Below, one piece after another: positions 1 through 64,000 of a stretch of DNA of 64,000 nt. The translations under genes were made by a program, and so were the position numbers. Numbering within the stretch: position 1 is the stretch's first letter; each line of letters begins with the position of its first letter. The stretch lies in assembly GCF_000263735.1 (NCBI RefSeq), contig NC_017946.1, positions 661,348 through 725,347 of the forward strand. The letters are read 5' to 3'. Under the pieces are notes generated by a model. The model ran no database searches, was not told where the DNA came from, and saw nothing but the letters and a program-made list of their open reading frames with translations. The stretch is from Pyrococcus sp. ST04. GTDB lineage: Archaea; Methanobacteriota_B; Thermococci; Thermococcales; Thermococcaceae.

Positions 1-1
1 T

Positions 2-172
<171 letters not shown>

Positions 173-249
173 CTGTTTCGTGTAAATTTTAATTTTGTTA
201 CAATTTCCTAATTATGTTTTGTAATTTAAACACAATTTAAACTATTGTC

Positions 250-260
250 AGTAATATTTA
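250..260 (+). promoter_or_regulatory. Probable TATA box for the TasA-like gene
   Basis: The AT-rich element aatatttatat lies about 60 bases upstream of the ATG at 316, within a 143-base intergenic gap. A start of transcription some 25 bases downstream would leave a short leader with the purine-rich stretch aggcggtg before the ATG. Assigned by composition and position only. Confidence 0.35.
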
Positions 261-315
261 TATTCTAATCCAACGATGAAGATAGGAAAAATTAAAGTCT
301 AGGCGGTGAATTAAT

Positions 316-900
316 ATGAAAGAGTTAGAACATAGAAAAGTTCTGGGTGTGCTGATTATTCTTGCTGTACTTGCGGTCTTTAGTTTGGCTCATGTCAGGG
401 GAAATTTCTCTGACGTAGCAACATCGGAAGGAAATAAAGTATCGAGCGCTGAGTTCGATGTAAGAATAAGCAAGGATGGCAAAAGGTTCTATGACTCAAC
501 AAAGATATTCTCGATAGATGACATGAAGCCAGGGGAAACTAAAGAGTTCACCTTTTATGTGAAGAACTATGGTGAGATTGAGATATCTAATGTTTCCCTA
601 TTCCTGAAAGTTAAGGACATAGAAGACGAAATTTCCCCAGCAGAGAAGCCACATGACATGACTGAAGACGTTGGAGAGCTTAGTAGCTGTTTAGTGCTTA
701 GGATTTATTCGAACGGAACTAAAGTCACCGAGGGGAGGCTATCTGAACTTGCTGGGAAGAAAATATCTCTATTCTCGGGAACTCTAAAGAGCGGGGAAAA
801 GTTTCTAGTAAGGCTTCATTTGACCTTCGACAAGAACGCTGGGAATGAGTGCATGACTGACAGTGTTGAGGTTTATATTAAGATCGTCGCTGTTCAATAA
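316..900 (+). CDS. TasA/camelysin-like secreted protein with SipW-type signal sequence
   Basis: 194 residues. The N-terminus has a short basic start, a hydrophobic helix at about residues 9-27, then NFSDVATSEGN and a beta-rich segment. This matches the pattern of SipW-dependent TasA/CalY (camelysin) proteins, where an aromatic residue followed by SDxxTxxGN comes just after the signal peptide cleavage site. The remainder is beta-rich with no catalytic motif. Known relatives in archaea form extracellular bundling pili by donor-strand exchange; whether this one polymerises is inference. It stands alone between a gene from the left edge and the tRNA methyltransferase gene. A single-subunit adhesin or lipoprotein-like surface protein is an alternative. 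Confidence 0.6.
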   Translation: MKELEHRKVLGVLIILAVLAVFSLAHVRGNFSDVATSEGNKVSSAEFDVRISKDGKRFYDSTKIFSIDDMKPGETKEFTFYVKNYGEIEISNVSLFLKVKDIEDEISPAEKPHDMTEDVGELSSCLVLRIYSNGTKVTEGRLSELAGKKISLFSGTLKSGEKFLVRLHLTFDKNAGNECMTDSVEVYIKIVAVQ

Positions 901-944
901 CCTTCCACCGTTTATTTTATAACCCCTAATTAAAGGCTATATTG

Positions 945-1934
945 ATGAAGTTCTATGTAGAGATTCTTGGCACCCTTCCGGAAATGGCAGTTGCTGAAGT
1001 AAATGCACTTGCTGAGTTAGGAAAGGGAACGGTTTTGGATAAGGATTATCTACTTGTCTCTGGAGAAATAGAGAACATGAAGATTTTTGAAAGACTTGGA
1101 ATGGCACACGAGTTTGGAATTCTGCTATTTTCCTCTGAGAACCCTGACGAGATAATCGATTATGTAAAATCTTTCCCGTGGAAGAATGTCATCAATGGAA
1201 CGTTTGCCGTAAGAAGGGAGAGGATGAAAAACTGCACTCATGAAATTGAGGGGTTGGATAAGCTAATTGGTGGGATAATACACTCCCAAGGATTAAAAGT
1301 TAACCTTTCTAGACCGGATGTCGTTGTTAGGGTGTACTGTGGGGAAAATCTGTGGCTAGGCATTAGGATTAGAGAGTTCAAGGGAAAAGAGTTTGAAAAC
1401 AGAAAGGCCGATAGGAGACCTTTCTCAAGACCAATAGCCCTCCCTCCAAGGATAGCTAGGGCAATGGTTAACTTAACTAGGGCAACTAGAGAGTTGCTGG
1501 ATCCTTTTATGGGGACTGGGGGGATGCTCATAGAGGCAGGCCTTATGGGACTTAGGGTGTATGGTCTTGATATTAGGGAAGACATGGTTGAAGGGGCTAA
1601 GCTAAACTTAGAGTACTATGGAGTTAAGGACTACACGGTTAAAGTTGGTGACGCAACTAGAATAAAAGAAGCATTTCCGGGTAAGACATTTGAGGCTATA
1701 GCAACGGATCCTCCGTACGGTTCCTCAACAACCCTTCCCATGAAGAGAGATGAGCTTTACAGGAGGGCTCTTGAGAGTATGTATGAAGTTCTGGATGGGT
1801 ACCTTGCAATAGCTTTTCCCGCAGACTTCGATGCGGTAAGTGTTGCGGAGAACATTGGTTTTAAAGTCATTGAGGAGTTCTATCAAAGAGTTCATTCTTC
1901 ATTGGAAAGATATTTTTACGTGATGAGGATCTAG
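945..1934 (+). CDS. trmG10: tRNA (guanine-10-N2)-dimethyltransferase, THUMP family
   Basis: About 329 residues. The N-terminal part (roughly 1-150) fits a ferredoxin-like/THUMP RNA-binding module. The C-terminal half is a Rossmann methyltransferase with SAM-binding motif DPFMGTGG from about residue 186 and catalytic motif DPPYGSS from about residue 255, the DPPY signature of N2-guanine methylation. Family members in Pyrococcus form m2G and m2,2G at tRNA position 10, which helps folding at high temperature. A TTG at 942 precedes the ATG at 945; I prefer the ATG. It appears to be monocistronic, with its own upstream AT-rich region and the next gene 94 bases downstream. Confidence 0.88.
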   Translation: MKFYVEILGTLPEMAVAEVNALAELGKGTVLDKDYLLVSGEIENMKIFERLGMAHEFGILLFSSENPDEIIDYVKSFPWKNVINGTFAVRRERMKNCTHEIEGLDKLIGGIIHSQGLKVNLSRPDVVVRVYCGENLWLGIRIREFKGKEFENRKADRRPFSRPIALPPRIARAMVNLTRATRELLDPFMGTGGMLIEAGLMGLRVYGLDIREDMVEGAKLNLEYYGVKDYTVKVGDATRIKEAFPGKTFEAIATDPPYGSSTTLPMKRDELYRRALESMYEVLDGYLAIAFPADFDAVSVAENIGFKVIEEFYQRVHSSLERYFYVMRI

Positions 1935-2028
1935 GTCGCTTCATAAGGAAGGGAGATTCAAGGAAAACTTAAAAATATCCACCAAATCTCATCACGTGTA
2001 GCGTGAGGACTTCTAGGGAGGTGAGAGC

Positions 2029-4251
2029 ATGGCAGTTAGAGACTGTCCAGAATGTCATGGAACAGGTAAAGTCAAGGTGGGCGAGAAAGAGTGCCCTGTT
2101 TGTCATGGATGGGGGTATGTTCCTGCTGATTTCAAGCTTGGTGATCATTTAAAGGGTTACAGGAATCTGGAGAACTTTGGAGTTGATGAGGAGGTAGATG
2201 AGATCCCATGCCCCGAGTGTCATGGAAAAGGTGTCGTTCCTGTTTATGATACCTGCCCAACGTGTGGTGGGACTGGAAAAGTTTTAGTGTGTGACATTTG
2301 TGGAAGAGTGAAAGGACCCTGGGAGCCTGGGATGGAGACAACTTGGGTGTGCCCCGAGTGTGAGAGAAAGTTCAAAGTTGTTTACGTTTTGGACAATGCG
2401 TGTGATTATGAGGATGTTGAGATAGGAAGCTACTACAAGGGAATTATTGACAGGGTTGAAAGATTTGGAGTTTTTGTAAGGCTCAACAAGCACGTTCTTG
2501 GCCTTATAAAAAAGAAAGATCTGCTCGGTAAAAGGCAATATGTTCCTGGTCAGGAGATTATAGTTCAGGTTCTTGACGTTAGGCCTGACAAAAGAGAGAT
2601 AGACTTTCTTGAAGCTCCACTGACAAGGTATAGGGAGGTTCAGGTTAAAAAGGAATTACCAGTCACGCCAATCGGGGATCTTAAAGAAGAGCTTGCAGGT
2701 AAAACTGTTAAGATAAGAGGGAAAATAACTCAGGTTCAAGTTACCGGTGGTCCAACGGTATTCACGCTAACCGATGGCACGGGGATAACATGGGCCGCAG
2801 CTTTTGAGGCCCCAGGAGTTAGGGCATATCCAAACATAAACGTTGGCGACATAGTGGAGGTCATCGGAAAGGTTTCCTTCCACGCCGGTAAGATTCAAGT
2901 AGAAGTAATCGACATGTACAGACTTTGGGGACCTGAAGCCGCAGAGGTTAAGAAGAAAATTGAAGAAGAGCTTGATAGAAAGGCAAAACCTGAGGACGTA
3001 GGGTTCTTGGTTGAAAGTGAAGTTCTTGAGAAGCTGAAACCCAAGATAATGCAGGCGGCGTTCCTAATTAGAAGAGCAATATTTGAGGGGAGACCAATAA
3101 TACTGAGACACCACGCTGATACCGATGGGTACACAGCAGGAGTTGCCCTTGAAACTGCGATAGTTCCTCTAATAGAGCAGGTTGCTCCTGATCCGGAGGC
3201 TAGATGGCACCTCTTTAAGAGAAGGCCCTCTAGAGCTCCCTTCTATGAGCTTGAGGATGTTTTAAAGGATATAATCTTCATGATGGAAGATCATATGCGC
3301 TTTGGAGATGAGCTTCCGCTGATAGTTATCGTGGACAATGGTGGAACAACCGAAGACATTCCCGCGTACAAGAGATTGAAGGCTTATGGGGTTAAGATAG
3401 TCGTAATAGACCACCATGATCCAAGGGACTGGATAAGTGAAGACAAGGCAAAGGTCGATGAATACGTTGATGTCCACGTTAATCCTCACCACATCAAGAG
3501 GGGCTATTATGAGCTGACCGCTGGAATGCTTGCTACTGAAGTTGCTAGATATATAAATCCAGAAGTTGAGGACAGAATAAAGCACCTTCCCGCCATAGCT
3601 GGTACGGGGGATAGAAGTAAGGCTCCGGAGTTCTATCAGTACCTGAAGTACGCAAAGGAGAAGGGATTGACGGAGGATGACTTGAAGAAAATAGCTGAGG
3701 TCATTGACCATGAGGCATTTTACTGGAAGTTCATGGATGGTAGGGGAATAATAGAGGAGATCCTTCTCGTTACTGGAAACCTGCAGAGGCATAGAATGCT
3801 TGTTGAGTCTATATACCCAGAGGTCAAGGCGAAACAAGAGAGGGTTCTCAAAGCTGTCTTACCTCATGTGAAGAGCGTTGTTCTTCCCAATGGAATTAGA
3901 TTCAACACTATCGATGTTGAGCTCTATGCGCCGAAGTTTGAGTACCCGAGTCCAGGAAAGCTTTCGGGAATAATTCATGATCACTTTAAGGAGAAGTATG
4001 GAGAAGACTCTCCTATAATAACCCTAGCCTACGGTCCAGATTTTGCGGTGGTCAGGGCGAGTGATGGAATGGCCAAATACAATTTTGACCTGAACAAGAT
4101 AGTTAAAGTCCTAGAGGAAAAGCTTCCTGATGCTGGAGTTGAAGGAGGTGGCCATAGCTACGCCGGCTCGATAAAATTCTTTGAGGGGAAGAGGAAAGAA
4201 GTGCTCGAGGCTTTTGCGAAGGAGATAATAAAGCTAAAGGCTGGTGAGTAA
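2029..4251 (+). CDS. DHH-family phosphoesterase with DnaJ-type zinc finger, S1 and OB-fold domains
   Basis: 740 residues with an unusual domain chain. Residues about 6-85 carry four CxxCxGxG-like repeats of DnaJ zinc-finger type, followed by a further CxxC pair near 89-111. An S1 RNA-binding domain spans about 132-195 and an OB-fold of nucleic-acid type about 222-298. The DHH/RecJ-like catalytic core starts near residue 361 (RHHADTDG), has DHHDP further on, and ends with a DHHA1-type GGGHS motif near the C-terminus. RecJ-like archaeal proteins degrade single-stranded DNA or RNA; the precise substrate here cannot be read from sequence. A GGGAGGTGAG ribosome-binding site precedes the ATG. It overlaps carS by eight bases. 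Confidence 0.8.
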   Translation: MAVRDCPECHGTGKVKVGEKECPVCHGWGYVPADFKLGDHLKGYRNLENFGVDEEVDEIPCPECHGKGVVPVYDTCPTCGGTGKVLVCDICGRVKGPWEPGMETTWVCPECERKFKVVYVLDNACDYEDVEIGSYYKGIIDRVERFGVFVRLNKHVLGLIKKKDLLGKRQYVPGQEIIVQVLDVRPDKREIDFLEAPLTRYREVQVKKELPVTPIGDLKEELAGKTVKIRGKITQVQVTGGPTVFTLTDGTGITWAAAFEAPGVRAYPNINVGDIVEVIGKVSFHAGKIQVEVIDMYRLWGPEAAEVKKKIEEELDRKAKPEDVGFLVESEVLEKLKPKIMQAAFLIRRAIFEGRPIILRHHADTDGYTAGVALETAIVPLIEQVAPDPEARWHLFKRRPSRAPFYELEDVLKDIIFMMEDHMRFGDELPLIVIVDNGGTTEDIPAYKRLKAYGVKIVVIDHHDPRDWISEDKAKVDEYVDVHVNPHHIKRGYYELTAGMLATEVARYINPEVEDRIKHLPAIAGTGDRSKAPEFYQYLKYAKEKGLTEDDLKKIAEVIDHEAFYWKFMDGRGIIEEILLVTGNLQRHRMLVESIYPEVKAKQERVLKAVLPHVKSVVLPNGIRFNTIDVELYAPKFEYPSPGKLSGIIHDHFKEKYGEDSPIITLAYGPDFAVVRASDGMAKYNFDLNKIVKVLEEKLPDAGVEGGGHSYAGSIKFFEGKRKEVLEAFAKEIIKLKAGE

Positions 4252-4759
4252 AGTGCATCCACTGTTCGAAGCTTTCTGGTATATCCTTCCCGCCTACTTC
4301 GCTAATTCTTCTCCGGTAGTTTTAGGTGGAGGAACCCCAATGGACTTCGGGAAAACTTGGAGAGATGGGAAGAGGATATTTGGGGATGGAAAAACCTGGA
4401 GGGGATTTTTTGGAGGCTTAACTGTTGGGACAAGTGTGGGAGTCATTCAGCACTTCATAATCCCTACTTACTATGGCTCTCTGAAGTTGTCGATTCTAGT
4501 TGCCTTCCTTCTTTCTCTTGGAACTTTAATCGGAGATTTGATTGGTAGTTTCATAAAAAGGAGGCTTAATCTTCCAAGAGGATATCCAGCCGTTGGTCTA
4601 GATCAGTGGGGTTTTTTGATCTCAGCCCTATGCTTTGCGTATCCAGTAAGAACAATCCCGACAGGTGAAGTTCTGTTTTTACTCGTTGTTACCCCTCTAA
4701 TACACTGGGGCACTAATGTTTTTGCTTACAAGATGGGGTGGAAGAGTGTTCCATGGTAA
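4244..4759 (+). CDS. carS: CDP-archaeol synthase (CDP-2,3-bis-O-geranylgeranyl-sn-glycerol synthase)
   Basis: 171 residues, a polytopic membrane protein with about five hydrophobic segments. The conserved stretch DFGKTWRDGKRIFGDGKTW near residues 34-52 and the later GDLIGSFIKRR motif are hallmarks of the CarS/CdsA-like family. The enzyme uses CTP to activate unsaturated archaetidic acid, the step before polar head groups are added to archaeal lipids. The GTG start lies inside the end of the DHH gene, so the two are translationally coupled. A second GTG nine bases later is possible. The stop lies directly against that of the convergent GTPase gene with no spacer. Confidence 0.92.
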   Translation: MSKVHPLFEAFWYILPAYFANSSPVVLGGGTPMDFGKTWRDGKRIFGDGKTWRGFFGGLTVGTSVGVIQHFIIPTYYGSLKLSILVAFLLSLGTLIGDLIGSFIKRRLNLPRGYPAVGLDQWGFLISALCFAYPVRTIPTGEVLFLLVVTPLIHWGTNVFAYKMGWKSVPW

Positions 4760-5320
4760 TCATTTAGCATATTGGGCATAATATGCGAGGGCCTTTAAAA
4801 TCTCGTTGAATCCCTCGTATGTGACGAGAGATAGAAGTATGGGCTTCTGTTCCAGCCTTTTTTCAACGATTTTTGCGAGTTCAAGGACTTTTTCTCTTGG
4901 TACAAGATCTATTTTATTTATGACGACTATTATTGGCTTTTCATACCTAAATTTTAACATGTAGTGCAACTTCTCCATTCCTCTATGAAGGCCTTTTGTA
5001 GCGTCTATCATGTGGATAATTACGTCTGCACTCACTATCTCTTCAATTAATTCCCTAAATCGTTCTTCACTTAGAACTTTGCCTCTCACTTCCTTTTCTG
5101 GATCAAATAATCCGGCCGTGTCAATTAGAACTACTTCATCGGCTCCACCAAAGGGATTTTTCATTGTCTTTGGGAGCTTTACCTTTCCAAAGACTCTTTT
5201 TATTGTCCCTTTTGTTGTTCCAGGGACTTCTGAAACTTCTGAAAACCTTCCCCCCAGTAAGGCATTCATCAGGGTGGATTTCCCAACGTTCTCTGCACCG
5301 ATGATCGCAACCTTTATCAT
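4760..5320 (-). CDS. Era/HSR1-like small GTPase
   Basis: About 186 residues starting MIKVAIIGAENVGKST. It has all G-motifs: P-loop GAENVGKS (G1), a threonine-rich switch I with PGTTKG (G2), DTAG (G3) and NKID (G4). The protein is a stand-alone GTPase domain without a KH domain, so it is not bacterial Era itself. Relatives are often linked to ribosome assembly, but the role in archaea is not established. An upstream in-frame TTG/ATG at 5332 exists; the ATG at 5320 sits three bases behind a GGGTGAG ribosome-binding site and is preferred. It is convergent with carS and divergent from the OB-fold gene. Confidence 0.75.
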   Translation of the reverse strand: MIKVAIIGAENVGKSTLMNALLGGRFSEVSEVPGTTKGTIKRVFGKVKLPKTMKNPFGGADEVVLIDTAGLFDPEKEVRGKVLSEERFRELIEEIVSADVIIHMIDATKGLHRGMEKLHYMLKFRYEKPIIVVINKIDLVPREKVLELAKIVEKRLEQKPILLSLVTYEGFNEILKALAYYAQYAK

Positions 5321-5372
5321 CTTCTCACCCATATTATGATAGCTTGCTAAAGGTTTAAGGGGTTGAGGGAAG

Positions 5373-5687
5373 ATGAAGCGGAGGATTAAACTTGGTCACC
5401 ACTATTACTACATCGTAACACCTGAAGAGCTAATGAACGGAAAGTATAAGGGAAAAAACGTTGTCATTGAAGGTGAGATTGAAGAGAAGCCGGTAATAGA
5501 ATTCCTCCCAATGGAGCTTCCAAGCTACAGAACAATATTCAGAATTTTAGGGTTTAAGGTGGAGTTCTCTGGAACTCCAAGCGTCAGGGCTGGTGAGAGA
5601 GTTAAGGTGTATGGAGTTTTTGTAGGGGATGGGATAATAGCGAGAGCCATAGAAACGGAAGGTGCAATCTACATAACTGAAGAATGA
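5373..5687 (+). CDS. Small OB-fold-like protein of unknown function
   Basis: 104 residues, with the alternating beta pattern of a nucleic-acid-binding OB fold: GKNVVIEGEIEEKP in the first half and AGERVKVYGVFVGDGIIAR near the C-terminus, as in single-domain RPA/NBD-like proteins. No zinc or enzymatic motif is present. It is divergent from the GTPase gene with 52 bases between the coding starts, and 31 bases upstream of the HD-phosphohydrolase gene, so it probably leads a three-gene operon with that gene and the GlcNAc-1-P transferase. Function unknown. Confidence 0.6.
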   Translation: MKRRIKLGHHYYYIVTPEELMNGKYKGKNVVIEGEIEEKPVIEFLPMELPSYRTIFRILGFKVEFSGTPSVRAGERVKVYGVFVGDGIIARAIETEGAIYITEE

Positions 5688-5718
5688 TTTTTAAAGTCGG
5701 GGATAAAAATTGGGCCCG

Positions 5719-6252
5719 ATGGAAATACTTGATAAAATCCTAAGAGTAAGCACCTTGAAAAGACTTCCAAGAATGGGATGGCTATTCAAAGATGTCCCCA
5801 ACCCAGAGAGTATTGCATCGCACTCTTTTTCAGTGGCTTTCATAACTCTTCTCTTGGCTAACGAGCTGAAGAGAAAAGGTGTAAATATCGATGAGGGAAA
5901 AGCCATAAAAATAGCCATACTGCATGATATTGCTGAGTCAATTTTAACAGATTTACCACTCTCTGCCCAGAAGTATTTGAATAAAACTGAAGCTGAAATT
6001 AAAGTTTTTGAAGACATTTTCCCGGAATTCTTGGATCTATTTGTAGAGTATGAGGAAGGAAAGACATTAGAGAGTCAGGTTGTAAAGCTGGCTGACAAAA
6101 TTGATATGGTTGTTCAGGCTTACAAGTATATGCTAGCTGGGAACAGGAATTTGGATGAATTTTGGACAGCGTTGGATGAAGTAGAGAAACTTGAAGTTTC
6201 AAAATACTTTAAAGATCTTTTAGATGCCCTCAGGAGGTTAAAGCATGTTTGA
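5719..6252 (+). CDS. HD-domain phosphohydrolase, YfbR/HDDC2-like
   Basis: About 177 residues. The HD-superfamily metal ligands are all visible: H in ASHSF, the HD pair in ILHDIAE, and D in LADKID. This arrangement matches YfbR/HDDC2-type 5'-deoxynucleotidases, which remove phosphate from deoxynucleoside monophosphates. Substrate preference cannot be read from the sequence. An in-frame TTG at 5710 precedes the ATG at 5719, which I take as the start. The gene overlaps the following GlcNAc-1-P transferase by eight bases, implying co-translation, although no functional link is obvious. Confidence 0.75.
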   Translation: MEILDKILRVSTLKRLPRMGWLFKDVPNPESIASHSFSVAFITLLLANELKRKGVNIDEGKAIKIAILHDIAESILTDLPLSAQKYLNKTEAEIKVFEDIFPEFLDLFVEYEEGKTLESQVVKLADKIDMVVQAYKYMLAGNRNLDEFWTALDEVEKLEVSKYFKDLLDALRRLKHV

Positions 6253-7132
6253 AGTTGGTGCTCTTCTTTTGTCCTTAGTACTGACAAAATATATCGCTGC
6301 TCAAATGAAGAAAGCTGGCATAGTAGGTGTCGATGTCCATAAGTTGGAGAGGGTTGAGGTTCCTGAGATGGGGGGCTTGGCAATTGTATTTACGATAACG
6401 CTTTTTGCACTATTTATTGTGGGATTGGAAGGGTGGATTATAGGTGTCTTTCTTCTGGTAGCATTAGTAGGTATTATCGATGATTTAACTAATCTGAGGC
6501 AATCTCATAAGGTCATTTTAACGGCTTTAGCTACCTTTCCCTTAATCTTTCATATTAGCAGAGAAAGCATAATCTTGGGAAATTGGGAAATCAACCTCGG
6601 AATACTGACTTTAATAATATTCTGGATCTATGTTGTTGCCACTGCAAATCTTGTGAACATGCTGGCGGGTTTTAATGGACTTGAGGTTGGTTCTTCTGTC
6701 ATAATATTCTTCTTCTTATATTTGCTGAGTCATGAAGGTTGGGCTAAGAGTGTCTCCCTAATAGCGTTCTTTGCTTCATTGGGATTTTTATATTGGAACA
6801 AGTATCCAGCAAAAGTTTTCCCTGGAGATACTGGAACTCTGTCTTTAGGTGCCTTAATGGGATTGGTTGCCGTATACCAAGGACTTGAATTCCCCCTTGC
6901 GATAATGTTGATCCCCCATGCCATTGACTTCATCCTTAAGCTTGGGGTTAAGTTCCAAGGAAAACAACTTGGAAGGACTAAAGTTCTCAAAGATGGAACA
7001 CTTGTCCCTCCCCCTTATCTTTCCTTTCTAGGCTTGATAATGAGAGTTAGAAGGGTTAGGGAGTGGGAGCTTGTTGGAATTGTTTGGGTTATGGAAGTAT
7101 TACTTGGAATATTTGCCTTGTTAATCTATTAA
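6245..7132 (+). CDS. GlcNAc-1-phosphate transferase, MraY/ALG7 (AglH-like) family
   Basis: 295 residues with about ten hydrophobic segments. Family signatures are present in order: PEMGGLAIV near residue 41, IIDDLTNLRQ with the metal-binding aspartate pair near 80, NMLAGFNGLE near 138, the FPGDTG motif near 195, and a PHAIDF loop later. These match polyprenyl-phosphate GlcNAc-1-P transferases, in archaea the enzyme starting the lipid-linked N-glycan on dolichyl phosphate. The ATG overlaps the HD gene within a GGAGG-containing region. Its 3' end overlaps the convergent Cas6-like gene by 12 bases. Confidence 0.85.
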   Translation: MFEVGALLLSLVLTKYIAAQMKKAGIVGVDVHKLERVEVPEMGGLAIVFTITLFALFIVGLEGWIIGVFLLVALVGIIDDLTNLRQSHKVILTALATFPLIFHISRESIILGNWEINLGILTLIIFWIYVVATANLVNMLAGFNGLEVGSSVIIFFFLYLLSHEGWAKSVSLIAFFASLGFLYWNKYPAKVFPGDTGTLSLGALMGLVAVYQGLEFPLAIMLIPHAIDFILKLGVKFQGKQLGRTKVLKDGTLVPPPYLSFLGLIMRVRRVREWELVGIVWVMEVLLGIFALLIY

Positions 7133-7840
7133 CTTCACCATCCCAAACCCAAATCTTGTCTTTTCTCCAAAGCCATTCTCATAACCGAACCTTGCTATCT
7201 CTTCCGAGCCAATATACCTAAAGACCATAAGCGATCCTCTTATGTATGAATCTCCAACCATCAGCCTCGTGGGTTTGAACTTTAGAACTTCAATAGTGAA
7301 TTCCTTGTCTTGGGGTAAATGACCCATTATTTCATTATATCTTAGCAGCATAACTTTCCTTAGCCGATCCATGAACAGATCATCATGGGGATAAAGATCC
7401 CAATGTCTAAGCTTCCCGTTCTCAAATTTTACTGTTCTGACGACTATTGGACTTAATGTTGAAAACATATTCTCCCGTCCTATGTTTTTTACTTTAATGA
7501 CTTTTATATCCCCTACAAGAAACGCAACGTCACCAATTTTGAATTCGGGACTTTTTTCAACGGCTTCAGCTATAGCTCTTATAATCTCCTCGTTGAATGA
7601 CGAGACATAGAGGGACACGTCATCAGAGAGTATTTCAATACCCCTCTCGGGTAATATCCTCCTCTTTCTCACAATTATCCTAGAAAAAGTCCAATATCCA
7701 TGGGGAGAGGAGAGTAATTGCGTTAAACTAGGCTCTATTGAGTTTACCTTCTCTAGGATTTGGGAGTATACCTCATAATTGTAATTGAATGGGAGAACAG
7801 CATTGTCTTTAAGTGGGAGCAGTTTTATCTCTATTCTCAT
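7121..7840 (-). CDS. Orphan Cas6-family RNA-binding protein, probably non-catalytic
   Basis: 239 residues in two ferredoxin-like halves. The C-terminal glycine-rich loop GFGEKTRFGFGMVKL is diagnostic for Cas6. The catalytic Tyr-His-Lys triad known from the active Pyrococcus furiosus Cas6 is not found at equivalent places: by eye alignment, Tyr31 falls at a Leu, and the region of His46/Lys52 reads SSPHGYWTF, with one His where Lys52 should be and no Lys. P. furiosus also has an inactive paralogue (Cas6-3), which this gene probably corresponds to. No CRISPR array or other cas gene is in the window. The start has a GGAGGGG site at good spacing. Confidence 0.85.
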   Translation of the reverse strand: MRIEIKLLPLKDNAVLPFNYNYEVYSQILEKVNSIEPSLTQLLSSPHGYWTFSRIIVRKRRILPERGIEILSDDVSLYVSSFNEEIIRAIAEAVEKSPEFKIGDVAFLVGDIKVIKVKNIGRENMFSTLSPIVVRTVKFENGKLRHWDLYPHDDLFMDRLRKVMLLRYNEIMGHLPQDKEFTIEVLKFKPTRLMVGDSYIRGSLMVFRYIGSEEIARFGYENGFGEKTRFGFGMVKLID

Positions 7841-7908
7841 CTATACCCCTCCTTATTTACACCGGGCCTTATTGATAATTGAGGAGATAAAGAAATAAAA
7901 GCGTTCCG

Positions 7909-9129
7909 TTAGGTTGAGAAGGGAACTGGTACTGCAGAGACTATGAATATTACAACTGCAATTAAGGCGAGTATCTTTCTTCCAAGTGTTAGTGGAGTCA
8001 CTTCATCTAGGGCTCCAGGGTTTCCTATTCTTCCCATTAAAAGTATTAGCAAACCCCAAAGAAACCATCCGGCCCAGAAGTAGCTAAGTCCTATTGCTAT
8101 AAAGCCTAACGCGTACGTTAGTATTCTATGAACTTTCTCTGGCAATAGAGCCCTAGCTATGTGACCCCCATCAAGTTGGGCCGCTGGGATAAGGTTAAGG
8201 AAGGTCACTAAAATTCCAACCCATCCCGCTATGGCAAGTGGATGGAGCGCTATTCCAAAGCCTTCCTCCAAGTTTCCTATGACGAGCTTTGTAAGCTCAT
8301 AGAATAGTATGCTCGTTCCAAAGTATATGGTTTCTCCCTGCTTGAAATAGTCTTGGGGAACTATTGCAGAAAGCTTAAGTCCTATTATCGTTACCGGTAT
8401 AGCCACTATCAATCCAGCTATTGGGCCGCTAACACCAAGGTCTATGGCAGCATTTCTCGTTGGAATTGGAGACTTAACCCTGATAACAGCACCTAATGTT
8501 CCTATGAATGAAGGGAAGGGGATAAAGTAAGGGAATGTTGATTTAACACCATGTAAAGTTGCCGCTATTTTGTGTCCCATCTCATGGGTTCCAAGGATTG
8601 AGATTATACCTAGTGAAAATGCTAGGGCGTTGAGATATACATTCTTAATACCAGGTAATCCTAGATCCTCAAGAGTCTTTACATAATTGATGGAAAGTAT
8701 ATACCCGGCAAAGAACGTGCTCAAGACAGTTAAGATAAACAGCAAGATACCCACTACTGGATTTTCCTTATTGTCAACGTTTTGGGCTGGAAACACATAT
8801 AAAACGAGTTTTCCTTCCCTCTTCTTCAATGCCAGCCAGTATCCTAACTTTTCGACCTCCTTTAATACCTTCTCAAAATTCTCCTCTTTTATTGAAATGA
8901 CTTCATATGCATAAAAATCTCCTCTACTTTCTAAAAGCTGACCAAGCTCATAGTACTTTCTAAGTTCATCTTCTATGCTCGGATGATATTCCTCTTCTAC
9001 ATCTATCTCATAACCAACGAGGATCATGTCCCCTCCACAAACTTTACACGCACCCGGGAGGAGGGGCTTTGTAGTGTCGAAAACTTCTCTGTGTCCACAG
9101 TTTATGCACTCATAGATTCCTTTAACCAA
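7909..9129 (-). CDS. Site-2 protease family (M50) membrane metallopeptidase with N-terminal zinc ribbon
   Basis: 406 residues. An N-terminal zinc ribbon (CINCGH at residues 8-13 and CKVCGG at about 32-37) is followed by a soluble domain and several transmembrane segments. The intramembrane zinc site is HEMGH near residue 180 with the partner motif NLIPAAQLDGGH near 315. Such proteases cut membrane-anchored regulators. The TTG at 9129 has a GAGGTGG site six bases upstream, and the gene overlaps the end of the phosphomevalonate dehydratase small subunit by eight bases, so it is the third gene of that operon. A role in regulating isoprenoid synthesis would be speculation. Confidence 0.85.
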   Translation of the reverse strand: MVKGIYECINCGHREVFDTTKPLLPGACKVCGGDMILVGYEIDVEEEYHPSIEDELRKYYELGQLLESRGDFYAYEVISIKEENFEKVLKEVEKLGYWLALKKREGKLVLYVFPAQNVDNKENPVVGILLFILTVLSTFFAGYILSINYVKTLEDLGLPGIKNVYLNALAFSLGIISILGTHEMGHKIAATLHGVKSTFPYFIPFPSFIGTLGAVIRVKSPIPTRNAAIDLGVSGPIAGLIVAIPVTIIGLKLSAIVPQDYFKQGETIYFGTSILFYELTKLVIGNLEEGFGIALHPLAIAGWVGILVTFLNLIPAAQLDGGHIARALLPEKVHRILTYALGFIAIGLSYFWAGWFLWGLLILLMGRIGNPGALDEVTPLTLGRKILALIAVVIFIVSAVPVPFST

Positions 9130-9514
9130 TAATCTCCACCTCCCCTGTCTCGGCGTTTACCTTCACCCTCATACCAGTTTTGAGTTTTGATATATCAATT
9201 CCAGCCACCATAGGAATTCCTGAAATTATCGCTCCAACTGTTACAATTGCTTCCGCCTCTTCAACTATTATTGCCTTAGGCCCGTTTCCACTCCTCGCTA
9301 GTGCATAGATTATATAAGATCCAACTGTCGAGCCCTTACCTCGGGGAAATGCCAGGATTTTGTCCTTTATACTCTCTCCCCTAATGTCACTTTCAGCATC
9401 TGTAACTATTCCAGTTTCTGGATCTACTCCACCTAGGAAAGAGAGTGGTTTTCTTGACACAATAACTTCCCCTTCCACGATCCCTTTTCCTATTCCCTTT
9501 CCCTTTAACTTCAT
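9122..9514 (-). CDS. Phosphomevalonate dehydratase small subunit (aconitase X swivel domain)
   Basis: 130 residues matching the DUF126/aconitase X swivel family, with the GKGIVEGEVIVS opening, FPRGKGSTVGSYI near residue 59 and GIPMVAGID near 101. In the archaeal mevalonate pathway described in Aeropyrum, this subunit and the large one dehydrate 5-phosphomevalonate to trans-anhydromevalonate 5-phosphate, en route to isoprenoid lipids. The ATG overlaps the stop of the large-subunit gene by one base (taATG), the tight coupling expected for a heterodimer. Confidence 0.85.
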   Translation of the reverse strand: MKLKGKGIGKGIVEGEVIVSRKPLSFLGGVDPETGIVTDAESDIRGESIKDKILAFPRGKGSTVGSYIIYALARSGNGPKAIIVEEAEAIVTVGAIISGIPMVAGIDISKLKTGMRVKVNAETGEVEIIG

Positions 9515-10674
9515 TATGGTGCCCCCATTAGGATTTTCTCGGTATCTTCTAGTCTAACATTCAGTCCAAAGGACTTAAAATAAAAAGCGGCTTTTCCACT
9601 GTTTGTGGCTACCCCAGAGTACCACTCCTTTATTGGTGAAACTACTAGACAGACATCGCTGAGTATTTTTCCATTGTACCTCTCTATAATCTCCGTGTAC
9701 CCGAGATAATCTGCAAGTGATTTAATTGGTCTGCTCGTGGTTACAAAGAGTGGAATTTTAAGAGGCTTGTTTCTCATCCTTAAAAGCTCGGCTATTCTCT
9801 TTATCTCCTTCAGGGAAGCATGGGGACAGCCAAGTAGGATTATATCAATATCCTCCCACTCGGTTGAAAACCTTTCCTTGACGTCTTCTAGCTCTTTTCT
9901 TCCTATGCTTATCTTTTCTATCTTGTCTGAGATTGCAGTCTTCCATTCTGGAGTTTCCTTTTCCACATGATAGAGGGCTATGCTCCCGCTAGCAGCCATG
10001 CTAGCACCCAGAGCTTTTAAGTCATCAACATCGGGCTTCAATCCTTTAAAGTAGGGAACCCCATCTCCCACGATCTCTCCAACTTTGTATCCTAGAAGGG
10101 AGTAGTCTGTCGTATCTCTCAGCAATCCATTCTCAACAACGACTAGATGAGTAGCTTTCCTGTTCTCGTCCAGGTGAAGTCCATAGTTTGGCGTTTTTCC
10201 GACTATTGCAGCTGCAAGACTTGAAGGTCCCCCCTCTCTATTGGTTCTTGCCCCTAAGACTGAATTTGCAAAGCTTACGGCAGAACTTTCACTCCATGCT
10301 AAATGGTCACCGAACTTTGGCAGATTCGGGCCGTAGTAGGGGGTGCATGTTGATGTTATCTCAACTCCCATTTTTCTGTAAAGCTCTAAGATCTCATGCT
10401 GCTTCTCTATGAATTCCTCATCTCCTATTCCTGCCGGATTTAGCGTTGTGTACACTGACACCCTGGCTCCCATCTCTACGAAATCTCTAAGGAATTGAAT
10501 ACCGTAATCTCCTAGGTTTTTGTAGCTGACCCCTGCTATCTGGACACTCTTAATTTTAATCAGTCTATCAGCATTGTAAAGATCACCAAGTGCCACGAGA
10601 ATTTCCATTGCTTTTTGAACTGCTGGCCCGTACTCACCAGATAAAGCAAGCTCTTCTTCCTTTGTTAGGAACAT
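9514..10674 (-). CDS. Phosphomevalonate dehydratase large subunit (aconitase X catalytic subunit)
   Basis: About 386 residues, with family features such as SGEYGPAVQKAMEIL near the start, CTPYYGPN, ARTNREGGP and LLGCPHASLKEI, including cysteines expected to bind the iron-sulfur cluster. Together with the small subunit it forms the archaeal phosphomevalonate dehydratase of the modified mevalonate route. An ATG 21 bases upstream (10695) is possible, but the ATG at 10674 has GAGGTG nine bases upstream. A TATA-like box lies about 40 bases upstream. It heads the operon with the small subunit and an M50 protease. Confidence 0.85.
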   Translation of the reverse strand: MFLTKEEELALSGEYGPAVQKAMEILVALGDLYNADRLIKIKSVQIAGVSYKNLGDYGIQFLRDFVEMGARVSVYTTLNPAGIGDEEFIEKQHEILELYRKMGVEITSTCTPYYGPNLPKFGDHLAWSESSAVSFANSVLGARTNREGGPSSLAAAIVGKTPNYGLHLDENRKATHLVVVENGLLRDTTDYSLLGYKVGEIVGDGVPYFKGLKPDVDDLKALGASMAASGSIALYHVEKETPEWKTAISDKIEKISIGRKELEDVKERFSTEWEDIDIILLGCPHASLKEIKRIAELLRMRNKPLKIPLFVTTSRPIKSLADYLGYTEIIERYNGKILSDVCLVVSPIKEWYSGVATNSGKAAFYFKSFGLNVRLEDTEKILMGAP

Positions 10675-10711
10675 GATCTTAAACACCTCTCTCATTTACT
10701 CGAACTTTCAA

Positions 10712-10721
10712 TTTTTATATA
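10712..10721 (-). promoter_or_regulatory. TATA box of the phosphomevalonate dehydratase operon
   Basis: On the minus strand the sequence reads TATATAAAAA. Its centre is about 43 bases upstream of the ATG at 10674, which predicts a transcript start near 10690 and a short leader containing the GAGGTG site. Position and composition fit a Thermococcales promoter. Confidence 0.5.
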
Positions 10722-10730
10722 TGACTATAT

Positions 10731-10915
10731 TAGCAGGCTTTATTATTTGGTGGAATCTGGGAGGTTTTTATATCTAGAACACTATATCGCTAATGCCTCT
10801 GCCTTTTATTGCTGAAGGTTTGATCTTACCAGGAGTGATTTATAGTGAACATCTGTGAATATTAAAGACCAAGAATTGCTCTTAGCGATGAGAAAAGAAA
10901 GAGAAAAGCTTAGGG
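10731..10915. other. Gene-poor intergenic stretch
   Basis: Between the phosphomevalonate dehydratase promoter and the C/D box sRNA I see no supported gene. There is a possible second TATA-like element on the plus strand (tttttatatct near 10765). A plus-strand frame of 44 codons (10855-10989, GTG start) runs on through the sRNA but has no ribosome-binding site at proper spacing. Probably non-coding. Confidence 0.35.
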
Positions 10916-10978
10916 GCAGGGTCAGACGACTGTTTAGTCATCATTTTACTCAGCACTCGGCAAAGTCATCATCCCTGG
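10916..10978 (-). ncRNA. C/D box methylation-guide sRNA (dual guide, probable 23S rRNA targets)
   Basis: Reading the minus strand: stem CAGGG, C box ATGATGA (10966-10972), 12-nt guide CTTTGCCGAGTG, D' box CTGA (10950-10953), spacer GTAAA, C' box ATGATGA (10938-10944), 12-nt guide CTAAACAGTCGT, D box CTGA (10922-10925), stem CCCTG. All four boxes are perfect and the terminal stem pairs five bases. By the box-plus-five rule the methylated bases would be the C in target CACTC|GGCAAAG and the C in ACGAC|TGTTTAG. Both targets resemble conserved 23S rRNA segments of domain IV. It starts just after the aIF2-beta stop, so it may be processed from that mRNA. Confidence 0.9.
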
Positions 10979-10985
10979 CAAAACG

Positions 10986-11408
10986 CTAGAGATGCTGAAT
11001 TGGGGTTTCAGCACCACAAGCTTCACACTTGAGGAAGTAGAACCTATCCCTCTTAATTATCTTGGTATCTGGGCTTCCACATACAGGGCAGATCACGTAC
11101 TCTTTGATGTACTTCTTCAGCTTGTTTGCTATTAGGTAAGGTGTGAATCTACCTTGGAGAACTACCCTCCTGCCCTCAATTGTTCCTGCTGTAGCGATCT
11201 CCCTAAGCAGGAACTTGAGGAGATGCTGTGGGTCTCTATTTAGGGCTTCTGCTATATCCTTGAAGTTCTCAATTATCGTTTTATTGCCTTCTATTGTTAC
11301 TAAAGCTCCTGGAACTTCAAAACGTGACTTGTGGTGCTTAACGTTTTCAGGAAGTTCTTCATATGCCTTTTCGAGTAGCTTTTCATAATCGTAATAGTCA
11401 ATCTCCAT
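10986..11408 (-). CDS. eif2b: Translation initiation factor aIF2 subunit beta
   Basis: 140 residues. The central alpha-beta domain ([15 protein letters not shown] onward) and the C-terminal zinc ribbon (CPVCGSPDT near 111-119 and CEACGAET near 131-138) match aIF2-beta. The factor is part of the heterotrimer that carries initiator Met-tRNA to the small ribosomal subunit. The ATG has a GGAGGTGAGA site at normal spacing and a TATA-like sequence (tatatattgt) about 35-40 bases upstream, so it has its own promoter downstream of mcm. A C/D sRNA begins only eight bases after the stop. Confidence 0.95.
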
Positions 11409-11463
11409 CTTATCTCACCTCCAAATTCTGAAAGTTGCTTACAATATATAAATCAGACGGTGC

Positions 11464-14400
11464 TTAGAGGGTCTTGTAGTAGCCGTTTTCTGGCATGTAT
11501 ATTTGCCCCCTCTCGAGCAACTTCTCCACGATCTCTCTAGCTTCCTGTTTTTCAATACCAAATTTCCTCGCTTCCTCAAGTATGTCATCTATGTGGGCTC
11601 CTTTCTCACTAGTCTTTTCAAGCTTTTCAATTATGTCAAGAATTCTCTCAACTTTGCTCAGCTTTCTGGCGCTTTGTCCTACCTCCAGAATTGTTACGTC
11701 AATTTGCCCGGTTTCATCGGTTGCTATCTGCCTTAGAGTGTACTCCATTAGCTTTATAGCCTCCCTGGCATCTTCCCTTGTGACAATCGGACTGAGCCTC
11801 ATTCTGGCATGGGCTTCACTCAGCCTTATTAAAGCTTCTAGCTGTCTTGCCGTTATTGGGATTGGTCTTATATCCTCGTTTTCACTACTCCTTTTGGCAC
11901 TTCTTCTCATCCTAACATAGTATTTCTCTATTTCCTCCATTGCCTCCTCACTAATTACTGGATGAACATTTTTCTTGGCGTAGGCTATGTACTTTCTGAG
12001 GAGGTCGTGGGGTATCTTTGGGGTAACAACTTCACTCTCTCCCCTTCTTACCCTTAGAATGTGTCTAGCAATCTCGCTATCCGTTTTCTCATCAGGCTCA
12101 TCGACCAAAACAAATATCAAATCGAATCTACTGAGCAGTGTTGGAGGAAGATCTATTTGCTCAAAAAATGGTTTCATTCGGTTGAATCTTCCATGCTTTG
12201 GATTTGCAGCGGCTATGACGGTTGTTCTTGCATTTAATGTTGCAGTTATTCCAGCTTTTGAAATGCTGATGGTATTATGAAGAACAAGCCCGTGAGAAAC
12301 GAAGAGGTGATAAGGTTCTACCGTGACATCGTACACCCATCTCGAATCTGTGTTGGGCACTTTCTCAACTTTCACAACCTTGAGGAAATGTATATTCTCC
12401 CTCTCTTCAACACTCTCGATGTTTTTATCCCCCGAAACCTCGAAGGCCTCTCTAAGCTTTTCCGATTCGCTATCGTATCCTACTAGTTCAATAAAGCGTT
12501 TTATACTCTCTTTCTCGCTGATTACGACTTTGTAATTAAGGTCACTCTCAGCTTTTGCTTCCTCGATAGTGGATAATATTCCAAGGCTTAGAAGAACATC
12601 CTGAAGATCTTCGGCAATGCTCCTTGAGTGTGTTAAGAATCCAATGCTTCCATTATCCTTATCAACAAAGCCACTTACCTTGAACAGTCCATTAATGAAA
12701 GCGTGTTTTGCCCTTTTATCAGCTCCAATTATTTTTGCAGGAATCCTGTTGAGACTCTCATTCTTTTGGAATCCTTCCTGAAGTTCTTCTCTAAGTCTGT
12801 TCTTGATTTCTGTCTGGTCAACTCTTATAATATAAGTCCTTTCGTTGGTACTTTCCATTGTTTCGACTTTATACTCCACATCGAATTCCCTAAGAAGCTC
12901 TGTAACCTCATTAACGACATCATAGTCATTAGTCTTAATCTCTCCATTTGCCTTGCTACCTAGTAGAAAACCCACTAACTTTGCAAGACTTTCTCTGAGT
13001 TGGATGTTGTCTAGGGAGGTATAACTCTTAACACCAAGGGCAATGTCTCCTTCTTTGACTTCTTCTGCTGGCTTCTCTTTTACTTTTCCCTCCTCCCAAA
13101 CCATTATTGGATGCTCTGGAGTTACCATAACCTCTCGCCCGTTGGAAAATCTAAGCCTAATAAAATGATCCGGAGCTGTGTGCCTGCTTACTCTATCGGC
13201 TTTGACCCTTACTATCTTCTTTTCATCCAAGTTGTATGCCAGCACATATATATTATCGACTGGCAGAATTTCAGTGTCTTTTCCATGGATTATTTTATCT
13301 TTATTCTCCTCCATTAGTTTATCAACGAACTCACCTATCTTTACTTTCCTTCCATCGGCAAGGAGAAGCTCGAAATCCTTATGATAGCTTTGTTGTTCAA
13401 GAGCTTCGTGAATAACGCTCCTGTCCCTGTCACTCATTTTATCCAACTCGTCGATTAGTGCGTATCCTCCATCTGCAAGAACGAGTGCTCCAGCTTCCAG
13501 AACCCATCCTCCCGTAAACTCATCCCTAACTGCCGCTGCCGTTAGACCTGCAGCGGAACTGCTCTTTCCAGAGGTATAAATTGCTCTGGGGGCCAGATTT
13601 GCAACATACCTTAACAGTTGACTCTTTGCAACTCCAGGGTCCCCAACTAGAAGTACATGTATATCCCCTCTAAGCCTAGTGCCATCTGGGAGGACTCTTG
13701 GGACTCCTCCAAATAGGGCTAAGGCTATTCCCTTCTTAACTTCCCTATATCCGTATATTGCAGGTGCTATTGAATCAACTATTGCATCCACGATATCTTT
13801 TCTTTGGGAGAGTTCCCTTATCTTCTGCTCGTCTTCTGGTGTTATCTCCAGTTCCTCGATCTCTTTGCTCACGGGTTCTATGTGGTTGACTTCTAGTATT
13901 TTTCTAAAAACGGGTGTTTTTTCTCTTCTTTCTTGAACAACTCTCAGTATTCCAGTTACGAGCACCCTATCTCCAGGCATTGCTGTATCCACAATATCGT
14001 CCAGCAGAATACCATCAATGAATCTTGGCATCTGCCCTCCTTTCAGCGTTTCTGGCCTGTCTTGGATTCTGAACATTTGGAAATTTACAAAAGAGCTTTT
14101 GTCAACATCGAGCTGAACATTTTTGCTTCCACACTGTTCGCACTTTTTAACTACGGTGAAGCCTTCGTAGGGTCTCTGTTTTACTACCATCTCGTGACCG
14201 CAGTCTTTACATACGAAAACTGCCACTGAGACATAAGGTTTTATTTCTGTAACTCTCGTTATAACTCCCTCAACCTGAATTAGCTTGTTTATGTGCTCTG
14301 CTCCTATGTCTTTGACCAGTAAGGTTTCTGGGAGGTTGTGGAATCTCGCGTGTATTTTTGGTACGTCCTCTCTTAGGAATTCTTCCTTTAGGATAATCTG

Positions 14401-14625
14401 AATGGCGTCTTCAGCGGCCCCAATGCTATCCTCCGGGTGTTCCAGTACATAGGAGGCTAGCTCTGGATCATAAGAGTTTAAGTGCATCCAGTTTATTGTA
14501 ACGGATCTTTTGGGGGTTACGGTTAGTAGGTCGTTTATTTTACCCAAATATAGGGGCTCCTCACCCTCTTCAGTGTATTCTTTAAAAAACTGTATGAACC
14601 TCTCAATCATTTCCTCTCTTTCCAT
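11464..14625 (-). CDS. mcm: Replicative DNA helicase MCM, interrupted by an intein
   Basis: The 1053-residue precursor consists of a roughly 681-residue MCM helicase plus a 372-residue intein. The N-terminal DNA-binding part has a zinc site (CKDCGH near 139, CEQCGS near 162). The AAA+ core has Walker A GDPGVAKS near 328-335 and Walker B LIDELDKM near 390-397, then the intein after EALEQQ (residue 412). The second extein resumes TISISKAGITATLNAR with sensor 1 AAANP and the arginine finger SRFDLIF; a winged helix closes the protein. Splicing should restore helicase activity. It sits directly downstream of gins23, its complex partner. Confidence 0.96.
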   Translation of the reverse strand: MEREEMIERFIQFFKEYTEEGEEPLYLGKINDLLTVTPKRSVTINWMHLNSYDPELASYVLEHPEDSIGAAEDAIQIILKEEFLREDVPKIHARFHNLPETLLVKDIGAEHINKLIQVEGVITRVTEIKPYVSVAVFVCKDCGHEMVVKQRPYEGFTVVKKCEQCGSKNVQLDVDKSSFVNFQMFRIQDRPETLKGGQMPRFIDGILLDDIVDTAMPGDRVLVTGILRVVQERREKTPVFRKILEVNHIEPVSKEIEELEITPEDEQKIRELSQRKDIVDAIVDSIAPAIYGYREVKKGIALALFGGVPRVLPDGTRLRGDIHVLLVGDPGVAKSQLLRYVANLAPRAIYTSGKSSSAAGLTAAAVRDEFTGGWVLEAGALVLADGGYALIDELDKMSDRDRSVIHEALEQQSYHKDFELLLADGRKVKIGEFVDKLMEENKDKIIHGKDTEILPVDNIYVLAYNLDEKKIVRVKADRVSRHTAPDHFIRLRFSNGREVMVTPEHPIMVWEEGKVKEKPAEEVKEGDIALGVKSYTSLDNIQLRESLAKLVGFLLGSKANGEIKTNDYDVVNEVTELLREFDVEYKVETMESTNERTYIIRVDQTEIKNRLREELQEGFQKNESLNRIPAKIIGADKRAKHAFINGLFKVSGFVDKDNGSIGFLTHSRSIAEDLQDVLLSLGILSTIEEAKAESDLNYKVVISEKESIKRFIELVGYDSESEKLREAFEVSGDKNIESVEERENIHFLKVVKVEKVPNTDSRWVYDVTVEPYHLFVSHGLVLHNTISISKAGITATLNARTTVIAAANPKHGRFNRMKPFFEQIDLPPTLLSRFDLIFVLVDEPDEKTDSEIARHILRVRRGESEVVTPKIPHDLLRKYIAYAKKNVHPVISEEAMEEIEKYYVRMRRSAKRSSENEDIRPIPITARQLEALIRLSEAHARMRLSPIVTREDAREAIKLMEYTLRQIATDETGQIDVTILEVGQSARKLSKVERILDIIEKLEKTSEKGAHIDDILEEARKFGIEKQEAREIVEKLLERGQIYMPENGYYKTL
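12274..13389 (-). other. Intein in MCM (372 residues) with degenerate LAGLIDADG endonuclease
   Basis: The element occupies precursor residues 413-784. Boundaries follow from extein conservation (EALEQQ | TISISKAG): the intein begins with Ser, contains a block-B-like TPEHP near residue 74 of the intein, ends VSHGLVLHN, and is followed by Thr. These are the Ser1, penultimate His, terminal Asn and +1 Thr needed for class 1 splicing. The endonuclease helices look decayed: LVGFLLGSKANG and FINGLFKVSGFVD have the two-helix shape of LAGLIDADG motifs, but the expected acidic residues are replaced (SK and KVS). I infer splicing is kept and homing activity is lost. Confidence 0.9.
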
Positions 14626-14628
14626 TTC

Positions 14629-15186
14629 TCACTCACCTATCCATTCATTTCTGATACGGGATATTTCGAGATAAACCCTCTTTTCTTCTGGGGATAATCT
14701 TGAAAGAATCTCCATGCTGTTCGGCCTAAGTCTCACGGCTTCAAGAATCTTCTTAAATCTTATGTTCTTTAGCATTTTATATTTCTTCTTAAGATTCCTC
14801 AGTTTTGTTAATTTTGTCTGGAGAACTTCTATGCTTCCACCTTGAACTTGAACAAACTTCTCAAGGTAATATATGTAGAATTCGGCCTTTTCGTACAGGC
14901 CCTCTGGAATTGGGGTTAGAGGAGCATTTTTCTTTTCTTCATTAAGGATCCTATCTATCTCGCCTATAACTTTATCAGCCTCGTCTATAATCTCAACTAC
15001 TCCCATCTCCCACAATTCTTTGGCCTTCCAATCCTCAAGAAGTATCATATCTCCCTCTTTCCAGTTTCCAAAGGGTTTTAATACTCTCACCGGGATGTAA
15101 GCTTTTCCCGCTAACATTATTTCATCACCGATGCTAAAAGAGAAATATGGTGGAGGGCTTAAAATTTCTATGTTAGGTCCCCACAT
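14629..15186 (-). CDS. gins23: GINS complex subunit Gins23
   Basis: 185 residues. The small beta-rich B domain comes first (YIPVRVLKPFGNWKEGD to about residue 65) and the alpha-helical A domain second, the B-A order that defines archaeal Gins23 (Gins51 has A-B). Gins23 and Gins51 form the GINS tetramer that binds and stimulates MCM. Its place three bases upstream of the mcm start fits this, as the same pairing is known in other archaea. The start overlaps the GPN GTPase gene by 19 bases; the ATG about 24 codons later (MLAGKAYIP) is a possible alternative. Confidence 0.85.
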   Translation of the reverse strand: MWGPNIEILSPPPYFSFSIGDEIMLAGKAYIPVRVLKPFGNWKEGDMILLEDWKAKELWEMGVVEIIDEADKVIGEIDRILNEEKKNAPLTPIPEGLYEKAEFYIYYLEKFVQVQGGSIEVLQTKLTKLRNLKKKYKMLKNIRFKKILEAVRLRPNSMEILSRLSPEEKRVYLEISRIRNEWIGE

Positions 15187-15914
15187 GTACAGTAATGCTC
15201 ATATGCGAGCGTTTCGAGATCCTCAAATCCTTCTCCCGTCTTCGCTGAGAGATATATTGCTCTAACGGGAGGAGAAACCTCTGGTAGCATTGAACACATC
15301 TTGTAGGCTAGCAATCCCTGAGTCGATGGGTCGAACTTTAGTCTGGCAGTTAAATACTCTAGATCTTCGAACATTTTCTTATGTCTTTCGAGTTCTTCCT
15401 TGCTGAGGATGTCGATTTTGTTAAGGGCTGGAATGGTAGTTGCCCCGAGTCTCAGGTCTATAAGGAGGGTGAAGAATCTAACGAAGCAGTAGTCATGAGG
15501 TTTTTTGAGGATTTCTGGATCTGACAGGTAAACTACAAGGGGGTAAGGAAGATTCTCCATAAGTTTGACGCCAAATTCGTGGAATAAAAACGTTTCCATT
15601 TGACCAGGAGTGTCTATTAGAACGTAATCCTTCTCCTCTTCAAGCTTTAGTATTTTGTTGAGATATTCATCGAACTCATTCATTAGTCTGTCATAACTCT
15701 CTACTATCGCTCCGTTTGGTCCATATCCTTCTTTCATTATCTCTTCTACCGTTATTGATTCTCTCACATCTATATCTGGTTTGTATGGGAGGAGTTTTAC
15801 TCCTGTGTCGAGGTTAACATAGCCGACCTTATAGTTTTCTTCCAAGTATTTTCCGAAAGCCCCAGTTATGGCGCTCTTTCCACTCCCCGCAGTTCCCACG
15901 AATACCACTATCAT
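15168..15914 (-). CDS. GPN-loop GTPase
   Basis: 248 residues beginning MIVVFVGTAGSGKSA. It has the P-loop GTAGSGKS, the GPN insertion YGPNGA near residue 64 that gives the family its name, the DTPGQME switch II near 102, and NKIDIL near 165 as G4. The Pyrococcus abyssi homologue is a homodimeric GTPase; eukaryotic relatives help assemble RNA polymerase II. The role in archaea is unproven. An upstream TTG at 15926 is in frame; the ATG at 15914 follows GGGAGAG. The gene leads gins23 and mcm in the same operon direction. Confidence 0.88.
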   Translation of the reverse strand: MIVVFVGTAGSGKSAITGAFGKYLEENYKVGYVNLDTGVKLLPYKPDIDVRESITVEEIMKEGYGPNGAIVESYDRLMNEFDEYLNKILKLEEEKDYVLIDTPGQMETFLFHEFGVKLMENLPYPLVVYLSDPEILKKPHDYCFVRFFTLLIDLRLGATTIPALNKIDILSKEELERHKKMFEDLEYLTARLKFDPSTQGLLAYKMCSMLPEVSPPVRAIYLSAKTGEGFEDLETLAYEHYCTCGDLT

Positions 15915-15958
15915 CGTCTCTCCCAAATGGCAATAGAATTAGGGTGGCCTAAAAACTT

Positions 15959-16696
15959 TTAGTACATAACCCTAGCTTTTATTCCGGCTAATCTCTCAAT
16001 TTCTTCTGCAAGTTTTACGAATGCTTTTGCTCCCTCGCTCTCTGGTTTGTATTTTACCGCAGGTATTCCTTCGAGTGTTCCTTCTCTAATTGCTGGATCC
16101 TCTGGGATCACAGCAAGTAAAGGTATTTCCATGACTTCTTCAGCTGCCTCTGGGGGTATGTCCTTCTCAGTTCTTCCATACCTATTTAAGACGAATCCAA
16201 GTATTGCTAAGCCCGCCTTTTTAAGAACTATTCCTACTTTCATGGTATCGGTTAGGCATGATATCTCCGGATTCGTTACTAATAGAGCTTCTTCTCCGCT
16301 GAGCATTGCACTCATGGCATCTAATTGTAATCCCGCTGGACAGTCTATTAAGATAAAATCATAGTTATCTTTTAGAGACTTTATGACATCTGGCAACTTT
16401 CTTGGATCTGCTTTTATCACATGTTCCCAATCTACTGCTCCAGGGAGAACGTAAACATTATCGAATTGAGTCATGTATATTGCATCATCAATTTTTGCTT
16501 CTCCAGCTAAAACGTCGTGAAGTGTTACATCAGCGTCATCAACTCCCAGGACTAAACTTAAGTTTGCCATTGTTAAGTCTCCATCAACGGCGAGAACTTT
16601 CTTTCCTCTTTCCCCTAGGGCAACAGATAGATTTGCTGTTACTGTTGTTTTTCCTGTACCTCCCTTTCCTGACACAATTGAAATAATCCTGGCCAT
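15959..16696 (-). CDS. minD: MinD-type ATPase
   Basis: 245 residues starting MARIISIVSGKGGTGKTT. The deviant Walker A KGGTGKTT, switch I DGDLTMANL, and switch II DCPAGLQLDA are characteristic of MinD, and the sequence is very similar to the Pyrococcus MinD proteins with known structures. In bacteria MinD places the division site with MinC/MinE; archaeal MinDs act in polar positioning and related tasks, with no MinC here. The ATG at 16696 has GGAGG at good spacing; an ATG ten codons upstream lacks one. It is probably transcribed separately from the GPN gene, 44 bases away. Confidence 0.92.
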   Translation of the reverse strand: MARIISIVSGKGGTGKTTVTANLSVALGERGKKVLAVDGDLTMANLSLVLGVDDADVTLHDVLAGEAKIDDAIYMTQFDNVYVLPGAVDWEHVIKADPRKLPDVIKSLKDNYDFILIDCPAGLQLDAMSAMLSGEEALLVTNPEISCLTDTMKVGIVLKKAGLAILGFVLNRYGRTEKDIPPEAAEEVMEIPLLAVIPEDPAIREGTLEGIPAVKYKPESEGAKAFVKLAEEIERLAGIKARVMY

Positions 16697-16802
16697 GTGA
16701 AAACCTCCATTTCCTTTATTTTCCATTTCTTATATAATATTTCTTCCATTGAACTATTCATCGAAACGCTAAATTTTTAAGTTAAATGAAGGAGGTGTGA
16801 AC

Positions 16803-17660
16803 ATGCTAACTGGAGTGCTCTTGGCTTTAACTTCTGCCCTCTGTTGGGGATCTGCATCTGTATTAATCAGAATTGGGCTAAAAGACAAGAGTCCAATAGC
16901 GGCAAACTTAGTTAGGTTGTATTTTTCGGCAACAACTTATCTTATTCTCTTCCTTGTTTTGGGCAATTATTCTGAGATAGCTTCAATGCCCCTGAAGTAT
17001 CATCTGATTGCCTTCATATCGGCCCAATTCGGATTCGTTATAGGGGATTACTTTTACTTTTCTGCTCTCAAGTCTCTTGGAGTGTCTAGAACCGTTCCAA
17101 TAACATCTACCTATCCCTTGTGGACACTTATTTGGGCATATTTATTTTTAGGAAGAGAGATTACTGTGAAGATAATTCTTGGTGCAGTTTTAGTTGTTTT
17201 GGGTATTGTAATTGTTAGACAAGCGGAAAGTGAAGAGCATGCGGATCCTAGAGGAATTCTTCATGCGTTTGTAACACCAATCTCCTGGAGTGTCGCAATA
17301 GTTTTAATGGATTGGTTGTCAAGCAAGGTTTCATCTTTAACATTAGCCGGCCTTAGAATAATATATGCTGCTATTGGAGTGACTTTAATTTCGTGGAAAG
17401 TTCTTGGTGAAATCAGGAAGGTTACTTGGAGAGAAGTCGGGGTGATAGCATCTGCAGGTTTGTTAGGTCTAGTTATAGCCCAATACACATTTGTATCCTC
17501 TGTATCCCTTCTAGGATCTCAAATAGCGACCCCTATAACTGCAATAAATCCCATAATCTCTACGCTATTGGCAGTTGCTCTCTTAAAAGAACCTCCAAAT
17601 ATGAAAATATGGATAAGCTTAGGGCTTGTTGTTGTAGGAATCTTTCTGTTAACAAGCTAA
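16803..17660 (+). CDS. EamA/DMT-family transporter
   Basis: 285 residues with ten predicted transmembrane helices in two five-helix repeats (about 1-140 and 150-285), the two-EamA-domain layout of drug/metabolite exporters. The second repeat ends PITAINPIISTLLAVALLKEPPN, typical of the family. Substrate unknown. The ATG at 16803 follows GGAGGTG; a GTG at 16797 lies inside the binding site and is unlikely. The 3' end overlaps the convergent regulator gene by four bases. Confidence 0.8.
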   Translation: MLTGVLLALTSALCWGSASVLIRIGLKDKSPIAANLVRLYFSATTYLILFLVLGNYSEIASMPLKYHLIAFISAQFGFVIGDYFYFSALKSLGVSRTVPITSTYPLWTLIWAYLFLGREITVKIILGAVLVVLGIVIVRQAESEEHADPRGILHAFVTPISWSVAIVLMDWLSSKVSSLTLAGLRIIYAAIGVTLISWKVLGEIRKVTWREVGVIASAGLLGLVIAQYTFVSSVSLLGSQIATPITAINPIISTLLAVALLKEPPNMKIWISLGLVVVGIFLLTS

Positions 17661-18655
17661 TCAAGCTTAATTTTCTTTATCATTTTAACTATAAACGTTT
17701 TTCCACTCTTTTCTCTTGCGACTATACCTTTCTTTTCTAAATCTTGAATTATTCTGCTTATTGTAGGTCTAGAATATCCCACCAGCTCAGGCAACTCTTC
17801 TTGTTTTATCTCTCCGCCATTTTCAATTATCGCCTTCAGGACGGCTATTTCTTTTTCATTAAATTGTTCGAGTATCTCTTGTTTTCTGCTTACTATTCTC
17901 TTGTGCAAATAGAAAATAATTGGACTCATTATTATCAGCATAGCAATCATTCCGAGGAGGAAATAAATTTTCGAACCAGAGGCCGGTGGATGTTGTGGGG
18001 TGGACTGTGTAGTCACTATTGGTGGGGGTTCTATGTCTCTTCCTATCCAATAAGTTTCGTATCCCATATCCTCTAAAGTCTTTTCAATGCTTTCATTTAG
18101 CCCTAGTCCAACGAGAATCACTATCTTAGCTTTAAGTTGTTTTATTCCAGCTAACGCGGCTGGTGAGAGCTGGTTTTCCCAGGTCAATAAAAGAGGGTAT
18201 TTATACTTCATTGCAAATTCTGACGCTGCCAAAGTTGAACCATAGTCCCATGCACTAGCAAGTACTACGGTTTTACTGCCATTGGGATAGAAATGTAGTG
18301 CCAGCTTTTCAGCAGTTTCAGTTCGATCCGCTCCTCCAATTCTGGTAACTTTGAATCCCATGCTCTTCAGTTTATCTTCAACTTCTAAGCTTACAGCATT
18401 TGCATTTCCAACAATTAGAACGCTATTCCTACCTAACTGTATGTAGGAATAGAGTTGTGCTTCTGTTATTTTATCTAGCTTCTTTGGGTTTACGGGGAGA
18501 ATTGGGATGTTGAGTAAATGAGAATACGGGAGAGCTATAAGATAGTCAATTATATCATCATTTCTAACTATTATTAGGTCATATTGGGGAGGGGATGCCA
18601 TTACAAGGTTAGAAATTATTGCAATAACCAGGATTATACTTAAAAATTTTCTCAC
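17657..18655 (-). CDS. Membrane-anchored regulator: extracellular cell-wall-binding-2-like domain, TM helix, cytoplasmic winged HTH
   Basis: 332 residues. A signal sequence (RKFLSIILVIAIISNLVMA) is followed by a domain resembling the cell-wall-binding repeat 2 fold: NSVLIVGNANAV, RIGGADRTETAEKLA and KTVVLASAWDYGSTLAAS are typical. A Pro-rich linker and one TM helix (about residues 230-252) lead to a C-terminal MarR-like winged helix (EKEIAVLKAI ... SRPTISRIIQDLEKKGIV). This suggests a one-component sensor reading something outside and binding DNA inside. I chose the GTG at 18655 because GGAGGG lies just upstream and the signal peptide then begins the protein. Confidence 0.72.
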   Translation of the reverse strand: MRKFLSIILVIAIISNLVMASPPQYDLIIVRNDDIIDYLIALPYSHLLNIPILPVNPKKLDKITEAQLYSYIQLGRNSVLIVGNANAVSLEVEDKLKSMGFKVTRIGGADRTETAEKLALHFYPNGSKTVVLASAWDYGSTLAASEFAMKYKYPLLLTWENQLSPAALAGIKQLKAKIVILVGLGLNESIEKTLEDMGYETYWIGRDIEPPPIVTTQSTPQHPPASGSKIYFLLGMIAMLIIMSPIIFYLHKRIVSRKQEILEQFNEKEIAVLKAIIENGGEIKQEELPELVGYSRPTISRIIQDLEKKGIVAREKSGKTFIVKMIKKIKLD

Positions 18656-18690
18656 TCTTCTCCCTCCTTTAAACCTCAAGGTTTTTAAAC

Positions 18691-18700
18691 TATTTAAATT
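18691..18700 (+). promoter_or_regulatory. TATA box of rps6e
   Basis: TATTTAAATT lies about 73 bases upstream of the rps6e ATG. A transcription start about 25 bases downstream gives a leader of roughly 45 bases containing GAGGTGGGAGG. Position is consistent with a strong ribosomal-protein promoter. Confidence 0.5.
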
Positions 18701-18767
18701 TTCATGCCTCTGGGCTAAGGGGCAACCCGATGAATCCCGCTGATGAAAATTAGAGAGGTGGGAGGAA

Positions 18768-19145
18768 ATGGCAACGTTCAAGCTTGTGATATCAGATCCA
18801 AAAAGTGGAATTGCCAAGCAGATTGAAATAACTGGAGATGCTGCAGAGAAACTCATTGGAAAGAAAATAGGGGATCAGATCCCAGTAAAGGAACTCGGCA
18901 TTAACCTAAACGAGCTCTTTGGCAAGGAGTTTCCAGAAGATGTTAAGATGGAAATAAGGGGAGGAACTGACAAGGATGGCTTCCCAATGAGACCCGATGT
19001 TCATGGGCCTAGAAGAGTCAGGATACTCCTTTCAAAGGGACCAGGATTTAGACCAAGGGAAAAGGGTGAGAGAAGGAAAAAGACTGTTAGGGGCAACACA
19101 ATTAGTCCGGAAATTGTCCAAGTAAATGTTAAACTTGTATACTAA
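18768..19145 (+). CDS. rps6e: 30S ribosomal protein S6e
   Basis: 125 residues, the normal length for archaeal S6e. The beginning ([13 protein letters not shown]) and the [20 protein letters not shown] motif around residues 66-85 are unmistakable, as is the end with [13 protein letters not shown]. It is a structural protein of the small subunit. The ATG has the strong site GGTGGGAGGAA and the upstream region a clear TATA box. It appears monocistronic, followed 32 bases later by a GC-rich structured RNA candidate. Confidence 0.97.
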
Positions 19146-19177
19146 ATCTTTTTAACTCCCTATTCTATCTATTATTT

Positions 19178-19242
19178 GCGCGGCTCAGGCCGGCGAGCGC
19201 CGATGCAATGGGGCCGCGCTGGACCGGGCTACATCGAGGTGT
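19178..19242 (+). ncRNA. GC-rich structured RNA candidate (Hgc-like), family unknown
   Basis: Within AT-rich surroundings a block of about 65 bases is very GC-rich. It folds into a 7-bp stem GCGCGGC (19178-19184) with GCCGCGC (19213-19219), enclosing an inner hairpin CGGC/GCCG with a GAGC loop (19191-19202). A run of T follows at 19246-19250. GC-rich islands in Pyrococcus have been the way to find its Hgc non-coding RNAs. I could not match it to a particular one, and it lacks clear C/D boxes. It could also be a structured leader of the membrane-protein gene that starts at 19249. Confidence 0.6.
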
Positions 19243-19248
19243 TGCTTT

Positions 19249-20013
19249 TTGCTACCTAAATTGCCAATCTTAATACTTGCAATTTCAGTATTCCTCATTA
19301 TTTTGGTAACTTGGAACTCTAAGGAGTCGTTCTATCTTACAATAATATCCTTAGTATACATCCTCATAGCACCCACTAGATATTATGGTGCAACAGTTCT
19401 CTTACCCTCCGTATTTTTATTAGCTCCGAGATTCTGCAGAGAAGCAGGCTTTCTAATTGTGGGCTTGATACTAATTTCTGAAACCGTAAGAGAATCTCTT
19501 AGTATTTTCTCTGCCCTAAAATTGTCTGCATTTTCCCTAATTTTGGCTCTCCTACTTCTATCTCCACCTAGAAGGAAGATCATTAGAGAGGGGTGGGCAT
19601 TAATTCTCTCCCTTTTATCGGCACTTCTTTCCATTGCAATTCCAGTCCTCCCAATCCTTATTCCAGCTTATATTTTAGCGTTCCCTGTAACCACATTTAG
19701 TTATATGTATGCCTTTTTCTTTGCATCCGCCCTTTTACCCCTCCATGAGTTGGGATTGTACAGCTTTCCGAAAATAGTTCCATTAGACGTTTTTGACCTA
19801 AAATACTTGATCATCCAAGTAGTTATAATAGGGTATGTTTTGTTCAAAGAGAGATTATCAGGTGTTATTAGGAGGAAGCAAACTTTGATGCTTCTCCTAC
19901 TCTCTATATTCTCCTTACCATTCGCTGGTAAGTTCTTTCAAGAATTCGTTCTTGTTATCTCTGCAGCAAGCGTTAGGCTTTTGGTCACTCTTCCTCATCA
20001 TGAGGAAACTTAA
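19249..20013 (+). CDS. Polytopic membrane protein of unknown function
   Basis: 254 residues, almost entirely hydrophobic, with about eight or nine predicted transmembrane helices and no catalytic motif I recognise. The proposed TTG start has GAGGTG seven bases upstream, at the 3' edge of the GC-rich RNA candidate, so translation may depend on that structure. The 3' end overlaps the convergent DUF2110 gene by 29 bases. No obvious transporter family. Confidence 0.6.
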   Translation: MLPKLPILILAISVFLIILVTWNSKESFYLTIISLVYILIAPTRYYGATVLLPSVFLLAPRFCREAGFLIVGLILISETVRESLSIFSALKLSAFSLILALLLLSPPRRKIIREGWALILSLLSALLSIAIPVLPILIPAYILAFPVTTFSYMYAFFFASALLPLHELGLYSFPKIVPLDVFDLKYLIIQVVIIGYVLFKERLSGVIRRKQTLMLLLLSIFSLPFAGKFFQEFVLVISAASVRLLVTLPHHEET

Positions 20014-20728
20014 TTGCCCCTATCTTGGCTGGTTTTATGTATGGTCCAATTTCCTTAATTATTCCAGGCGCATGGGTGCCCTTTTTTAGGATAAGCATAG
20101 TTTCCATAAGCCCCAGCTCTTCAATCCTTCTTACATCCCTGCTGTGCCCGGTTTCTACGAGGGCTTTTTCTATATTTTCGCTTATTGTTCCAACGATGAA
20201 TAGCTTGTCATATTTATCGCTTGTCCATCCCTTAATTTTCTTTATCCATCTATCCGTAAGGTGGGCCTCAATTTCCTGAGCAAGTTTTTCCACTTTCTCT
20301 ATTTTTACCTCAACAGGTAGATAATCTACCCAACCAAACTCTCTTATCATCTGTCTGACCGGTTTTTCTCCGAATGTTCTTTTTAGCCAGTAAAGTGGTA
20401 TTAGGGCATCTTTAATTCTCGGTTTTAGTATCCCAATGTCCACGTATACTCCATATCCAACTTTTCCTAGATCCACTAACCTACCAGTTAGAATTTGCCC
20501 TTCCTCAACATTCGAAAGTGAGACGGGGATTTCTCCGAACTCTTCTTTAATCAAATTAATAGAAACTTCAGAATCTTCACCATCCACAACGATCTTAACC
20601 CACTGTCTTTTAGTTATTGAAATTCTCCATCTAACGTCTAGATCTCCTATTAAAGATCTTAACTTCTTCTCTAGCTTATTAAACCCACTTCTGTCTCCGT
20701 ATATTTTTTGAGGTATTATGATCTCCAT
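19985..20728 (-). CDS. DUF2110 family protein
   Basis: 247 residues. An N-terminal alpha-beta part is followed by an S1/OB-like beta segment (about 75-110: EEGQILTGRLVDLGKVGYGVYVDIG) and a C-terminal region rich in charged residues. This pattern matches DUF2110, an archaeal family often next to the gene for transcription factor E. It lies six bases downstream of tfe in the same direction, so a function in transcription or RNA handling is reasonable but unproven. Confidence 0.65.
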   Translation of the reverse strand: MEIIIPQKIYGDRSGFNKLEKKLRSLIGDLDVRWRISITKRQWVKIVVDGEDSEVSINLIKEEFGEIPVSLSNVEEGQILTGRLVDLGKVGYGVYVDIGILKPRIKDALIPLYWLKRTFGEKPVRQMIREFGWVDYLPVEVKIEKVEKLAQEIEAHLTDRWIKKIKGWTSDKYDKLFIVGTISENIEKALVETGHSRDVRRIEELGLMETMLILKKGTHAPGIIKEIGPYIKPAKIGAIKFPHDEEE

Positions 20729-20734
20729 AGCACT

Positions 20735-21283
20735 TCACTTTTTCTTGCTTTTCTTTCCTTTTTTCTTTGGAGGCTTTCTAAGTCCTAGCTCGATTTCAAG
20801 TTCCTCTATTCTTCTTTTAAGCTCTTCCACTATCTTGGAGTTATCATATTCTTGAAGAATTTCTCCACAAATCGGGCACGTGAAACCGTACTCAAATGCT
20901 TCATCAAAGGTTAACTTTGGATGTCCTGGGGTTCCACAGTGATAATACACCTCATTAGTTTCCTCCTGGAGCATTTTCTTGAGTTTTTCTAACTCCTGCA
21001 TTTTCCTGGCTCTGATAACTTCGGGTAATCTCTTTGTCTCAATATGCCAGTAATAATAGTACCATCCAGTTTCGTCATCTCTGACTCTCCTAAAATCAGC
21101 TAATTTCGCATCGTAGAGGGCGTAGAGAATCTTCCTAACGGTATTAACCCGAATTCCTGTTATTTCAGAAAGTTCTTCGTCTGTAGCTTCTCCTTTCTTT
21201 TCCAAGGCTTTTATAACTTCTACAGCCTCTTCCCCTCCAATGTCCCTTGCAATCTCAAGAAGCGCCTTGTTCCTTCTAGCCAT
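20735..21283 (-). CDS. tfe: Transcription initiation factor E, alpha subunit
   Basis: 182 residues. An extended winged helix fills about residues 1-95 ([34 protein letters not shown], then WYYYYW), followed by a zinc ribbon with HCG near 114 and CPICGEIL near 134 and a lysine-rich tail. TFE aids promoter opening by archaeal RNA polymerase with TBP and TFB. The ATG has GGAGGG upstream; a TATA-like run (tatatatatg on the minus strand near 21345) lies about 65 bases upstream. Co-transcribed with DUF2110. Confidence 0.94.
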
Positions 21284-21387
21284 TCTTCTTGCCCTCCATT
21301 TCTACCGGAGTATCCCTACCAATGAATTACTATGAACATAGGCATATATATACTTTAGGGAAGATGTTCAAGAAAGGTGGAGGGAAG

Positions 21388-21669
21388 TCATTTAGTTAAA
21401 TACTCATCGACAAGTTCTTTTGCAGAGGGTTTATAAACTTCTAAAACTTCAATATCCTCTATTACATTTCCCTCTCTAAGCTTTAGCTTTACTTTACCTC
21501 CGTAAACTTGGAGATCTAGGAGGCCATAAACGACGTCCTCTGCCTCTATTGGGCTCTTAAACTTCATTATGTACTCCCCATCTTCTGTGATAAGCTTGAC
21601 CCACCACTCATTCTTTCTCTTAAATGGTCTGGTAACTTTAGGCTTAAACTTTTCAATGATTACTTCCAA
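21388..21669 (-). CDS. Small conserved protein of unknown function
   Basis: 93 residues, predicted alpha-beta, with no known motif. It begins MEVIIEKFKPKVTRPFKRKN and has a central WWVKLITEDGEYIMKF beta segment. The ATG is preceded by GTGACATAAT and a GGGGGTG site. It stands alone, upstream of tfe and divergent from tRNA-Lys. The even codon usage suggests a real gene, but I cannot assign a role. Confidence 0.6.
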   Translation of the reverse strand: MEVIIEKFKPKVTRPFKRKNEWWVKLITEDGEYIMKFKSPIEAEDVVYGLLDLQVYGGKVKLKLREGNVIEDIEVLEVYKPSAKELVDEYLTK

Positions 21670-21740
21670 TTATGTCACCCCCACTATCTCTGAAGTTGCT
21701 GGCCCCATTGGGATTTATCAACCTAACTGTCCACAAAAAA

Positions 21741-21750
21741 ACTTATAAAA
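21741..21750 (+). promoter_or_regulatory. TATA box of tRNA-Lys
   Basis: ACTTATAAAA is centred about 29 bases upstream of the first base of the tRNA, the spacing expected for an archaeal tRNA promoter in which transcription starts at or just before the mature 5' end. Confidence 0.6.
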
Positions 21751-21774
21751 CTTCTGGCGAGTTATCCATCGGGT

Positions 21775-21852
21775 GGGCCGGTAGCTCAGCCTGGTTAGAG
21801 CACCGGGCTTTTAACCCGGTGGTCGCGGGTTCAAATCCCGCCCGGCCCGCCA
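21775..21852 (+). tRNA. tRNA-Lys (anticodon UUU)
   Basis: A complete cloverleaf of 78 bases: acceptor GGGCCGG pairing with CCGGCCC, D arm GCTC...GAGC, anticodon stem CCGGG/CCCGG around loop CTTTTAA (anticodon TTT), T arm GCGGG-TTCAAAT-CCCGC, discriminator G and an encoded CCA. No intron. The very GC-rich stems fit a hyperthermophile. Confidence 0.97.
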
Positions 21853-22082
21853 AAATGATTTCAACTTTTTACTAAGCAAGTTTTTGTGAAAGCCACATCA
21901 TAACAGCCTCCTTAATGAATTTACTCCCATTCTTTATGGCTTTGTTTAAAATCTCGAGCACTGACAGTTCAAATTTCTTTTTCAAGCCCTGCTTTTTAGA
22001 GCTGGGACGAGATGAGAAGGGTGCTAGCCTGCTAGAGACTATTTTATATTTTGGTTTAAATCCATGCAACGTTTTTAAATCC

Positions 22083-22090
22083 TTTATATA
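22083..22090 (+). promoter_or_regulatory. TATA box upstream of the DUF460-topA operon
   Basis: The sequence TTTATATA lies about 25 bases before a likely transcript start near 22112. That leader contains GAGAGGTGG (22127-22135), which supports translation beginning soon after, well upstream of the first ATG at 22292. Confidence 0.45.
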
Positions 22091-22144
22091 ACTCTACCTC
22101 TAGAGACGAGATCACTGGATGTTCTTGAGAGGTGGTGTCATATC

Positions 22145-24124
22145 CTGATTGTTGGGATAGATATAATCAGTGAAAATCCAAAAAAATTTGCTGTTGTAAC
22201 CTGGTTCAACGGAAGAATAGAGAAGAAGGGAGAGTTTACTCTGTATAGGCTTATTAGGTTCATTAGAGCTAAAAGGCCAGATATAATCGCCATGGATAGC
22301 ATAACAGAGCTTGGAGATGACTTGCGGAAATTCCTAAGGGCTCTCCCTGAAGGAACGAAACTTGTCCAAGTAACAGGTAGGCCAGGAGAACAGAGATCGT
22401 TATGGAGTTTGGCTAAGGAACATGGGATTAGAGTAGGTGATAAGTTTGATCCCTACGAAGAGGCAAAGGTTTCAGCTCTTTTGGCATCAAAAGGTATTGG
22501 ATATGAGGTTTTAGCCTTTGAGGACGAAGTTTTAATTACTGTAACAAGAGGGAGAAGCCAGGGAAAAGGAGGATGGAGCCAGGATAGATATAGGAGAAGG
22601 GTTCATAGCCTTGTGCAAGCAAAAGTGAGACAGATAGAAGAGGCCTTAAGAAGGGCGGATATTCCATTTGATTTGGAAGTTGAGGAGAGAGATTATGGAG
22701 TTTCTAGAGGGGAGTTTAAAGTTTATGCAAGCAGAGAAGAATTAGCGGGACTTGTCAAGCCAATGCGGGGAGGAGATGTTGAAATAAGGATAAAACCCGT
22801 CGAAAGGAAGGTATTGGAGTTTGTCCCATTAAAGGCTGAAACTGAAATTGAAAAAAGAAGAAGCGTGATAATTGGTCTTGACCCTGGAATAACGGTAGGA
22901 ATTGCTGCCATAGACTTAGATGGCAAAATAATCTCTGTTTATAGCGAGAAGAATATGGCTCTAAGCGAGATAGTTCGATTCATCAGTGAAATTGGTCACC
23001 CAATAATAATTGCAACTGATGTTAATCCAGCACCCGGACTAGTTGAAAAAATAGCAAGATCCTTTAAGGCTCAGCTTTTTGTTCCCAGAGAGAGCTTGAA
23101 AGTTGAAGAGAAGAATGAGCTCCTCAGAAATCTTGGAATTAACGTGGAGGATGATCATCAGAGAGACGCACTTGCGGCGGCCTACAAAGCCTACCTTAGA
23201 TACAAGCCAAAATTAGAGCATATAGAGGCGAGGTTAAGAGAATTAGGCTTGTGGAAGAAGAGAAATGAAATAAAGGCCCTAGTGCTTTCTGGATACAGCC
23301 TTGGAGAGGCCATAATGAAAGTCAAACTTTCGGACAGATTAAAGGAGGAGAAGATCCCAGAGGTTAAAGAGGAAGTCGACTTAACTCCATATGTAGAAAA
23401 AATCAAGGAATTGGAGAAAACTATTGCAGACCTTGAAAGGGAAAATGCTGAACTTAGGGCGATAATTGAAGAACAGAAGAAGATTATAGAAAGACTTGAA
23501 AGAAAGTTGGAGGAATACGATGAGAAAGTCCGCTTTGAAGTTCTTAAAGAAAGAGAGATCAAAGCCAGAGACGAAAGAATAGCAATTCTCGAAAAGAAAC
23601 TTAGGGAAGAAAAGGAAAAGGTTGAAATTCTTGCAAAGAAGCTCGCTCAAACGAGGAAGATGAGAAGGCTTGAACTCAGTGGAAAGGTATACCCAATGAA
23701 AGTCATAGAGAACCTCACTTGGAGAGATGTAGAAGAGGTTGAGGAAGAAGTTGGAATCAAAAGGAACGACATACTATATATTGTAAATCCCGCGGGGGCT
23801 GGTAAGAAAATAGCTGAACACCTGGCTAAAAAGAAAATACGGGCTGTGGTGTCTAGTAAGCTCCTCCCACTTCCTGTTATGGAAGTATTTAAAGAAAAGA
23901 GAATTCCTGTTCTTCTAGAGGGGAAAGACATAGAGGTAATAAGGCTGGATGAATTCGCTGTAGTGAGGAGGGAAGATATAGAAAGGGCAATAGAGAGAAA
24001 AATTAAAGAATGGGAGGAAGAGGAGAAAGAAAAGGAACTTGAGAGCGTTTTAAAAGTTATCGAGGAGTACAGAATCGAGAGAGTCAAAGAACTCATCAGA
24101 AAGGCAGAGGAGGAAAGACAATGA
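22145..24124 (+). CDS. DUF460 protein: two tandem RNase H/RuvC-like folds, coiled coil and C-terminal domain
   Basis: About 659 residues if translation starts near 22145. Two RNase H-like folds can be read: copy 1 with [16 protein letters not shown] and [14 protein letters not shown], copy 2 with [23 protein letters not shown] and [11 protein letters not shown] (Asp positions as in RuvC/YqgF). A long coiled coil (roughly nt 23380-23650) and a basic C-terminal domain follow. The first ATG (22292) would cut off the first strand of copy 1. The open frame extends upstream but offers only CTG (22145) or ATT (22148) after the GAGGTGG site; alternatively one extra C near 22144 has shifted the frame from a GTG at 22135. 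It overlaps topA by four bases (ATGA). Confidence 0.75.
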
Positions 24125-26196
24125 TACTTGTAATTGCCGAGAAGCCCAACGTTGCTAGAAAGATAGCTGGAGCTCTAGCTGAAGGAAAACCAATAAAAAA
24201 GACTCTCTTTGGAGTTCCCTATTATGAATTGTTTAGGGATGGGAAGAGGTTAATAGTTGCCCCTGCCGTTGGGCACCTTTATGGTTTAGCACCAAAGCAA
24301 GACTTCTACGGATACCCGATATTTGATATAGAATGGGTCCCGGTATATATAGCAGAGAAAGGAAAGGAATACGCTAAGGATTACATAAAACTACTTTCCG
24401 TTCTTGCAAAGAGGGTTAAGGAATTTGTAGTTGCTTGTGACTATGACACAGAGGGAGAAGTTATTGGTTATACTGCTTTAAAGTATGCATGTGGCGTTGA
24501 TCCTGGGATAGCTAAGAGGATGAAGTTTTCCGCTCTAACTAAAAGGGATTTAATAAAGGCCTGGTACAATTTAGAACCGACGATAAACTTTGGCATGGCA
24601 AATGCTGGAATAGCAAGGCATATTCTTGACTGGTATTGGGGTGTTAACCTCTCGAGGGCTTTGACTCATGCAATAAAGAAAGCGAGTGGTAGATGGATAG
24701 TTCTCAGCACCGGAAGAGTTCAAGGACCCACCTTAAAGTTTCTCGTTGAGAGAGAAAGGGAGATACAGAATTTTGTTCCAAAGCCGTACTGGATTATCAA
24801 GTTAGTATTTGAGAAAAATGGGAAAAAATTCACAGCAACATACGAGAAAGACAAAATTTGGGATGAAAACGAGGCCAAGAGAATAGTCTTGGAAGCCAAG
24901 AAGGGGCCTGTAAGAGTAGCTGATATAGATGTTAAGAGACAGAAAAGAAATCCCCCCGTCCCTTTTGACTTAGGAACATTACAAAGGGAGGCTTATTCAG
25001 CGTTTGGCTTCAGTCCAAAGAAGACACTAGACCTTGCCCAAAGTCTCTATGAAAAAGGATTTTCCTCCTATCCAAGAACGGAGAGTCAAAAGCTTCCTAA
25101 GAATTTAAATTTCCGCTATATTATTCAGAACATAGCAAAGATGCCCGAATATAGACCTTATGCCCATCTCCTCTTAGGGATGCCAGAATTAAAGCCAGTT
25201 GAGGGTAAAAAGGATGATCCTGCTCATCCCGCTATATATCCTACAGGAGAAATACCGAGACCCGGGGATTTAACTAAAGATGAAGCAAAACTCTATGACA
25301 TGATTGTGAGAAGATTTCTCGCCCTTTTCATGGAGTCTGCTATTAGGGAAAGCGTTAAAGTCACGATTCGTGCGGGCCCGCATAGGTTTATTTTAAGCGG
25401 TGGTAGGACTGTCAGGGAAGGATGGTTGAGCGTTTACGGAAAGTATGTAAAGTTTGAGGAAGTAACGTTGCCCACGTTTTTAGTGGGAGAACGCGTGAAG
25501 GTTCTCCAGATAAAGAGAGAGAAGAAAAAGACAAAGCCTCCAGCTCGATATTCTCCAGCGGCCGTTATAAAGAAGATGGAGGATCTTGGACTTGGTACAA
25601 AGGCTACAAGGGCACAGATTTTGGAGACTCTATATCAGAGAGGATATATAGAAGGGAAGAAAAGTATAAAAGTTACACCCTTGGGTATGAAGGTCATCGA
25701 GACTCTAGAAAAGTATGTTCCGGAGATAATAAGTGTTGAGCTGACGAGGGAGTTTGAGGAGAAAATGAACCTTATAATGCAGGGTAAGTTGACAAAAGAA
25801 GAAGTTATAGAGGAAGCTAAGGCAAGATTAATGAAGATACTTGAAGAATTCAAGAAGAGGGAACTTGAAATTGGAATGGAGCTAGCAAAAATTGTTGTTG
25901 GAGAATCCAAACTTAAGGAAGGCTTAAAGAAAGAGGAAAAGCCCCTTATTGTTGTAGGGAAGTGCCCGAAGTGTGGCGGTGATTTGGTCGTTAAGTATAA
26001 TAAGAAAACAGGAAAGCGGTTTGTTGGGTGTTCAAATTGGCCAAAATGTGATGTCACTTATCCAATCCTCCAAAGGGGTGAGATAATACCTACAGGAAAA
26101 ACATGTTGCAATGGAGCACCCGTTGTTATAATCCGAGAAGAAGATGGGTATGAAAGGGAGATATGTCTTGACATTAGTTGTAAAAAGAAATTCTAG
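24121..26196 (+). CDS. topA: DNA topoisomerase I (type IA)
   Basis: 691 residues. The Toprim domain opens [17 protein letters not shown] and has the metal motif DYDTEGE near residue 104. The catalytic tyrosine is Y317 in SSYPRTES. Family motifs RVQGPT and KATRAQILE are present. A C-terminal zinc ribbon (CPKCGGDL, then CSNWPKC near 615-645) and a second cysteine-rich tail end the protein. Type IA enzymes relax negative supercoils through a single-strand passage. The ATG overlaps the stop of the DUF460 gene, indicating translational coupling. Confidence 0.94.
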
Positions 26197-26618
26197 TCAT
26201 TTTCGTTTTCTTCAAGTTTTTGAAGAGCGATCTTTTTTGCAAATTCTATGAGCTCTCTTGAGTAATTTATCAGCTTTCTTGCTATCTCCTCTGAATAATA
26301 TTCGTATGGAGAGCCCTCAGAATATGCAAGTGGATACCTTGAGGTTATGTAGTTCCTGTCCAGTTCCATTGCCATATCATAAAGCTCTGGCGGCACTTTT
26401 ATTCCCTTCTCTTCTAGGGCTTTCAGTAACTTTGTTATCGAGTGTCCAGTAAGAATTATTCCTAGGGCTCTTGTTATAGCTTTCATTGCAAGTTCTGAAG
26501 CTTGTTGTGCTTTAAAGCTTGCCCATTCGTAATCCTTATGTTGTAAATCTCTCTCGGCAGATTGTAAGGTTCTTTCTGCCTGCTTTATCCATCTCTCATA
26601 CTCACTACTCTCAAACAT
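26193..26618 (-). CDS. HEPN-domain protein without an adjacent nucleotidyltransferase
   Basis: 141 residues, all alpha-helical. The pattern [16 protein letters not shown], the [14 protein letters not shown] helix, GHSITKLLK and [15 protein letters not shown] matches HEPN proteins of the type usually paired with MNT nucleotidyltransferases in toxin-antitoxin or stress modules. No MNT gene is adjacent: downstream lies topA on the other strand (overlapping ends by four bases), upstream is reverse gyrase, divergent. Function is therefore unclear; it may partner with a distant gene or be domesticated. Confidence 0.75.
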
Positions 26619-26757
26619 CTTCCTTCCCCAAGATATTAGTAGCCCTATTGGAAAATATAATTATTTCTAACCATTTTATGGATTATTTTTGAATTTAGAA
26701 GCCTGAGAAACCTTTTTAAGAATAAAATTAGCGAGAATAAAGTAAGAGGGAGATAGG

Positions 26758-29700
26758 ATGAAAGCGATTTACAGGGAGATGTGTCCTAATTGTAACGGGG
26801 CAATAACTGATGAGAGACTTGCGAGCAAAAATCCCTGTGATGCTTGCTTAGATAAACCTGAAATTTCCGAGAATTACTTTGACTTAGTAACTGCTGTTAG
26901 AAATGCACTTAAGCTTAGGGGGACTTTGAAGCATTGGGAAGAGTTGTATAAGCTGAATAAAGAAGTTAAAGAGGTAGAAGATCTCTTTAAGAAAGCAACT
27001 GGATTTACATTCTGGAGTGCTCAGAGAACATGGGTTAAGAGAATAATTAAGGGCAAGAGCTTTTCGATAATAGCTCCGACTGGGATGGGAAAGAGCACAT
27101 TTGGAGCTTTCATTTCGATATACTTTGCCATTAAGGGAAAAAAGAGCTATATAGTTGTTCCTACTACTCCCTTAGTCATTCAGACTGTTAAGAAGATTCA
27201 AGGGATGCTTGAAAAAGCGAATGTGAATGTTAAATTACTTTACTATCATGGCAACATGAAAAAGAAAGAAAAGGAAGAAGCATTAGAAAAGATTAGATCA
27301 GGAGATTTTGACATACTCGTCACTTCAAGCCAGTTCCTTGCTACAAGATTTGAAGAACTTTTAAGGGACAAGCACTTTGACTTAATCTTTGTTGATGATG
27401 TTGATGCATTCCTTAAGGCAAGCAAGAACATAGATAGATCCCTACTAATGCTGGGCTTCAATGAGGATATCATTGGAAAGGCATGGGAAATTATAAAGCT
27501 TAAAAAACAATTAGCAAAGCTATTGTCAAATGAAAACGCAAGTGAAGAGGTTGAAAAGCTAAATAAGGAAATTGAGAAATTAGAAAAAGAGATAGAGAAG
27601 TATAAAAAGGATCATGATATTGGAATTTTGATAGTTGCCTCGGCAACGGGTAGCGCAAAAGGAGATAGAATAAAGCTTTACAGAGAACTTCTCGGGTTTG
27701 AAGTAGGTAGCGGAAGGAGTGTTCTGAGGAACATAGTTGACACCTATATTGTTCCTCAAAAGTCTGTTGAGGAGCATATTGAAGAACTCCTGAAAAAGCT
27801 TGGAAAGGGAGGATTAATATTCGTTCCCATAGACAAGGGAATTGAATACGCTGAAAAATTAACGGAATACTTGAAGAATAAGGGATTCAGAATTGAGCTT
27901 GTTTCTGCAAAGAATAAGAAGGGTCTTGAGCTGTTTGAGAAAGAGGAAGTCGATTATCTGGTTGGCGTTGCTACATACTACGGAACGATAGTCAGAGGTC
28001 TTGACCTACCACACCTTATAAGGTTTGCAATATTTGCGGGAGTTCCAAAGTTTAGATTTTCCCTGGATCTGGAGCAGCCCACAATATATAGAGTGCTCGG
28101 TTTGATGAGTGAAATTCTAGAATTTCTCCCAGAGGACAAGAGGAGCGAAGGAGAAAAACTATATGCCAGGTTAAGGAGACTGATAAGAAACATTCCTCAG
28201 TATGATCTTATGAAAATTGAAGAGGCCTTAGCTGAAGGATTAGAACTTGAAGGGTTTTACAGCCATGTCCTTGAAGTTTTTAAACAGGCTGTTGGATTTC
28301 TTAGGGAGGCTCTAAAGGATGAAGAAGTACTCAGAAAAATAGCAGAAAATCCATTTCTGAGTCTTAAAAAAGAGGGAGAAAAGTGGTACATAGAGATTCC
28401 TGACGTAAGAACATACATTCAGGCAAGTGGGAGAACATCAAGACTCTTTGCTGGTGGAATAACTAAGGGTCTCAGCGTCATAATCGTAGATGACCAGAAG
28501 GTTTTCAACGGATTAGTAAGGCAGATGCGCTGGCGTTTTGTTGAATTTGAGATCAAGAGCTTTGAGGAGATAAACTTAGAAGAAGTTCTTAGAGAGATTG
28601 ACAAGGATAGGGAGAAAGTCAGACTGGTTATAGAAGGAAAAATCAGTGAACAAGTTAAGGATTTAGTGAAATCTGCACTGATGATTGTTGAAAGTCCAAA
28701 TAAGGCCAGAACAATAGCAAACTTCTTTGGACAACCGAGTAAGCGGAAAATTGGGGATCTAGTTGCTTATGAAGTTAGTATTGGAGATAAAATGCTTACA
28801 ATACTTGCAAGTGGAGGGCATATGTTTGACCTTGTGACGACAGAAGGATACCATGGTGTTCTAATGCTTGAGAAAAATGGGAAGAGATACTTTGTTCCCG
28901 TTTATGACACTATAAAGAGATGTAGGGATTGTGGGCATCAGTTCGTTGACTGGGAGCAGAAGGGTGTTTGTCCGAAGTGTGGAAGTAGGAATGTTCATGA
29001 CGCTCTTGAGAATGTGAAAGCGATGAGAGATCTAGCTCAAGAAGTTGATGAGATACTCATAGGTACAGATCCAGATACTGAGGGAGAAAAAATAGCGTGG
29101 GATATAAGGAATGTTCTTGCTCCCTACGCTCCTAACATAAAAAGAATAGAGTTTCATGAAGTTACAAGACCTGCGATTCTTAGGGCAATAAAAGAAGCCA
29201 GGGATATAAATGAAGATAGGGTAAATGCGCAACTAGTGAGAAGAATAGAAGATAGATGGATTGGATTTGAGCTTAGCCAAGATCTCTGGAGAGTGTTTGA
29301 AAACAGGAATCTATCAGCTGGAAGGGTTCAGACTCCCGTTTTGGGATGGATAGTTCAGAGGTACAAGGAATTTACTGAAAGTGAGACCGACTTCCTTGGA
29401 GTGACACTCGAAAATGGCATATCAGTGACAATTGAAGGTGCTAAAGGGGAATTCGAGGAGGTCTTAGTGAAAGACGTGATTATAGAAGAGAGGGAGATAA
29501 ATCCATTACCCCCATACACTACCGATGCCATGCTACAGGATGCCTCAAGGTTCTTAGGCTTCTCTGCAACGAAGACTATGCAGCTTGCACAGGATCTATT
29601 CGAGCTTGGTTTAACAAGCTATCACAGAACGGATAGCACACATATAAGTAATACTGGAATTGAAATAGCAAAAGAGTATATAACCCAAGAAATTGGTGAA

Positions 29701-30405
29701 GAATATTTCCAGCCGAGAAAATGGGGAGAAGAGGGTGCTCACGAAGCTATTAGGCCCACGAGACCTATAGATACTGGAAGGCTGATTCAGCTGATTAGGG
29801 ACGGCATAATAACTTTACCAAGGAATTTAACAAGGGATCATTTCAGACTTTATGACATGATATTTAAGAGGTTCATAGCCAGTCAAATGAAACCTGCGAG
29901 AGTTGTCTATGAGAAGGCAGTTCTAGAAACACCCTTTGGGGACGTGGAGATTGAGGGATATATAGAGGTTCTATACGATGGATGGTCTAAAGTAAGGCCG
30001 CTTCCTCTCAAACAGATTCCAAGACTCGAAAAGGGCCAAAGGATAAAGGTCAAGGAAATTAGACATTGGAGGGCTCCAAAGGTCTCCTTGTATACCCAGG
30101 GAGATGTTATAGCATTAATGAAAGAAAGGGGGATTGGAAGACCCTCGACTTATGCAAAGATAGTCCAGACGTTGCTACAGAGAGGGTATGTTATTGAGAC
30201 TAAGGGAAAGAAGAAACTTGTTCCTACTGAAAAGGGTATAAAAGTATATCATTATTTAGTAAGCAGATATAAGGATTTGGTCAGCGAGGAGAGGACTAGA
30301 CAGTTAGAGAGTATAATGGATGCGATAGAAGAGGCTAGGGCTAATTATCAGGATGTTCTCAATGATCTTTACGAGGAGATAAGAAGATATGTGAACAAAT
30401 CTTGA
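26758..30405 (+). CDS. rgy: Reverse gyrase
   Basis: 1215 residues and no intein. An N-terminal zinc finger (CPNCNG at 9-14, CDAC at 27-30) precedes an SF2 helicase-like half with Walker A PTGMGKST (K112) and DDVDAF. The topoisomerase half begins [17 protein letters not shown] near residue 641, has a second zinc site (CRDCGH, CPKCGS), GTDPDTEGE and the catalytic Tyr955 in TSYHRTDS. It introduces positive supercoils using ATP and is the hallmark of hyperthermophiles. Its own TATA-like box (tttttaagaat) lies 40-50 bases upstream of the GGGAGATAGG start region. Confidence 0.97.
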
Positions 30406-30497
30406 TATTTTACTTTTCTTTGTCGAGTTATTGTCTCATACTTGGAACACGGAATTGTCGATAGTAGATTGTCGTAGTATCAAAAACTTTATTAGGT

Positions 30498-30529
30498 AGA
30501 AAGGATATGCATGAACATGCAATCTTTCT
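30498..30529 (+). repeat. Perfect imperfect-bulge hairpin between rgy and trmBL2
   Basis: AGAAA (G) GAT (A) TGCAT, loop GAAC, then ATGCA ATC TTTCT: 13 base pairs interrupted only by two single-base bulges on the 5' side. A further ATGCATATATC follows and can pair with GATATGCAT in an alternative fold. It lies about 93 bases after the reverse gyrase stop and some 75 bases before the trmBL2 TATA box. It may be a terminator/processing site or a regulatory dyad; no poly-T run follows. Confidence 0.5.
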
Positions 30530-30597
30530 ATGCATATATCAAGTACTTACTCCTTCGACCATGTAAAGTTAATGCTTTATCTCTTAATTAGGAAAAA

Positions 30598-30607
30598 TCT
30601 TATATAA
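30598..30607 (+). promoter_or_regulatory. TATA box of trmBL2
   Basis: CTTATATAAT is centred about 50 bases upstream of the ATG at 30653, predicting a transcript start near 30629 and a short leader with GGTGG before the ATG. Confidence 0.55.
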
Positions 30608-30652
30608 TCTAAAATCACCACTAATATTGACAAGTTCGTGACGGTGGTAAAG

Positions 30653-31447
30653 ATGAGTAAGGATAGGATGGTAGAACTATTACAAGAGCACTTTGAGTTA
30701 AACTTATACGAAGCCAGAGCATATGTTGCCCTTGTTGCGTTTGGAATTCTTACACCTGCTGAGTTGGCAAGTGTTTCTGAAGTCCCTGCTCCAAGAACTT
30801 ACGATGTACTGAGAAGTCTTGAAAAGAAAGGATTCGCAATGAACCAACCGGGCAAAACCAACAAGTACAGGCCAGTCCACCCAGCAAACATATTAGAGAA
30901 GTTCATTCAGGACTGGCAAGAGAGAGTTAAAGAAGAGCTTGAGGCAAAGAAAAAGGCCAAAGAAGAGCTTCTTGAGCTCATGGCACCATTAATTGAGACT
31001 GAGGTTCCAAAGTACGGTGTTGAGAGAGTGTGGGTAGTCAGGGGAATTAAGAACTCAACGCTTAAGACAAGGGAAATGCTAGAGGAAGTTCAGAAAGAGC
31101 TTCTTCTTGCAGATGATGGATTCATAGCAGTAAATCTTGAAGATGATATAATCAAGGCTGTTGACAGGGGAGTCAAGGCTAGGATAATTCTAACCAAAAA
31201 CTTACTTCCGAGAATTAAGGGATCAAAGCTTGTCCAGTATGCAAATGAGGGCAAAATCGAGCTTAGAGCCCTTGACAAGTTTGACCTACCAATGCTAATC
31301 TGTGATGAAGAGGTGTTCTTCGCACTGGAAGACCTGGCAGCAAGGTACTTTAACTATGAGACCCAGGTTTGGATAAAAGACCACAGAGTGGTTAACCTAT
31401 TCAAGAGCAAGTTCGAAGAATATTGGAAGAGTGCTGAGAAAGTTTAG
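30653..31447 (+). CDS. trmBL2: TrmB-like chromatin protein TrmBL2
   Basis: 264 residues, the same length as the characterised Pyrococcus protein. The N-terminal winged helix (LNLYEARAYVALVAFGILTPAE, then PAPRTYDVLRSLEKKG) binds DNA; a charged coiled coil follows (residues about 88-125), then the TrmB-type C-terminal domain. TrmBL2 is an abundant protein that coats DNA and forms thick nucleoprotein fibres in Thermococcales, unlike sugar-binding TrmB. An in-frame GTG at 30638 is 15 bases upstream; the ATG is preferred. It follows reverse gyrase, grouping two DNA-architecture genes. Confidence 0.93.
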   Translation: MSKDRMVELLQEHFELNLYEARAYVALVAFGILTPAELASVSEVPAPRTYDVLRSLEKKGFAMNQPGKTNKYRPVHPANILEKFIQDWQERVKEELEAKKKAKEELLELMAPLIETEVPKYGVERVWVVRGIKNSTLKTREMLEEVQKELLLADDGFIAVNLEDDIIKAVDRGVKARIILTKNLLPRIKGSKLVQYANEGKIELRALDKFDLPMLICDEEVFFALEDLAARYFNYETQVWIKDHRVVNLFKSKFEEYWKSAEKV

Positions 31448-31656
31448 ACGTATTTAAACTTCTTTTCTTCCGGTTTTTCTTCTCTAATTCTCCAGTATAT
31501 CTTCCCTCCCTTTTGAAAGCTTTCAACTTTTCCCTGTTCTGCTAATCTTAGGAGAAATCTTCTAGTCTCAATTCTTGATAATCCCGTCGCTTTTGATATT
31601 TCTTCTTCGGTTTTTTCTCCGTTCTCCAAGGCTTCTAATATTTTTATGTGCTTCAT
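31444..31656 (-). CDS. Small winged-helix DNA-binding protein
   Basis: 70 residues forming a single helix-turn-helix domain: IKILEALENGEKTEEEISKATGLSRIETRRFLLRLAEQGKV followed by a beta wing (GGKIYWRI) and a charged tail. It overlaps the upstream p27-like gene by four bases and the convergent trmBL2 by four bases. Probably a small regulator; target unknown. Confidence 0.7.
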   Translation of the reverse strand: MKHIKILEALENGEKTEEEISKATGLSRIETRRFLLRLAEQGKVESFQKGGKIYWRIREEKPEEKKFKYV

Positions 31657-31970
31657 CCTTCTCCCTCCAGCTTTTTGTATCTCTCAATAATTGTCAGGAG
31701 TTTCTCCATAACTTCCAGATGAACTTTAAGCTCTTCAATTCCCTCAGGCATTGAAGAAGCTAGCTCTTTAAACTTTTCCATAAGAATCTCCTCAACTCCC
31801 TTTAATTCCTGTCTCTTTTTCTTCTCTCTGTACTCACATACTGGGCAGAAGACCCTGCCATCTTTTTCAAAGAGAGGTGACCCACACTTCGGACAATGCT
31901 TGTCGAGCATCTTTGCTCCAGAGAGGAGGAGGGGAGCTATTACCTTCCTAATCTCTTCGTCTGTTATCAT
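31653..31970 (-). CDS. Sjogren syndrome/scleroderma autoantigen 1 (p27)-like zinc protein
   Basis: 105 residues. The N-terminal helix (EEIRKVIAPLLLSGAKML) is followed by a zinc ribbon CPKCGSPLF (from about residue 26) and CPVCEYRE (from about 41), then a long helical tail. This is the autoantigen p27 family shared by archaea and eukaryotes; biochemical function is unknown. It overlaps the small HTH gene, so the two are co-translated. Confidence 0.75.
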   Translation of the reverse strand: MITDEEIRKVIAPLLLSGAKMLDKHCPKCGSPLFEKDGRVFCPVCEYREKKKRQELKGVEEILMEKFKELASSMPEGIEELKVHLEVMEKLLTIIERYKKLEGEG

Positions 31971-32002
31971 CTAACCACCTCCCTTGGTGGAGCCCTTGCT
32001 AC

Positions 32003-32716
32003 TCAAGACGAGGATATCAGCTCCCTTAAGGTAGAGAACACCTCTATCACAGCTCTCCTTCCAAGTTTTGATCTAGAAACCCTCTCAGAGATCTCTGCCA
32101 TATCTGCTGCAACTATTTTAAATTCCTCTGATATAGCCTCAATTATGCTAAGAAGTTCTTTAAGTGTAAGCTCTCCATGCTGAAACCTAGCTATCCTATA
32201 CTCGGGTCTCAACACATCCAGGTCTATTGTTAGGTATACTTCCTCTCCAAGAAATTCCTTGGCCTCCTTAATGACCTTACCTATTCCATGTTGCTTTAAA
32301 TTGATATATCTCTTCCATTTTCCCCTAACTCTTCTTGTCCTCGGCAGAGCGGGGAATATCTTAACTCCCTTGGTCCAAAGTTTTGTTCTTTCTGTTGTTG
32401 GAACCATTAAGACGGCTCCTATTACCGATGCCCTTTCAATTCTCTCCTCCTTTAGAGCATAAGCAAGCCAAGATGCATGGTCAAAGTAGTCCTGCATTAG
32501 GTCTGTGTGTGCGTCTATACTTATCACTGCTCTCGGTTTTAGGATCTTGATTATATCATACGTTGTAGAATGGTCTCCTATTATGTAAATTTTATCTCTA
32601 CTAGGCCTTTGTAGTATTTTTGGTTCATCTATGAGCCCCTGTCTCTTAAGCAACTTGGCTACATACACCACTCCTTCTTTGTTGGGATCTTCACCACTTG
32701 GAATAAAGACCGTCAT
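32003..32716 (-). CDS. Divergent arginase/agmatinase (ureohydrolase) superfamily protein
   Basis: 237 residues. Metal-binding motifs of the ureohydrolase fold are seen: IIGDHSTTYD (GDHS), ISIDAHTDLMQD (DAHxD) and LTIDLDVLRP (DLDVL), giving the expected His and Asp ligands. The substrate-binding residues of true arginases are not obvious and the protein is shorter than the usual 290-300 residues, so the substrate may not be arginine or agmatine. It lies between the p27-like gene and taw2, with short gaps, in one minus-strand operon. Confidence 0.7.
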   Translation of the reverse strand: MTVFIPSGEDPNKEGVVYVAKLLKRQGLIDEPKILQRPSRDKIYIIGDHSTTYDIIKILKPRAVISIDAHTDLMQDYFDHASWLAYALKEERIERASVIGAVLMVPTTERTKLWTKGVKIFPALPRTRRVRGKWKRYINLKQHGIGKVIKEAKEFLGEEVYLTIDLDVLRPEYRIARFQHGELTLKELLSIIEAISEEFKIVAADMAEISERVSRSKLGRRAVIEVFSTLRELISSS

Positions 32717-32726
32717 TTTCCTCCAC

Positions 32727-33563
32727 CTATTTTTTGTAAACTCTCACGTCGACTACTACATGCCATACTCCTGGAGCATATCTCTTTATTTTGAGCTCAT
32801 TGAGCTTTTCAGCTTCGTATCCGTGCTCTTTTGCAATTTTTAGGAAAGTCTCAAAAGGTTCTTTGGGCATTAATTTCTCTGGCACGGTATTGTGGTAGTG
32901 TATTATGGCTTCGTCCTTAGCTATGCTTAGGGCTTTTGGTATGAATTCGTGGGTTCTAACTACATATCCCATTAGGATCCTATCCGCTATATTCTCTCCA
33001 GGAAAGTCTCGGTTGTCCATGTTGTATGCCATCATCCTATCCTCAACTTTGTTCAGCTGAATATTCTCAACGAGGAATTTGAAAGTATAGGGGTCTTTCT
33101 CTATTGCTATTACTTTTGCCTTACCATAAACTGCTATGGGAAGGCTTAGATGGCCAATTCCTGCAAACATGTCTACGACAAGTTCATGAGGTTTTGCCAC
33201 TTTTGCCATTCTAACTCTCTCCTTAACGTTTGCGGGGGAGAACATAATCTTTGCAACATCAAGCTTGTATTTTATTCCGTTTTCGATGTGCACCGTTATG
33301 GTGTCGCTTCCGTAGAGAATCTCATAGTCGGGTTTTCTCGTTTCTCCCTTGATGTGGCCCTTTCTCAGGACAGCTTTAGCTCCGATAACTTGGGCGTAAA
33401 CCTCTGCTATTTTGTATTTGTATGGCTCGAGCTCTTTTCGGAGGGGGAGCAGTAAAACATCTCCTATTTTAACCCATCTCTTGGGTAGAAGATCAACTAG
33501 CTCGGGAGGCAACTCTTTTGAAAGTATCTCTTTAATCCTAGGTTTTATTACCTGAGTCCTCAT
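32727..33563 (-). CDS. taw2: tRNA-Phe wybutosine-synthesis aminocarboxypropyltransferase Taw2 (TYW2)
   Basis: 278 residues, the same as the characterised P. horikoshii protein. The Rossmann core has [15 protein letters not shown] near residue 134 as SAM site. The NPPY motif of the related Trm5 methyltransferase is absent, replaced by [14 protein letters not shown], consistent with transfer of the aminocarboxypropyl group of SAM rather than the methyl group. It makes yW-86/72 intermediates at G37 of tRNA-Phe. The ATG lies 26 bases inside the THEP1 gene end. Confidence 0.88.
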
Positions 33564-34083
33564 TTTTCCTTCCTGTGAGAATCTTTCTTATTTCAGCTAG
33601 GATTTCTGCAAAGATTTCATTTCTATTGTCAGGTGTTAACCAATAGTATTCTCCAAGAGGTCTATATCTATCAACTAACTTCCTATGAACAGTTGCAAGC
33701 AGTGGCTTCTCGCTTTTAAGTACTAAGCCAAGAGCCTTTAGGAATTCATTGCTTTTGAACTCCATTGGCCCTATTTCATCTATTATTATGAGGTCTGCCT
33801 CTCTCAAAGCTCTGGACATTGCAGGAATTGCAACTCTTTCAAAACTCTCCACATCTATGACGTATTTGCCAAGTCTTGGGTAACCGTAACCGACGTGGGC
33901 AAGTCTCCCGATTTCTCCTGTGTCTAGGGCTATAACTCTAAAACCAGTTCTTTTTACTCCACTCCTAATTTCCTCCGTTATTATTCCCCCTACCTTGAAT
34001 CCATCTCGTCTTATTTCATCTGCTATTCTTTTAGCTAATGTCGTCTTTCCTACTCCGGGCATTCCGCTCACAAAGAACCTCAT
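33538..34083 (-). CDS. THEP1-family nucleoside-triphosphatase
   Basis: 181 residues beginning [19 protein letters not shown], a P-loop GMPGVGKT, with [17 protein letters not shown] and the Walker [11 protein letters not shown] near residue 98. These are diagnostic for the THEP1 NTPase family (human NTPCR). These enzymes hydrolyse NTPs slowly and the biological role is unclear. Its 3' end overlaps taw2, suggesting coupling with tRNA modification genes without a known functional link. Confidence 0.85.
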
Positions 34084-34116
34084 GGTCTAAGGTATTAACT
34101 CCCTCCTTAATAATGT

Positions 34117-34833
34117 TTAAGGTATGACTGCTCTTAATCCATTGTTCGATATTATCCTCGGCTTCATGTTGTAGCTTTTCTCGATGACCTCTTCTGAAAA
34201 TTCTTCCCTTGGCCCTCTCCATATGACCTTTCCGAACTTGAGCACTAGTATTTCGTCTGCGTAGTTGATAGCTATGTTGAGATCGTGAAGAACTGCCACT
34301 ATTATCTTCTCATCTTTCAATGATGTTAGTATCTTAATGACTTCTTTTGCATGGTTTATGTCAAGATGGCTTGTTGGCTCATCGAGTAACATTACATCAC
34401 TACCTTGGGCTAACGCCCTTGCTATGAGGGCCAGTTGATATTCCCCTCCGCTTAGATTCGTTATAGGTTCATTTTTCTTATCAAGAAGGCCGACACTCTT
34501 TAGGGCTTTATTCACATCTCCCCCTGTTGCATAGGTTCCCAGTTCAACAAACTCCTCAACGGTAAATGCGAATTCTGGGAATGAACTTTGTGGAACATAT
34601 GAAACAATTTTAGCCCTATCCCTTGGTTTTAGCGTTGTAAGCTCTACATTGTCATATCTTATACTTCCACTTGGCCTCAATATCCCCGCTATACACTTTA
34701 GCAAGGTTGACTTGCCAGAACCATTAGGCCCTACTATTGCCAGTATTTTACCCTTTTCTGTTGTGAACTTAACATTATCAAGGACTTTTCTTGTCCCATA
34801 TGCAAATGATATATTAACATGCAACCTAGGCAT
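34117..34833 (-). CDS. ABC transporter ATP-binding protein, iron-chelate/cobalamin type
   Basis: About 238 residues from the ATG at 34833, which follows GAGGTG by six bases; an upstream GTG at 34842 is less likely. Walker A GPNGSGKST near residue 36, Q-loop, signature NLSGGEYQL near 131, Walker B VMLLDEPTSHLD near 155, and the switch histidine AVLHDLN are all present. The best match is to FecE/BtuD-like subunits of metal-chelate importers. Paired with the permease directly upstream. Confidence 0.88.
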   Translation of the reverse strand: MPRLHVNISFAYGTRKVLDNVKFTTEKGKILAIVGPNGSGKSTLLKCIAGILRPSGSIRYDNVELTTLKPRDRAKIVSYVPQSSFPEFAFTVEEFVELGTYATGGDVNKALKSVGLLDKKNEPITNLSGGEYQLALIARALAQGSDVMLLDEPTSHLDINHAKEVIKILTSLKDEKIIVAVLHDLNIAINYADEILVLKFGKVIWRGPREEFSEEVIEKSYNMKPRIISNNGLRAVIP

Positions 34834-35827
34834 AGAGCTCACCTCTCTTCCTACGGACTAATAAGTAAGCAAAGAACGGCGCTCCAAACATGGCAGTGAC
34901 GATTCCTATTGGAATCTCTGCAGGAGCTATTGCGGTTCTTGATATTAGATCTGAGATAACTAGGAGCGTACCTCCAAACATTGCCGCATTTGGGAGAAGT
35001 CTCTTATGGTTTGGACCTACTATCAGCCTCATTACGTGTGGGCTCACCAGTCCGACGAACCCTATTATCCCACTCTCCGCAACTGCAACTCCTGTCATTA
35101 TCGATATTGCAAAAATTATCATCTTTCTGTAGAGATTAATATCCAATCCAAGGGCTATGCTCTCCTCTCCCAGGAGAAGGAGATTTAATTCTCTCCAGCT
35201 CGTTAAAAGTAAAAATCCTCCGACTAGTGTTGCAATGAACATTATACTAACTTTCCCCCAAGTTGCTAAGGCAAATGTCCCAAATAACCAGAGCAGACCT
35301 TGGTGAATTTTATCTTTGTTTGTGTACAAAATATAAGAAGTAATGGCATGGGAGAAGAAGCCTACCGCTATCCCTGCCAGAAGTAGAACGTCAACTGGAA
35401 TGTGGCCATTCACCTTCGATATCCTATAGACGGTATAAACTGCCGCAACAGCTCCCAAGAAGGCAAACAGTTCGATGTATTTAGGGTTGTAAGCTAAGGC
35501 TAGAGCCGCTCCAATTGAGGCTCCTCCGCTAATCCCCAAAATGTATGGATCAGCGAGAGGGTTTCTGAATAGGGCCTGACTAGCTGTTCCAGATAGTGCT
35601 AATGCGAATCCCACCAAATAAGCCAGAAGAACCCTGGGTAGCCTTATATCTAATATTATAAATTCTAGGCCTGATAACTTTCCTTCCCGATAGAGAGAGA
35701 TCGTGGAGGGGGAAAGTGAAGAGAACACTTCTTTGAGCGGAATTTTAACTGACCCAATCGATAGTGCTATCACTATCGAAAATCCTGAGAGGAGGACCAG
35801 GAGTAGGGTTGTTTTTCTTGTGTTCAC
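34826..35827 (-). CDS. FecCD-family ABC permease (iron-chelate/cobalamin import)
   Basis: 333 residues with about nine or ten TM helices. Signatures of BtuC/FecCD are visible: GSVKIPLKEVF near 26, LDIRLPRVLLAYLVGFALALSGTASQALFRNPLADPYILG (spans about 58-97), and FVGLVSPHVMRLIVG near 264. The coding end overlaps the ATPase start. No gene for a substrate-binding lipoprotein is seen nearby: upstream is tmcA. The importer must use a binding protein from elsewhere. Confidence 0.87.
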   Translation of the reverse strand: MNTRKTTLLLVLLSGFSIVIALSIGSVKIPLKEVFSSLSPSTISLYREGKLSGLEFIILDIRLPRVLLAYLVGFALALSGTASQALFRNPLADPYILGISGGASIGAALALAYNPKYIELFAFLGAVAAVYTVYRISKVNGHIPVDVLLLAGIAVGFFSHAITSYILYTNKDKIHQGLLWLFGTFALATWGKVSIMFIATLVGGFLLLTSWRELNLLLLGEESIALGLDINLYRKMIIFAISIMTGVAVAESGIIGFVGLVSPHVMRLIVGPNHKRLLPNAAMFGGTLLVISDLISRTAIAPAEIPIGIVTAMFGAPFFAYLLVRRKRGELYA

Positions 35828-35846
35828 AAGTTGGATAAATATTCCA

Positions 35847-38297
35847 TTAGCTTATATCATTTTCCTCCTTTATCATATGCTTATAGTAGTACCACAATCC
35901 CCTTATTATGTCTCTGAGCTCTATCATAGTGTAAAGCTCGGTTCTATTTATCAGTTTGGCAGTTTCCTTCCAGTCATGTGCCTGAAGAACCCTATGAATC
36001 AAGAGAATTATCTGCCTTTCATCTAGGTATGGCCTCATCCAGCCGTCGAGGAAGTACAGCTTTACGAGAGGCTTCACGGCATCGACGACGGTATCGTAGG
36101 TTAGGACTCTCTTAATGAACATCTCAAGCCTTCTCTTCTGGGTCTTGGTTAGGTAAATTGGATAACCAACTGCTTCTCCGAATGGTGTTTCAAAAAGCCA
36201 TCTCGCGATTTCTGGTTCTAGGTCTTTGTGGGTGTCTCCGAGCCACTCTGTCAGTCTTAGTCTGAATTCGTCATTGGCTTTCTTCACGATTTCTTTTGCC
36301 CTTTCACTTATTGGTTTTATTACTATTGCAGTGTACTCTCCGCTAACTGGATTTCTCGTGGGGCTTAAATGCACCACGGCAAATCCATTTCTAACCCAGA
36401 ATCTTATGAGCTCTGGACTCGCCCCAAATCCAGACCCAACCCAATCATATCCCTTTTCTTCTGCCTCCCTAACTAGCAACTCCAAGGCTTTGCTTCCAAG
36501 TCCAAGGTCCATTGCATCTGGATGAGTTGCTATTCTAACAACCCTGTATCCTCTAAGCCTTGCGAACTCTTTTGCATAGTGATGTTTGACCATCATATCG
36601 GGGATTATGTTCCCTGGAGGTTTGTATCCCTTGGCCATCTTGTCTATTACTCCCTTGGGTATTCCTCCTTCTCTGGCAATCTGGATTGCTGTAACTATCT
36701 TTCCATTTTTCAACCTCAGAACCCTAGCCTCATGATGGGGAGCATCTGCAAGGAGAGCAACATCGCTAGGCCTGTTTCTGTAGTGAGCGAGGACGTAAAT
36801 TCCCACAAAGTGTCTTAGGTCTTCCCTATCATTTTCAAACCAATCGTCAAGATCTGGCTCCTCTAGGTATACCTCCATCTTTCTTATAAGCTCGTAATCT
36901 TCCTCAGTTAACTCAACTGGTTCTGCATCTAAAAGGAGAACGTCGAATAGCCATTTCTCTATTGGATCCCCCTCGGCGTATCTTATTGGAACTGACAAGT
37001 GAACTTCTTTGTACTCTCTCTTTTCCTTGGCTTTCTTTAGGAACTTTACGGAGAAACCTCTACCAGCACCTTCATATCCGTGTATCGTTGATGAGAATAC
37101 GACCCTCCCTTTTTCGAGGTACTTGTGGAGTATTGGAACGTGTATTCCTGCAGCTTCGTCAACTATGTATAGATCTGCTTTCTGTCTGTAGCCCTTTGTT
37201 GGAGGATAATATCTTAAGGCTATCCCCCTGGCATACAACTCCTTTATTAGGCCATTTTCTGTTACAGTTTTGGTTTTGTATCCGAGAACTTCTAGGCTTT
37301 TTCTGGCAAATTTGAATAGACTTTGGACATTCTCTAATTCTGGGGAAGTAACGACTATCCTAAACCTCTTCTTCTTGCTGGTTACTGCCAGTCCAATGGA
37401 CGCTATTCCTACAGAAACGCTCTTCCCCCTTCCCCTATCTGCAGTTAGGACAATCATTCCTTCTTTTTCTATTAGGTCTTCAAGAGCTTTTAGAACATCA
37501 ACCTGCCCCCTAGTCAAACATAACTCGTAGAGTTCTTTAGGAAACTTTATCTCTTTAGGAATCTCGATTTTTTCTCTTTCTGGGAGCTTTGCTTGGCTCT
37601 TGTGTTTTCTTGGCTTTCTCTCTGCTTTCATCTTATCAGCATTTATAATGTAAATCCCCTTATGTTCGCTGAACTTTCTTATGAGTCTTCTATTGAATCT
37701 CTTTTTCACGTCTTCTATTGTATACGGAGGGGTAACTAGACTCTTGTGAAAACCTGTCCACATATCTTTCCACTTTTCAAAAGGGTTCGTTAGGACAAAA
37801 ATTATTCCTCCTCCTCTTACAGTTTCTATTATCCTCCCGAGGTCATTTGGGGAATAGTCATAACTCAGGTCTATTATCAGAATATCAAATGTTCTTCCCA
37901 GGATATCTCTACTGTACTTGAAAGTCACCGACGTCAACTCAGCGTTTGGGGCTATGACAGAGAAGTGCTTTCTAAATTCCTCAAATCTCTTTCTCCCGTA
38001 GGTTTCTTCTCCAAGTGCATCCGTAGCGTATAGAACTTCGACTCTGTCGGTATCTCTCAGCTTTCTCTCTAATAACTCTGGAATATGTTCAGAGAGAATC
38101 CTCGCGACACCACCTGCCAGTATTCCTGCTAGCTTCGCCTTGTCAAGCTTTTCCCCTTGGAGGACTATCATCCTTCTATGAAAATTAGTTATTGCTTCGG
38201 CAAGGGCAGTTTCGGTGAGCTTGATAATTGACTCCTTAACCTTCTCTTTTCTCGCATACTCACGAATATCTTTAGGAAATCTAACTTTAAGCGTCAT
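35847..38297 (-). CDS. tmcA: RNA cytidine acetyltransferase TmcA/NAT10 family
   Basis: 816 residues. Domain order is a DUF1726-like N-terminal domain, an RNA helicase-like ATPase with Walker A TADRGRGKS (about 285-293) and DEAA (Walker B), and a GNAT acetyltransferase domain with RIATHPDAMDLGLGSKALELL near 590-615, then a C-terminal tRNA-binding helical part. It makes N4-acetylcytidine using acetyl-CoA and ATP; in Thermococcus the orthologue modifies many rRNA and tRNA sites and aids growth at high temperature. It has short spacers to both neighbours. Confidence 0.92.
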   Translation of the reverse strand: MTLKVRFPKDIREYARKEKVKESIIKLTETALAEAITNFHRRMIVLQGEKLDKAKLAGILAGGVARILSEHIPELLERKLRDTDRVEVLYATDALGEETYGRKRFEEFRKHFSVIAPNAELTSVTFKYSRDILGRTFDILIIDLSYDYSPNDLGRIIETVRGGGIIFVLTNPFEKWKDMWTGFHKSLVTPPYTIEDVKKRFNRRLIRKFSEHKGIYIINADKMKAERKPRKHKSQAKLPEREKIEIPKEIKFPKELYELCLTRGQVDVLKALEDLIEKEGMIVLTADRGRGKSVSVGIASIGLAVTSKKKRFRIVVTSPELENVQSLFKFARKSLEVLGYKTKTVTENGLIKELYARGIALRYYPPTKGYRQKADLYIVDEAAGIHVPILHKYLEKGRVVFSSTIHGYEGAGRGFSVKFLKKAKEKREYKEVHLSVPIRYAEGDPIEKWLFDVLLLDAEPVELTEEDYELIRKMEVYLEEPDLDDWFENDREDLRHFVGIYVLAHYRNRPSDVALLADAPHHEARVLRLKNGKIVTAIQIAREGGIPKGVIDKMAKGYKPPGNIIPDMMVKHHYAKEFARLRGYRVVRIATHPDAMDLGLGSKALELLVREAEEKGYDWVGSGFGASPELIRFWVRNGFAVVHLSPTRNPVSGEYTAIVIKPISERAKEIVKKANDEFRLRLTEWLGDTHKDLEPEIARWLFETPFGEAVGYPIYLTKTQKRRLEMFIKRVLTYDTVVDAVKPLVKLYFLDGWMRPYLDERQIILLIHRVLQAHDWKETAKLINRTELYTMIELRDIIRGLWYYYKHMIKEENDIS

Positions 38298-38338
38298 CTT
38301 TCATCCCAATTAAAGAGAAATTTCTGAGCTTAAAAACT

Positions 38339-38887
38339 TCAGCCTTCTTGATTTTTTAGTATCTGTTGAATATCGTTGTATATCGTGTCCCTTGAAACTC
38401 CGAACATTCTTGCCAGTTCAGATATGTTGAGGGCCTTTGGATTAAAGTTCACAAGCTCTAGGAGCTTTGCTAGGACTTTTCTTCTGTTTTGAAGCTTCAT
38501 CTCTTCGAGGCCAGATCTTATGGGTCTGTTGTAAAGGACTACCGCTACTGCATATGTCCTCCTTGTTACGGGAGTCGTGTATGTTTCTATCTCTAGGTCA
38601 GCTATTTCCATGTCGGGTGTTATTTTAGCATTCAGTTTTTCTTGTAGCTCTTCTATCGCTCTCTCTTTGTTCCCAGAGACCGCATATTCAACTATTATCC
38701 CTGGCTTATAAGGCTCTGCAAGGTCAAAAGTTGCCATTATTGAAATAGTTAAAAATGCACCCATTGTAACTTTTATCTTTGAATTTATAGCCTTTCCTCG
38801 TGGTGGGAACTTTCTTTGAGCTAGATCTGTCAGTTTTTTTATGCATTCCCTTACATTAGCCCCCTCACAGTGGAGTAGGGTTATCAT
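38339..38887 (-). CDS. HTH-domain protein of unknown function
   Basis: About 182 residues from the ATG at 38887, which has AGGTG six bases upstream (an ATG at 38902 overlaps that site). An alpha-beta N-terminal part, with conserved hydrophobic strands, is followed by a C-terminal helix-turn-helix (ALNISELARMFGVSRDTIYNDIQQILK). It may be a regulator with a ligand-binding domain. It is divergent from the pilin-like gene at 38992 with about 105 bases between them. Confidence 0.6.
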   Translation of the reverse strand: MITLLHCEGANVRECIKKLTDLAQRKFPPRGKAINSKIKVTMGAFLTISIMATFDLAEPYKPGIIVEYAVSGNKERAIEELQEKLNAKITPDMEIADLEIETYTTPVTRRTYAVAVVLYNRPIRSGLEEMKLQNRRKVLAKLLELVNFNPKALNISELARMFGVSRDTIYNDIQQILKNQEG

Positions 38888-38991
38888 AGTAAACACCTGC
38901 AAAATTATCTATACCATAAGCAGAATTGAAGGTGAATGTATATATAGGCTTTGTTTTTTCTTAAATTTAGAAAGGCTAGGAGGTGGAAAAG

Positions 38992-39186
38992 ATGAGGAGG
39001 GCCCAAGGAGCAATTGAGTATCTATTCATGATTGCGGCAGCGTTGATAATAATTGCAGTTGTAATAAGGTATCTTAGAAGCACAGGAGAAACTGCCGGTC
39101 AGCAGGCAAATACTACTGTCTCACAAGCAGGATCCCTTATCCAGAGTGCAATAAGCCAAGCAATTGAAAACGCTACTAAAGAGTGA
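38992..39186 (+). CDS. Class III signal peptide (type IV pilin-like) small protein
   Basis: 64 residues. The N-terminus MRRAQGAIEYLFMIAAALIIIAVVI is basic, then Q-G-A-I-E-Y-L, the QxxxEYL class III signal motif, then a hydrophobic helix. These pilins are cut before the Gln by an EppA/PibD-like peptidase and assemble through the helix. The tail is short and Gln/Thr-rich. The ATG follows AGGAGGTG by seven bases; a GTG at 38983 lies within that site. A second similar gene follows about 100 bases downstream. Confidence 0.78.
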   Translation: MRRAQGAIEYLFMIAAALIIIAVVIRYLRSTGETAGQQANTTVSQAGSLIQSAISQAIENATKE

Positions 39187-39286
39187 TAACTCTTAGTTAA
39201 TTTGCTTTCCTTTTTATGAAATATGCTATTTTCTCTTTTTCTCAGAGCTAGGAGCTAGATAATAACGGGAGAGTGGAGATGATAGT

Positions 39287-39484
39287 ATGGCAAGAAGGTC
39301 GCAGGCTGCGATAGAATATCTAATCTTGCTGGGAGTGACAATAATAATAGTTTTTATAGTTGTTGGATATGTGGTTCTTTACACTCATAGTGAAGCAAAA
39401 ACCGCAAGTACTACGGGGGAGTCTGTAATTTCAAATGTCAAGAGTGGTATTCTTAATATCACTTCTCAGGAGTTAAATAAGTGA
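39287..39484 (+). CDS. Second class III signal peptide (pilin-like) small protein
   Basis: 65 residues with the same layout: basic ARRSQAAIEYLILLGVTIIIVFIV, with the QAAIEYL class III cleavage motif and one hydrophobic helix, then a short Thr/Ser-rich tail. It differs enough from its neighbour to be a paralogue. Expected to be a minor pilin or secretion/adhesion subunit. Its 3' end overlaps the convergent glycosyltransferase gene by 26 bases. No pilin ATPase or platform gene is nearby, so assembly genes must be elsewhere. Confidence 0.78.
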   Translation: MARRSQAAIEYLILLGVTIIIVFIVVGYVVLYTHSEAKTASTTGESVISNVKSGILNITSQELNK

Positions 39485-41465
39485 CTAACATTCTGATTTT
39501 CCCATTTTTTGAATAGACCTTTATACCTTTGTTCCACTCACCTATATCCCCTTGGGTTATAGTTATATTAAATTGATTAACGAGGATTGTATTTCCAATC
39601 TTTGTAAAGCTTTTTTGTAATCTTAGAAATATGTTTTTCACGTTTTTTATCTCTATTATCTCTCTTCTTATCTCAATATCCCCTGAAATGTTTCCTTGTA
39701 TGGCTACATATATACCTCCTCTCTTAATAAGAACTGTTTCTGGGGGATTTTCTGTTATGTCAAAGCTAAAAATTGGAGAACCATTATAAAACACCCATAT
39801 ATGTCCATTATATGTCCCTATACTTATATTTTTGTTCATTGTTCTTTTTCCATAAATTTCGAGCCCCTCACCGTCTGGGAAGGAATGTCCATAAACTAAA
39901 GAATAGCGTTCCCTAATCATTTCTAAAATCACTTTATAAACAGACCCTGGAAGAACTCTCTTCTCAGCCATCCTATATGTCCATGTTCCCAATATAATGG
40001 ATGTTATATTTCTACTTTCAAGCCTTTTTAGGAACTCATAAGGATCCATATGGGCTAGGTATAGAAGGCCAAAGTTGTCTATCAATTCTGGAGGTTCCTC
40101 TATTCCAAGAAAATATGCGGTCATTGGGTTAAAGGAGTATGCATTAGTTAAATTAATGTTCTTTAGCTCCTCCCTAAGGGTATTCGTATGCTCAGCAAAT
40201 GCTACGGCCATTTCTCCTCGGGGTAGAGTTGTTATGAATAGTATTGCTACAAGGATTAGAGGGGCAACTCTTCTCCAATCTTCAATCATAGACCCAAGTG
40301 CTAAGATTAAAGTTAATAGATAGGGGTAGAGAAATCTTGGGACTCCAGGCATTGGGATTAGAATGTACGCCACGGTGAGCCAGCTTATTGTTGCCCACAG
40401 GGGACTCTGAATAGTCCTACGTTTTTGTAAAGCTAGGATAAGGCCTATAAACAACAGAGTGACATAAGGATAGAGAAGCTCTAGAAAACCACTTCTAATA
40501 TCTCCTATAAAATCGGAAATCAGGGAGAATAAGCCCATAAATAGAATTCCCCTCCCCCTATTCAACAGATAAACATCTCTTATGTAGGATTCCGTTGTAA
40601 GTAAGTACGGTCCCTCTATGATTGCTTTTCCAATGATGAAGCATGAAAGTAAGACTGCAATCTCCCTGAAGTTTTTAGTGATATTTACTTCAAGGGCATT
40701 GAACCTTAGAATGTAAAATATCAGGATGAGCAGAAACACAAGTAGCCCATATTTTGCCCCAACAACTTCTATTTCGCCGATTCCAGGGACGACAAATATT
40801 TTTCTTGAGATGTCTGATGGAAATTCCATAACCAGTACGATACCTATAAGAAGGTAAGTGAGATATGCCGAAAAGATCGCCTTAACAAGTTCTTTTTTGT
40901 CCCGTATCTTTATGGCTCCGATCGCTGAAAATAGCAAACCCCCAGCAAAAGGCAAAAATGTGTGCTTGACACTACTTCCTATACCAAGAACGAACGCCAT
41001 CTCTCTGTACTTTCCAATGAGGTAAAGGTAGAGGGATAGAAGGGTGAAGAACTCTAGAAGGCTTTCATGAAGGACCACTGTATTCAGGTGAATTGTCAGT
41101 AAATCAAGGGTTATGAGAAGGGTGAGAGTTATACCATTATCGTTAATCCTCTTTCCAATTAAGTATGCGATTACCAGAGAGAAAGCTCCCAGTGTGAGGG
41201 ATAGTGCTCTTCCAACTACGTAATAGTCTCCAAAAACTTTCATCCATCCTGCTAGTAGGTAGTAGTAAAGGGGAGGATGAACTGTGAATATCTCCTTATA
41301 AAGGGGAGTACCCTCTGAAAGCTCTTTGGCTATCATTAGGTATGTTCCCTCATCATAGTCCCAATACTCGTTCATTGGGAAGAGGAGGGGAATGCGGAGT
41401 AGGAAATATAGAACTAGAATGGGCATTAAGATGAGTATGTCATTTCGAGAGAGTTTAGTCCTCAT
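39459..41465 (-). CDS. GT39-like (GT-C) membrane glycosyltransferase
   Basis: About 668 residues from the ATG at 41465, which follows GGGGGAG by six bases. The N-terminal half has the GT-C pattern with about 10-12 TM helices and the first-loop acidic motif YWDYDEGTYLM near residue 35, as in ArnT/PMT (GT39) enzymes that use lipid-linked sugars. The C-terminal part is a soluble beta-rich domain. It overlaps the GT-C-like gene upstream by 11 bases. Probably acts in surface glycan or protein glycosylation outside the cell. Confidence 0.7.
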   Translation of the reverse strand: MRTKLSRNDILILMPILVLYFLLRIPLLFPMNEYWDYDEGTYLMIAKELSEGTPLYKEIFTVHPPLYYYLLAGWMKVFGDYYVVGRALSLTLGAFSLVIAYLIGKRINDNGITLTLLITLDLLTIHLNTVVLHESLLEFFTLLSLYLYLIGKYREMAFVLGIGSSVKHTFLPFAGGLLFSAIGAIKIRDKKELVKAIFSAYLTYLLIGIVLVMEFPSDISRKIFVVPGIGEIEVVGAKYGLLVFLLILIFYILRFNALEVNITKNFREIAVLLSCFIIGKAIIEGPYLLTTESYIRDVYLLNRGRGILFMGLFSLISDFIGDIRSGFLELLYPYVTLLFIGLILALQKRRTIQSPLWATISWLTVAYILIPMPGVPRFLYPYLLTLILALGSMIEDWRRVAPLILVAILFITTLPRGEMAVAFAEHTNTLREELKNINLTNAYSFNPMTAYFLGIEEPPELIDNFGLLYLAHMDPYEFLKRLESRNITSIILGTWTYRMAEKRVLPGSVYKVILEMIRERYSLVYGHSFPDGEGLEIYGKRTMNKNISIGTYNGHIWVFYNGSPIFSFDITENPPETVLIKRGGIYVAIQGNISGDIEIRREIIEIKNVKNIFLRLQKSFTKIGNTILVNQFNITITQGDIGEWNKGIKVYSKNGKIRMLVTYLTPEK

Positions 41466-43656
41466 GATTCGCTCCCCCATGTAGCTCAACAAATTTGATA
41501 CCTAGTGGATTCTTGTAGGAACATCTCTTACACTCTATTGTTAGGAAGTGCAGTCCTGGGGATGTGTTGGTTTTTATTTCTATTGTTTCTGGGGTGCTCC
41601 CTACTTTTCCATTCCAAACCTTCTTTCCGTCAACATAAACGCTTATCGTCTGATTATCTTCTCCTGTTGCAACTGAAATTTTAATAGAGGATATTGCGTT
41701 CTTTGTGCTGAATGCAATGGTGGAGTTCTTTGCAACTGATATCGCGTATGGGTACTTTTCTAGTAGTAGCTTCTGAGTTGCATAGTTCTTTATTATGAAT
41801 CCATGAACGAAGTACTTTGGGGAATCTAGCCACGTCATGACTCCAGATGCAGTGTAGTATTTAATTGCCTCTTCTTTAGCCTTCTGATTCGTTGAGTTTG
41901 CCCTTAAGGAAAACAGCCACAGTCCTCTCCTGAATAGAACTATCCTATATTTCCAATAGTACTTACTGACGTCAAGGGGATATGATATGAGTTCACCAGC
42001 TCCTCTGCTATCTATGTATAGAAATTCTGCATTCTCAAGGATGCTATTATCCACTCTCCCTTCCGAGTCTGAAATGCACACTATTGGTGTGTTGGTTAGT
42101 ATCGGTATCCATCTTCCAGAGTCAAATATACACGCCGTTGCAACGGTTTTATTTTTGGCTACTTCATTAACTTCCTTTATGAACTCTATGACGTTTCCGT
42201 CTAGGAGGTAGGAGTTCTCATTTGCTATGTGCTCCCTGCTAATGTTTGGATAAGTAAGTAGGAGAGATGCTAAAATTAAAGATAACAGAATTTTTCTGTG
42301 TCTCCCTACAGTTTCCCACATCCCGTACCCTTCCAATATTGGAATTATTGGGGTAGTCAGCAGGAAGGCTCTCTCTGAGTTCCATATCGCTGAGAGGTAG
42401 GGAATTGGAATCCTAAAGAAAATTTTATCAGCTATTATTCCAATTATCACGGCAAATGTGAGAGTTAGAGGAACAATCTTTTCATGCTTCTTTATGAATG
42501 TCAAAATAATGCCGAAGAGAAAGGCAAGACCTAGAAGGATTTGGCCGTTTTCAAGGAATGTGTAAGAGAAGATGTAAGAGACAAACTCTAAGTTATCCTT
42601 GTTCTCGAAGTGGCTATTAAGTTTGGCCCCTGATGTAGCGTAGTTGAGTGAGGAGGGCACGAAGATTATGGGAAGAGCAATTGAAATTAGGGCTACAATA
42701 ATGAAGCTCTTTACGCTTCGTTTAAGTGCAAGTAAGAAAATCAGGAGCAAAATCTCGTAGGCAATGAACTGATAAGGGTGCACCATGGCTAGAACTCCAC
42801 CAAAGAGTCCAGATATAATTGGAGATGTTTTTCTTTCTCCCGTTTTATAGAGTAGAAACACAGCGAACAAAAACATTATATAGTTAAAAACTGCTGGAAG
42901 TAGCCAATATTGCTCAAAATAATAGTTTATAGCCACTAACGGTGTTATAAACGCTGATACTACTCCAACTTCTTCCTTTACAGTTCTTCCAACTAAGTAT
43001 ACTGCTATTGGTAGGTAGGCGATTTCGAAGAGTCTTAGCGTGTTCATTGAAAATATTATATTCCACGAGATCCCTCCTGAAAGGTATGCGGCTATTACAT
43101 GATAGCCCGGAGGATATGTGATTATTCCCTTGCTGAAGTATGGGGGAACCGTGCTAAAATACGGAGAGTCTGAGGTTATCATCATCTTAACTTTTGAGCC
43201 GTGGAACCATGTATCTGCGGCTCTGTAGTCTGGTAGCAGGAAGTAGAACTTCCTCACTACAAATGCTAGGAGAACTGAGAAACCTAGAAAGGTTAAGATC
43301 TTGAAGTCTCTCTTTGGATTTAGGTTTAACTCGAAATTTCTATTTTTGTATCCGAGAAGTACTATCAGGAAAGAAACAGTGGGCCAGACGAGCTTCAGTG
43401 GAACACCAAGCCTGCCTAGTGATAATGCCAGTATAATTAGAGCTACCATTCCAGTCCCTGGAGAAAGGAGAAGTACTTCAATTCCTTCGAGACTCTTAAA
43501 TAGGCCTATGTTGAGGAGAAGTCCAAAATAAATGAGCTCTATGAGGAAAAATGTTGGATTCCTGACTATTAGGGAGAGGAGAGAAACTATTAATGAGAAA
43601 ATTACAACTACTATTTCTCTTCGCACTCGCAGGGCTTCTTTCCACAATAGGGACAC
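41455..43656 (-). CDS. Large GT-C-like membrane protein with C-terminal beta domain
   Basis: 733 residues with about 12 TM helices in the first 460 residues and an extracellular tail. A loop DYRAADTWFHGSK near residue 140 resembles the GT-C catalytic loop with acidic residues, but no close family is recognised. The C-terminus contains a putative carbohydrate-binding-like beta domain and a CKRC pair. The start overlaps the mazG gene by 46 bases; a GTG at about 43626 would reduce the overlap to 16. Likely functions with the downstream GT39-like gene. Confidence 0.6.
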   Translation of the reverse strand: MSLLWKEALRVRREIVVVIFSLIVSLLSLIVRNPTFFLIELIYFGLLLNIGLFKSLEGIEVLLLSPGTGMVALIILALSLGRLGVPLKLVWPTVSFLIVLLGYKNRNFELNLNPKRDFKILTFLGFSVLLAFVVRKFYFLLPDYRAADTWFHGSKVKMMITSDSPYFSTVPPYFSKGIITYPPGYHVIAAYLSGGISWNIIFSMNTLRLFEIAYLPIAVYLVGRTVKEEVGVVSAFITPLVAINYYFEQYWLLPAVFNYIMFLFAVFLLYKTGERKTSPIISGLFGGVLAMVHPYQFIAYEILLLIFLLALKRSVKSFIIVALISIALPIIFVPSSLNYATSGAKLNSHFENKDNLEFVSYIFSYTFLENGQILLGLAFLFGIILTFIKKHEKIVPLTLTFAVIIGIIADKIFFRIPIPYLSAIWNSERAFLLTTPIIPILEGYGMWETVGRHRKILLSLILASLLLTYPNISREHIANENSYLLDGNVIEFIKEVNEVAKNKTVATACIFDSGRWIPILTNTPIVCISDSEGRVDNSILENAEFLYIDSRGAGELISYPLDVSKYYWKYRIVLFRRGLWLFSLRANSTNQKAKEEAIKYYTASGVMTWLDSPKYFVHGFIIKNYATQKLLLEKYPYAISVAKNSTIAFSTKNAISSIKISVATGEDNQTISVYVDGKKVWNGKVGSTPETIEIKTNTSPGLHFLTIECKRCSYKNPLGIKFVELHGGANHED

Positions 43657-43901
43657 ACCCCAGGGTACTTTTTCTTTGCGGCTTCCTCTAGATCTATGTC
43701 AAGTAAGTTAGCCAAGCTTGCAAGCCATGCCAAAACGTCAGCAAATTCTTCTTCCAACGCTTCTCTGTCGTTTTTTCTTAGTGCTTCAGCCAGTTCTCCA
43801 ACTTCCTCAACGAACCAGAAGAAAGTCCTCTCGATGCCTCTCTTTTTATCTTTGTGATAGTAGATCTCCTTTATCATCTGCTGGAACTCGCTTATCTTCA
43901 T
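43611..43901 (-). CDS. MazG-family nucleotide pyrophosphohydrolase
   Basis: 96 residues from the ATG at 43901, which follows AAGGAGGTG; an upstream ATG at 43937 lacks one. The MazG motif EEVGELAEAL near 31 and EEFADVLAWL near 51 (ExxE-12-28-ExxD) gives the metal ligands. A small C-terminal zinc-binding motif CPYCGKKPCEC is unusual for the family. Such enzymes hydrolyse non-canonical or excess NTPs. It is four bases downstream of the AlkA-like gene, so a house-cleaning/repair pair is plausible. Confidence 0.85.
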   Translation of the reverse strand: MKISEFQQMIKEIYYHKDKKRGIERTFFWFVEEVGELAEALRKNDREALEEEFADVLAWLASLANLLDIDLEEAAKKKYPGVCPYCGKKPCECEEK

Positions 43902-43905
43902 ACTT

Positions 43906-44721
43906 TCACCTCCTTTCTGCTTCGGTTTTTCTGTCATAGCAGAGGATGTAAAATGCTAGCAAACTTTTCCACTTTCCGTATGGTTCTATGATCTCTCTCA
44001 CGTCTTTTTCTTTAACTTCCTTCACTTTCAGGCCAAATATTTTTGCTATCCCTCTTCTCAGTCCTAAGTCACTTGCAGGGTAAACGTTTTTTCTGAGCCC
44101 ATACATCAGGAAGAGCTCAGCGCTCCACTTTCCTATCCCTCTGAATTTTGTTAGGTATTTTATCGCCTCTTCCTCTTTCAACTTTTCGAGATCTAGTTTT
44201 AGCTCTTTCTTTAATACTTTCTCAGTTACCTCTAGGATGTAATTTGCTCTGTAACCTAGTTTGGCCTCTTTAATTCTACTTCCCAGGGATAGGATATCTT
44301 TTGGAGAAGGGAAGAGGTACAGATCTCCGATTTTTCTTCCAGCAAGCTTTACTAGGTTGAATATCGCCTTCTGTGCAAACTCGAAGCTTACTTGCTGTTG
44401 TGCTATTACCTCAACGATTGCCTGGTAGGTGTCTGGGGCCGCTGGAATTGTAAGTCCGTAAAATTCCTCGATTAGGAATGAGAATTTTGAATCGCTAATT
44501 TCAGAGTAAAATGAATCAAGGTCTGTGTCGAGCCCTAGGATGAATTTGATTTTATCTTTTGCTATTTTCTTTTCTTTCCTGCTTAAGGTATCTGGAAGTA
44601 TAAATTCTTCCCCATTGTATCCGACTATACCTTGAGGTAGGGCTTGCCAGAAGGTTCCTTTTTCGAATTTCCAAGTTCCGTTTTTTATCATTTCATGGGT
44701 TGTTTTCTTTAGGTCTATCAT
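43906..44721 (-). CDS. AlkA-like HhH-GPD DNA glycosylase
   Basis: 271 residues. The helix-hairpin-helix motif FRGIGKWSAELFLMYG lies near 192-207 and the catalytic aspartate in PASDLGLRRGI near 216. The EVIAQQQVSFEFAQKAIFNL helix is typical for AlkA. The enzyme removes alkylated bases in base-excision repair. No iron-sulfur cluster cysteines are found. It lies upstream of mazG and follows a C/D sRNA on the same strand, which occupies its leader region. Confidence 0.85.
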   Translation of the reverse strand: MIDLKKTTHEMIKNGTWKFEKGTFWQALPQGIVGYNGEEFILPDTLSRKEKKIAKDKIKFILGLDTDLDSFYSEISDSKFSFLIEEFYGLTIPAAPDTYQAIVEVIAQQQVSFEFAQKAIFNLVKLAGRKIGDLYLFPSPKDILSLGSRIKEAKLGYRANYILEVTEKVLKKELKLDLEKLKEEEAIKYLTKFRGIGKWSAELFLMYGLRKNVYPASDLGLRRGIAKIFGLKVKEVKEKDVREIIEPYGKWKSLLAFYILCYDRKTEAERR

Positions 44722-44728
44722 TCTCCAT

Positions 44729-44785
44729 CACGCTCAGCAAGGCCCTTTCCTCATCTCTCGGAGCAGTTCGCTCTCATCATCGCCT
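44729..44785 (-). ncRNA. C/D box sRNA candidate in the AlkA leader
   Basis: Minus strand: C box ATGATGA (44774-44780), 12-nt guide GAGCGAACTGCT, D'-like CCGA, one-base spacer, C'-like AGATGAG, 12-nt guide GAAAGGGCCTTG, D box CTGA (44734-44737). Both guides are exactly 12 nt, the standard for Pyrococcus. A TATA box is centred about 26-30 bases upstream of the C box. Weak points are the imperfect D' and C' boxes and the absence of a terminal stem. Targets of the form AGCAGTTCGCTC and CAAGGCCCTTTC are predicted; I could not place them. Confidence 0.7.
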
Positions 44786-44806
44786 TAATCTTGTGTTTCA
44801 CGTTGA

Positions 44807-44815
44807 ATTTAAATA
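44807..44815 (-). promoter_or_regulatory. TATA box for the C/D sRNA and AlkA
   Basis: TATTTAAAT on the minus strand, centred near 44811, predicts a transcript start at about 44785. That is the 5' end expected for the C/D sRNA and supports its separate or leader transcription. Confidence 0.6.
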
Positions 44816-44921
44816 GTTCTCCCTATGGAAAGTTAGTAATTTTCTCGTCCTTTAGGGTGGAGAAAGTCAGTAGGCATAACTTTTTAATGTCTCCTAATCC
44901 AAATGGCTAGTGGGAAAAACT

Positions 44922-45443
44922 ATGGGAAAGGCGAAGCCAAGATATTGTGAGCTTTGTGGAAGGGAAATTCGAGGGCAGGGGCACATTATAAGGATTGAGG
45001 GGGCCGAGCTTTTAGTGTGTGACGAGTGTTATAGGAAGTATGGTAGGAAGCCGGGAACTTTCAGTATAATGCCGAGGAGAGAACCTGTTAGAAGGGTTAC
45101 ATCTTCTAAGCCTAGACCCATTGTAAAGAGGGAGAGGCCACTGATAACTGAGGACATAGTTGAGGATTATGCCGAGAGAGTTATGGAGGCTATAAGGAAG
45201 AGTGGGCTCAGCTATGAGGAGCTTTCTCATAAGGTTGGTTTGTCGGTGAATGTTTTGAGAAGGATTGCACATGGAGAGTATACCCCCACGATTGAGGAGG
45301 CTAGAAAGCTTGAGAGGTTCTTTAAAATAAAGCTTGTTGAGAAGGTTGAGGCTGATTATGAACAGAGACCAATGATTCCTAAGGATTATGAACCTACCTT
45401 GGGGGATATAGCAAGGATAAAGGTTAGAAAGAGGAAAAAGTAA
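44922..45443 (+). CDS. Multiprotein bridging factor aMBF1
   Basis: 173 residues from the ATG at 44922. An N-terminal zinc finger (CELCGREI near 8, CDECYRKYG near 36) and a C-terminal Cro/C1-type helix-turn-helix (LSYEELSHKVGLSVNVLRRIAHGEYTP near 105) give the archaeal MBF1 architecture. MBF1 is linked to translation and transcription in archaea. A GTG at 44910 just behind the presumed transcript start is an alternative leaderless start. It ends against the convergent class III enzyme without a spacer. Confidence 0.88.
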   Translation: MGKAKPRYCELCGREIRGQGHIIRIEGAELLVCDECYRKYGRKPGTFSIMPRREPVRRVTSSKPRPIVKRERPLITEDIVEDYAERVMEAIRKSGLSYEELSHKVGLSVNVLRRIAHGEYTPTIEEARKLERFFKIKLVEKVEADYEQRPMIPKDYEPTLGDIARIKVRKRKK

Positions 45444-46817
45444 TTAGTGCCACGTGACAACTTTTCTTTCAACTTTTCCTGCTATGGCATCTTTCATTGC
45501 TTGTTCAATTATTTCTAGGGCTCTTTCTGCAACTTCCCTTGTAATGACTAGGGGTGGTGTTATTCTTATGACGTTTCCAAACATTCCATAACTTGGGAGT
45601 ATAAGACCAAGCTCGAATGCTCTCCAACATATTTTTCCTGTCATCTCAGGGTCTGGCTTGTTTTTGTCCTTTACTATCTCCACTCCTATCATAAGACCTT
45701 TTCCTCTGACATCTCCTATGATTTCAAATTCTTCTTTCATTTCTTCTAACCTCTTCATGATGAAGTTTCCAACGTTCAATGCATTTTCTATGAGGTTCTC
45801 GTTGTCTATTATCTCTAAAGTGGCTTCGGCTGCTGCTGAGATCACGGGATTTGCAGCGGGAGTTAGCAAGGCTGATCCGCTAGTCATGTTCATTAGCTCT
45901 TCTTTTCCAATTACCCCACTCAGGCCCATTCCACTAGCCACTCCTTTTCCAAATATTAATAGGTCTGGCTGAACGTTAAACCACTCTATCCCCCACCATT
46001 TTCCGGTTCTTCCGATTCCTGTTTGAACCTCGTCAACGACGAGAAGTATTTCGTACTCCTCTAGGATTGGTTTTAGTTCTTTGAAGAAATTGTCTGGAGG
46101 AACTACTATTCCGGCGTCTCCTTGGATTGGTTCTACGAAGAGTGCTGCAACCTCGTCTGGAGGAACTACGTGAGCAAAGACGTAATTTTCTAGATAATCC
46201 AGGAATCTGCTTATGAGTTCGTCTGGTTCTTCATATCCATTTATTCCCCATATATTTCTGTAAGGGTTTGGATATGGGAGCCAAAATACGTTGGGCATTA
46301 GGGGGGAGTACCCTCTCTTTTGGGAGACTTGGAAGGAAGCAACGGATGTTGCTCCGAAGGTTTGACCATGGTAAGCTCCAATGAATGAAAGTATCCAAGG
46401 TCTTCTTTTTGAGAATTTTGATATTTTTATTGCCATATCCACGGCATCGCTACCGCTAAGACCGAATACTATTTTTGGGTTTTCTATTGGTGAGATTTTG
46501 GCGAGCTTTTCTGCGACTCTTATTGCCCTTTCGTTGTGAGTGTAACCTATCATTGAGTGCTGGATGAGTTCTACTTGTTTTTTCACTTCTTCAACGAGTT
46601 TTGGGTGGGAGTATCCTGTTGACGCTGCTGCAGCACCTGCTAGGAAGTCAATGAACACGTTTCCATCAACATCTTCTATAAATGGACCGAATCCTCTTTT
46701 TGGAACTAGGGGGAATAATTTAACACCTATTCCTGGAGATAGGACTTTTCTTTCCCTCTCGATTAGTTCTCTGGCTTTTGGTCCGGGAGGTTTGACAATG
46801 ATTTTTGGATACTCCAT
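45444..46817 (-). CDS. Class III PLP-dependent aminotransferase/racemase
   Basis: 457 residues from the ATG at 46817 (GAGGGAGAT upstream), in preference to the longer frame at 46892. Features include GSDAVDMAIKI, YHGQTFGATS, VDEVQTGIGRTGKWWG and IFGKGVASGMGLSG, the last with the PLP lysine. Thermococcales have several such paralogues, some acting as omega-aminotransferases and others as amino-acid racemases of wide specificity; which this is cannot be told by eye. An AGCS amino-acid symporter gene lies next to it on the same strand, 90 bases upstream. Confidence 0.8.
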   Translation of the reverse strand: MEYPKIIVKPPGPKARELIERERKVLSPGIGVKLFPLVPKRGFGPFIEDVDGNVFIDFLAGAAAASTGYSHPKLVEEVKKQVELIQHSMIGYTHNERAIRVAEKLAKISPIENPKIVFGLSGSDAVDMAIKISKFSKRRPWILSFIGAYHGQTFGATSVASFQVSQKRGYSPLMPNVFWLPYPNPYRNIWGINGYEEPDELISRFLDYLENYVFAHVVPPDEVAALFVEPIQGDAGIVVPPDNFFKELKPILEEYEILLVVDEVQTGIGRTGKWWGIEWFNVQPDLLIFGKGVASGMGLSGVIGKEELMNMTSGSALLTPAANPVISAAAEATLEIIDNENLIENALNVGNFIMKRLEEMKEEFEIIGDVRGKGLMIGVEIVKDKNKPDPEMTGKICWRAFELGLILPSYGMFGNVIRITPPLVITREVAERALEIIEQAMKDAIAGKVERKVVTWH

Positions 46818-46910
46818 AATTATCTCCCTCTTAAATATTTCAAGTGTTGAAAATAAATATATGTTGGGTAATCTAATTTGAAAAAATGACAAAAAGAAGA
46901 GATAAGAGAG

Positions 46911-48464
46911 TCATGGATTCTTCGCTATAAACTCTTCGGTGTACTGTTTAATTATTGGGTAGAGTACTATTAGGCCTATTAGGTTGGGGATTGCCATGAG
47001 TCCGTTCATCATATCTGAGAAGTTCCAGACGTCTTCAAGTGGCTTGACTGCACCGATGTAGATGAATATCACGAAGAGGAGGTTGTAGACCAAGTGGAGC
47101 TTTGGATATAGATTTGCAAATTTCTGCGGGTCTTGGGTTATCCACTTTGCCAGGTACATGACGTTCTGTCTTCCGTAGAATGACCATGCCAGGATAGTTG
47201 AGTATGCAAAGAGAATTATTCCTATTGCTACCATTATTTCTCCAATGTGTCCAAATGCTTCGGCGAATGCTGCCTGGGTTAGTGGGGCACCGTTTAGATC
47301 TGGATACTTGGAGTAGGCTCCGGTAACTACTATGCTTATTCCGGTAAGTGAACAGATTATGAGTGTGTCGATAAATGGACCAAGCATTGCGACGTGGGCT
47401 TGTCTTGATGGGTGGTCTGTTTTAGCTGCTGCGTGAGCGAGGGTTGCTGTACCTAGGCCTGCTTCGTTGGAGAATAGACCTCTCTTTACACCCCAGATTA
47501 TGACTTGTCCTATTGCTCCTCCTGCAACTGCTTTTCCTGTGAATGCATCTTTAATTATTGTAGCTATTGCACTTGGTATTTGGCCTGCAAACTTTATCCA
47601 TACTCCAATTGCGAATAGGAAGTATACTATTGCCATGAATGGAACAAGCATCTCTGCAACTTCTCCAATTCTTTTAATTCCTCCAATAACTACTATGAAC
47701 GTTAGCGTTGCTAGGGCAAGTCCAGTTACCCATGCTGGTATTCCAAATGCTGTTTCAATTGCATCGGCAACTGAGTTTGACTGGGTCATGTTTCCAATAC
47801 CGAATGCTGCTATTGCGGCGAAGAGTGCAAATAATACTGCTAAAATCTTTCCTATGGTTGGTAAATAAGCCTCGTTGAGTAGTGCGAGGCCTAAAATCGC
47901 GAATAGGATTGCTATTATAAATGCGAGGATCTTTAATCCTCCGCTCAGTCCCAATCCGTCTTTTGCTATGAATGCTGCAAACAGTATTGTCATTATTGAT
48001 GCTATAACCCTACTAACTCCAGTTCCCTTTACCTCTGCAAATCCTTTCTCTAGGAAGTTGAATGTTCCTCCTATCATTGTTCCGTCTGGAAGCTTTCCTC
48101 TGAATGCAACTCCGAGAAGTCCTTCTGAATATCTTGTAGCCATTCCCACTAGTGCTGTAACCCACATCCAGAATAGTGCTCCGGGCCCACCGAAGTGAAT
48201 TGCCGTGGCAACTCCAGCAATGTTACCAATTCCTACGGTTCCAGAAATTGTTGCCATTAAAGCTTGGAAGGGTGTAATATCACCTTCACCTTCCTTTTTT
48301 CTTCCCTCGAAGAGTGTGAATCTAATGGACCATCCAAGTCTCCTGAACTGGATTCCCTTTAGGACTATTGTGAGGAGCAGTCCTGTACCTAGTAGAAGGA
48401 CTATCATGGGTGGGCCCCAGACCTCTCCATCGAGCCAGTTTACAAAGTCCATTATGCCGCCCAT
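46911..48464 (-). CDS. AGCS-family sodium/alanine symporter
   Basis: 517 residues with about ten to eleven TM helices. The family motifs GTVGIGNIAGVATAIHFGGPGALFWMW (about 72-98) and RGLFSNEAGLGTATLAHAAAK (about 333-352) are clear. It imports small neutral amino acids with Na+. It shares strand and neighbourhood with the class III PLP enzyme that may metabolise the imported amino acid. The ATG at 48464 has GGGGGTG upstream; an ATG four codons later is possible. Confidence 0.9.
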   Translation of the reverse strand: MGGIMDFVNWLDGEVWGPPMIVLLLGTGLLLTIVLKGIQFRRLGWSIRFTLFEGRKKEGEGDITPFQALMATISGTVGIGNIAGVATAIHFGGPGALFWMWVTALVGMATRYSEGLLGVAFRGKLPDGTMIGGTFNFLEKGFAEVKGTGVSRVIASIMTILFAAFIAKDGLGLSGGLKILAFIIAILFAILGLALLNEAYLPTIGKILAVLFALFAAIAAFGIGNMTQSNSVADAIETAFGIPAWVTGLALATLTFIVVIGGIKRIGEVAEMLVPFMAIVYFLFAIGVWIKFAGQIPSAIATIIKDAFTGKAVAGGAIGQVIIWGVKRGLFSNEAGLGTATLAHAAAKTDHPSRQAHVAMLGPFIDTLIICSLTGISIVVTGAYSKYPDLNGAPLTQAAFAEAFGHIGEIMVAIGIILFAYSTILAWSFYGRQNVMYLAKWITQDPQKFANLYPKLHLVYNLLFVIFIYIGAVKPLEDVWNFSDMMNGLMAIPNLIGLIVLYPIIKQYTEEFIAKNP

Positions 48465-48604
48465 TAATGCACCCCCATGTTAATTATCGAATTTCATTAT
48501 TATAAAATGCTCTATTTAAGACTTACTTGTCCTTAATTTGTCATTAGTGAAAATTTTCATGCTTGAAATAAAGCTTAAAACTTGGTGAACAAAAATGGGT
48601 TTAA

Positions 48605-49414
48605 ATGAGAAGCAAAATCGGTGTAGTGTTTATCATCCTCTTGCTCTTAATAGGTTTCATAAGAGGGACGGCTTTTGGTAGTTGGGAAACTCCATCAAAA
48701 GTTTGGGATAACCTTTTTGGCATTGTGATATTTATGTTCCTGTTTCTTGCATTTGTCCTCCTTATAGTTGTCATTATGTTAAGGGAAAAGGATATTAAAG
48801 GGGTGAGGAGGGAAGGAAAACTCACATTACGTGAGTTGATATTGCTTGTTATAAACTCAATAGCCGTTGCGTTCTATTTTCTTCTTATAGCGAAGCTTCT
48901 TCCCTATTTAAAATCTATGAAAAATGTTCATGAAGTTTCTGGAAACTTCACAAATAAGACTGCAAAGATAGTTCCTTTACTCAGATCTTATTCTTATTCG
49001 TCCTCTTCAATAGTATTGTACATTCCAATTGTTTTATTCTTAATAGTGTTTGTATTCCTTGGCTTAAGCTTGGGTAGAGAGATTGGAGAGAGCATGAAGA
49101 GCAGGAGAACGAAGAGGGAACTAATTGAGTTTGACAGAAAGTTATCTGACAAGGGTTTGGACTTGTTTTCTGATCCTAGAGAGGCAATAATTCAGCTTTA
49201 TAAGAAGGCAGTTCTTTGGTTGGAGGTTCTTGGCATTCCATATAGGGAGAGTTGGACTCATTGGGAGCATGCTGAGAAGGTTGTCTATAAGAGAAGGGCA
49301 TATCTTGAGTTAGCAAAGCTGTTTGAAAAGGCTAAATATGCCCCTCAAAAAGTTACAGTTGAGGATGCTAGAAGAGCCTATGAACTCTATATGGTGATCA
49401 AGGGTGAGGGATAG
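48605..49414 (+). CDS. DUF4129-type membrane protein (first gene of MoxR operon)
   Basis: 269 residues with four TM helices (about 5-22, 38-59, 76-97 and 140-158) and a cytoplasmic C-terminal domain of DUF4129 type, with the motif LFSDPREAIIQLYKKAVLWLE near 196. In many prokaryotes DUF4129 genes lie with MoxR and DUF58, as here. Function is probably in envelope or protein maturation, but is unproven in archaea. A divergent promoter region lies between it and the AGCS gene. Confidence 0.65.
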   Translation: MRSKIGVVFIILLLLIGFIRGTAFGSWETPSKVWDNLFGIVIFMFLFLAFVLLIVVIMLREKDIKGVRREGKLTLRELILLVINSIAVAFYFLLIAKLLPYLKSMKNVHEVSGNFTNKTAKIVPLLRSYSYSSSSIVLYIPIVLFLIVFVFLGLSLGREIGESMKSRRTKRELIEFDRKLSDKGLDLFSDPREAIIQLYKKAVLWLEVLGIPYRESWTHWEHAEKVVYKRRAYLELAKLFEKAKYAPQKVTVEDARRAYELYMVIKGEG

Positions 49415-49808
49415 GGTATTGAAGTTTTTGATTCCCATAATATTGGGAACTTTTGCCATAGTTATTGGATCTTATGTTGTTAGGTGGTTGTTCACAATAT
49501 TAACTGCGTTTGTGCTTTTTGTGTACTCCATTGAGGGATGGGAACCTAAAATTAGGATACGGATGAAGAGAGAATTTGGAGATAATGAAGTGCAGAGGCT
49601 TTCAAAGATTATTTTAAGGTCAAAATTTAGTGATGTTTCTAAGGAAATAATTAAGGATCATATTCTGGAGGCATATCATATGTTAGGTTATGAGTATAGA
49701 GTACTTAGGGAGAATCCTCCAGAGGGTGTTAGACTTTTAGTCTCGGAGGGGGATTTCGTTGAGAATCTTAAGAAGTCCCTAGATAAACTTGAGGAGGAGA
49801 TAGGATGA
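49404..49808 (+). CDS. Small membrane protein in MoxR operon
   Basis: 134 residues with two TM helices near the start (about 7-22 and 25-42) and a charged cytoplasmic helical tail. It overlaps the DUF4129 gene by 11 bases and moxR by four. No family recognised; the place and topology suggest an accessory subunit of the MoxR-DUF58 system. Confidence 0.6.
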
Positions 49809-50749
49809 ATATTAAGAAGAAAGCTGAGAAAATCATCGGAGAGGTAAAAAAGGCGATAGTAGGTAAGGATGATGTACTAAAATTAGTTCTCGCATCGATT
49901 CTTGCAGATGGCCACATCCTAATAGAAGATCTTCCTGGACTTGCAAAGACTTTAATGGCTAAGAGCTTTGCCAAGGCCCTTGGTTTGCAGTTTAGGAGGG
50001 TTCAGTTTACCCCGGATTTATTGCCAAGTGATATTCTCGGTGTTAATGTCTTTAATCAAAAGACTCTTGAGTTCGAATTCAAGAAGGGCCCAGTGTTTAC
50101 TAATATACTGCTTGCCGATGAAATAAACAGAGCTCCCCCAAAGACTCAGTCTGCTTTATTAGAGGCAATGCAGGAAAGACAGGTGACTGTCGAGGGGAAA
50201 ACGTATCCATTGCCGAAGCCTTTCATAGTTATAGCGACTCAGAATCCGATTGAGCAGGAGGGGACTTATCCTCTGCCAGAAGCTCAGCTCGATAGGTTTC
50301 TTGTTAGGCTGAGGGTTGGATATCCCAGTAAGGAACATGAGAAAGAGATTCTGAAAAGGAGAATTGAAAGGAAGAAAGAGGATGTTGAGATTAGCCAGGT
50401 AACAACCCCAGAAGAGGTTCTTGAAATGCAGAGGGAAATTGAGGATGTTTACGTTAGCGATGCTATAATTGACTACATAGTCTCCCTTGTTTGGGCAACG
50501 AGAGAGGATAGGAAGGACATCGAGGTTGGTGTTTCTCCTAGAGGTAGCTTGGCCTTGCTTAAGCTCTCTAGGGCATATGCTGCAATAGAAGGGAGGGATT
50601 ATGTTATTCCAGATGACGTTAAAGCTGTTGCAATCCCAACTTTGAGTCACAGGATAATATTGAAGAGAGAACTTTGGTATACGAGAGTCAGCCAGGATAA
50701 TATAATTAGGAAGATCCTAGATAGGGTTCCAGTTCCAAAGTTTGAGTGA
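49805..50749 (+). CDS. MoxR-family AAA+ ATPase
   Basis: 314 residues. Walker [11 protein letters not shown] near residue 39-46 (G-x4-GKT variant as in MoxR), Walker [24 protein letters not shown] near 103-125, sensor 1 [23 protein letters not shown], and arginine finger features match the MoxR subfamily. These AAA+ chaperone-like proteins help insert metal centres or mature proteins together with vWA proteins. The next gene encodes the DUF58 partner, overlapping by four bases. Confidence 0.9.
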
Positions 50750-52002
50750 TAAAAATGAGGGCAACTGGGAAAGCTTACGCCCTTTTAACTGTTGTTTGGG
50801 TCATTGTAATGTCTGCGTATGCATTACTTAGATGGGAAGCTATATCCCTAACGTTGCCAATACTTATGGTCTTCTTGTTTGCTTCGATCTTTTTTAAACC
50901 GAATCTTGATGTTGAAGTTTCAAGGAAATTATCTTTTAATAGGGTCATTGAGAATCAAGAAATCGAAATTGAAGTTAATATCAAAGCGAATTCTCCAATA
51001 AAAAGCCTTTACGTGAAGGACTTAACACCAAACTCTTTGAAGATTGTGAAGGGCAGTAACTTCAGAGTGTTTTCATTCAAAGGTGGGGATGTGAAGAGGT
51101 TCTCTTACAAGGTTAGGGTTCCTAGAGGGTTGCATGAATTTACTGGAGTTAGAATAGTTTATAGGGATCCGTTTGGCTTATTTGAGGAAGATAAAATCAT
51201 CGAGCTTTATGATGAGATAGTGGGCGTTCCAAGGCTCGAGGATATTGTAACACCTTACACCACAAAGGGAACCAAGGTCACCGTTGGCCCCCTTCCATCT
51301 CCAAGACTTGGGGAGGGATTAGAATTCCACGCAATTAGGGAGTACAATCCTGGAGATCCTATGAAGTTCATAAATTGGAAGGCCACCGCAAAGACTGGGA
51401 AGATAATGGTCAACGAGTTTGAGAGCGAGAGGAAGGTTGATGTTGTTGTTATAGTTGATGCTACGTATAAGGGGAGGGAAGTGTTTGATCATCTGATGAG
51501 GGTTGCGGCATCTCTATTGCTTGACGCGTTGGAAAATGGGATGAGCTTTGGGCTTTTGATTTCTGAATCTGTCCCAATATGGGTGAATGTCGACTATGGA
51601 AAGAGGCATTTCTTTAGGTGTATAGACGTTCTGAGCATGGCAAAGCCTGATTTCAACAATATGATCCTATATCAGGTAGAGCACTTGGCTAGAACAAAAA
51701 TTCCTCCAAGGGCTCAAATAGTGTTTATATCCCCTCTCTTAACTGAAGAAAGTGAGAATGCAATCGAAGTTCTCTACAGATTTGGATACAAAGTTGTGGT
51801 AGTGAGCCCAGATCCTTATTCAATCTACGAATCCTCTAGTGAGGAAGAGGAGCTTGCCATTAGAATTCTTTCCTTAAAGAGGAAGGCCAGGGTGAAAAAG
51901 TTGAAGAGGTATGCGGTGGTCGTGGATTGGAATGTGAAACAGCCTTTAAAATCTGCAATTGCATCTGCCATTAATCCTAATAAAGCGGGGGTGCTTAAAT
52001 GA
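50746..52002 (+). CDS. DUF58 (vWA-like) protein, MoxR partner
   Basis: 418 residues. Two N-terminal TM helices (about 5-25 and 30-48) and a beta-rich segment precede the DUF58 signature: [21 protein letters not shown] near 201, followed by [11 protein letters not shown], a MIDAS-like opening of a vWA fold. DUF58 proteins act with MoxR ATPases. A GTG start at 50746 overlaps the moxR stop; the ATG at 50755 is the alternative. Operon with the preceding three and the following small membrane gene. Confidence 0.85.
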
Positions 52003-52412
52003 GGAGGTTTCCTGTGTCTCTGCTTATACTTCTAGTCTTGGATGCTCTATTGTTGCAACTCCCTTATGGTTTCATTCCAGTTGCTCTTTCTGTTTTGCTG
52101 ATGTTTCCTCAGGTATCTGCAGTATTCCTAGCTATTCTTGGGGTTTATCTTGTGGTTCTTAGGGTGACGGACGTTTTTGGATTAGCTCTTATGTCTTTGG
52201 CTGTTCTTGCTTTCGAGATAAGGGAAATGGAAAAGATGAAAGCCCCTTTAAGTAATTATCTCTACGTGTTAGTAGCTGTAGCTTTAACATTCCCTCTTTA
52301 TCTCCTAGTTATGTTAATTCCAGTGCCAGTGTCTTTAGAGGTCACCTGGGTTGCAACTTTGTTCATTTTCGTTCTATATGTTTTCCTCCGTCTTTCACTC
52401 TTCCACGGGTAG
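51999..52412 (+). CDS. Hydrophobic membrane protein, last gene of MoxR operon
   Basis: 137 residues with four or five TM helices and few polar residues. It starts four bases before the DUF58 gene ends and overlaps the convergent MFS gene by 18 bases. The family is unknown. In other MoxR-DUF58 operons one or two such membrane proteins are usual. Confidence 0.6.
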   Translation: MRRFPVSLLILLVLDALLLQLPYGFIPVALSVLLMFPQVSAVFLAILGVYLVVLRVTDVFGLALMSLAVLAFEIREMEKMKAPLSNYLYVLVAVALTFPLYLLVMLIPVPVSLEVTWVATLFIFVLYVFLRLSLFHG

Positions 52413-53585
52413 TTTCATTCTGCTGACTGTGATCAGGGTTATTATTCCAACTATTGGCATGAGGGTTAGCTCTGCTAGGGCAAGAGTTTCACTATGTCGT
52501 GCGAGGATGTCGGTGAGCGTTGGGGCTATTGCATTTGCTGAGTTCGAGATTAAACCTAGTGCGAAGTTTGCCCTTGGAACAACGCTTTCTGGGTACGTTG
52601 CGGGAGCACTTGTCCAGAATGCTGGGCCTGTTCCTTGAAGGGCTCCAACTAGAATGACGCTTGCTAAGGCTAGGGAATAGTTTCCTGAGAGCATAGCTTT
52701 TGAATAAATTATCATTCCGACGAAGGCTGTTGCATATGCTATTATCATCACCTTTACTATGGCATTAAAGAGTCCCCTCGGGTCGGTGTTTTTCTTGGAT
52801 AGTATGTAGCCTAGGTATCCGAACCCAATGCTCCATAGGGCTTTTGAGATGCTGAGGGTTGTTGCTAGGTTTGCAACGTGTTCTTTTGTCCACCCCATTG
52901 AGTAGCCGAGTCTAGTTGAGAATCCTATTATGGTGAAGATTACCCATAGGGCTGGGAAGAATGTAAATCCTAGTACCCAGGTGAATGGGAGCTTCCAGAC
53001 GTTTATTCCACCTTCGCCTGCTTTTGGATGTCTTATTTCGAAGTCTTCAACGAGGAAGAACCAAAGGGCATAGACTATGTACATTATAAGTCCTGTGAGT
53101 ATGAAACCCGTTCTCCATGAAACGTATCCTAACAAGTATCTTGCGCTCATGCTTCCGAAGACGCCTCCCCAGAATATTCCTGAAAGTATTATACCTTTAG
53201 CGAATGGCCTTTCGGCGAGGAAGTATCTTGCTATTTGTGTGCTGAAGAGGGGGACAAGACCAACGACGAATCCTTGGATGAATCTTAGGAATACTACGAT
53301 GTTCCAGTTTGTTGTTAGTGGGATTAGCATTTGTGGTATTGCCGCCCAGGAGATTGCTATTCCAACGCTTTTTTTGAATGAGCCTTCGTACAGCTTTGTG
53401 TGGCCTATTAAAAAGGCTATGAAAAGTCCAAAAACGTAAGCTATGTGCTGAAGCTCGTATGCCGAATCGCTTATTCCAAAGTGCTTTATTATGTCTGGCT
53501 TGGCGACACCCATGAATGTTAGGGTTGCAAATCCTGCCGTCATTAATATTGTATCGAGAATCACGAGATCCCATCTTTTTTTCAT
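52395..53585 (-). CDS. Major facilitator superfamily transporter
   Basis: 396 residues with 12 TM helices in two halves. MFS signs include the loop-2/3 motif GHTKLYEGSFKKSVG and the second-half KNTDPRGL loop. The best I can say is MFS-1 type of unknown substrate. The ATG follows AGGTGAG. It is 11 bases downstream of the GDT1-like gene, so transcribed with it. Confidence 0.82.
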   Translation of the reverse strand: MKKRWDLVILDTILMTAGFATLTFMGVAKPDIIKHFGISDSAYELQHIAYVFGLFIAFLIGHTKLYEGSFKKSVGIAISWAAIPQMLIPLTTNWNIVVFLRFIQGFVVGLVPLFSTQIARYFLAERPFAKGIILSGIFWGGVFGSMSARYLLGYVSWRTGFILTGLIMYIVYALWFFLVEDFEIRHPKAGEGGINVWKLPFTWVLGFTFFPALWVIFTIIGFSTRLGYSMGWTKEHVANLATTLSISKALWSIGFGYLGYILSKKNTDPRGLFNAIVKVMIIAYATAFVGMIIYSKAMLSGNYSLALASVILVGALQGTGPAFWTSAPATYPESVVPRANFALGLISNSANAIAPTLTDILARHSETLALAELTLMPIVGIITLITVSRMKLPVEE

Positions 53586-53596
53586 TTTAACTCACC

Positions 53597-53860
53597 TCAC
53601 AGCTTTCCCAAAAGCATTAGAACACCAAATGTAATGAACAGGATTCCGGCTAGCTTGTGGATTACATCAACCGGGAGGGTGTCCTTAATTTTCTCCCCTA
53701 TGAGTGCCCCTATCAGGTTAACAACGGCAAGCCCTAATATCGCTCCCACAAAAGCTTTAAACCAGCCATATTTCGATGCGAAGGCTATCGTAGCGAGTTG
53801 AGTTTTATCTCCAAGTTCGGCCAAAAAAATAGCTATAAAAATCTGAAGAATTTCCCTCAT
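53597..53860 (-). CDS. Half-size UPF0016/GDT1 family cation transporter
   Basis: 87 residues with three TM helices and a single copy of the ELGDKTQ motif near residue 15. Full-size relatives (GDT1, TMEM165, MneA) have two such repeats and transport Mn2+ or Ca2+ against H+. As a half-size protein it must form a dimer or pair with another half. No second half is adjacent. It lies between the MFS gene and the aminotransferase gene in the same direction. Confidence 0.85.
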   Translation of the reverse strand: MREILQIFIAIFLAELGDKTQLATIAFASKYGWFKAFVGAILGLAVVNLIGALIGEKIKDTLPVDVIHKLAGILFITFGVLMLLGKL

Positions 53861-53872
53861 TAATCGCCCTCC

Positions 53873-55045
53873 TCAGAGCTCGCTTAGGACTTTTTCCATT
53901 CTATCCATGGCCTCGTTAAGCTTTTCCCTGCTTGTTGCATAGCTGATTCTTATGTATCCCTCTCCATTCTTTCCAAAAGCCGTTCCTGGAATAACAACTA
54001 CTCTGGCTTTTTCGAGTAGCCATTCGCTGAATTCTTCACTACTCATTTCGGTTTCGCTTATGTTGGGGAATATGTAGAAAGCTCCTTTTGGTTCTCTGAC
54101 TTTTATGTGGGGCATTTTCTTCAGTCTTTCTACAACGAGCTTTCTCCTTTCTGCATATTCTTTTCTCATTTCTTCTACAGCTTTCCAGCTTTCTTCGCTT
54201 TTTAGGGCTTCAATTCCAGCAATTTGGACAAAGGAGGTTACGTTTCCTATAACATAGGCATGTAGCTTTATCATGTCCTTTATTATTTGAGATGGGGCTA
54301 TTGCGAAGCCCAACCTCCATCCTGTCATGGCGAATGTCTTTGAGAATGAGTTCACCAGAATTGTGTTTTCGGGGGCGAACTTTAACATTGGGTAGTGTTT
54401 TGCTCCTTCATAGAGGAAGTGCTCATATGGTTCATCACTTAGTATGTAGATGTTGTAATCTTCCGCAATATCTGCAATTGCTTTTGCTATGTCTTTATCT
54501 AAAACTGCTCCTGTGGGATTGTTTGGATAGTTTATGACTATCATTCTAGTCCTCTTAGTGACTAGTTCTAGAATCTCGTCGGGGTCTGGCATGAAGTCGT
54601 TCTCTTCTCTTAGGGGGAGCCTTATTGGTTTTGCCTCTGCAAGCTTTGCATCCTCTACATAGCTTACAAAGGCTGGGTCTGGGATTATAACCTCATCCCC
54701 CTGTTCCAAGAGGGTCTCAAATGCAATGTATGTTGCCTCGTATGCTCCTGCTGTGATTATTACATTTTCCACATCTATGTCAACGTCGTAGAATTTTTTA
54801 TAATATTCAACAACAGCCTCTCTGAGCTCTAAAATTCCCGCGTTTGGTGTGTAGTGTGTCCATCCCTCTTCTAATGCTCTTTTTGCAGCTTCTTTTATGT
54901 TTTTAGGCGTATCAAAGTCTGGTTCTCCGATTCCAAGGGAGATTACATTTTCCATTTTTGATGCTCTCTCAAAAAGTTCCCTTATCTTAGATCTCTGGAT
55001 GAGACCCATTCTCGTTGCTATGAAGTATTTTCTTTTCTGTTTCAT
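53873..55045 (-). CDS. Class I PLP-dependent aminotransferase (aspartate/aromatic type)
   Basis: 390 residues. Typical features: VISLGIGEPDFDTP near residue 34, the PNNPTG motif, SDEPYEHFLY, and the PLP-lysine SFSKTFAMTGWRLG near 235. It is similar to the Pyrococcus aminotransferase with known structure that acts on aromatic amino acids and 2-oxoglutarate; the exact specificity is open. An aromatic preference would feed IorAB at 61 kb. The ATG follows AGGTGG by six bases. Confidence 0.88.
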   Translation of the reverse strand: MKQKRKYFIATRMGLIQRSKIRELFERASKMENVISLGIGEPDFDTPKNIKEAAKRALEEGWTHYTPNAGILELREAVVEYYKKFYDVDIDVENVIITAGAYEATYIAFETLLEQGDEVIIPDPAFVSYVEDAKLAEAKPIRLPLREENDFMPDPDEILELVTKRTRMIVINYPNNPTGAVLDKDIAKAIADIAEDYNIYILSDEPYEHFLYEGAKHYPMLKFAPENTILVNSFSKTFAMTGWRLGFAIAPSQIIKDMIKLHAYVIGNVTSFVQIAGIEALKSEESWKAVEEMRKEYAERRKLVVERLKKMPHIKVREPKGAFYIFPNISETEMSSEEFSEWLLEKARVVVIPGTAFGKNGEGYIRISYATSREKLNEAMDRMEKVLSEL

Positions 55046-55106
55046 AACAAACCACCTGATTTCTGGTTAAATGAAAAATTTATAAAATTTATTAAGAAGT
55101 GCTAAT

Positions 55107-55541
55107 TCAGAGGATTTCAGTTATTGCGGCTTTTTCAAAAGACTTTTTTGCTTCTTCGGGGTTACATCTAAATAATTTTGATTCTTTTAAGTTTAATTTA
55201 GATAACATTTCAGCCAGCTTTTTGCAAGGGTCTAGTTCATCGAAGATGACTATATAGTTATTTCCTGGCTTTGCCCCTACGGATTTTATGGCATCTTTTA
55301 TCTGCTTTTCACCAGCCAGTCTTAGTAGTATTTCCCCCCTAATTGTTTTTGCTATATTTCTGGACTGCTTAAATGCTTTTATTGCTATTATTGTGGCGAA
55401 TATTACTTCTTCAACGCATCTTGCTGATAATATTTGACAGTTTTCTGGGCATAGGGTTAGGATATCTTCAATGTTCATGTTCTTCTCAATTTCTATGCTG
55501 GTTATGCAAATCTCCCCAACCGTTGTTTTGACTTTTAGCAT
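55107..55541 (-). CDS. Cgi121-like KEOPS complex subunit
   Basis: 144 residues. The central motif RGEILLRLAGEKQIKDAIKSVGAKPG near 68-93 is the signature region of Cgi121/TPRKB proteins (EILLxxxGxRQI). Cgi121 is the KEOPS subunit that binds the 3' CCA end of tRNA for t6A formation. The N-terminal part is less typical, so I leave some doubt. It is separated from the aminotransferase by 61 bases. The other KEOPS genes are outside the window. Confidence 0.72.
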   Translation of the reverse strand: MLKVKTTVGEICITSIEIEKNMNIEDILTLCPENCQILSARCVEEVIFATIIAIKAFKQSRNIAKTIRGEILLRLAGEKQIKDAIKSVGAKPGNNYIVIFDELDPCKKLAEMLSKLNLKESKLFRCNPEEAKKSFEKAAITEIL

Positions 55542-55571
55542 GATCTTAGGTCTGTTAAGTCTTATTTAATG

Positions 55572-55614
55572 TTATTGGGCTTTAGTTTATAAAAGATTTT
55601 AGATATTATTGGGC
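55572..55614 (+). repeat. Direct 9-bp repeat upstream of the RHH-ftsZ operon
   Basis: TTATTGGGC occurs at 55572-55580 and again at 55606-55614, 34 bases apart (a little over three helical turns), in the 190-base gap between the Cgi121-like gene and the RHH gene. RHH proteins often bind short spaced repeats and regulate their own operon, so this could be an operator; the length is small enough for chance. Confidence 0.3.
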
Positions 55615-55731
55615 AAAAACTTAAAATTTTTAAAATTTCATAATATCACAATAATAAGATAGGCCAAAAAATATTTAACTAATTAAAGAGCAGCTTTAGA
55701 ATAGGAAACCTGCACATAGGGTGTTGCAGAA

Positions 55732-55923
55732 ATGGCAAAGATGAAAATAATCAGCGTTCAGTTGCCACAAAGTATGATACATGGTTTAGATGCTCTTGTT
55801 AAGAGAGGTGTTTTTCCAAATAGGAGTGAAGCCATAAGGGTGGCTATTCGGGAGCTTCTTAAGAAGGAATTATACAGAGAAGAACTCCAAGAAGGGGAAG
55901 TACCTGAATATGTTGTTAGATAA
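55732..55923 (+). CDS. Ribbon-helix-helix protein upstream of ftsZ (CdrS-like)
   Basis: 63 residues: KMKIISVQLPQSMIHGLDALVKRGVFPNRSEAIRVAIRELLKKEL is a classic RHH fold. It starts the operon with ftsZ 21 bases downstream. In haloarchaea the RHH regulator CdrS lies next to ftsZ2 and controls division genes; that synteny seems to hold here, though haloarchaea are distant and one small domain is weak evidence. Probably autoregulatory. Confidence 0.8.
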   Translation: MAKMKIISVQLPQSMIHGLDALVKRGVFPNRSEAIRVAIRELLKKELYREELQEGEVPEYVVR

Positions 55924-55944
55924 ACATGGGGGAGGAGGGGAGAA

Positions 55945-57186
55945 ATGGTATTTAAGAAGTTGTTAGAACAGGCAGGAATAAACCTAGACCTAGAGGGGAA
56001 TGGTGAAGATTCCTCGATGTCTGAGCTTTTAGATGTTCCTCAAGATCTTATAAAGATTGCAGTTATTGGAGTTGGAGGTTCTGGAAGTAATACTATATCA
56101 AGGCTGTATGATCTCGGAGTCCAAGGGGCAGATCTTATAGCAATGAATACAGATGCCCAGCATTTACATCAAGTTAAGGCGCATAAGAAGTTGCTTTTAG
56201 GAAGATCAATTACTCAGGGTAAGGGGTCAGGAGGAGATCCTAGGATAGGATATAGGGCGGCTGAAGCAAGTGCAAATGAAATTGCTAAAATAGTTAAGGA
56301 TTATGATCTCGTGTTCATAACTGCTGGGATGGGTAATGGAACTGGTACGGGTGCCGCTCCAGTTATTGCTAGGGTTATTAAGGAAACTGCAAGGAATAAT
56401 GCTAGATTGCAGGAGCCGTTAGTTATTAGTGTTGTCACATTCCCGTTTACAATGGAAGGAAAAGTCAGGATAGAGAAGGCTAAGGCAGGAATTGATATGC
56501 TTTTAGAACATTCAGACACAGTAATCATAATCCAGAATGACAAGCTTCTTGACTTAGTTCCGAACCTCCCAGTTCAAACTGCATTCAGATTTGCTGATGA
56601 AATAATAGCAAGAATGGTAAAAGGAATTGTCGAAACAATAAAGCTTCCAGCTCCAGTTAACATTGATTATGCGGATATCTACAGTGTAATGAAGGGTGGT
56701 GGGCCAGCTTTAATTGGAATTGGAGAAAGTGATTCAAACAATAGGGCTGTAGATGCAGTAATGGATGCTCTAAACAATAAGTTACTTGACGTAGAATTTG
56801 GATCTGGAGACAAGGCTTTGGTTCACTTTACTATTGGACCAGACGTTAGCTTAAAGGAGATAACCGATGCAATGAAGATTGTATATGAAAGGCTCGGAGA
56901 GAAGAGCGAAGTAAAGTGGGGTGTTATGGTCGATCCTGACCTGGGTAAGACGGTTTGGGCAATGGTCATAATGACAGGGGTTAAAAGTCCTCAAATACTT
57001 GGAAACAGGGAGATCCATGCTCTTACAGATTCATCCCCAATAGTATCCCCTAGGGACATTATTGCAGTAGACAGCAAGGTTGATGAAATTTTCAGCAAGA
57101 TAGATCCAAGGGGTAGGAGCTATAGTAAGGAGAAAAAAGTAGAATATAACAAGTTCTTCAAGAATTTTGGAATTTACGAGCTTTGA
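55945..57186 (+). CDS. ftsZ: Tubulin-like cell division GTPase FtsZ
   Basis: 413 residues. The GTP-binding loops [13 protein letters not shown] near residue 42, [11 protein letters not shown] and the tubulin signature [17 protein letters not shown] near 130 are intact, as is the catalytic T7 loop ([15 protein letters not shown]) containing the Asp of the synergy loop. A ~33-residue N-terminal extension ([18 protein letters not shown]) precedes the fold. Thermococcales have two FtsZ; I could not tell with certainty which one this is, but the RHH neighbour resembles the haloarchaeal ftsZ2 context. Confidence 0.92.
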
Positions 57187-57242
57187 TTTTAACTCTAAAA
57201 ATTTTTAACTTTTATATTTTTCAAACAATTTAGGTGGCTCTA

Positions 57243-58010
57243 ATGGGGGTAGTCATCAGTATAGCCAACCAGAAAGGGGGAGTCGGTAAAACCACCGTCG
57301 CACTAAACCTTGGCAAAGCTCTTGCAAATATGGGAAAAAAGGTTCTGCTCGTCGACATTGATCCTCAGTTCAATCTAACATTCTCATTGATTGGGATGGA
57401 TGTTGTAAACTATGAAAACAAGAACGTTGGAACTTTGATGACAAAGGAGAGCTCAATTGAAGAGGTAACGGTTGAGCTCTCGGAGAATCTTCATCTTATT
57501 CCTAGTCATCTAACACTCTCTGCCAAGGAGATAGAAATCTTGAACTCTTACAATAGGGAGAGAAGGCTGGAAAAGGCATTAAAGCCCGTATTCCCCGACT
57601 ATGACTTCATAATAATAGACAATCCCCCAAGTATGGGTATATTTCTTGTTAACTCTTTAACAGCATCTGATTATGTCTTAATTCCACTGGAGCTGAGTTA
57701 CTTTGGAGTCATAGGGATGCAGCTAATGTTCAACCTAATGGCAATGATAAGGGAAGAAACTAATGACGGCTTAAGACTTCTCGGTATAGTCCCAAACAAG
57801 TTCACAAAGCAGACAAAGGTTCCCCAAATGAGGCTGAAGGAGCTTAAGGAGCTCTATCCGGATGCCCCGATACTTCCAACTATCCCGAAGGCCATTGCAA
57901 TAGAGAAAGCTCAAGCCGAAGGCAAAAGTATATTTGAGTATGATCCCAATGGTAGGGCAAGCAGGGCTTTTGAAAAGCTTGCGAAAGAGGTGGTCTCAAT
58001 TGTCGAATGA
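57243..58010 (+). CDS. ParA-family ATPase (SegA-like)
   Basis: 255 residues starting MGVVISIANQKGGVGKTT, the deviant Walker A of ParA. VDIDPQFNLTF and IIDNPPSMGIFLVNS complete the nucleotide site. It has GLRLLGIVPNKFTKQT, typical of plasmid/chromosome partition ATPases rather than MinD. It follows ftsZ by 56 bases with its own TATA-like sequence (tttatattttt). The ATG at 57243 follows AGGTGG. It overlaps the RHH gene by 11 bases. Confidence 0.9.
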   Translation: MGVVISIANQKGGVGKTTVALNLGKALANMGKKVLLVDIDPQFNLTFSLIGMDVVNYENKNVGTLMTKESSIEEVTVELSENLHLIPSHLTLSAKEIEILNSYNRERRLEKALKPVFPDYDFIIIDNPPSMGIFLVNSLTASDYVLIPLELSYFGVIGMQLMFNLMAMIREETNDGLRLLGIVPNKFTKQTKVPQMRLKELKELYPDAPILPTIPKAIAIEKAQAEGKSIFEYDPNGRASRAFEKLAKEVVSIVE

Positions 58011-58329
58011 TGAGAGAAAAATTCCAAAGCTTTTTTCGGGCTCTGTAGGAGATTTAACTAAGCCAGGAAAGAAAAAGAAGGAAGAAAAAGATTTAAAAAA
58101 GGAGAAAAAGCAGAAAACTCTCTACATTTCACTAGACACGAACAGAAAACTCATAGAACTGTACGCTGAGGAAGGCAGAAGACAAAGTAACATTGTTGAG
58201 GATGCTGTGGACTTATATTACTACCTTCGAAAGGCATTAGGAGAGAGAAAGTTCGATGAGCTTATGGAGGTTGTTAAAAGAGAAGATCCGGAGTTTTTAA
58301 GGGAGTACTTAGGAAGGCTTAAACTGTGA
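58000..58329 (+). CDS. RHH-type partner of ParA (SegB-like)
   Basis: About 109 residues. The lysine-rich N-terminal part (GKKKKEEKDLKKEKKQK) is flexible; the C-terminal half (KTLYISLDTNRKLIELYAEEGRRQSNIVEDAVDLYYYLRKAL) fits an RHH fold, as in SegB, which binds centromere-like DNA beside SegA. I chose a TTG at 58000 because GAGGTGG lies seven bases upstream; the longer frame starting at 57934 would overlap parA by 77 bases. Identification as SegB-like comes from gene order and fold pattern, not from close sequence similarity. Confidence 0.72.
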   Translation: MSNDERKIPKLFSGSVGDLTKPGKKKKEEKDLKKEKKQKTLYISLDTNRKLIELYAEEGRRQSNIVEDAVDLYYYLRKALGERKFDELMEVVKREDPEFLREYLGRLKL

Positions 58330-58363
58330 TATTATTTTAAATTCCCTGTTTTTGAATTTTCTA

Positions 58364-58576
58364 ATGATGGATGAACTGGAGTTTATACGAAGAAAAAAGA
58401 TGTTGGAGCTTATGAAAAGGGCAGGTTTTATAGAAATTAAGCCCAAAAAGAAGCTTCTTATAGAGGTTATAACCTCTCCAACATGTCCTTATTGTCCAAT
58501 AGCACTTAAATTATGCCTTTTAGCACCTCTTCGTCTCCATGAGAAAAATAAAGGTTCCTTATTTCTATCAAATTAG
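58364..58576 (+). pseudogene. Truncated thioredoxin/glutaredoxin-like gene
   Basis: The reading frame starts MMDELEFIRRKKMLELMKRAG and reaches IEVITSPTCPYCPIALK, a thioredoxin-fold CxxC motif in which the first strand and active site are present. After this the sequence continues LCLLAPLRLHEKNKGSLFLSN and stops; it has no likeness to the rest of a thioredoxin fold. The tail is in fact antisense to a cbiO remnant. I conclude the gene lost its 3' two-thirds when the cobalt-transport operon end was deleted into it. Confidence 0.7.
58506..58571 (-). pseudogene. cbiO: Remnant of cbiO (cobalt ECF transporter ATPase)
   Basis: The minus strand encodes MIEIRNLYFSHGDEEVLKGI before a stop. It is the expected N-terminus of an ECF/cobalt ATP-binding protein (IEIRNLYFSYGxxxVLKGINL). 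The TTG start overlaps the cbiQ stop as in intact operons. A single missing A (ggcataatttaag) breaks the frame, and only about 22 codons remain before the truncated thioredoxin-like gene begins. So the ATPase is gone. Confidence 0.75.
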
Positions 58577-59021
58577 TAACCCTCCTAGCGTTAGTATGAT
58601 GAGTGGGGCAATTGTTCTGCTCTCATCGATTTTCCTTATTTTGGAAAACTCACGAAAGTTTCTTGAAAGCATTGACTTCTCTTTTTTCAAGCCTCGCCCT
58701 TCAGGGCGGGGAGGAGGTCAGGACAACTGCCATTGAGGAGGATAAGTAGGCTTTTCCTAGTAGAAGGAAATAGTTGTGAACTCCTTCTTTTGTTATATCG
58801 CCGAGAGGTGTTGATATAAGTGTTTTTCCTGGAGTAAAGAGTGCAGTTATCATTATTAGCCCTTCAAATCCAAGTAACCCACCTAGTATTTTGAATGTAT
58901 TCTTTTTAGGCTAGAAAAGTAGAAAGGAAAGGATATATACTGAGAGTAAATACAAAAGTTCTTCAAAACTTCTCCTCGTTGCAACTGCAAAGGAATAAAC
59001 AAAAATCAAAAGGATATACAT
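58568..59021 (-). pseudogene. cbiQ: cbiQ-like pseudogene (ECF transporter membrane subunit)
   Basis: From ATG at 59021 the minus strand reads MYILLIFVYSFAVATRRSFEELLYLLSVYILSFLLF, then an in-frame TAG, then continues in frame with ILGGLLGFEGLIMITALFTPGKTLISTPLGDITKEGVHNYF, the conserved block of CbiQ. It ends after AVVLTSS, where an IS200/IS605-like hairpin begins; the distal part (RKIDESRTIAPLIILTLGGLLI) follows in another frame. Much of the middle of CbiQ is missing. So there is a stop, an internal deletion and an insertion scar. Confidence 0.8.
58691..58711. repeat. IS200/IS605-type end hairpin (scar) inside cbiQ remnant
   Basis: CCTCGCCC (58692-58699), loop TTCA, GGGCGGGG (58704-58711) forms an eight-base-pair stem with one T-G wobble. 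IS200/IS605 elements carry such subterminal hairpins with the sequence GCCCTTCAGGGCGGGG at their right ends. No tnpA or tnpB frame is nearby, so only an end or a small non-autonomous relic remains. It lies exactly where the cbiQ frame breaks. Confidence 0.6.
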
Positions 59022-59023
59022 GT

Positions 59024-59344
59024 TTAGGCACCCTTGGCAATCTTTGCTATCCCATAGCTAACGGCAAACACCAATAATATTCCAACTAGTCCATTCCAAC
59101 TAGTCCCATAACAACTCCCTGTCCCCATCTTTCACCATAATTCAATGGAGCATTGTAGATAGGGTTCTCTTTAAGTCCCACTTTTTCCATTGTTGCCTTG
59201 ATCCTATGAATGCCCCAACGATTCCCATGTTAAGAATGTTCGCTCCATTCTAAGTTTTCTCAGTGAATAAGCCACGACAGCAATCGTGATTGCATATGTT
59301 GTAACTATAACAGGCGGACTTAACAAACCATCTGGGATGTGCAT
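59024..59344 (-). pseudogene. cbiM: cbiM/PDGLE fusion pseudogene (cobalt ECF substrate component)
   Basis: The ATG at 59344 keeps a good ribosome-binding site (GCAGGAGGG). MHIPDGLLSPPVIVTTYAITIAVVAYSLRKL is the CbiM N-terminus. After about 37 codons the frame breaks; a fragment MGIVGAFI and then ATMEKVGLKENPIYNAPLNYGERWGQG, which belongs to the PDGLE/CbiN-like C-terminal part, follow with most of CbiM missing. A 14-base tandem duplication shifts the frame again before the final FAVSYGIAKIAKGA. At least three lesions make it nonfunctional. Confidence 0.8.
59079..59106. repeat. 14-bp tandem duplication in the cbiM/PDGLE remnant
   Basis: ATTCCAACTAGTCC is present twice in direct succession (59079-59092 and 59093-59106). 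On the minus strand this repeats GGACTAGTTGGAAT and shifts the reading frame by two bases, creating a TAG. A clean, undiverged duplication suggests a recent slippage event. Confidence 0.85.
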
Positions 59345-59513
59345 TCTGTTCCCTCCTGCGTGTTATTAATTTTTAGAAGAGTAACATAAAATAAAAACGT
59401 TCTCTAAACTACATGTTACCAACTAAAAGTTTGCTCATCGGTGCATTTCAACGTCCATCAAAGCCTAAGAAACCTTATAAGGTCGTTTTACAAGCATAAA
59501 AATGGTGGGGCTA

Positions 59514-60887
59514 ATGCTCGACTACTTCTTTAATCCTAAAGGAATAGCGGTCATTGGAGCTTCTAACGATCCAAAAAAGCTTGGATATGAAGTTTTCAAG
59601 AATTTAAAGGAATACAAGGGTGGAAAAGTTTATCCAGTAAATGTTAAGGAGAACGAAGTTCAGGGAGTTAAAGCGTACAAGAGCGTAAAGGACATTCCAG
59701 GGGAGGTCGATCTCGCAATTATAGTTGTCCCAAAGAAGTTCGTCAAGGACACCTTAATTCAATGCGGTGAGAAGGGAGTTAAGGGCGTTGTAATAATAAC
59801 TGCTGGATTTGGAGAAACCGGAGAAGAGGGCAAGAGAGAAGAGAGGGAGCTCGTTGAAATTGCCCACAGATATGGAATGAGGATAATCGGACCAAACTGT
59901 GTGGGTATAATGAACACCCATGCCAACCTGAATGCGACGTTCATAACGGTAGCAAAGAAGGGAAGCGTTGCCTTCATAAGCCAGAGCGGTGCTCTTGGGG
60001 CTGGAATAGTGTACAAAACAATTAAAGAAGACATAGGGTTCTCAAAGTTCATAAGCGTTGGGAACATGGCAGACCTAGACTTCGCTGAACTCATGGAATA
60101 CCTGGCAGATACCGAGGAGGACAGGGCAATAGCCCTCTACATCGAAGGAATAAAGAACGGGAGGAAGTTCATGGAAGTTGCTAAGAAGGTTACAAAGAAG
60201 AAACCCGTGATAGCTCTAAAGGCTGGAAAGAGTGAAAGCGGAGCAAGAGCCGCTTCAAGCCATACAGGTTCCCTCGCTGGTAGTTGGAAGATATATGAGG
60301 CGGCATTCAAGCAAAGTGGAGTTTTGGTAGCTAACACGATAGACGAAATGCTTAGCATGGCAAGGGCCTTTACACAACCGCTACCCAAGGGGAATAGAGT
60401 TGCAATAATGACAAACGCGGGAGGTCCAGGAGTGCTAACTGCTGATGAGCTGGATAGGAGAGGTCTCAAGCTTGCTAACCTTGAAGAGAAAACAATTGAA
60501 GAGCTCCGCTCGTTCTTACCTCCAATGGCGGCAGTTAAGAACCCCGTGGACATGATAGCTTCCGCGAGGGGAGAGGATTATTATAGAACAGCAAAGCTCC
60601 TTCTACAGGATCCAAACGTGGATATATTGGTAGCTATATGTGTTGTCCCAACATTCGCAGGGATGACCCTAACTGAGCATGCGGAGGGAATAATAAAGGC
60701 CGTAAAGGAAGTAAATAATGGGAAACCAGTTCTAGCAATGTTTATGGCGGGCTACGTTAGTGAGAAGGCCAAAGAGCTCCTGGAGAAGAATGGCATCCCA
60801 ACATATGAGAGGCCTGAGGATGTTGCTTCTGCAGCTTATGCCCTTGTACAGCAGGCTAGAAATGTTGGAAAGTTGGAGGTGGAATGA
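59514..60887 (+). CDS. acdA: ADP-forming acyl-CoA synthetase alpha subunit (aryl-acid type)
   Basis: About 457 residues from the ATG at 59514 (GGTGGGG just upstream); an ATG at 59502 is close to the predicted transcript start and is possible. The CoA-binding domain opens IAVIGASNDPKKLGYEVFKNL. The ASHTGSLAGS motif near 247 carries the histidine phosphorylated during catalysis. The enzyme turns acyl-CoA, ADP and phosphate into acid, CoA and ATP. Its place beside iorAB suggests the isoenzyme preferring aryl-acetyl-CoA. The beta subunit gene is not in the window. The iorA ATG follows its stop directly. Confidence 0.88.
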   Translation: MLDYFFNPKGIAVIGASNDPKKLGYEVFKNLKEYKGGKVYPVNVKENEVQGVKAYKSVKDIPGEVDLAIIVVPKKFVKDTLIQCGEKGVKGVVIITAGFGETGEEGKREERELVEIAHRYGMRIIGPNCVGIMNTHANLNATFITVAKKGSVAFISQSGALGAGIVYKTIKEDIGFSKFISVGNMADLDFAELMEYLADTEEDRAIALYIEGIKNGRKFMEVAKKVTKKKPVIALKAGKSESGARAASSHTGSLAGSWKIYEAAFKQSGVLVANTIDEMLSMARAFTQPLPKGNRVAIMTNAGGPGVLTADELDRRGLKLANLEEKTIEELRSFLPPMAAVKNPVDMIASARGEDYYRTAKLLLQDPNVDILVAICVVPTFAGMTLTEHAEGIIKAVKEVNNGKPVLAMFMAGYVSEKAKELLEKNGIPTYERPEDVASAAYALVQQARNVGKLEVE

Positions 60888-62834
60888 ATGGTTAAGGTTA
60901 CGGATATAGTTTTATGGGACAAGCCAGGAGAGAAAGTTCTTCTCCTGGGCAACCAGGCCATAGTTAGGGGTGCCCTTGAAGGCAATATAGCGGTGTTTGC
61001 AGCATACCCTGGCACTCCAAGTTCTGAGGTTACGGATACAATGGCAGCTGTCGCTAAAAGGGCCGGAGTATATATGGAGTATTCAACCAACGAGAAGGTC
61101 GCGTTTGAGACCGCTTTAAGTGCTTCATGGGCTGGGCTTAGGGCAATGACGGCAATGAAGCACGTTGGATTAAATGTTGCAATGGACAGCTTCATGACTG
61201 TAAGCTACATGGGAGTTAATGGTGGCCTTATAGTAATGGTTGCCGACGATCCAAGCATGTGGAGTAGTCAGAACGAGCAAGATACAAGGGCAATAGCAAA
61301 ATTTGCAAACATACCAGTTTTAGAGCCTTCAAGTGTCCAAGAAGCAAAAGATATGGTGAAATATGGATTTGAAATTAGCGAAAAGTATGGGCAGATGGTT
61401 ATTTTAAGGACAACTACAAGGAGCTCCCACATGAGAGGAGATGTTGTGCTTGGAGAACTTCCGGAGGAGATAAAGCAAGGTAAGAGGAAATTTGGAGAAT
61501 TTAAGAAGAATCCCGAGAGATACGTTGATATTCCTGCTTTTCAGAGGCCAAAGCATGCCTGGCTCCTAGAGACAATAGAGAAGTACAGGAAGGAGTTTGA
61601 AAACTCACCCTTCAACTGGATAGAAGGTAAAGAGGACGCAAAGGTTGGGATAATTGCTCCAGGTTTGAGCTATGCTTACGTCAAAGAGGCTTTGGCCTGG
61701 CTTGAAGTCAAGGATGTAAAGATACTCAAGCTTGGAACACCATTCCCTGTTCCCTATGGGTTGCTTGAAAAGTTCTTTGAGGGTCTCGAGAAGGTTCTGA
61801 TAGTTGAAGAGCTTGAACCTGTTGTTGAAGAACAGGTCAAACTCTGGGCATACGAGAACGACATAAGGATTCCAATTCACGGAAAAGACCTCGTTCCAAG
61901 GGTATTCGAAATGACAACTAGAAGGGCCGTTGAAGCAATAGCTAAGTTCCTCAACCTAGAACTCCCGATAAACTTTGAGGAGATTGATGAAAAGTACAAG
62001 AAGGTTCAGGAAATAGTTCCACCTAGACCCCCATCATTGTGTCCAGCATGTCCACACAGGAATACGTTCTTCGCTATAAGAAAGGCCGCATCACCCAGGG
62101 CAATATTCCCAAGTGATATAGGTTGTTATACCCTTGGAGTCCTCCCACCGCTTAAAACCGTCGACACTACGATAGCAATGGGCGGTTCAATTGGAGTAGC
62201 TCATGGGCTTAGCATAGCTCTGAATGGTTCTGTGGCAGAGGAGCAAAGGAAGACTGGTAAGGAGAAGAAGATAATTGTCGCGACTATAGGTGACTCAACA
62301 TTCTTCCATACGGGACTTCCAGCCCTTGCTAATGCCATATACAACAGGTCAAACGTCCTAATCGTTGTAATGGATAACCTAGTCACGGCAATGACGGGAG
62401 ACCAGCCAAATCCGGGAACAGGCGAGACGCCACATGGGGAGGGTAGGAGGATACCAATAGAAGAAGTGGCAGCAGCAATGGGTGCTGACTTCGTTGCGGT
62501 TGTCGATCCCTACGATATAAAGGCCACATATGAGACGATAAAGAAGGCCTTGGAAGTTGAGGGAGTGAGCGTAGTTGTTGCGAGAAGAGCATGTGCCCTT
62601 TACAGGATAGGACAACTCAGAAGGGAAGGCAAACAGTGGCCAATCTACCAAGTTAATGAGGACAAGTGTACCGGATGTAAGATATGTATCAATGCTTACG
62701 GGTGTCCAGCAATATACTGGGATCCTGAGAAAAAGAAGGCAAAGGTCGATCCACTCATGTGTTGGGGATGCGGAGGATGTGCTCAAGTGTGTCCATTTGA
62801 TGCCTTTGAGAAGGTTAGGGAGGGAGAGCTATGA
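60888..62834 (+). CDS. iorA: Indolepyruvate:ferredoxin oxidoreductase alpha subunit
   Basis: 648 residues. The pyruvate-ferredoxin oxidoreductase-like core has [13 protein letters not shown] near residue 35 and the TPP-binding part [19 protein letters not shown] near 465. The C-terminus has two 4Fe-4S motifs, [14 protein letters not shown] (near 595) and [12 protein letters not shown] (near 625); the first has the variant spacing typical of IorA. It oxidises aryl-pyruvates from aromatic amino acids to aryl-acetyl-CoA with reduction of ferredoxin. It starts right after the acdA stop, and overlaps iorB by four bases. Confidence 0.95.
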
Positions 62835-63445
62835 GGGTAAAGGAGTACAATATAGTCATTACTGGAGTTGGTGGCCAGGGAATCCTCACAGCCGCAAACC
62901 TGCTTGGATGGGCTGCGCTTAAGGCCGGTTATAAGGTTAGGGTTGGAGAGGTTCACGGAATGAGCCAGAGGTTTGGTTCGGTAATAGCTTACGTTCGCTT
63001 TGGCGAGGACGTTTACGGTGCCATGGTTCCAGAGGGAAAAGCAGATGTAATTCTAAGCTTTGAGCCCGTTGAGGCCTTGAGATATATAAACTACCTAAAG
63101 AAGGGAGGGTTAGTATTCACTAATGCTAGACCAATCCCCCCTGTCCAAGTTTCTATGGGAATAGCAACGTATCCCAGCTTGGAAGAAATAAAGAGAATCG
63201 TCGAGGAAGAGTTCCAGGGGAAGTTTTTGGCTTTTGATGCTGAGAAGCTGGCTATTGAGGCCGGTCATGTCATAACAACGAATGTAGTTCTAATAGGAGC
63301 ACTTACCCAGACGCCAGGATTCCCACTATCCCCTGAGCATGTAAAAGAAGTCATAAGGCTGAGTGTTCCTCCCAAAGCCGTTGAAGTTAATATGAAGGCC
63401 TTTGACCTAGGAGTTAAGGCTGCTAAGGAGATGCTTGGCCTTTAG
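62831..63445 (+). CDS. iorB: Indolepyruvate:ferredoxin oxidoreductase beta subunit
   Basis: 204 residues beginning with [27 protein letters not shown], the gamma-domain signature of 2-oxoacid oxidoreductases (GVGGQG), then [17 protein letters not shown]. This is the usual IorB length. It completes the IorAB enzyme. The start overlaps the iorA stop (ATGA). Its 3' end overlaps the convergent antiporter gene by 23 bases. Confidence 0.95.
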
Positions 63446-64000
63446 ATCTTTTCCTTTTCTTTTTCTCTCTTTCTCTTCTCTCAACCCTCTCCTTCACCGT
63501 TTCACCAACGTTTAGTTTATCCTTGAGGAAAGGTAGCCAGAGAGTTTCAACAATGACCGAGACTAGCACGGTAATAACAACAGCGGCCATTATTATTTCT
63601 CCCCACTCCACCGTAAGCACTTGGCTGTTATACTTCATCGCAAGGCTCAGCGGAAGGGAGGCAAGGGCGGAAGGAACAACGCCCCTGGGTCCTTCAAGAG
63701 CTATGAATAAATATTCCCTAGGAGTCCACCACTTTATTATCGGGAGCGTGGCTATTGGCCTAGCTATCAGCATGACACCAAGGGCAACTAAAATACCCTT
63801 AGAGAGATTGTTGGCTATTATTCCCAGATTCAGCTCAGCCCCAAGAACAACGAATATGAATATCGTCGCGAGAGAGGCAAGCGTTTCGTTGAAATGTACT
63901 TCCTTTTCTATTGCCTTCTGAATCCTTTTTAGTGTCCTCACGTCCTCATTCTTCCTCAGCAAAACTTTGTAATTTCCAAGGATAATTCCCGTAACTGTTG
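63423..64000 (-). CDS. C-terminal part of a CPA-family cation/proton antiporter (cut by window edge)
   Basis: The frame is open to the right edge, so only the last 190 or so residues are seen. They comprise TM helices with [58 protein letters not shown] and a last hydrophobic helix, then a basic tail rich in Arg/Lys ([18 protein letters not shown]). The [10 protein letters not shown] block and the topology fit CPA1/NhaP-type Na+/H+ antiporters. It extends beyond the window. Confidence 0.8.

Follow-up and report, generated by a model that had tools for sequence, protein, structure and literature searches.

A ParA-type ATPase gene and its small partner lie directly behind a cdrS-ftsZ2 division locus in Pyrococcus sp. 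ST04, and the arrangement is kept in most Thermococcales. We consider it probable that this parA-rhh2 pair is a plasmid-related ParA/RHH partition module, captured behind cdrS-ftsZ2 in the ancestor of the Thermococcales and made together with FtsZ2. The stretch analysed here (the window) comprises 64,000 nucleotides (NC_017946.1, positions 661,348 to 725,347) of a genome that consists of a single contig of 1,736,885 bp. An earlier note on this DNA had described four open reading frames, for an RHH protein, FtsZ, ParA and a second small protein, and all four were confirmed at the places given. The features of the locus, in window positions, are the following.

55107-55541, minus strand: cgi121, KEOPS subunit (NF011465, E 6.7e-25), the divergent neighbour and boundary of the locus
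55572-55580 and 55606-55614, plus strand: two copies of TTATTGGGC, proposed as an operator and rejected as such
55641-55656, no strand assigned: inverted repeat TAATATCACAATAATA (TAWTATnnnnATAWTA), candidate regulator site of the cdrS promoter
55665-55681, plus strand: CAAAAAATATTTAACTA, probable BRE/TATA of the cdrS-ftsZ promoter, near-invariant in 28 loci
55732-55923, plus strand: gene for a cdrS-like RHH regulator, 63 aa, with an RHH_1 match
55945-57186, plus strand: ftsZ, FtsZ2 type, 413 aa (TIGR00065, 358.8 bits)
57243-58010, plus strand: parA, ATPase, 255 aa, with its nearest plasmid-borne relative on an M. jannaschii plasmid
57987-57992, plus strand: GAGGTG, ribosome-binding site of rhh2, inside parA
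58000-58329, plus strand: rhh2, putative RHH protein, 109 aa, TTG start, overlapping the parA stop
Parts of the rhh2 protein: conserved N-terminal KIPKLFxGS box, Lys-rich linker, putative RHH

The first two genes, cdrS and ftsZ2, are an already known archaeal pair. That a CdrS-like RHH protein directly precedes ftsZ, as the note had claimed, is borne out by a match to Pfam RHH_1 (E 1.1e-10) and a gap of 21 nt. The best NCBIfam model for this protein is haloarchaeal CdrS (E 3e-11), at 43 bits against an equivalog cut-off of 100 bits; because the score falls below the cut-off of a model built for haloarchaea, we limit the claim to CdrS-like. FtsZ itself scores over the cut-off of its family model. 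A second FtsZ in the genome, 49% identical, fits M. jannaschii FtsZ1 better (394 versus 302 bits), and in the tree the window protein clusters with the CdrS-linked FtsZ of the sister class, separate from FtsZ1. These sequence relationships make it an FtsZ2-type protein, like the one encoded at the cdrS-ftsZ2 locus of haloarchaea (PMC7439475). The order of cdrS before ftsZ2 recurs in the sister class, with no parA in the loci retrieved there (flanks of about 1.5 kb), and cgi121 is the divergent neighbour throughout the Thermococcales and likewise in the sister class.

The third gene encodes a ParA with the Walker motif KGGVGKTT, and the closest solved structures are those of chromosomal ParA/Soj proteins (E 1.6e-39). 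A small partner gene overlaps or abuts every ParA copy that we found. No family model reaches its own cut-off on the partner in the window, RHH2, and the RHH assignment derives from a sequence pattern together with weak in-register matches to RHH_1 (E 0.06, for one ortholog), the omega repressor (E 0.18, for the RHH2 family profile) and SvtR (E 0.47). The AlphaFold monomer was of low confidence (pLDDT 68.5) and retrieved no match with Foldseek. Taken together, the pattern and the matches weakly support an RHH fold; kinship with the CdrS-like RHH protein was not detectable. Translation of rhh2 begins at TTG (58000), and this start codon, with the SD-like motif GAGGTG inside parA, is found in 49 of 49 loci, which suggests translational coupling and limited synthesis of RHH2. 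The KIPKLFxGS box followed by the Lys-rich linker would be a natural candidate for a ParA-activating arm. Of the genomes in the phylum set, 84 of the 94 Thermococcales have RHH2 and all others lack it; a pattern-based, non-exhaustive scan of 84,980 species returned it from Thermococci only, and a search in phages returned none.

The earlier proposal would have been refuted if the parA pair were not kept next to ftsZ in relatives, but it is kept. Of the 94 Thermococcales genomes, 75, representing five of the six genera, have ftsZ and parA as neighbours on the same strand, with matches 43-240 bp apart; chance would not nearly account for such conservation of gene order. It runs aat, cgi121 (divergent), cdrS, ftsZ, parA, rhh2 in the Thermococcales loci inspected. 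The 19 exceptions comprise all 13 genomes of one genus (g4), a loss in genome G034, and five fragmented or incomplete assemblies, four with the locus split over contigs or truncated (G035, G046, G052, G056) and one 75% complete (G088). Both g4 and G034 have empty sites: they retain cgi121-cdrS-ftsZ without parA-rhh2, and a convergent nucleotidyltransferase-like gene lies directly after ftsZ. In G034, a complete genome of 1.52 Mb (L077), the absence is clean and there is no SegB either, so the system is dispensable. Genera g2 and g6 split first in the rooted FtsZ tree (100/99 for the rest; long branches flagged), and since g4 is nested among the carriers, it has lost the ftsZ-linked pair. The sister class has cdrS-ftsZ2 without parA, and parA-rhh2 therefore appears to have joined the locus on the Thermococcales stem.

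The best plasmid match of the ParA, at 50.8% identity, is on a 58-kb plasmid of M. jannaschii. The parA of this plasmid overlaps a 110-residue partner gene, an RHH2 homolog: hhalign gave 96.4% with the ftsZ-linked set alone and 98.2% (E 3e-14) with a wider set. A displaced parA-rhh2 pair (57% and 37-38% identical) is found in five g4 genomes, besides SegAB. The ParA tree joins the displaced g4 copy to the plasmid ParA (88/82); these two and the ftsZ-linked copies make up a single clade (97/97), from which g4 SegA is separate. We infer that plasmids were the source, not the recipient, of the module. Related genes also occur elsewhere. Plasmid THER333_p of T. nautili carries an RHH2-like gene without a neighbouring parA (L144:3393-3725), and one genome (G063; L078, L079) has two more ParA genes, 30-32% identical to the window ParA and probably of plasmid or viral origin, with overlapping small partners, one of them weakly RHH.

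Repeats flank the displaced and plasmid members of the family. In the three g4 genomes that were checked, the 26-bp palindrome ATTAAATAATTATTGYATTATTTAAT (up to 3 mismatches) has exactly three sites each, all at the displaced cassette, versus 0 in the reversed control; two of the sites precede parA, by 38 and about 520-530 bp, and the third follows rhh2 directly. Its core ATTATTGCATTA has 18 matches on the M. jannaschii plasmid (up to 1 mismatch) versus 6 in the reversed control, and four of these sites lie either 5' of parA or immediately after the partner gene. Such repeats look as a cassette-borne centromere would, and they provide the strongest indication of function. ATTATTGCATTA-like repeats on NC_001732.1 (L143, L173-L176) cluster at the parA cassette and also around 36.5, 38.4 and 41.8 kb. 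The search for centromere-like repeats that the note had called for found none near the window locus: this genome lacks the 26-bp repeat, and ATTATTGCATTA has four one-mismatch matches in the window (0.43 expected), one of them near the locus, inside ftsZ. The window pair is homologous to the plasmid module, and its completeness as a module is putative. AAATCA repeats are significantly enriched between rhh2 and the convergent gene in 22 Thermococcus-type regions (within L022-L060), with 42 forward, 0 reverse and 3.7 expected. As a general centromere, RAATMA/AAATCA repeats 3' of rhh2 were rejected; they are missing in Pyrococcus and where the intergenic region is 6-15 nt.

In the upstream region the note had pointed to a repeat, TTATTGGGC, as a possible operator. 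It is indeed present twice, but the operator role did not survive comparison: the repeat is found in 0 of 27 relatives, is private to this genome, and is not rare by chance, at least two copies arising in 15 of 100 window shuffles. Common to 28 loci of six genera upstream of cdrS are AAAATTTTTTGAA, the inverted repeat TAWTATnnnnATAWTA and CAAAAARTATTTAACTA, the latter likely the BRE/TATA element. The inverted repeat is exact in 20 of the 28 aligned loci, and its distance to the downstream cdrS ATG is about 87-94 nt in every case; it has one match in the window versus 0.07 expected, and CAAAAAATATTTAACTA has one versus 0.00. Activators bind upstream of the core promoter, and the inverted repeat is situated there. 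Its retention in g4 implies that it belongs to cdrS-ftsZ and not to parA-rhh2. The other three matches in the genome are not at division genes, and a CdrS regulon acting through this repeat was discarded, the other exact sites lying within coding regions or near unrelated genes. The gap between ftsZ and parA, 26-87 bp across loci, is often too short to hold a separate promoter, and parA-rhh2 is probably cotranscribed with ftsZ.

On the reading that we consider probable, the mechanism would be as follows. The parA-rhh2 genes, which have no conserved promoter of their own, would be expressed with ftsZ2 from the cdrS promoter, and CdrS, or another factor that recognises the conserved inverted repeat, would set the division proteins jointly with those for segregation. 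Bound to a centromere-like site, RHH2 would use its conserved N-terminal arm to stimulate the ATPase of nucleoid-bound ParA. By analogy with the family, in which gradients are driven by the centromere-bound partner, the resulting ParA gradients would pull apart chromosome copies. A point against this reading is the polyploidy of Thermococcus kodakarensis (PMC5120986), with which active partition becomes less necessary.

The ParA might instead act mainly on the Z-ring, like bacterial MipZ or MinD, if RHH2 bound to DNA set up a ParA gradient that bars FtsZ2 assembly. That ftsZ2, of all genes, has long been the neighbour of parA would be expected in that case, and the protein does resemble, though more weakly, the models for MipZ and archaeal MinD. 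These scores, however, are far under the ParA/Soj scores or the curated cut-offs: the archaeal MinD model yields 104.7 bits against a cut-off of 201.75, and Pfam MipZ, a formal pass at 46.6 versus 20.7 bits, is far surpassed by AAA_31 (186.9 bits) and the Soj structures. Moreover, plasmid and displaced-locus relatives have no adjoining ftsZ, and division proceeds in g4 and G034 although their ftsZ lacks the pair beside it. We regard this reading as unlikely. It is also improbable, in our estimation, that a CdrS-controlled operon makes FtsZ2 and a plasmid-derived ParA/RHH2 that both segregates chromosomes and places the Z-ring, with SegAB having displaced it in one genus. If true, such a dual segregation/Z-ring machine would be a one-locus archaeal counterpart of bacterial ParABS-MipZ coupling.

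Alternatively, parA-rhh2 might be carried along passively, as a domesticated or decaying remnant of a plasmid, its place beside ftsZ having no regulatory meaning. Such a remnant could well show the plasmid kinship of ParA, the clean loss in G034 and g4 and the lack of a centromere next to the ftsZ-linked copy. It would hardly be expected to keep intact Walker motifs and a strongly conserved RHH2 in five genera, an invariant TTG/GAGGTG start arrangement, and adjacency to ftsZ while genes further downstream were rearranged. We find this decidedly unlikely.

The earlier note had likened ParA and RHH2 to SegAB, a system reported from Euryarchaeota including Thermococcus sibiricus (PMC12284271). 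This kinship could not be upheld: the RHH2 profile finds no SegB at E up to 10, and hhalign to true SegB gives a probability of 0.2%. True SegB is confined to g4, where it occurs in 13 of 13 genomes (one a fragment) versus 0 of the 81 others; this partner matches solved SegB in the PDB (E 1.8e-12), and its ParA, 40% identical, is encoded elsewhere in the chromosome. SegAB has replaced ParA-RHH2 in g4, and the mutual exclusion of the two goes back to what is essentially a single evolutionary event and does not count as 94 independent ones. The g4 SegB (L071-L076) begins with KKALGRGLEAI/L, in front of the SegB-type domain, a motif that resembles the N-terminal ParA-activating box of bacterial ParB. 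The published T. sibiricus SegAB (PMC12284271) is probably of the g4 type. That the window pair is itself a SegAB chromosome-segregation system merely located beside ftsZ is very improbable, since the layout it has in common with SegAB, a ParA-type ATPase gene whose 3' end overlaps a gene for a basic DNA-binding protein of about 110 residues, goes with an RHH2 unrelated to SegB by these searches and with a ParA that scores 49 bits for SegA versus 139 for bacterial Soj.

Placing ftsZ beside a presumed regulator and a partition pair would offer a straightforward genetic means of linking chromosome sharing to division. Most of a genetically tractable archaeal order keeps the pair in an apparent operon with ftsZ2, and the one genus that swapped it for SegAB constitutes a natural experiment, a direct test of the coupling. 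The findings also indicate that, in archaea, more than one system lies behind the layout "ParA plus small overlapping gene". The note had considered the cassette uncharacterised in Thermococcales, and a search of the open-access literature (subscription papers being outside its scope) found no description of it.

Several known systems bear comparison with the locus. ParF-ParG and delta-omega are plasmid partition systems with an RHH centromere-binding protein. As in these, a ParA ATPase is followed by a small protein that would combine a flexible N-terminal arm with a C-terminal RHH, the weak omega match (E 0.18) being consistent with this; unlike them, the pair is chromosomal, lies in a division operon and has no adjacent iterons that could be found in this genome. 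SegAB likewise pairs a chromosomal ParA-type ATPase with the overlapping gene of a small basic DNA-binding protein (PMC12284271, PMC5120986), but RHH2 is no SegB homolog by sequence, genomes with the ftsZ-linked pair have no SegB, and SegAB is without any consistently associated gene whereas the window pair sits beside ftsZ2. The CdrS-FtsZ2 locus of haloarchaea and other archaea (PMC7439475, PMC8406309) also has a small RHH gene directly before an FtsZ2-type ftsZ, and a conserved promoter-proximal site; in contrast to it, the Thermococcales unit runs on into parA-rhh2, and no CdrL gene was seen beside it. The cassette of the M. jannaschii plasmid pDSM2661_1 (MJ_RS09090/MJ_RS09095) differs in being plasmid-borne, with its own upstream region, ATTATTGCATTA repeats and no ftsZ nearby, yet it has a ParA 51% identical to that of the window, a partner of the same family and the same gene overlap.
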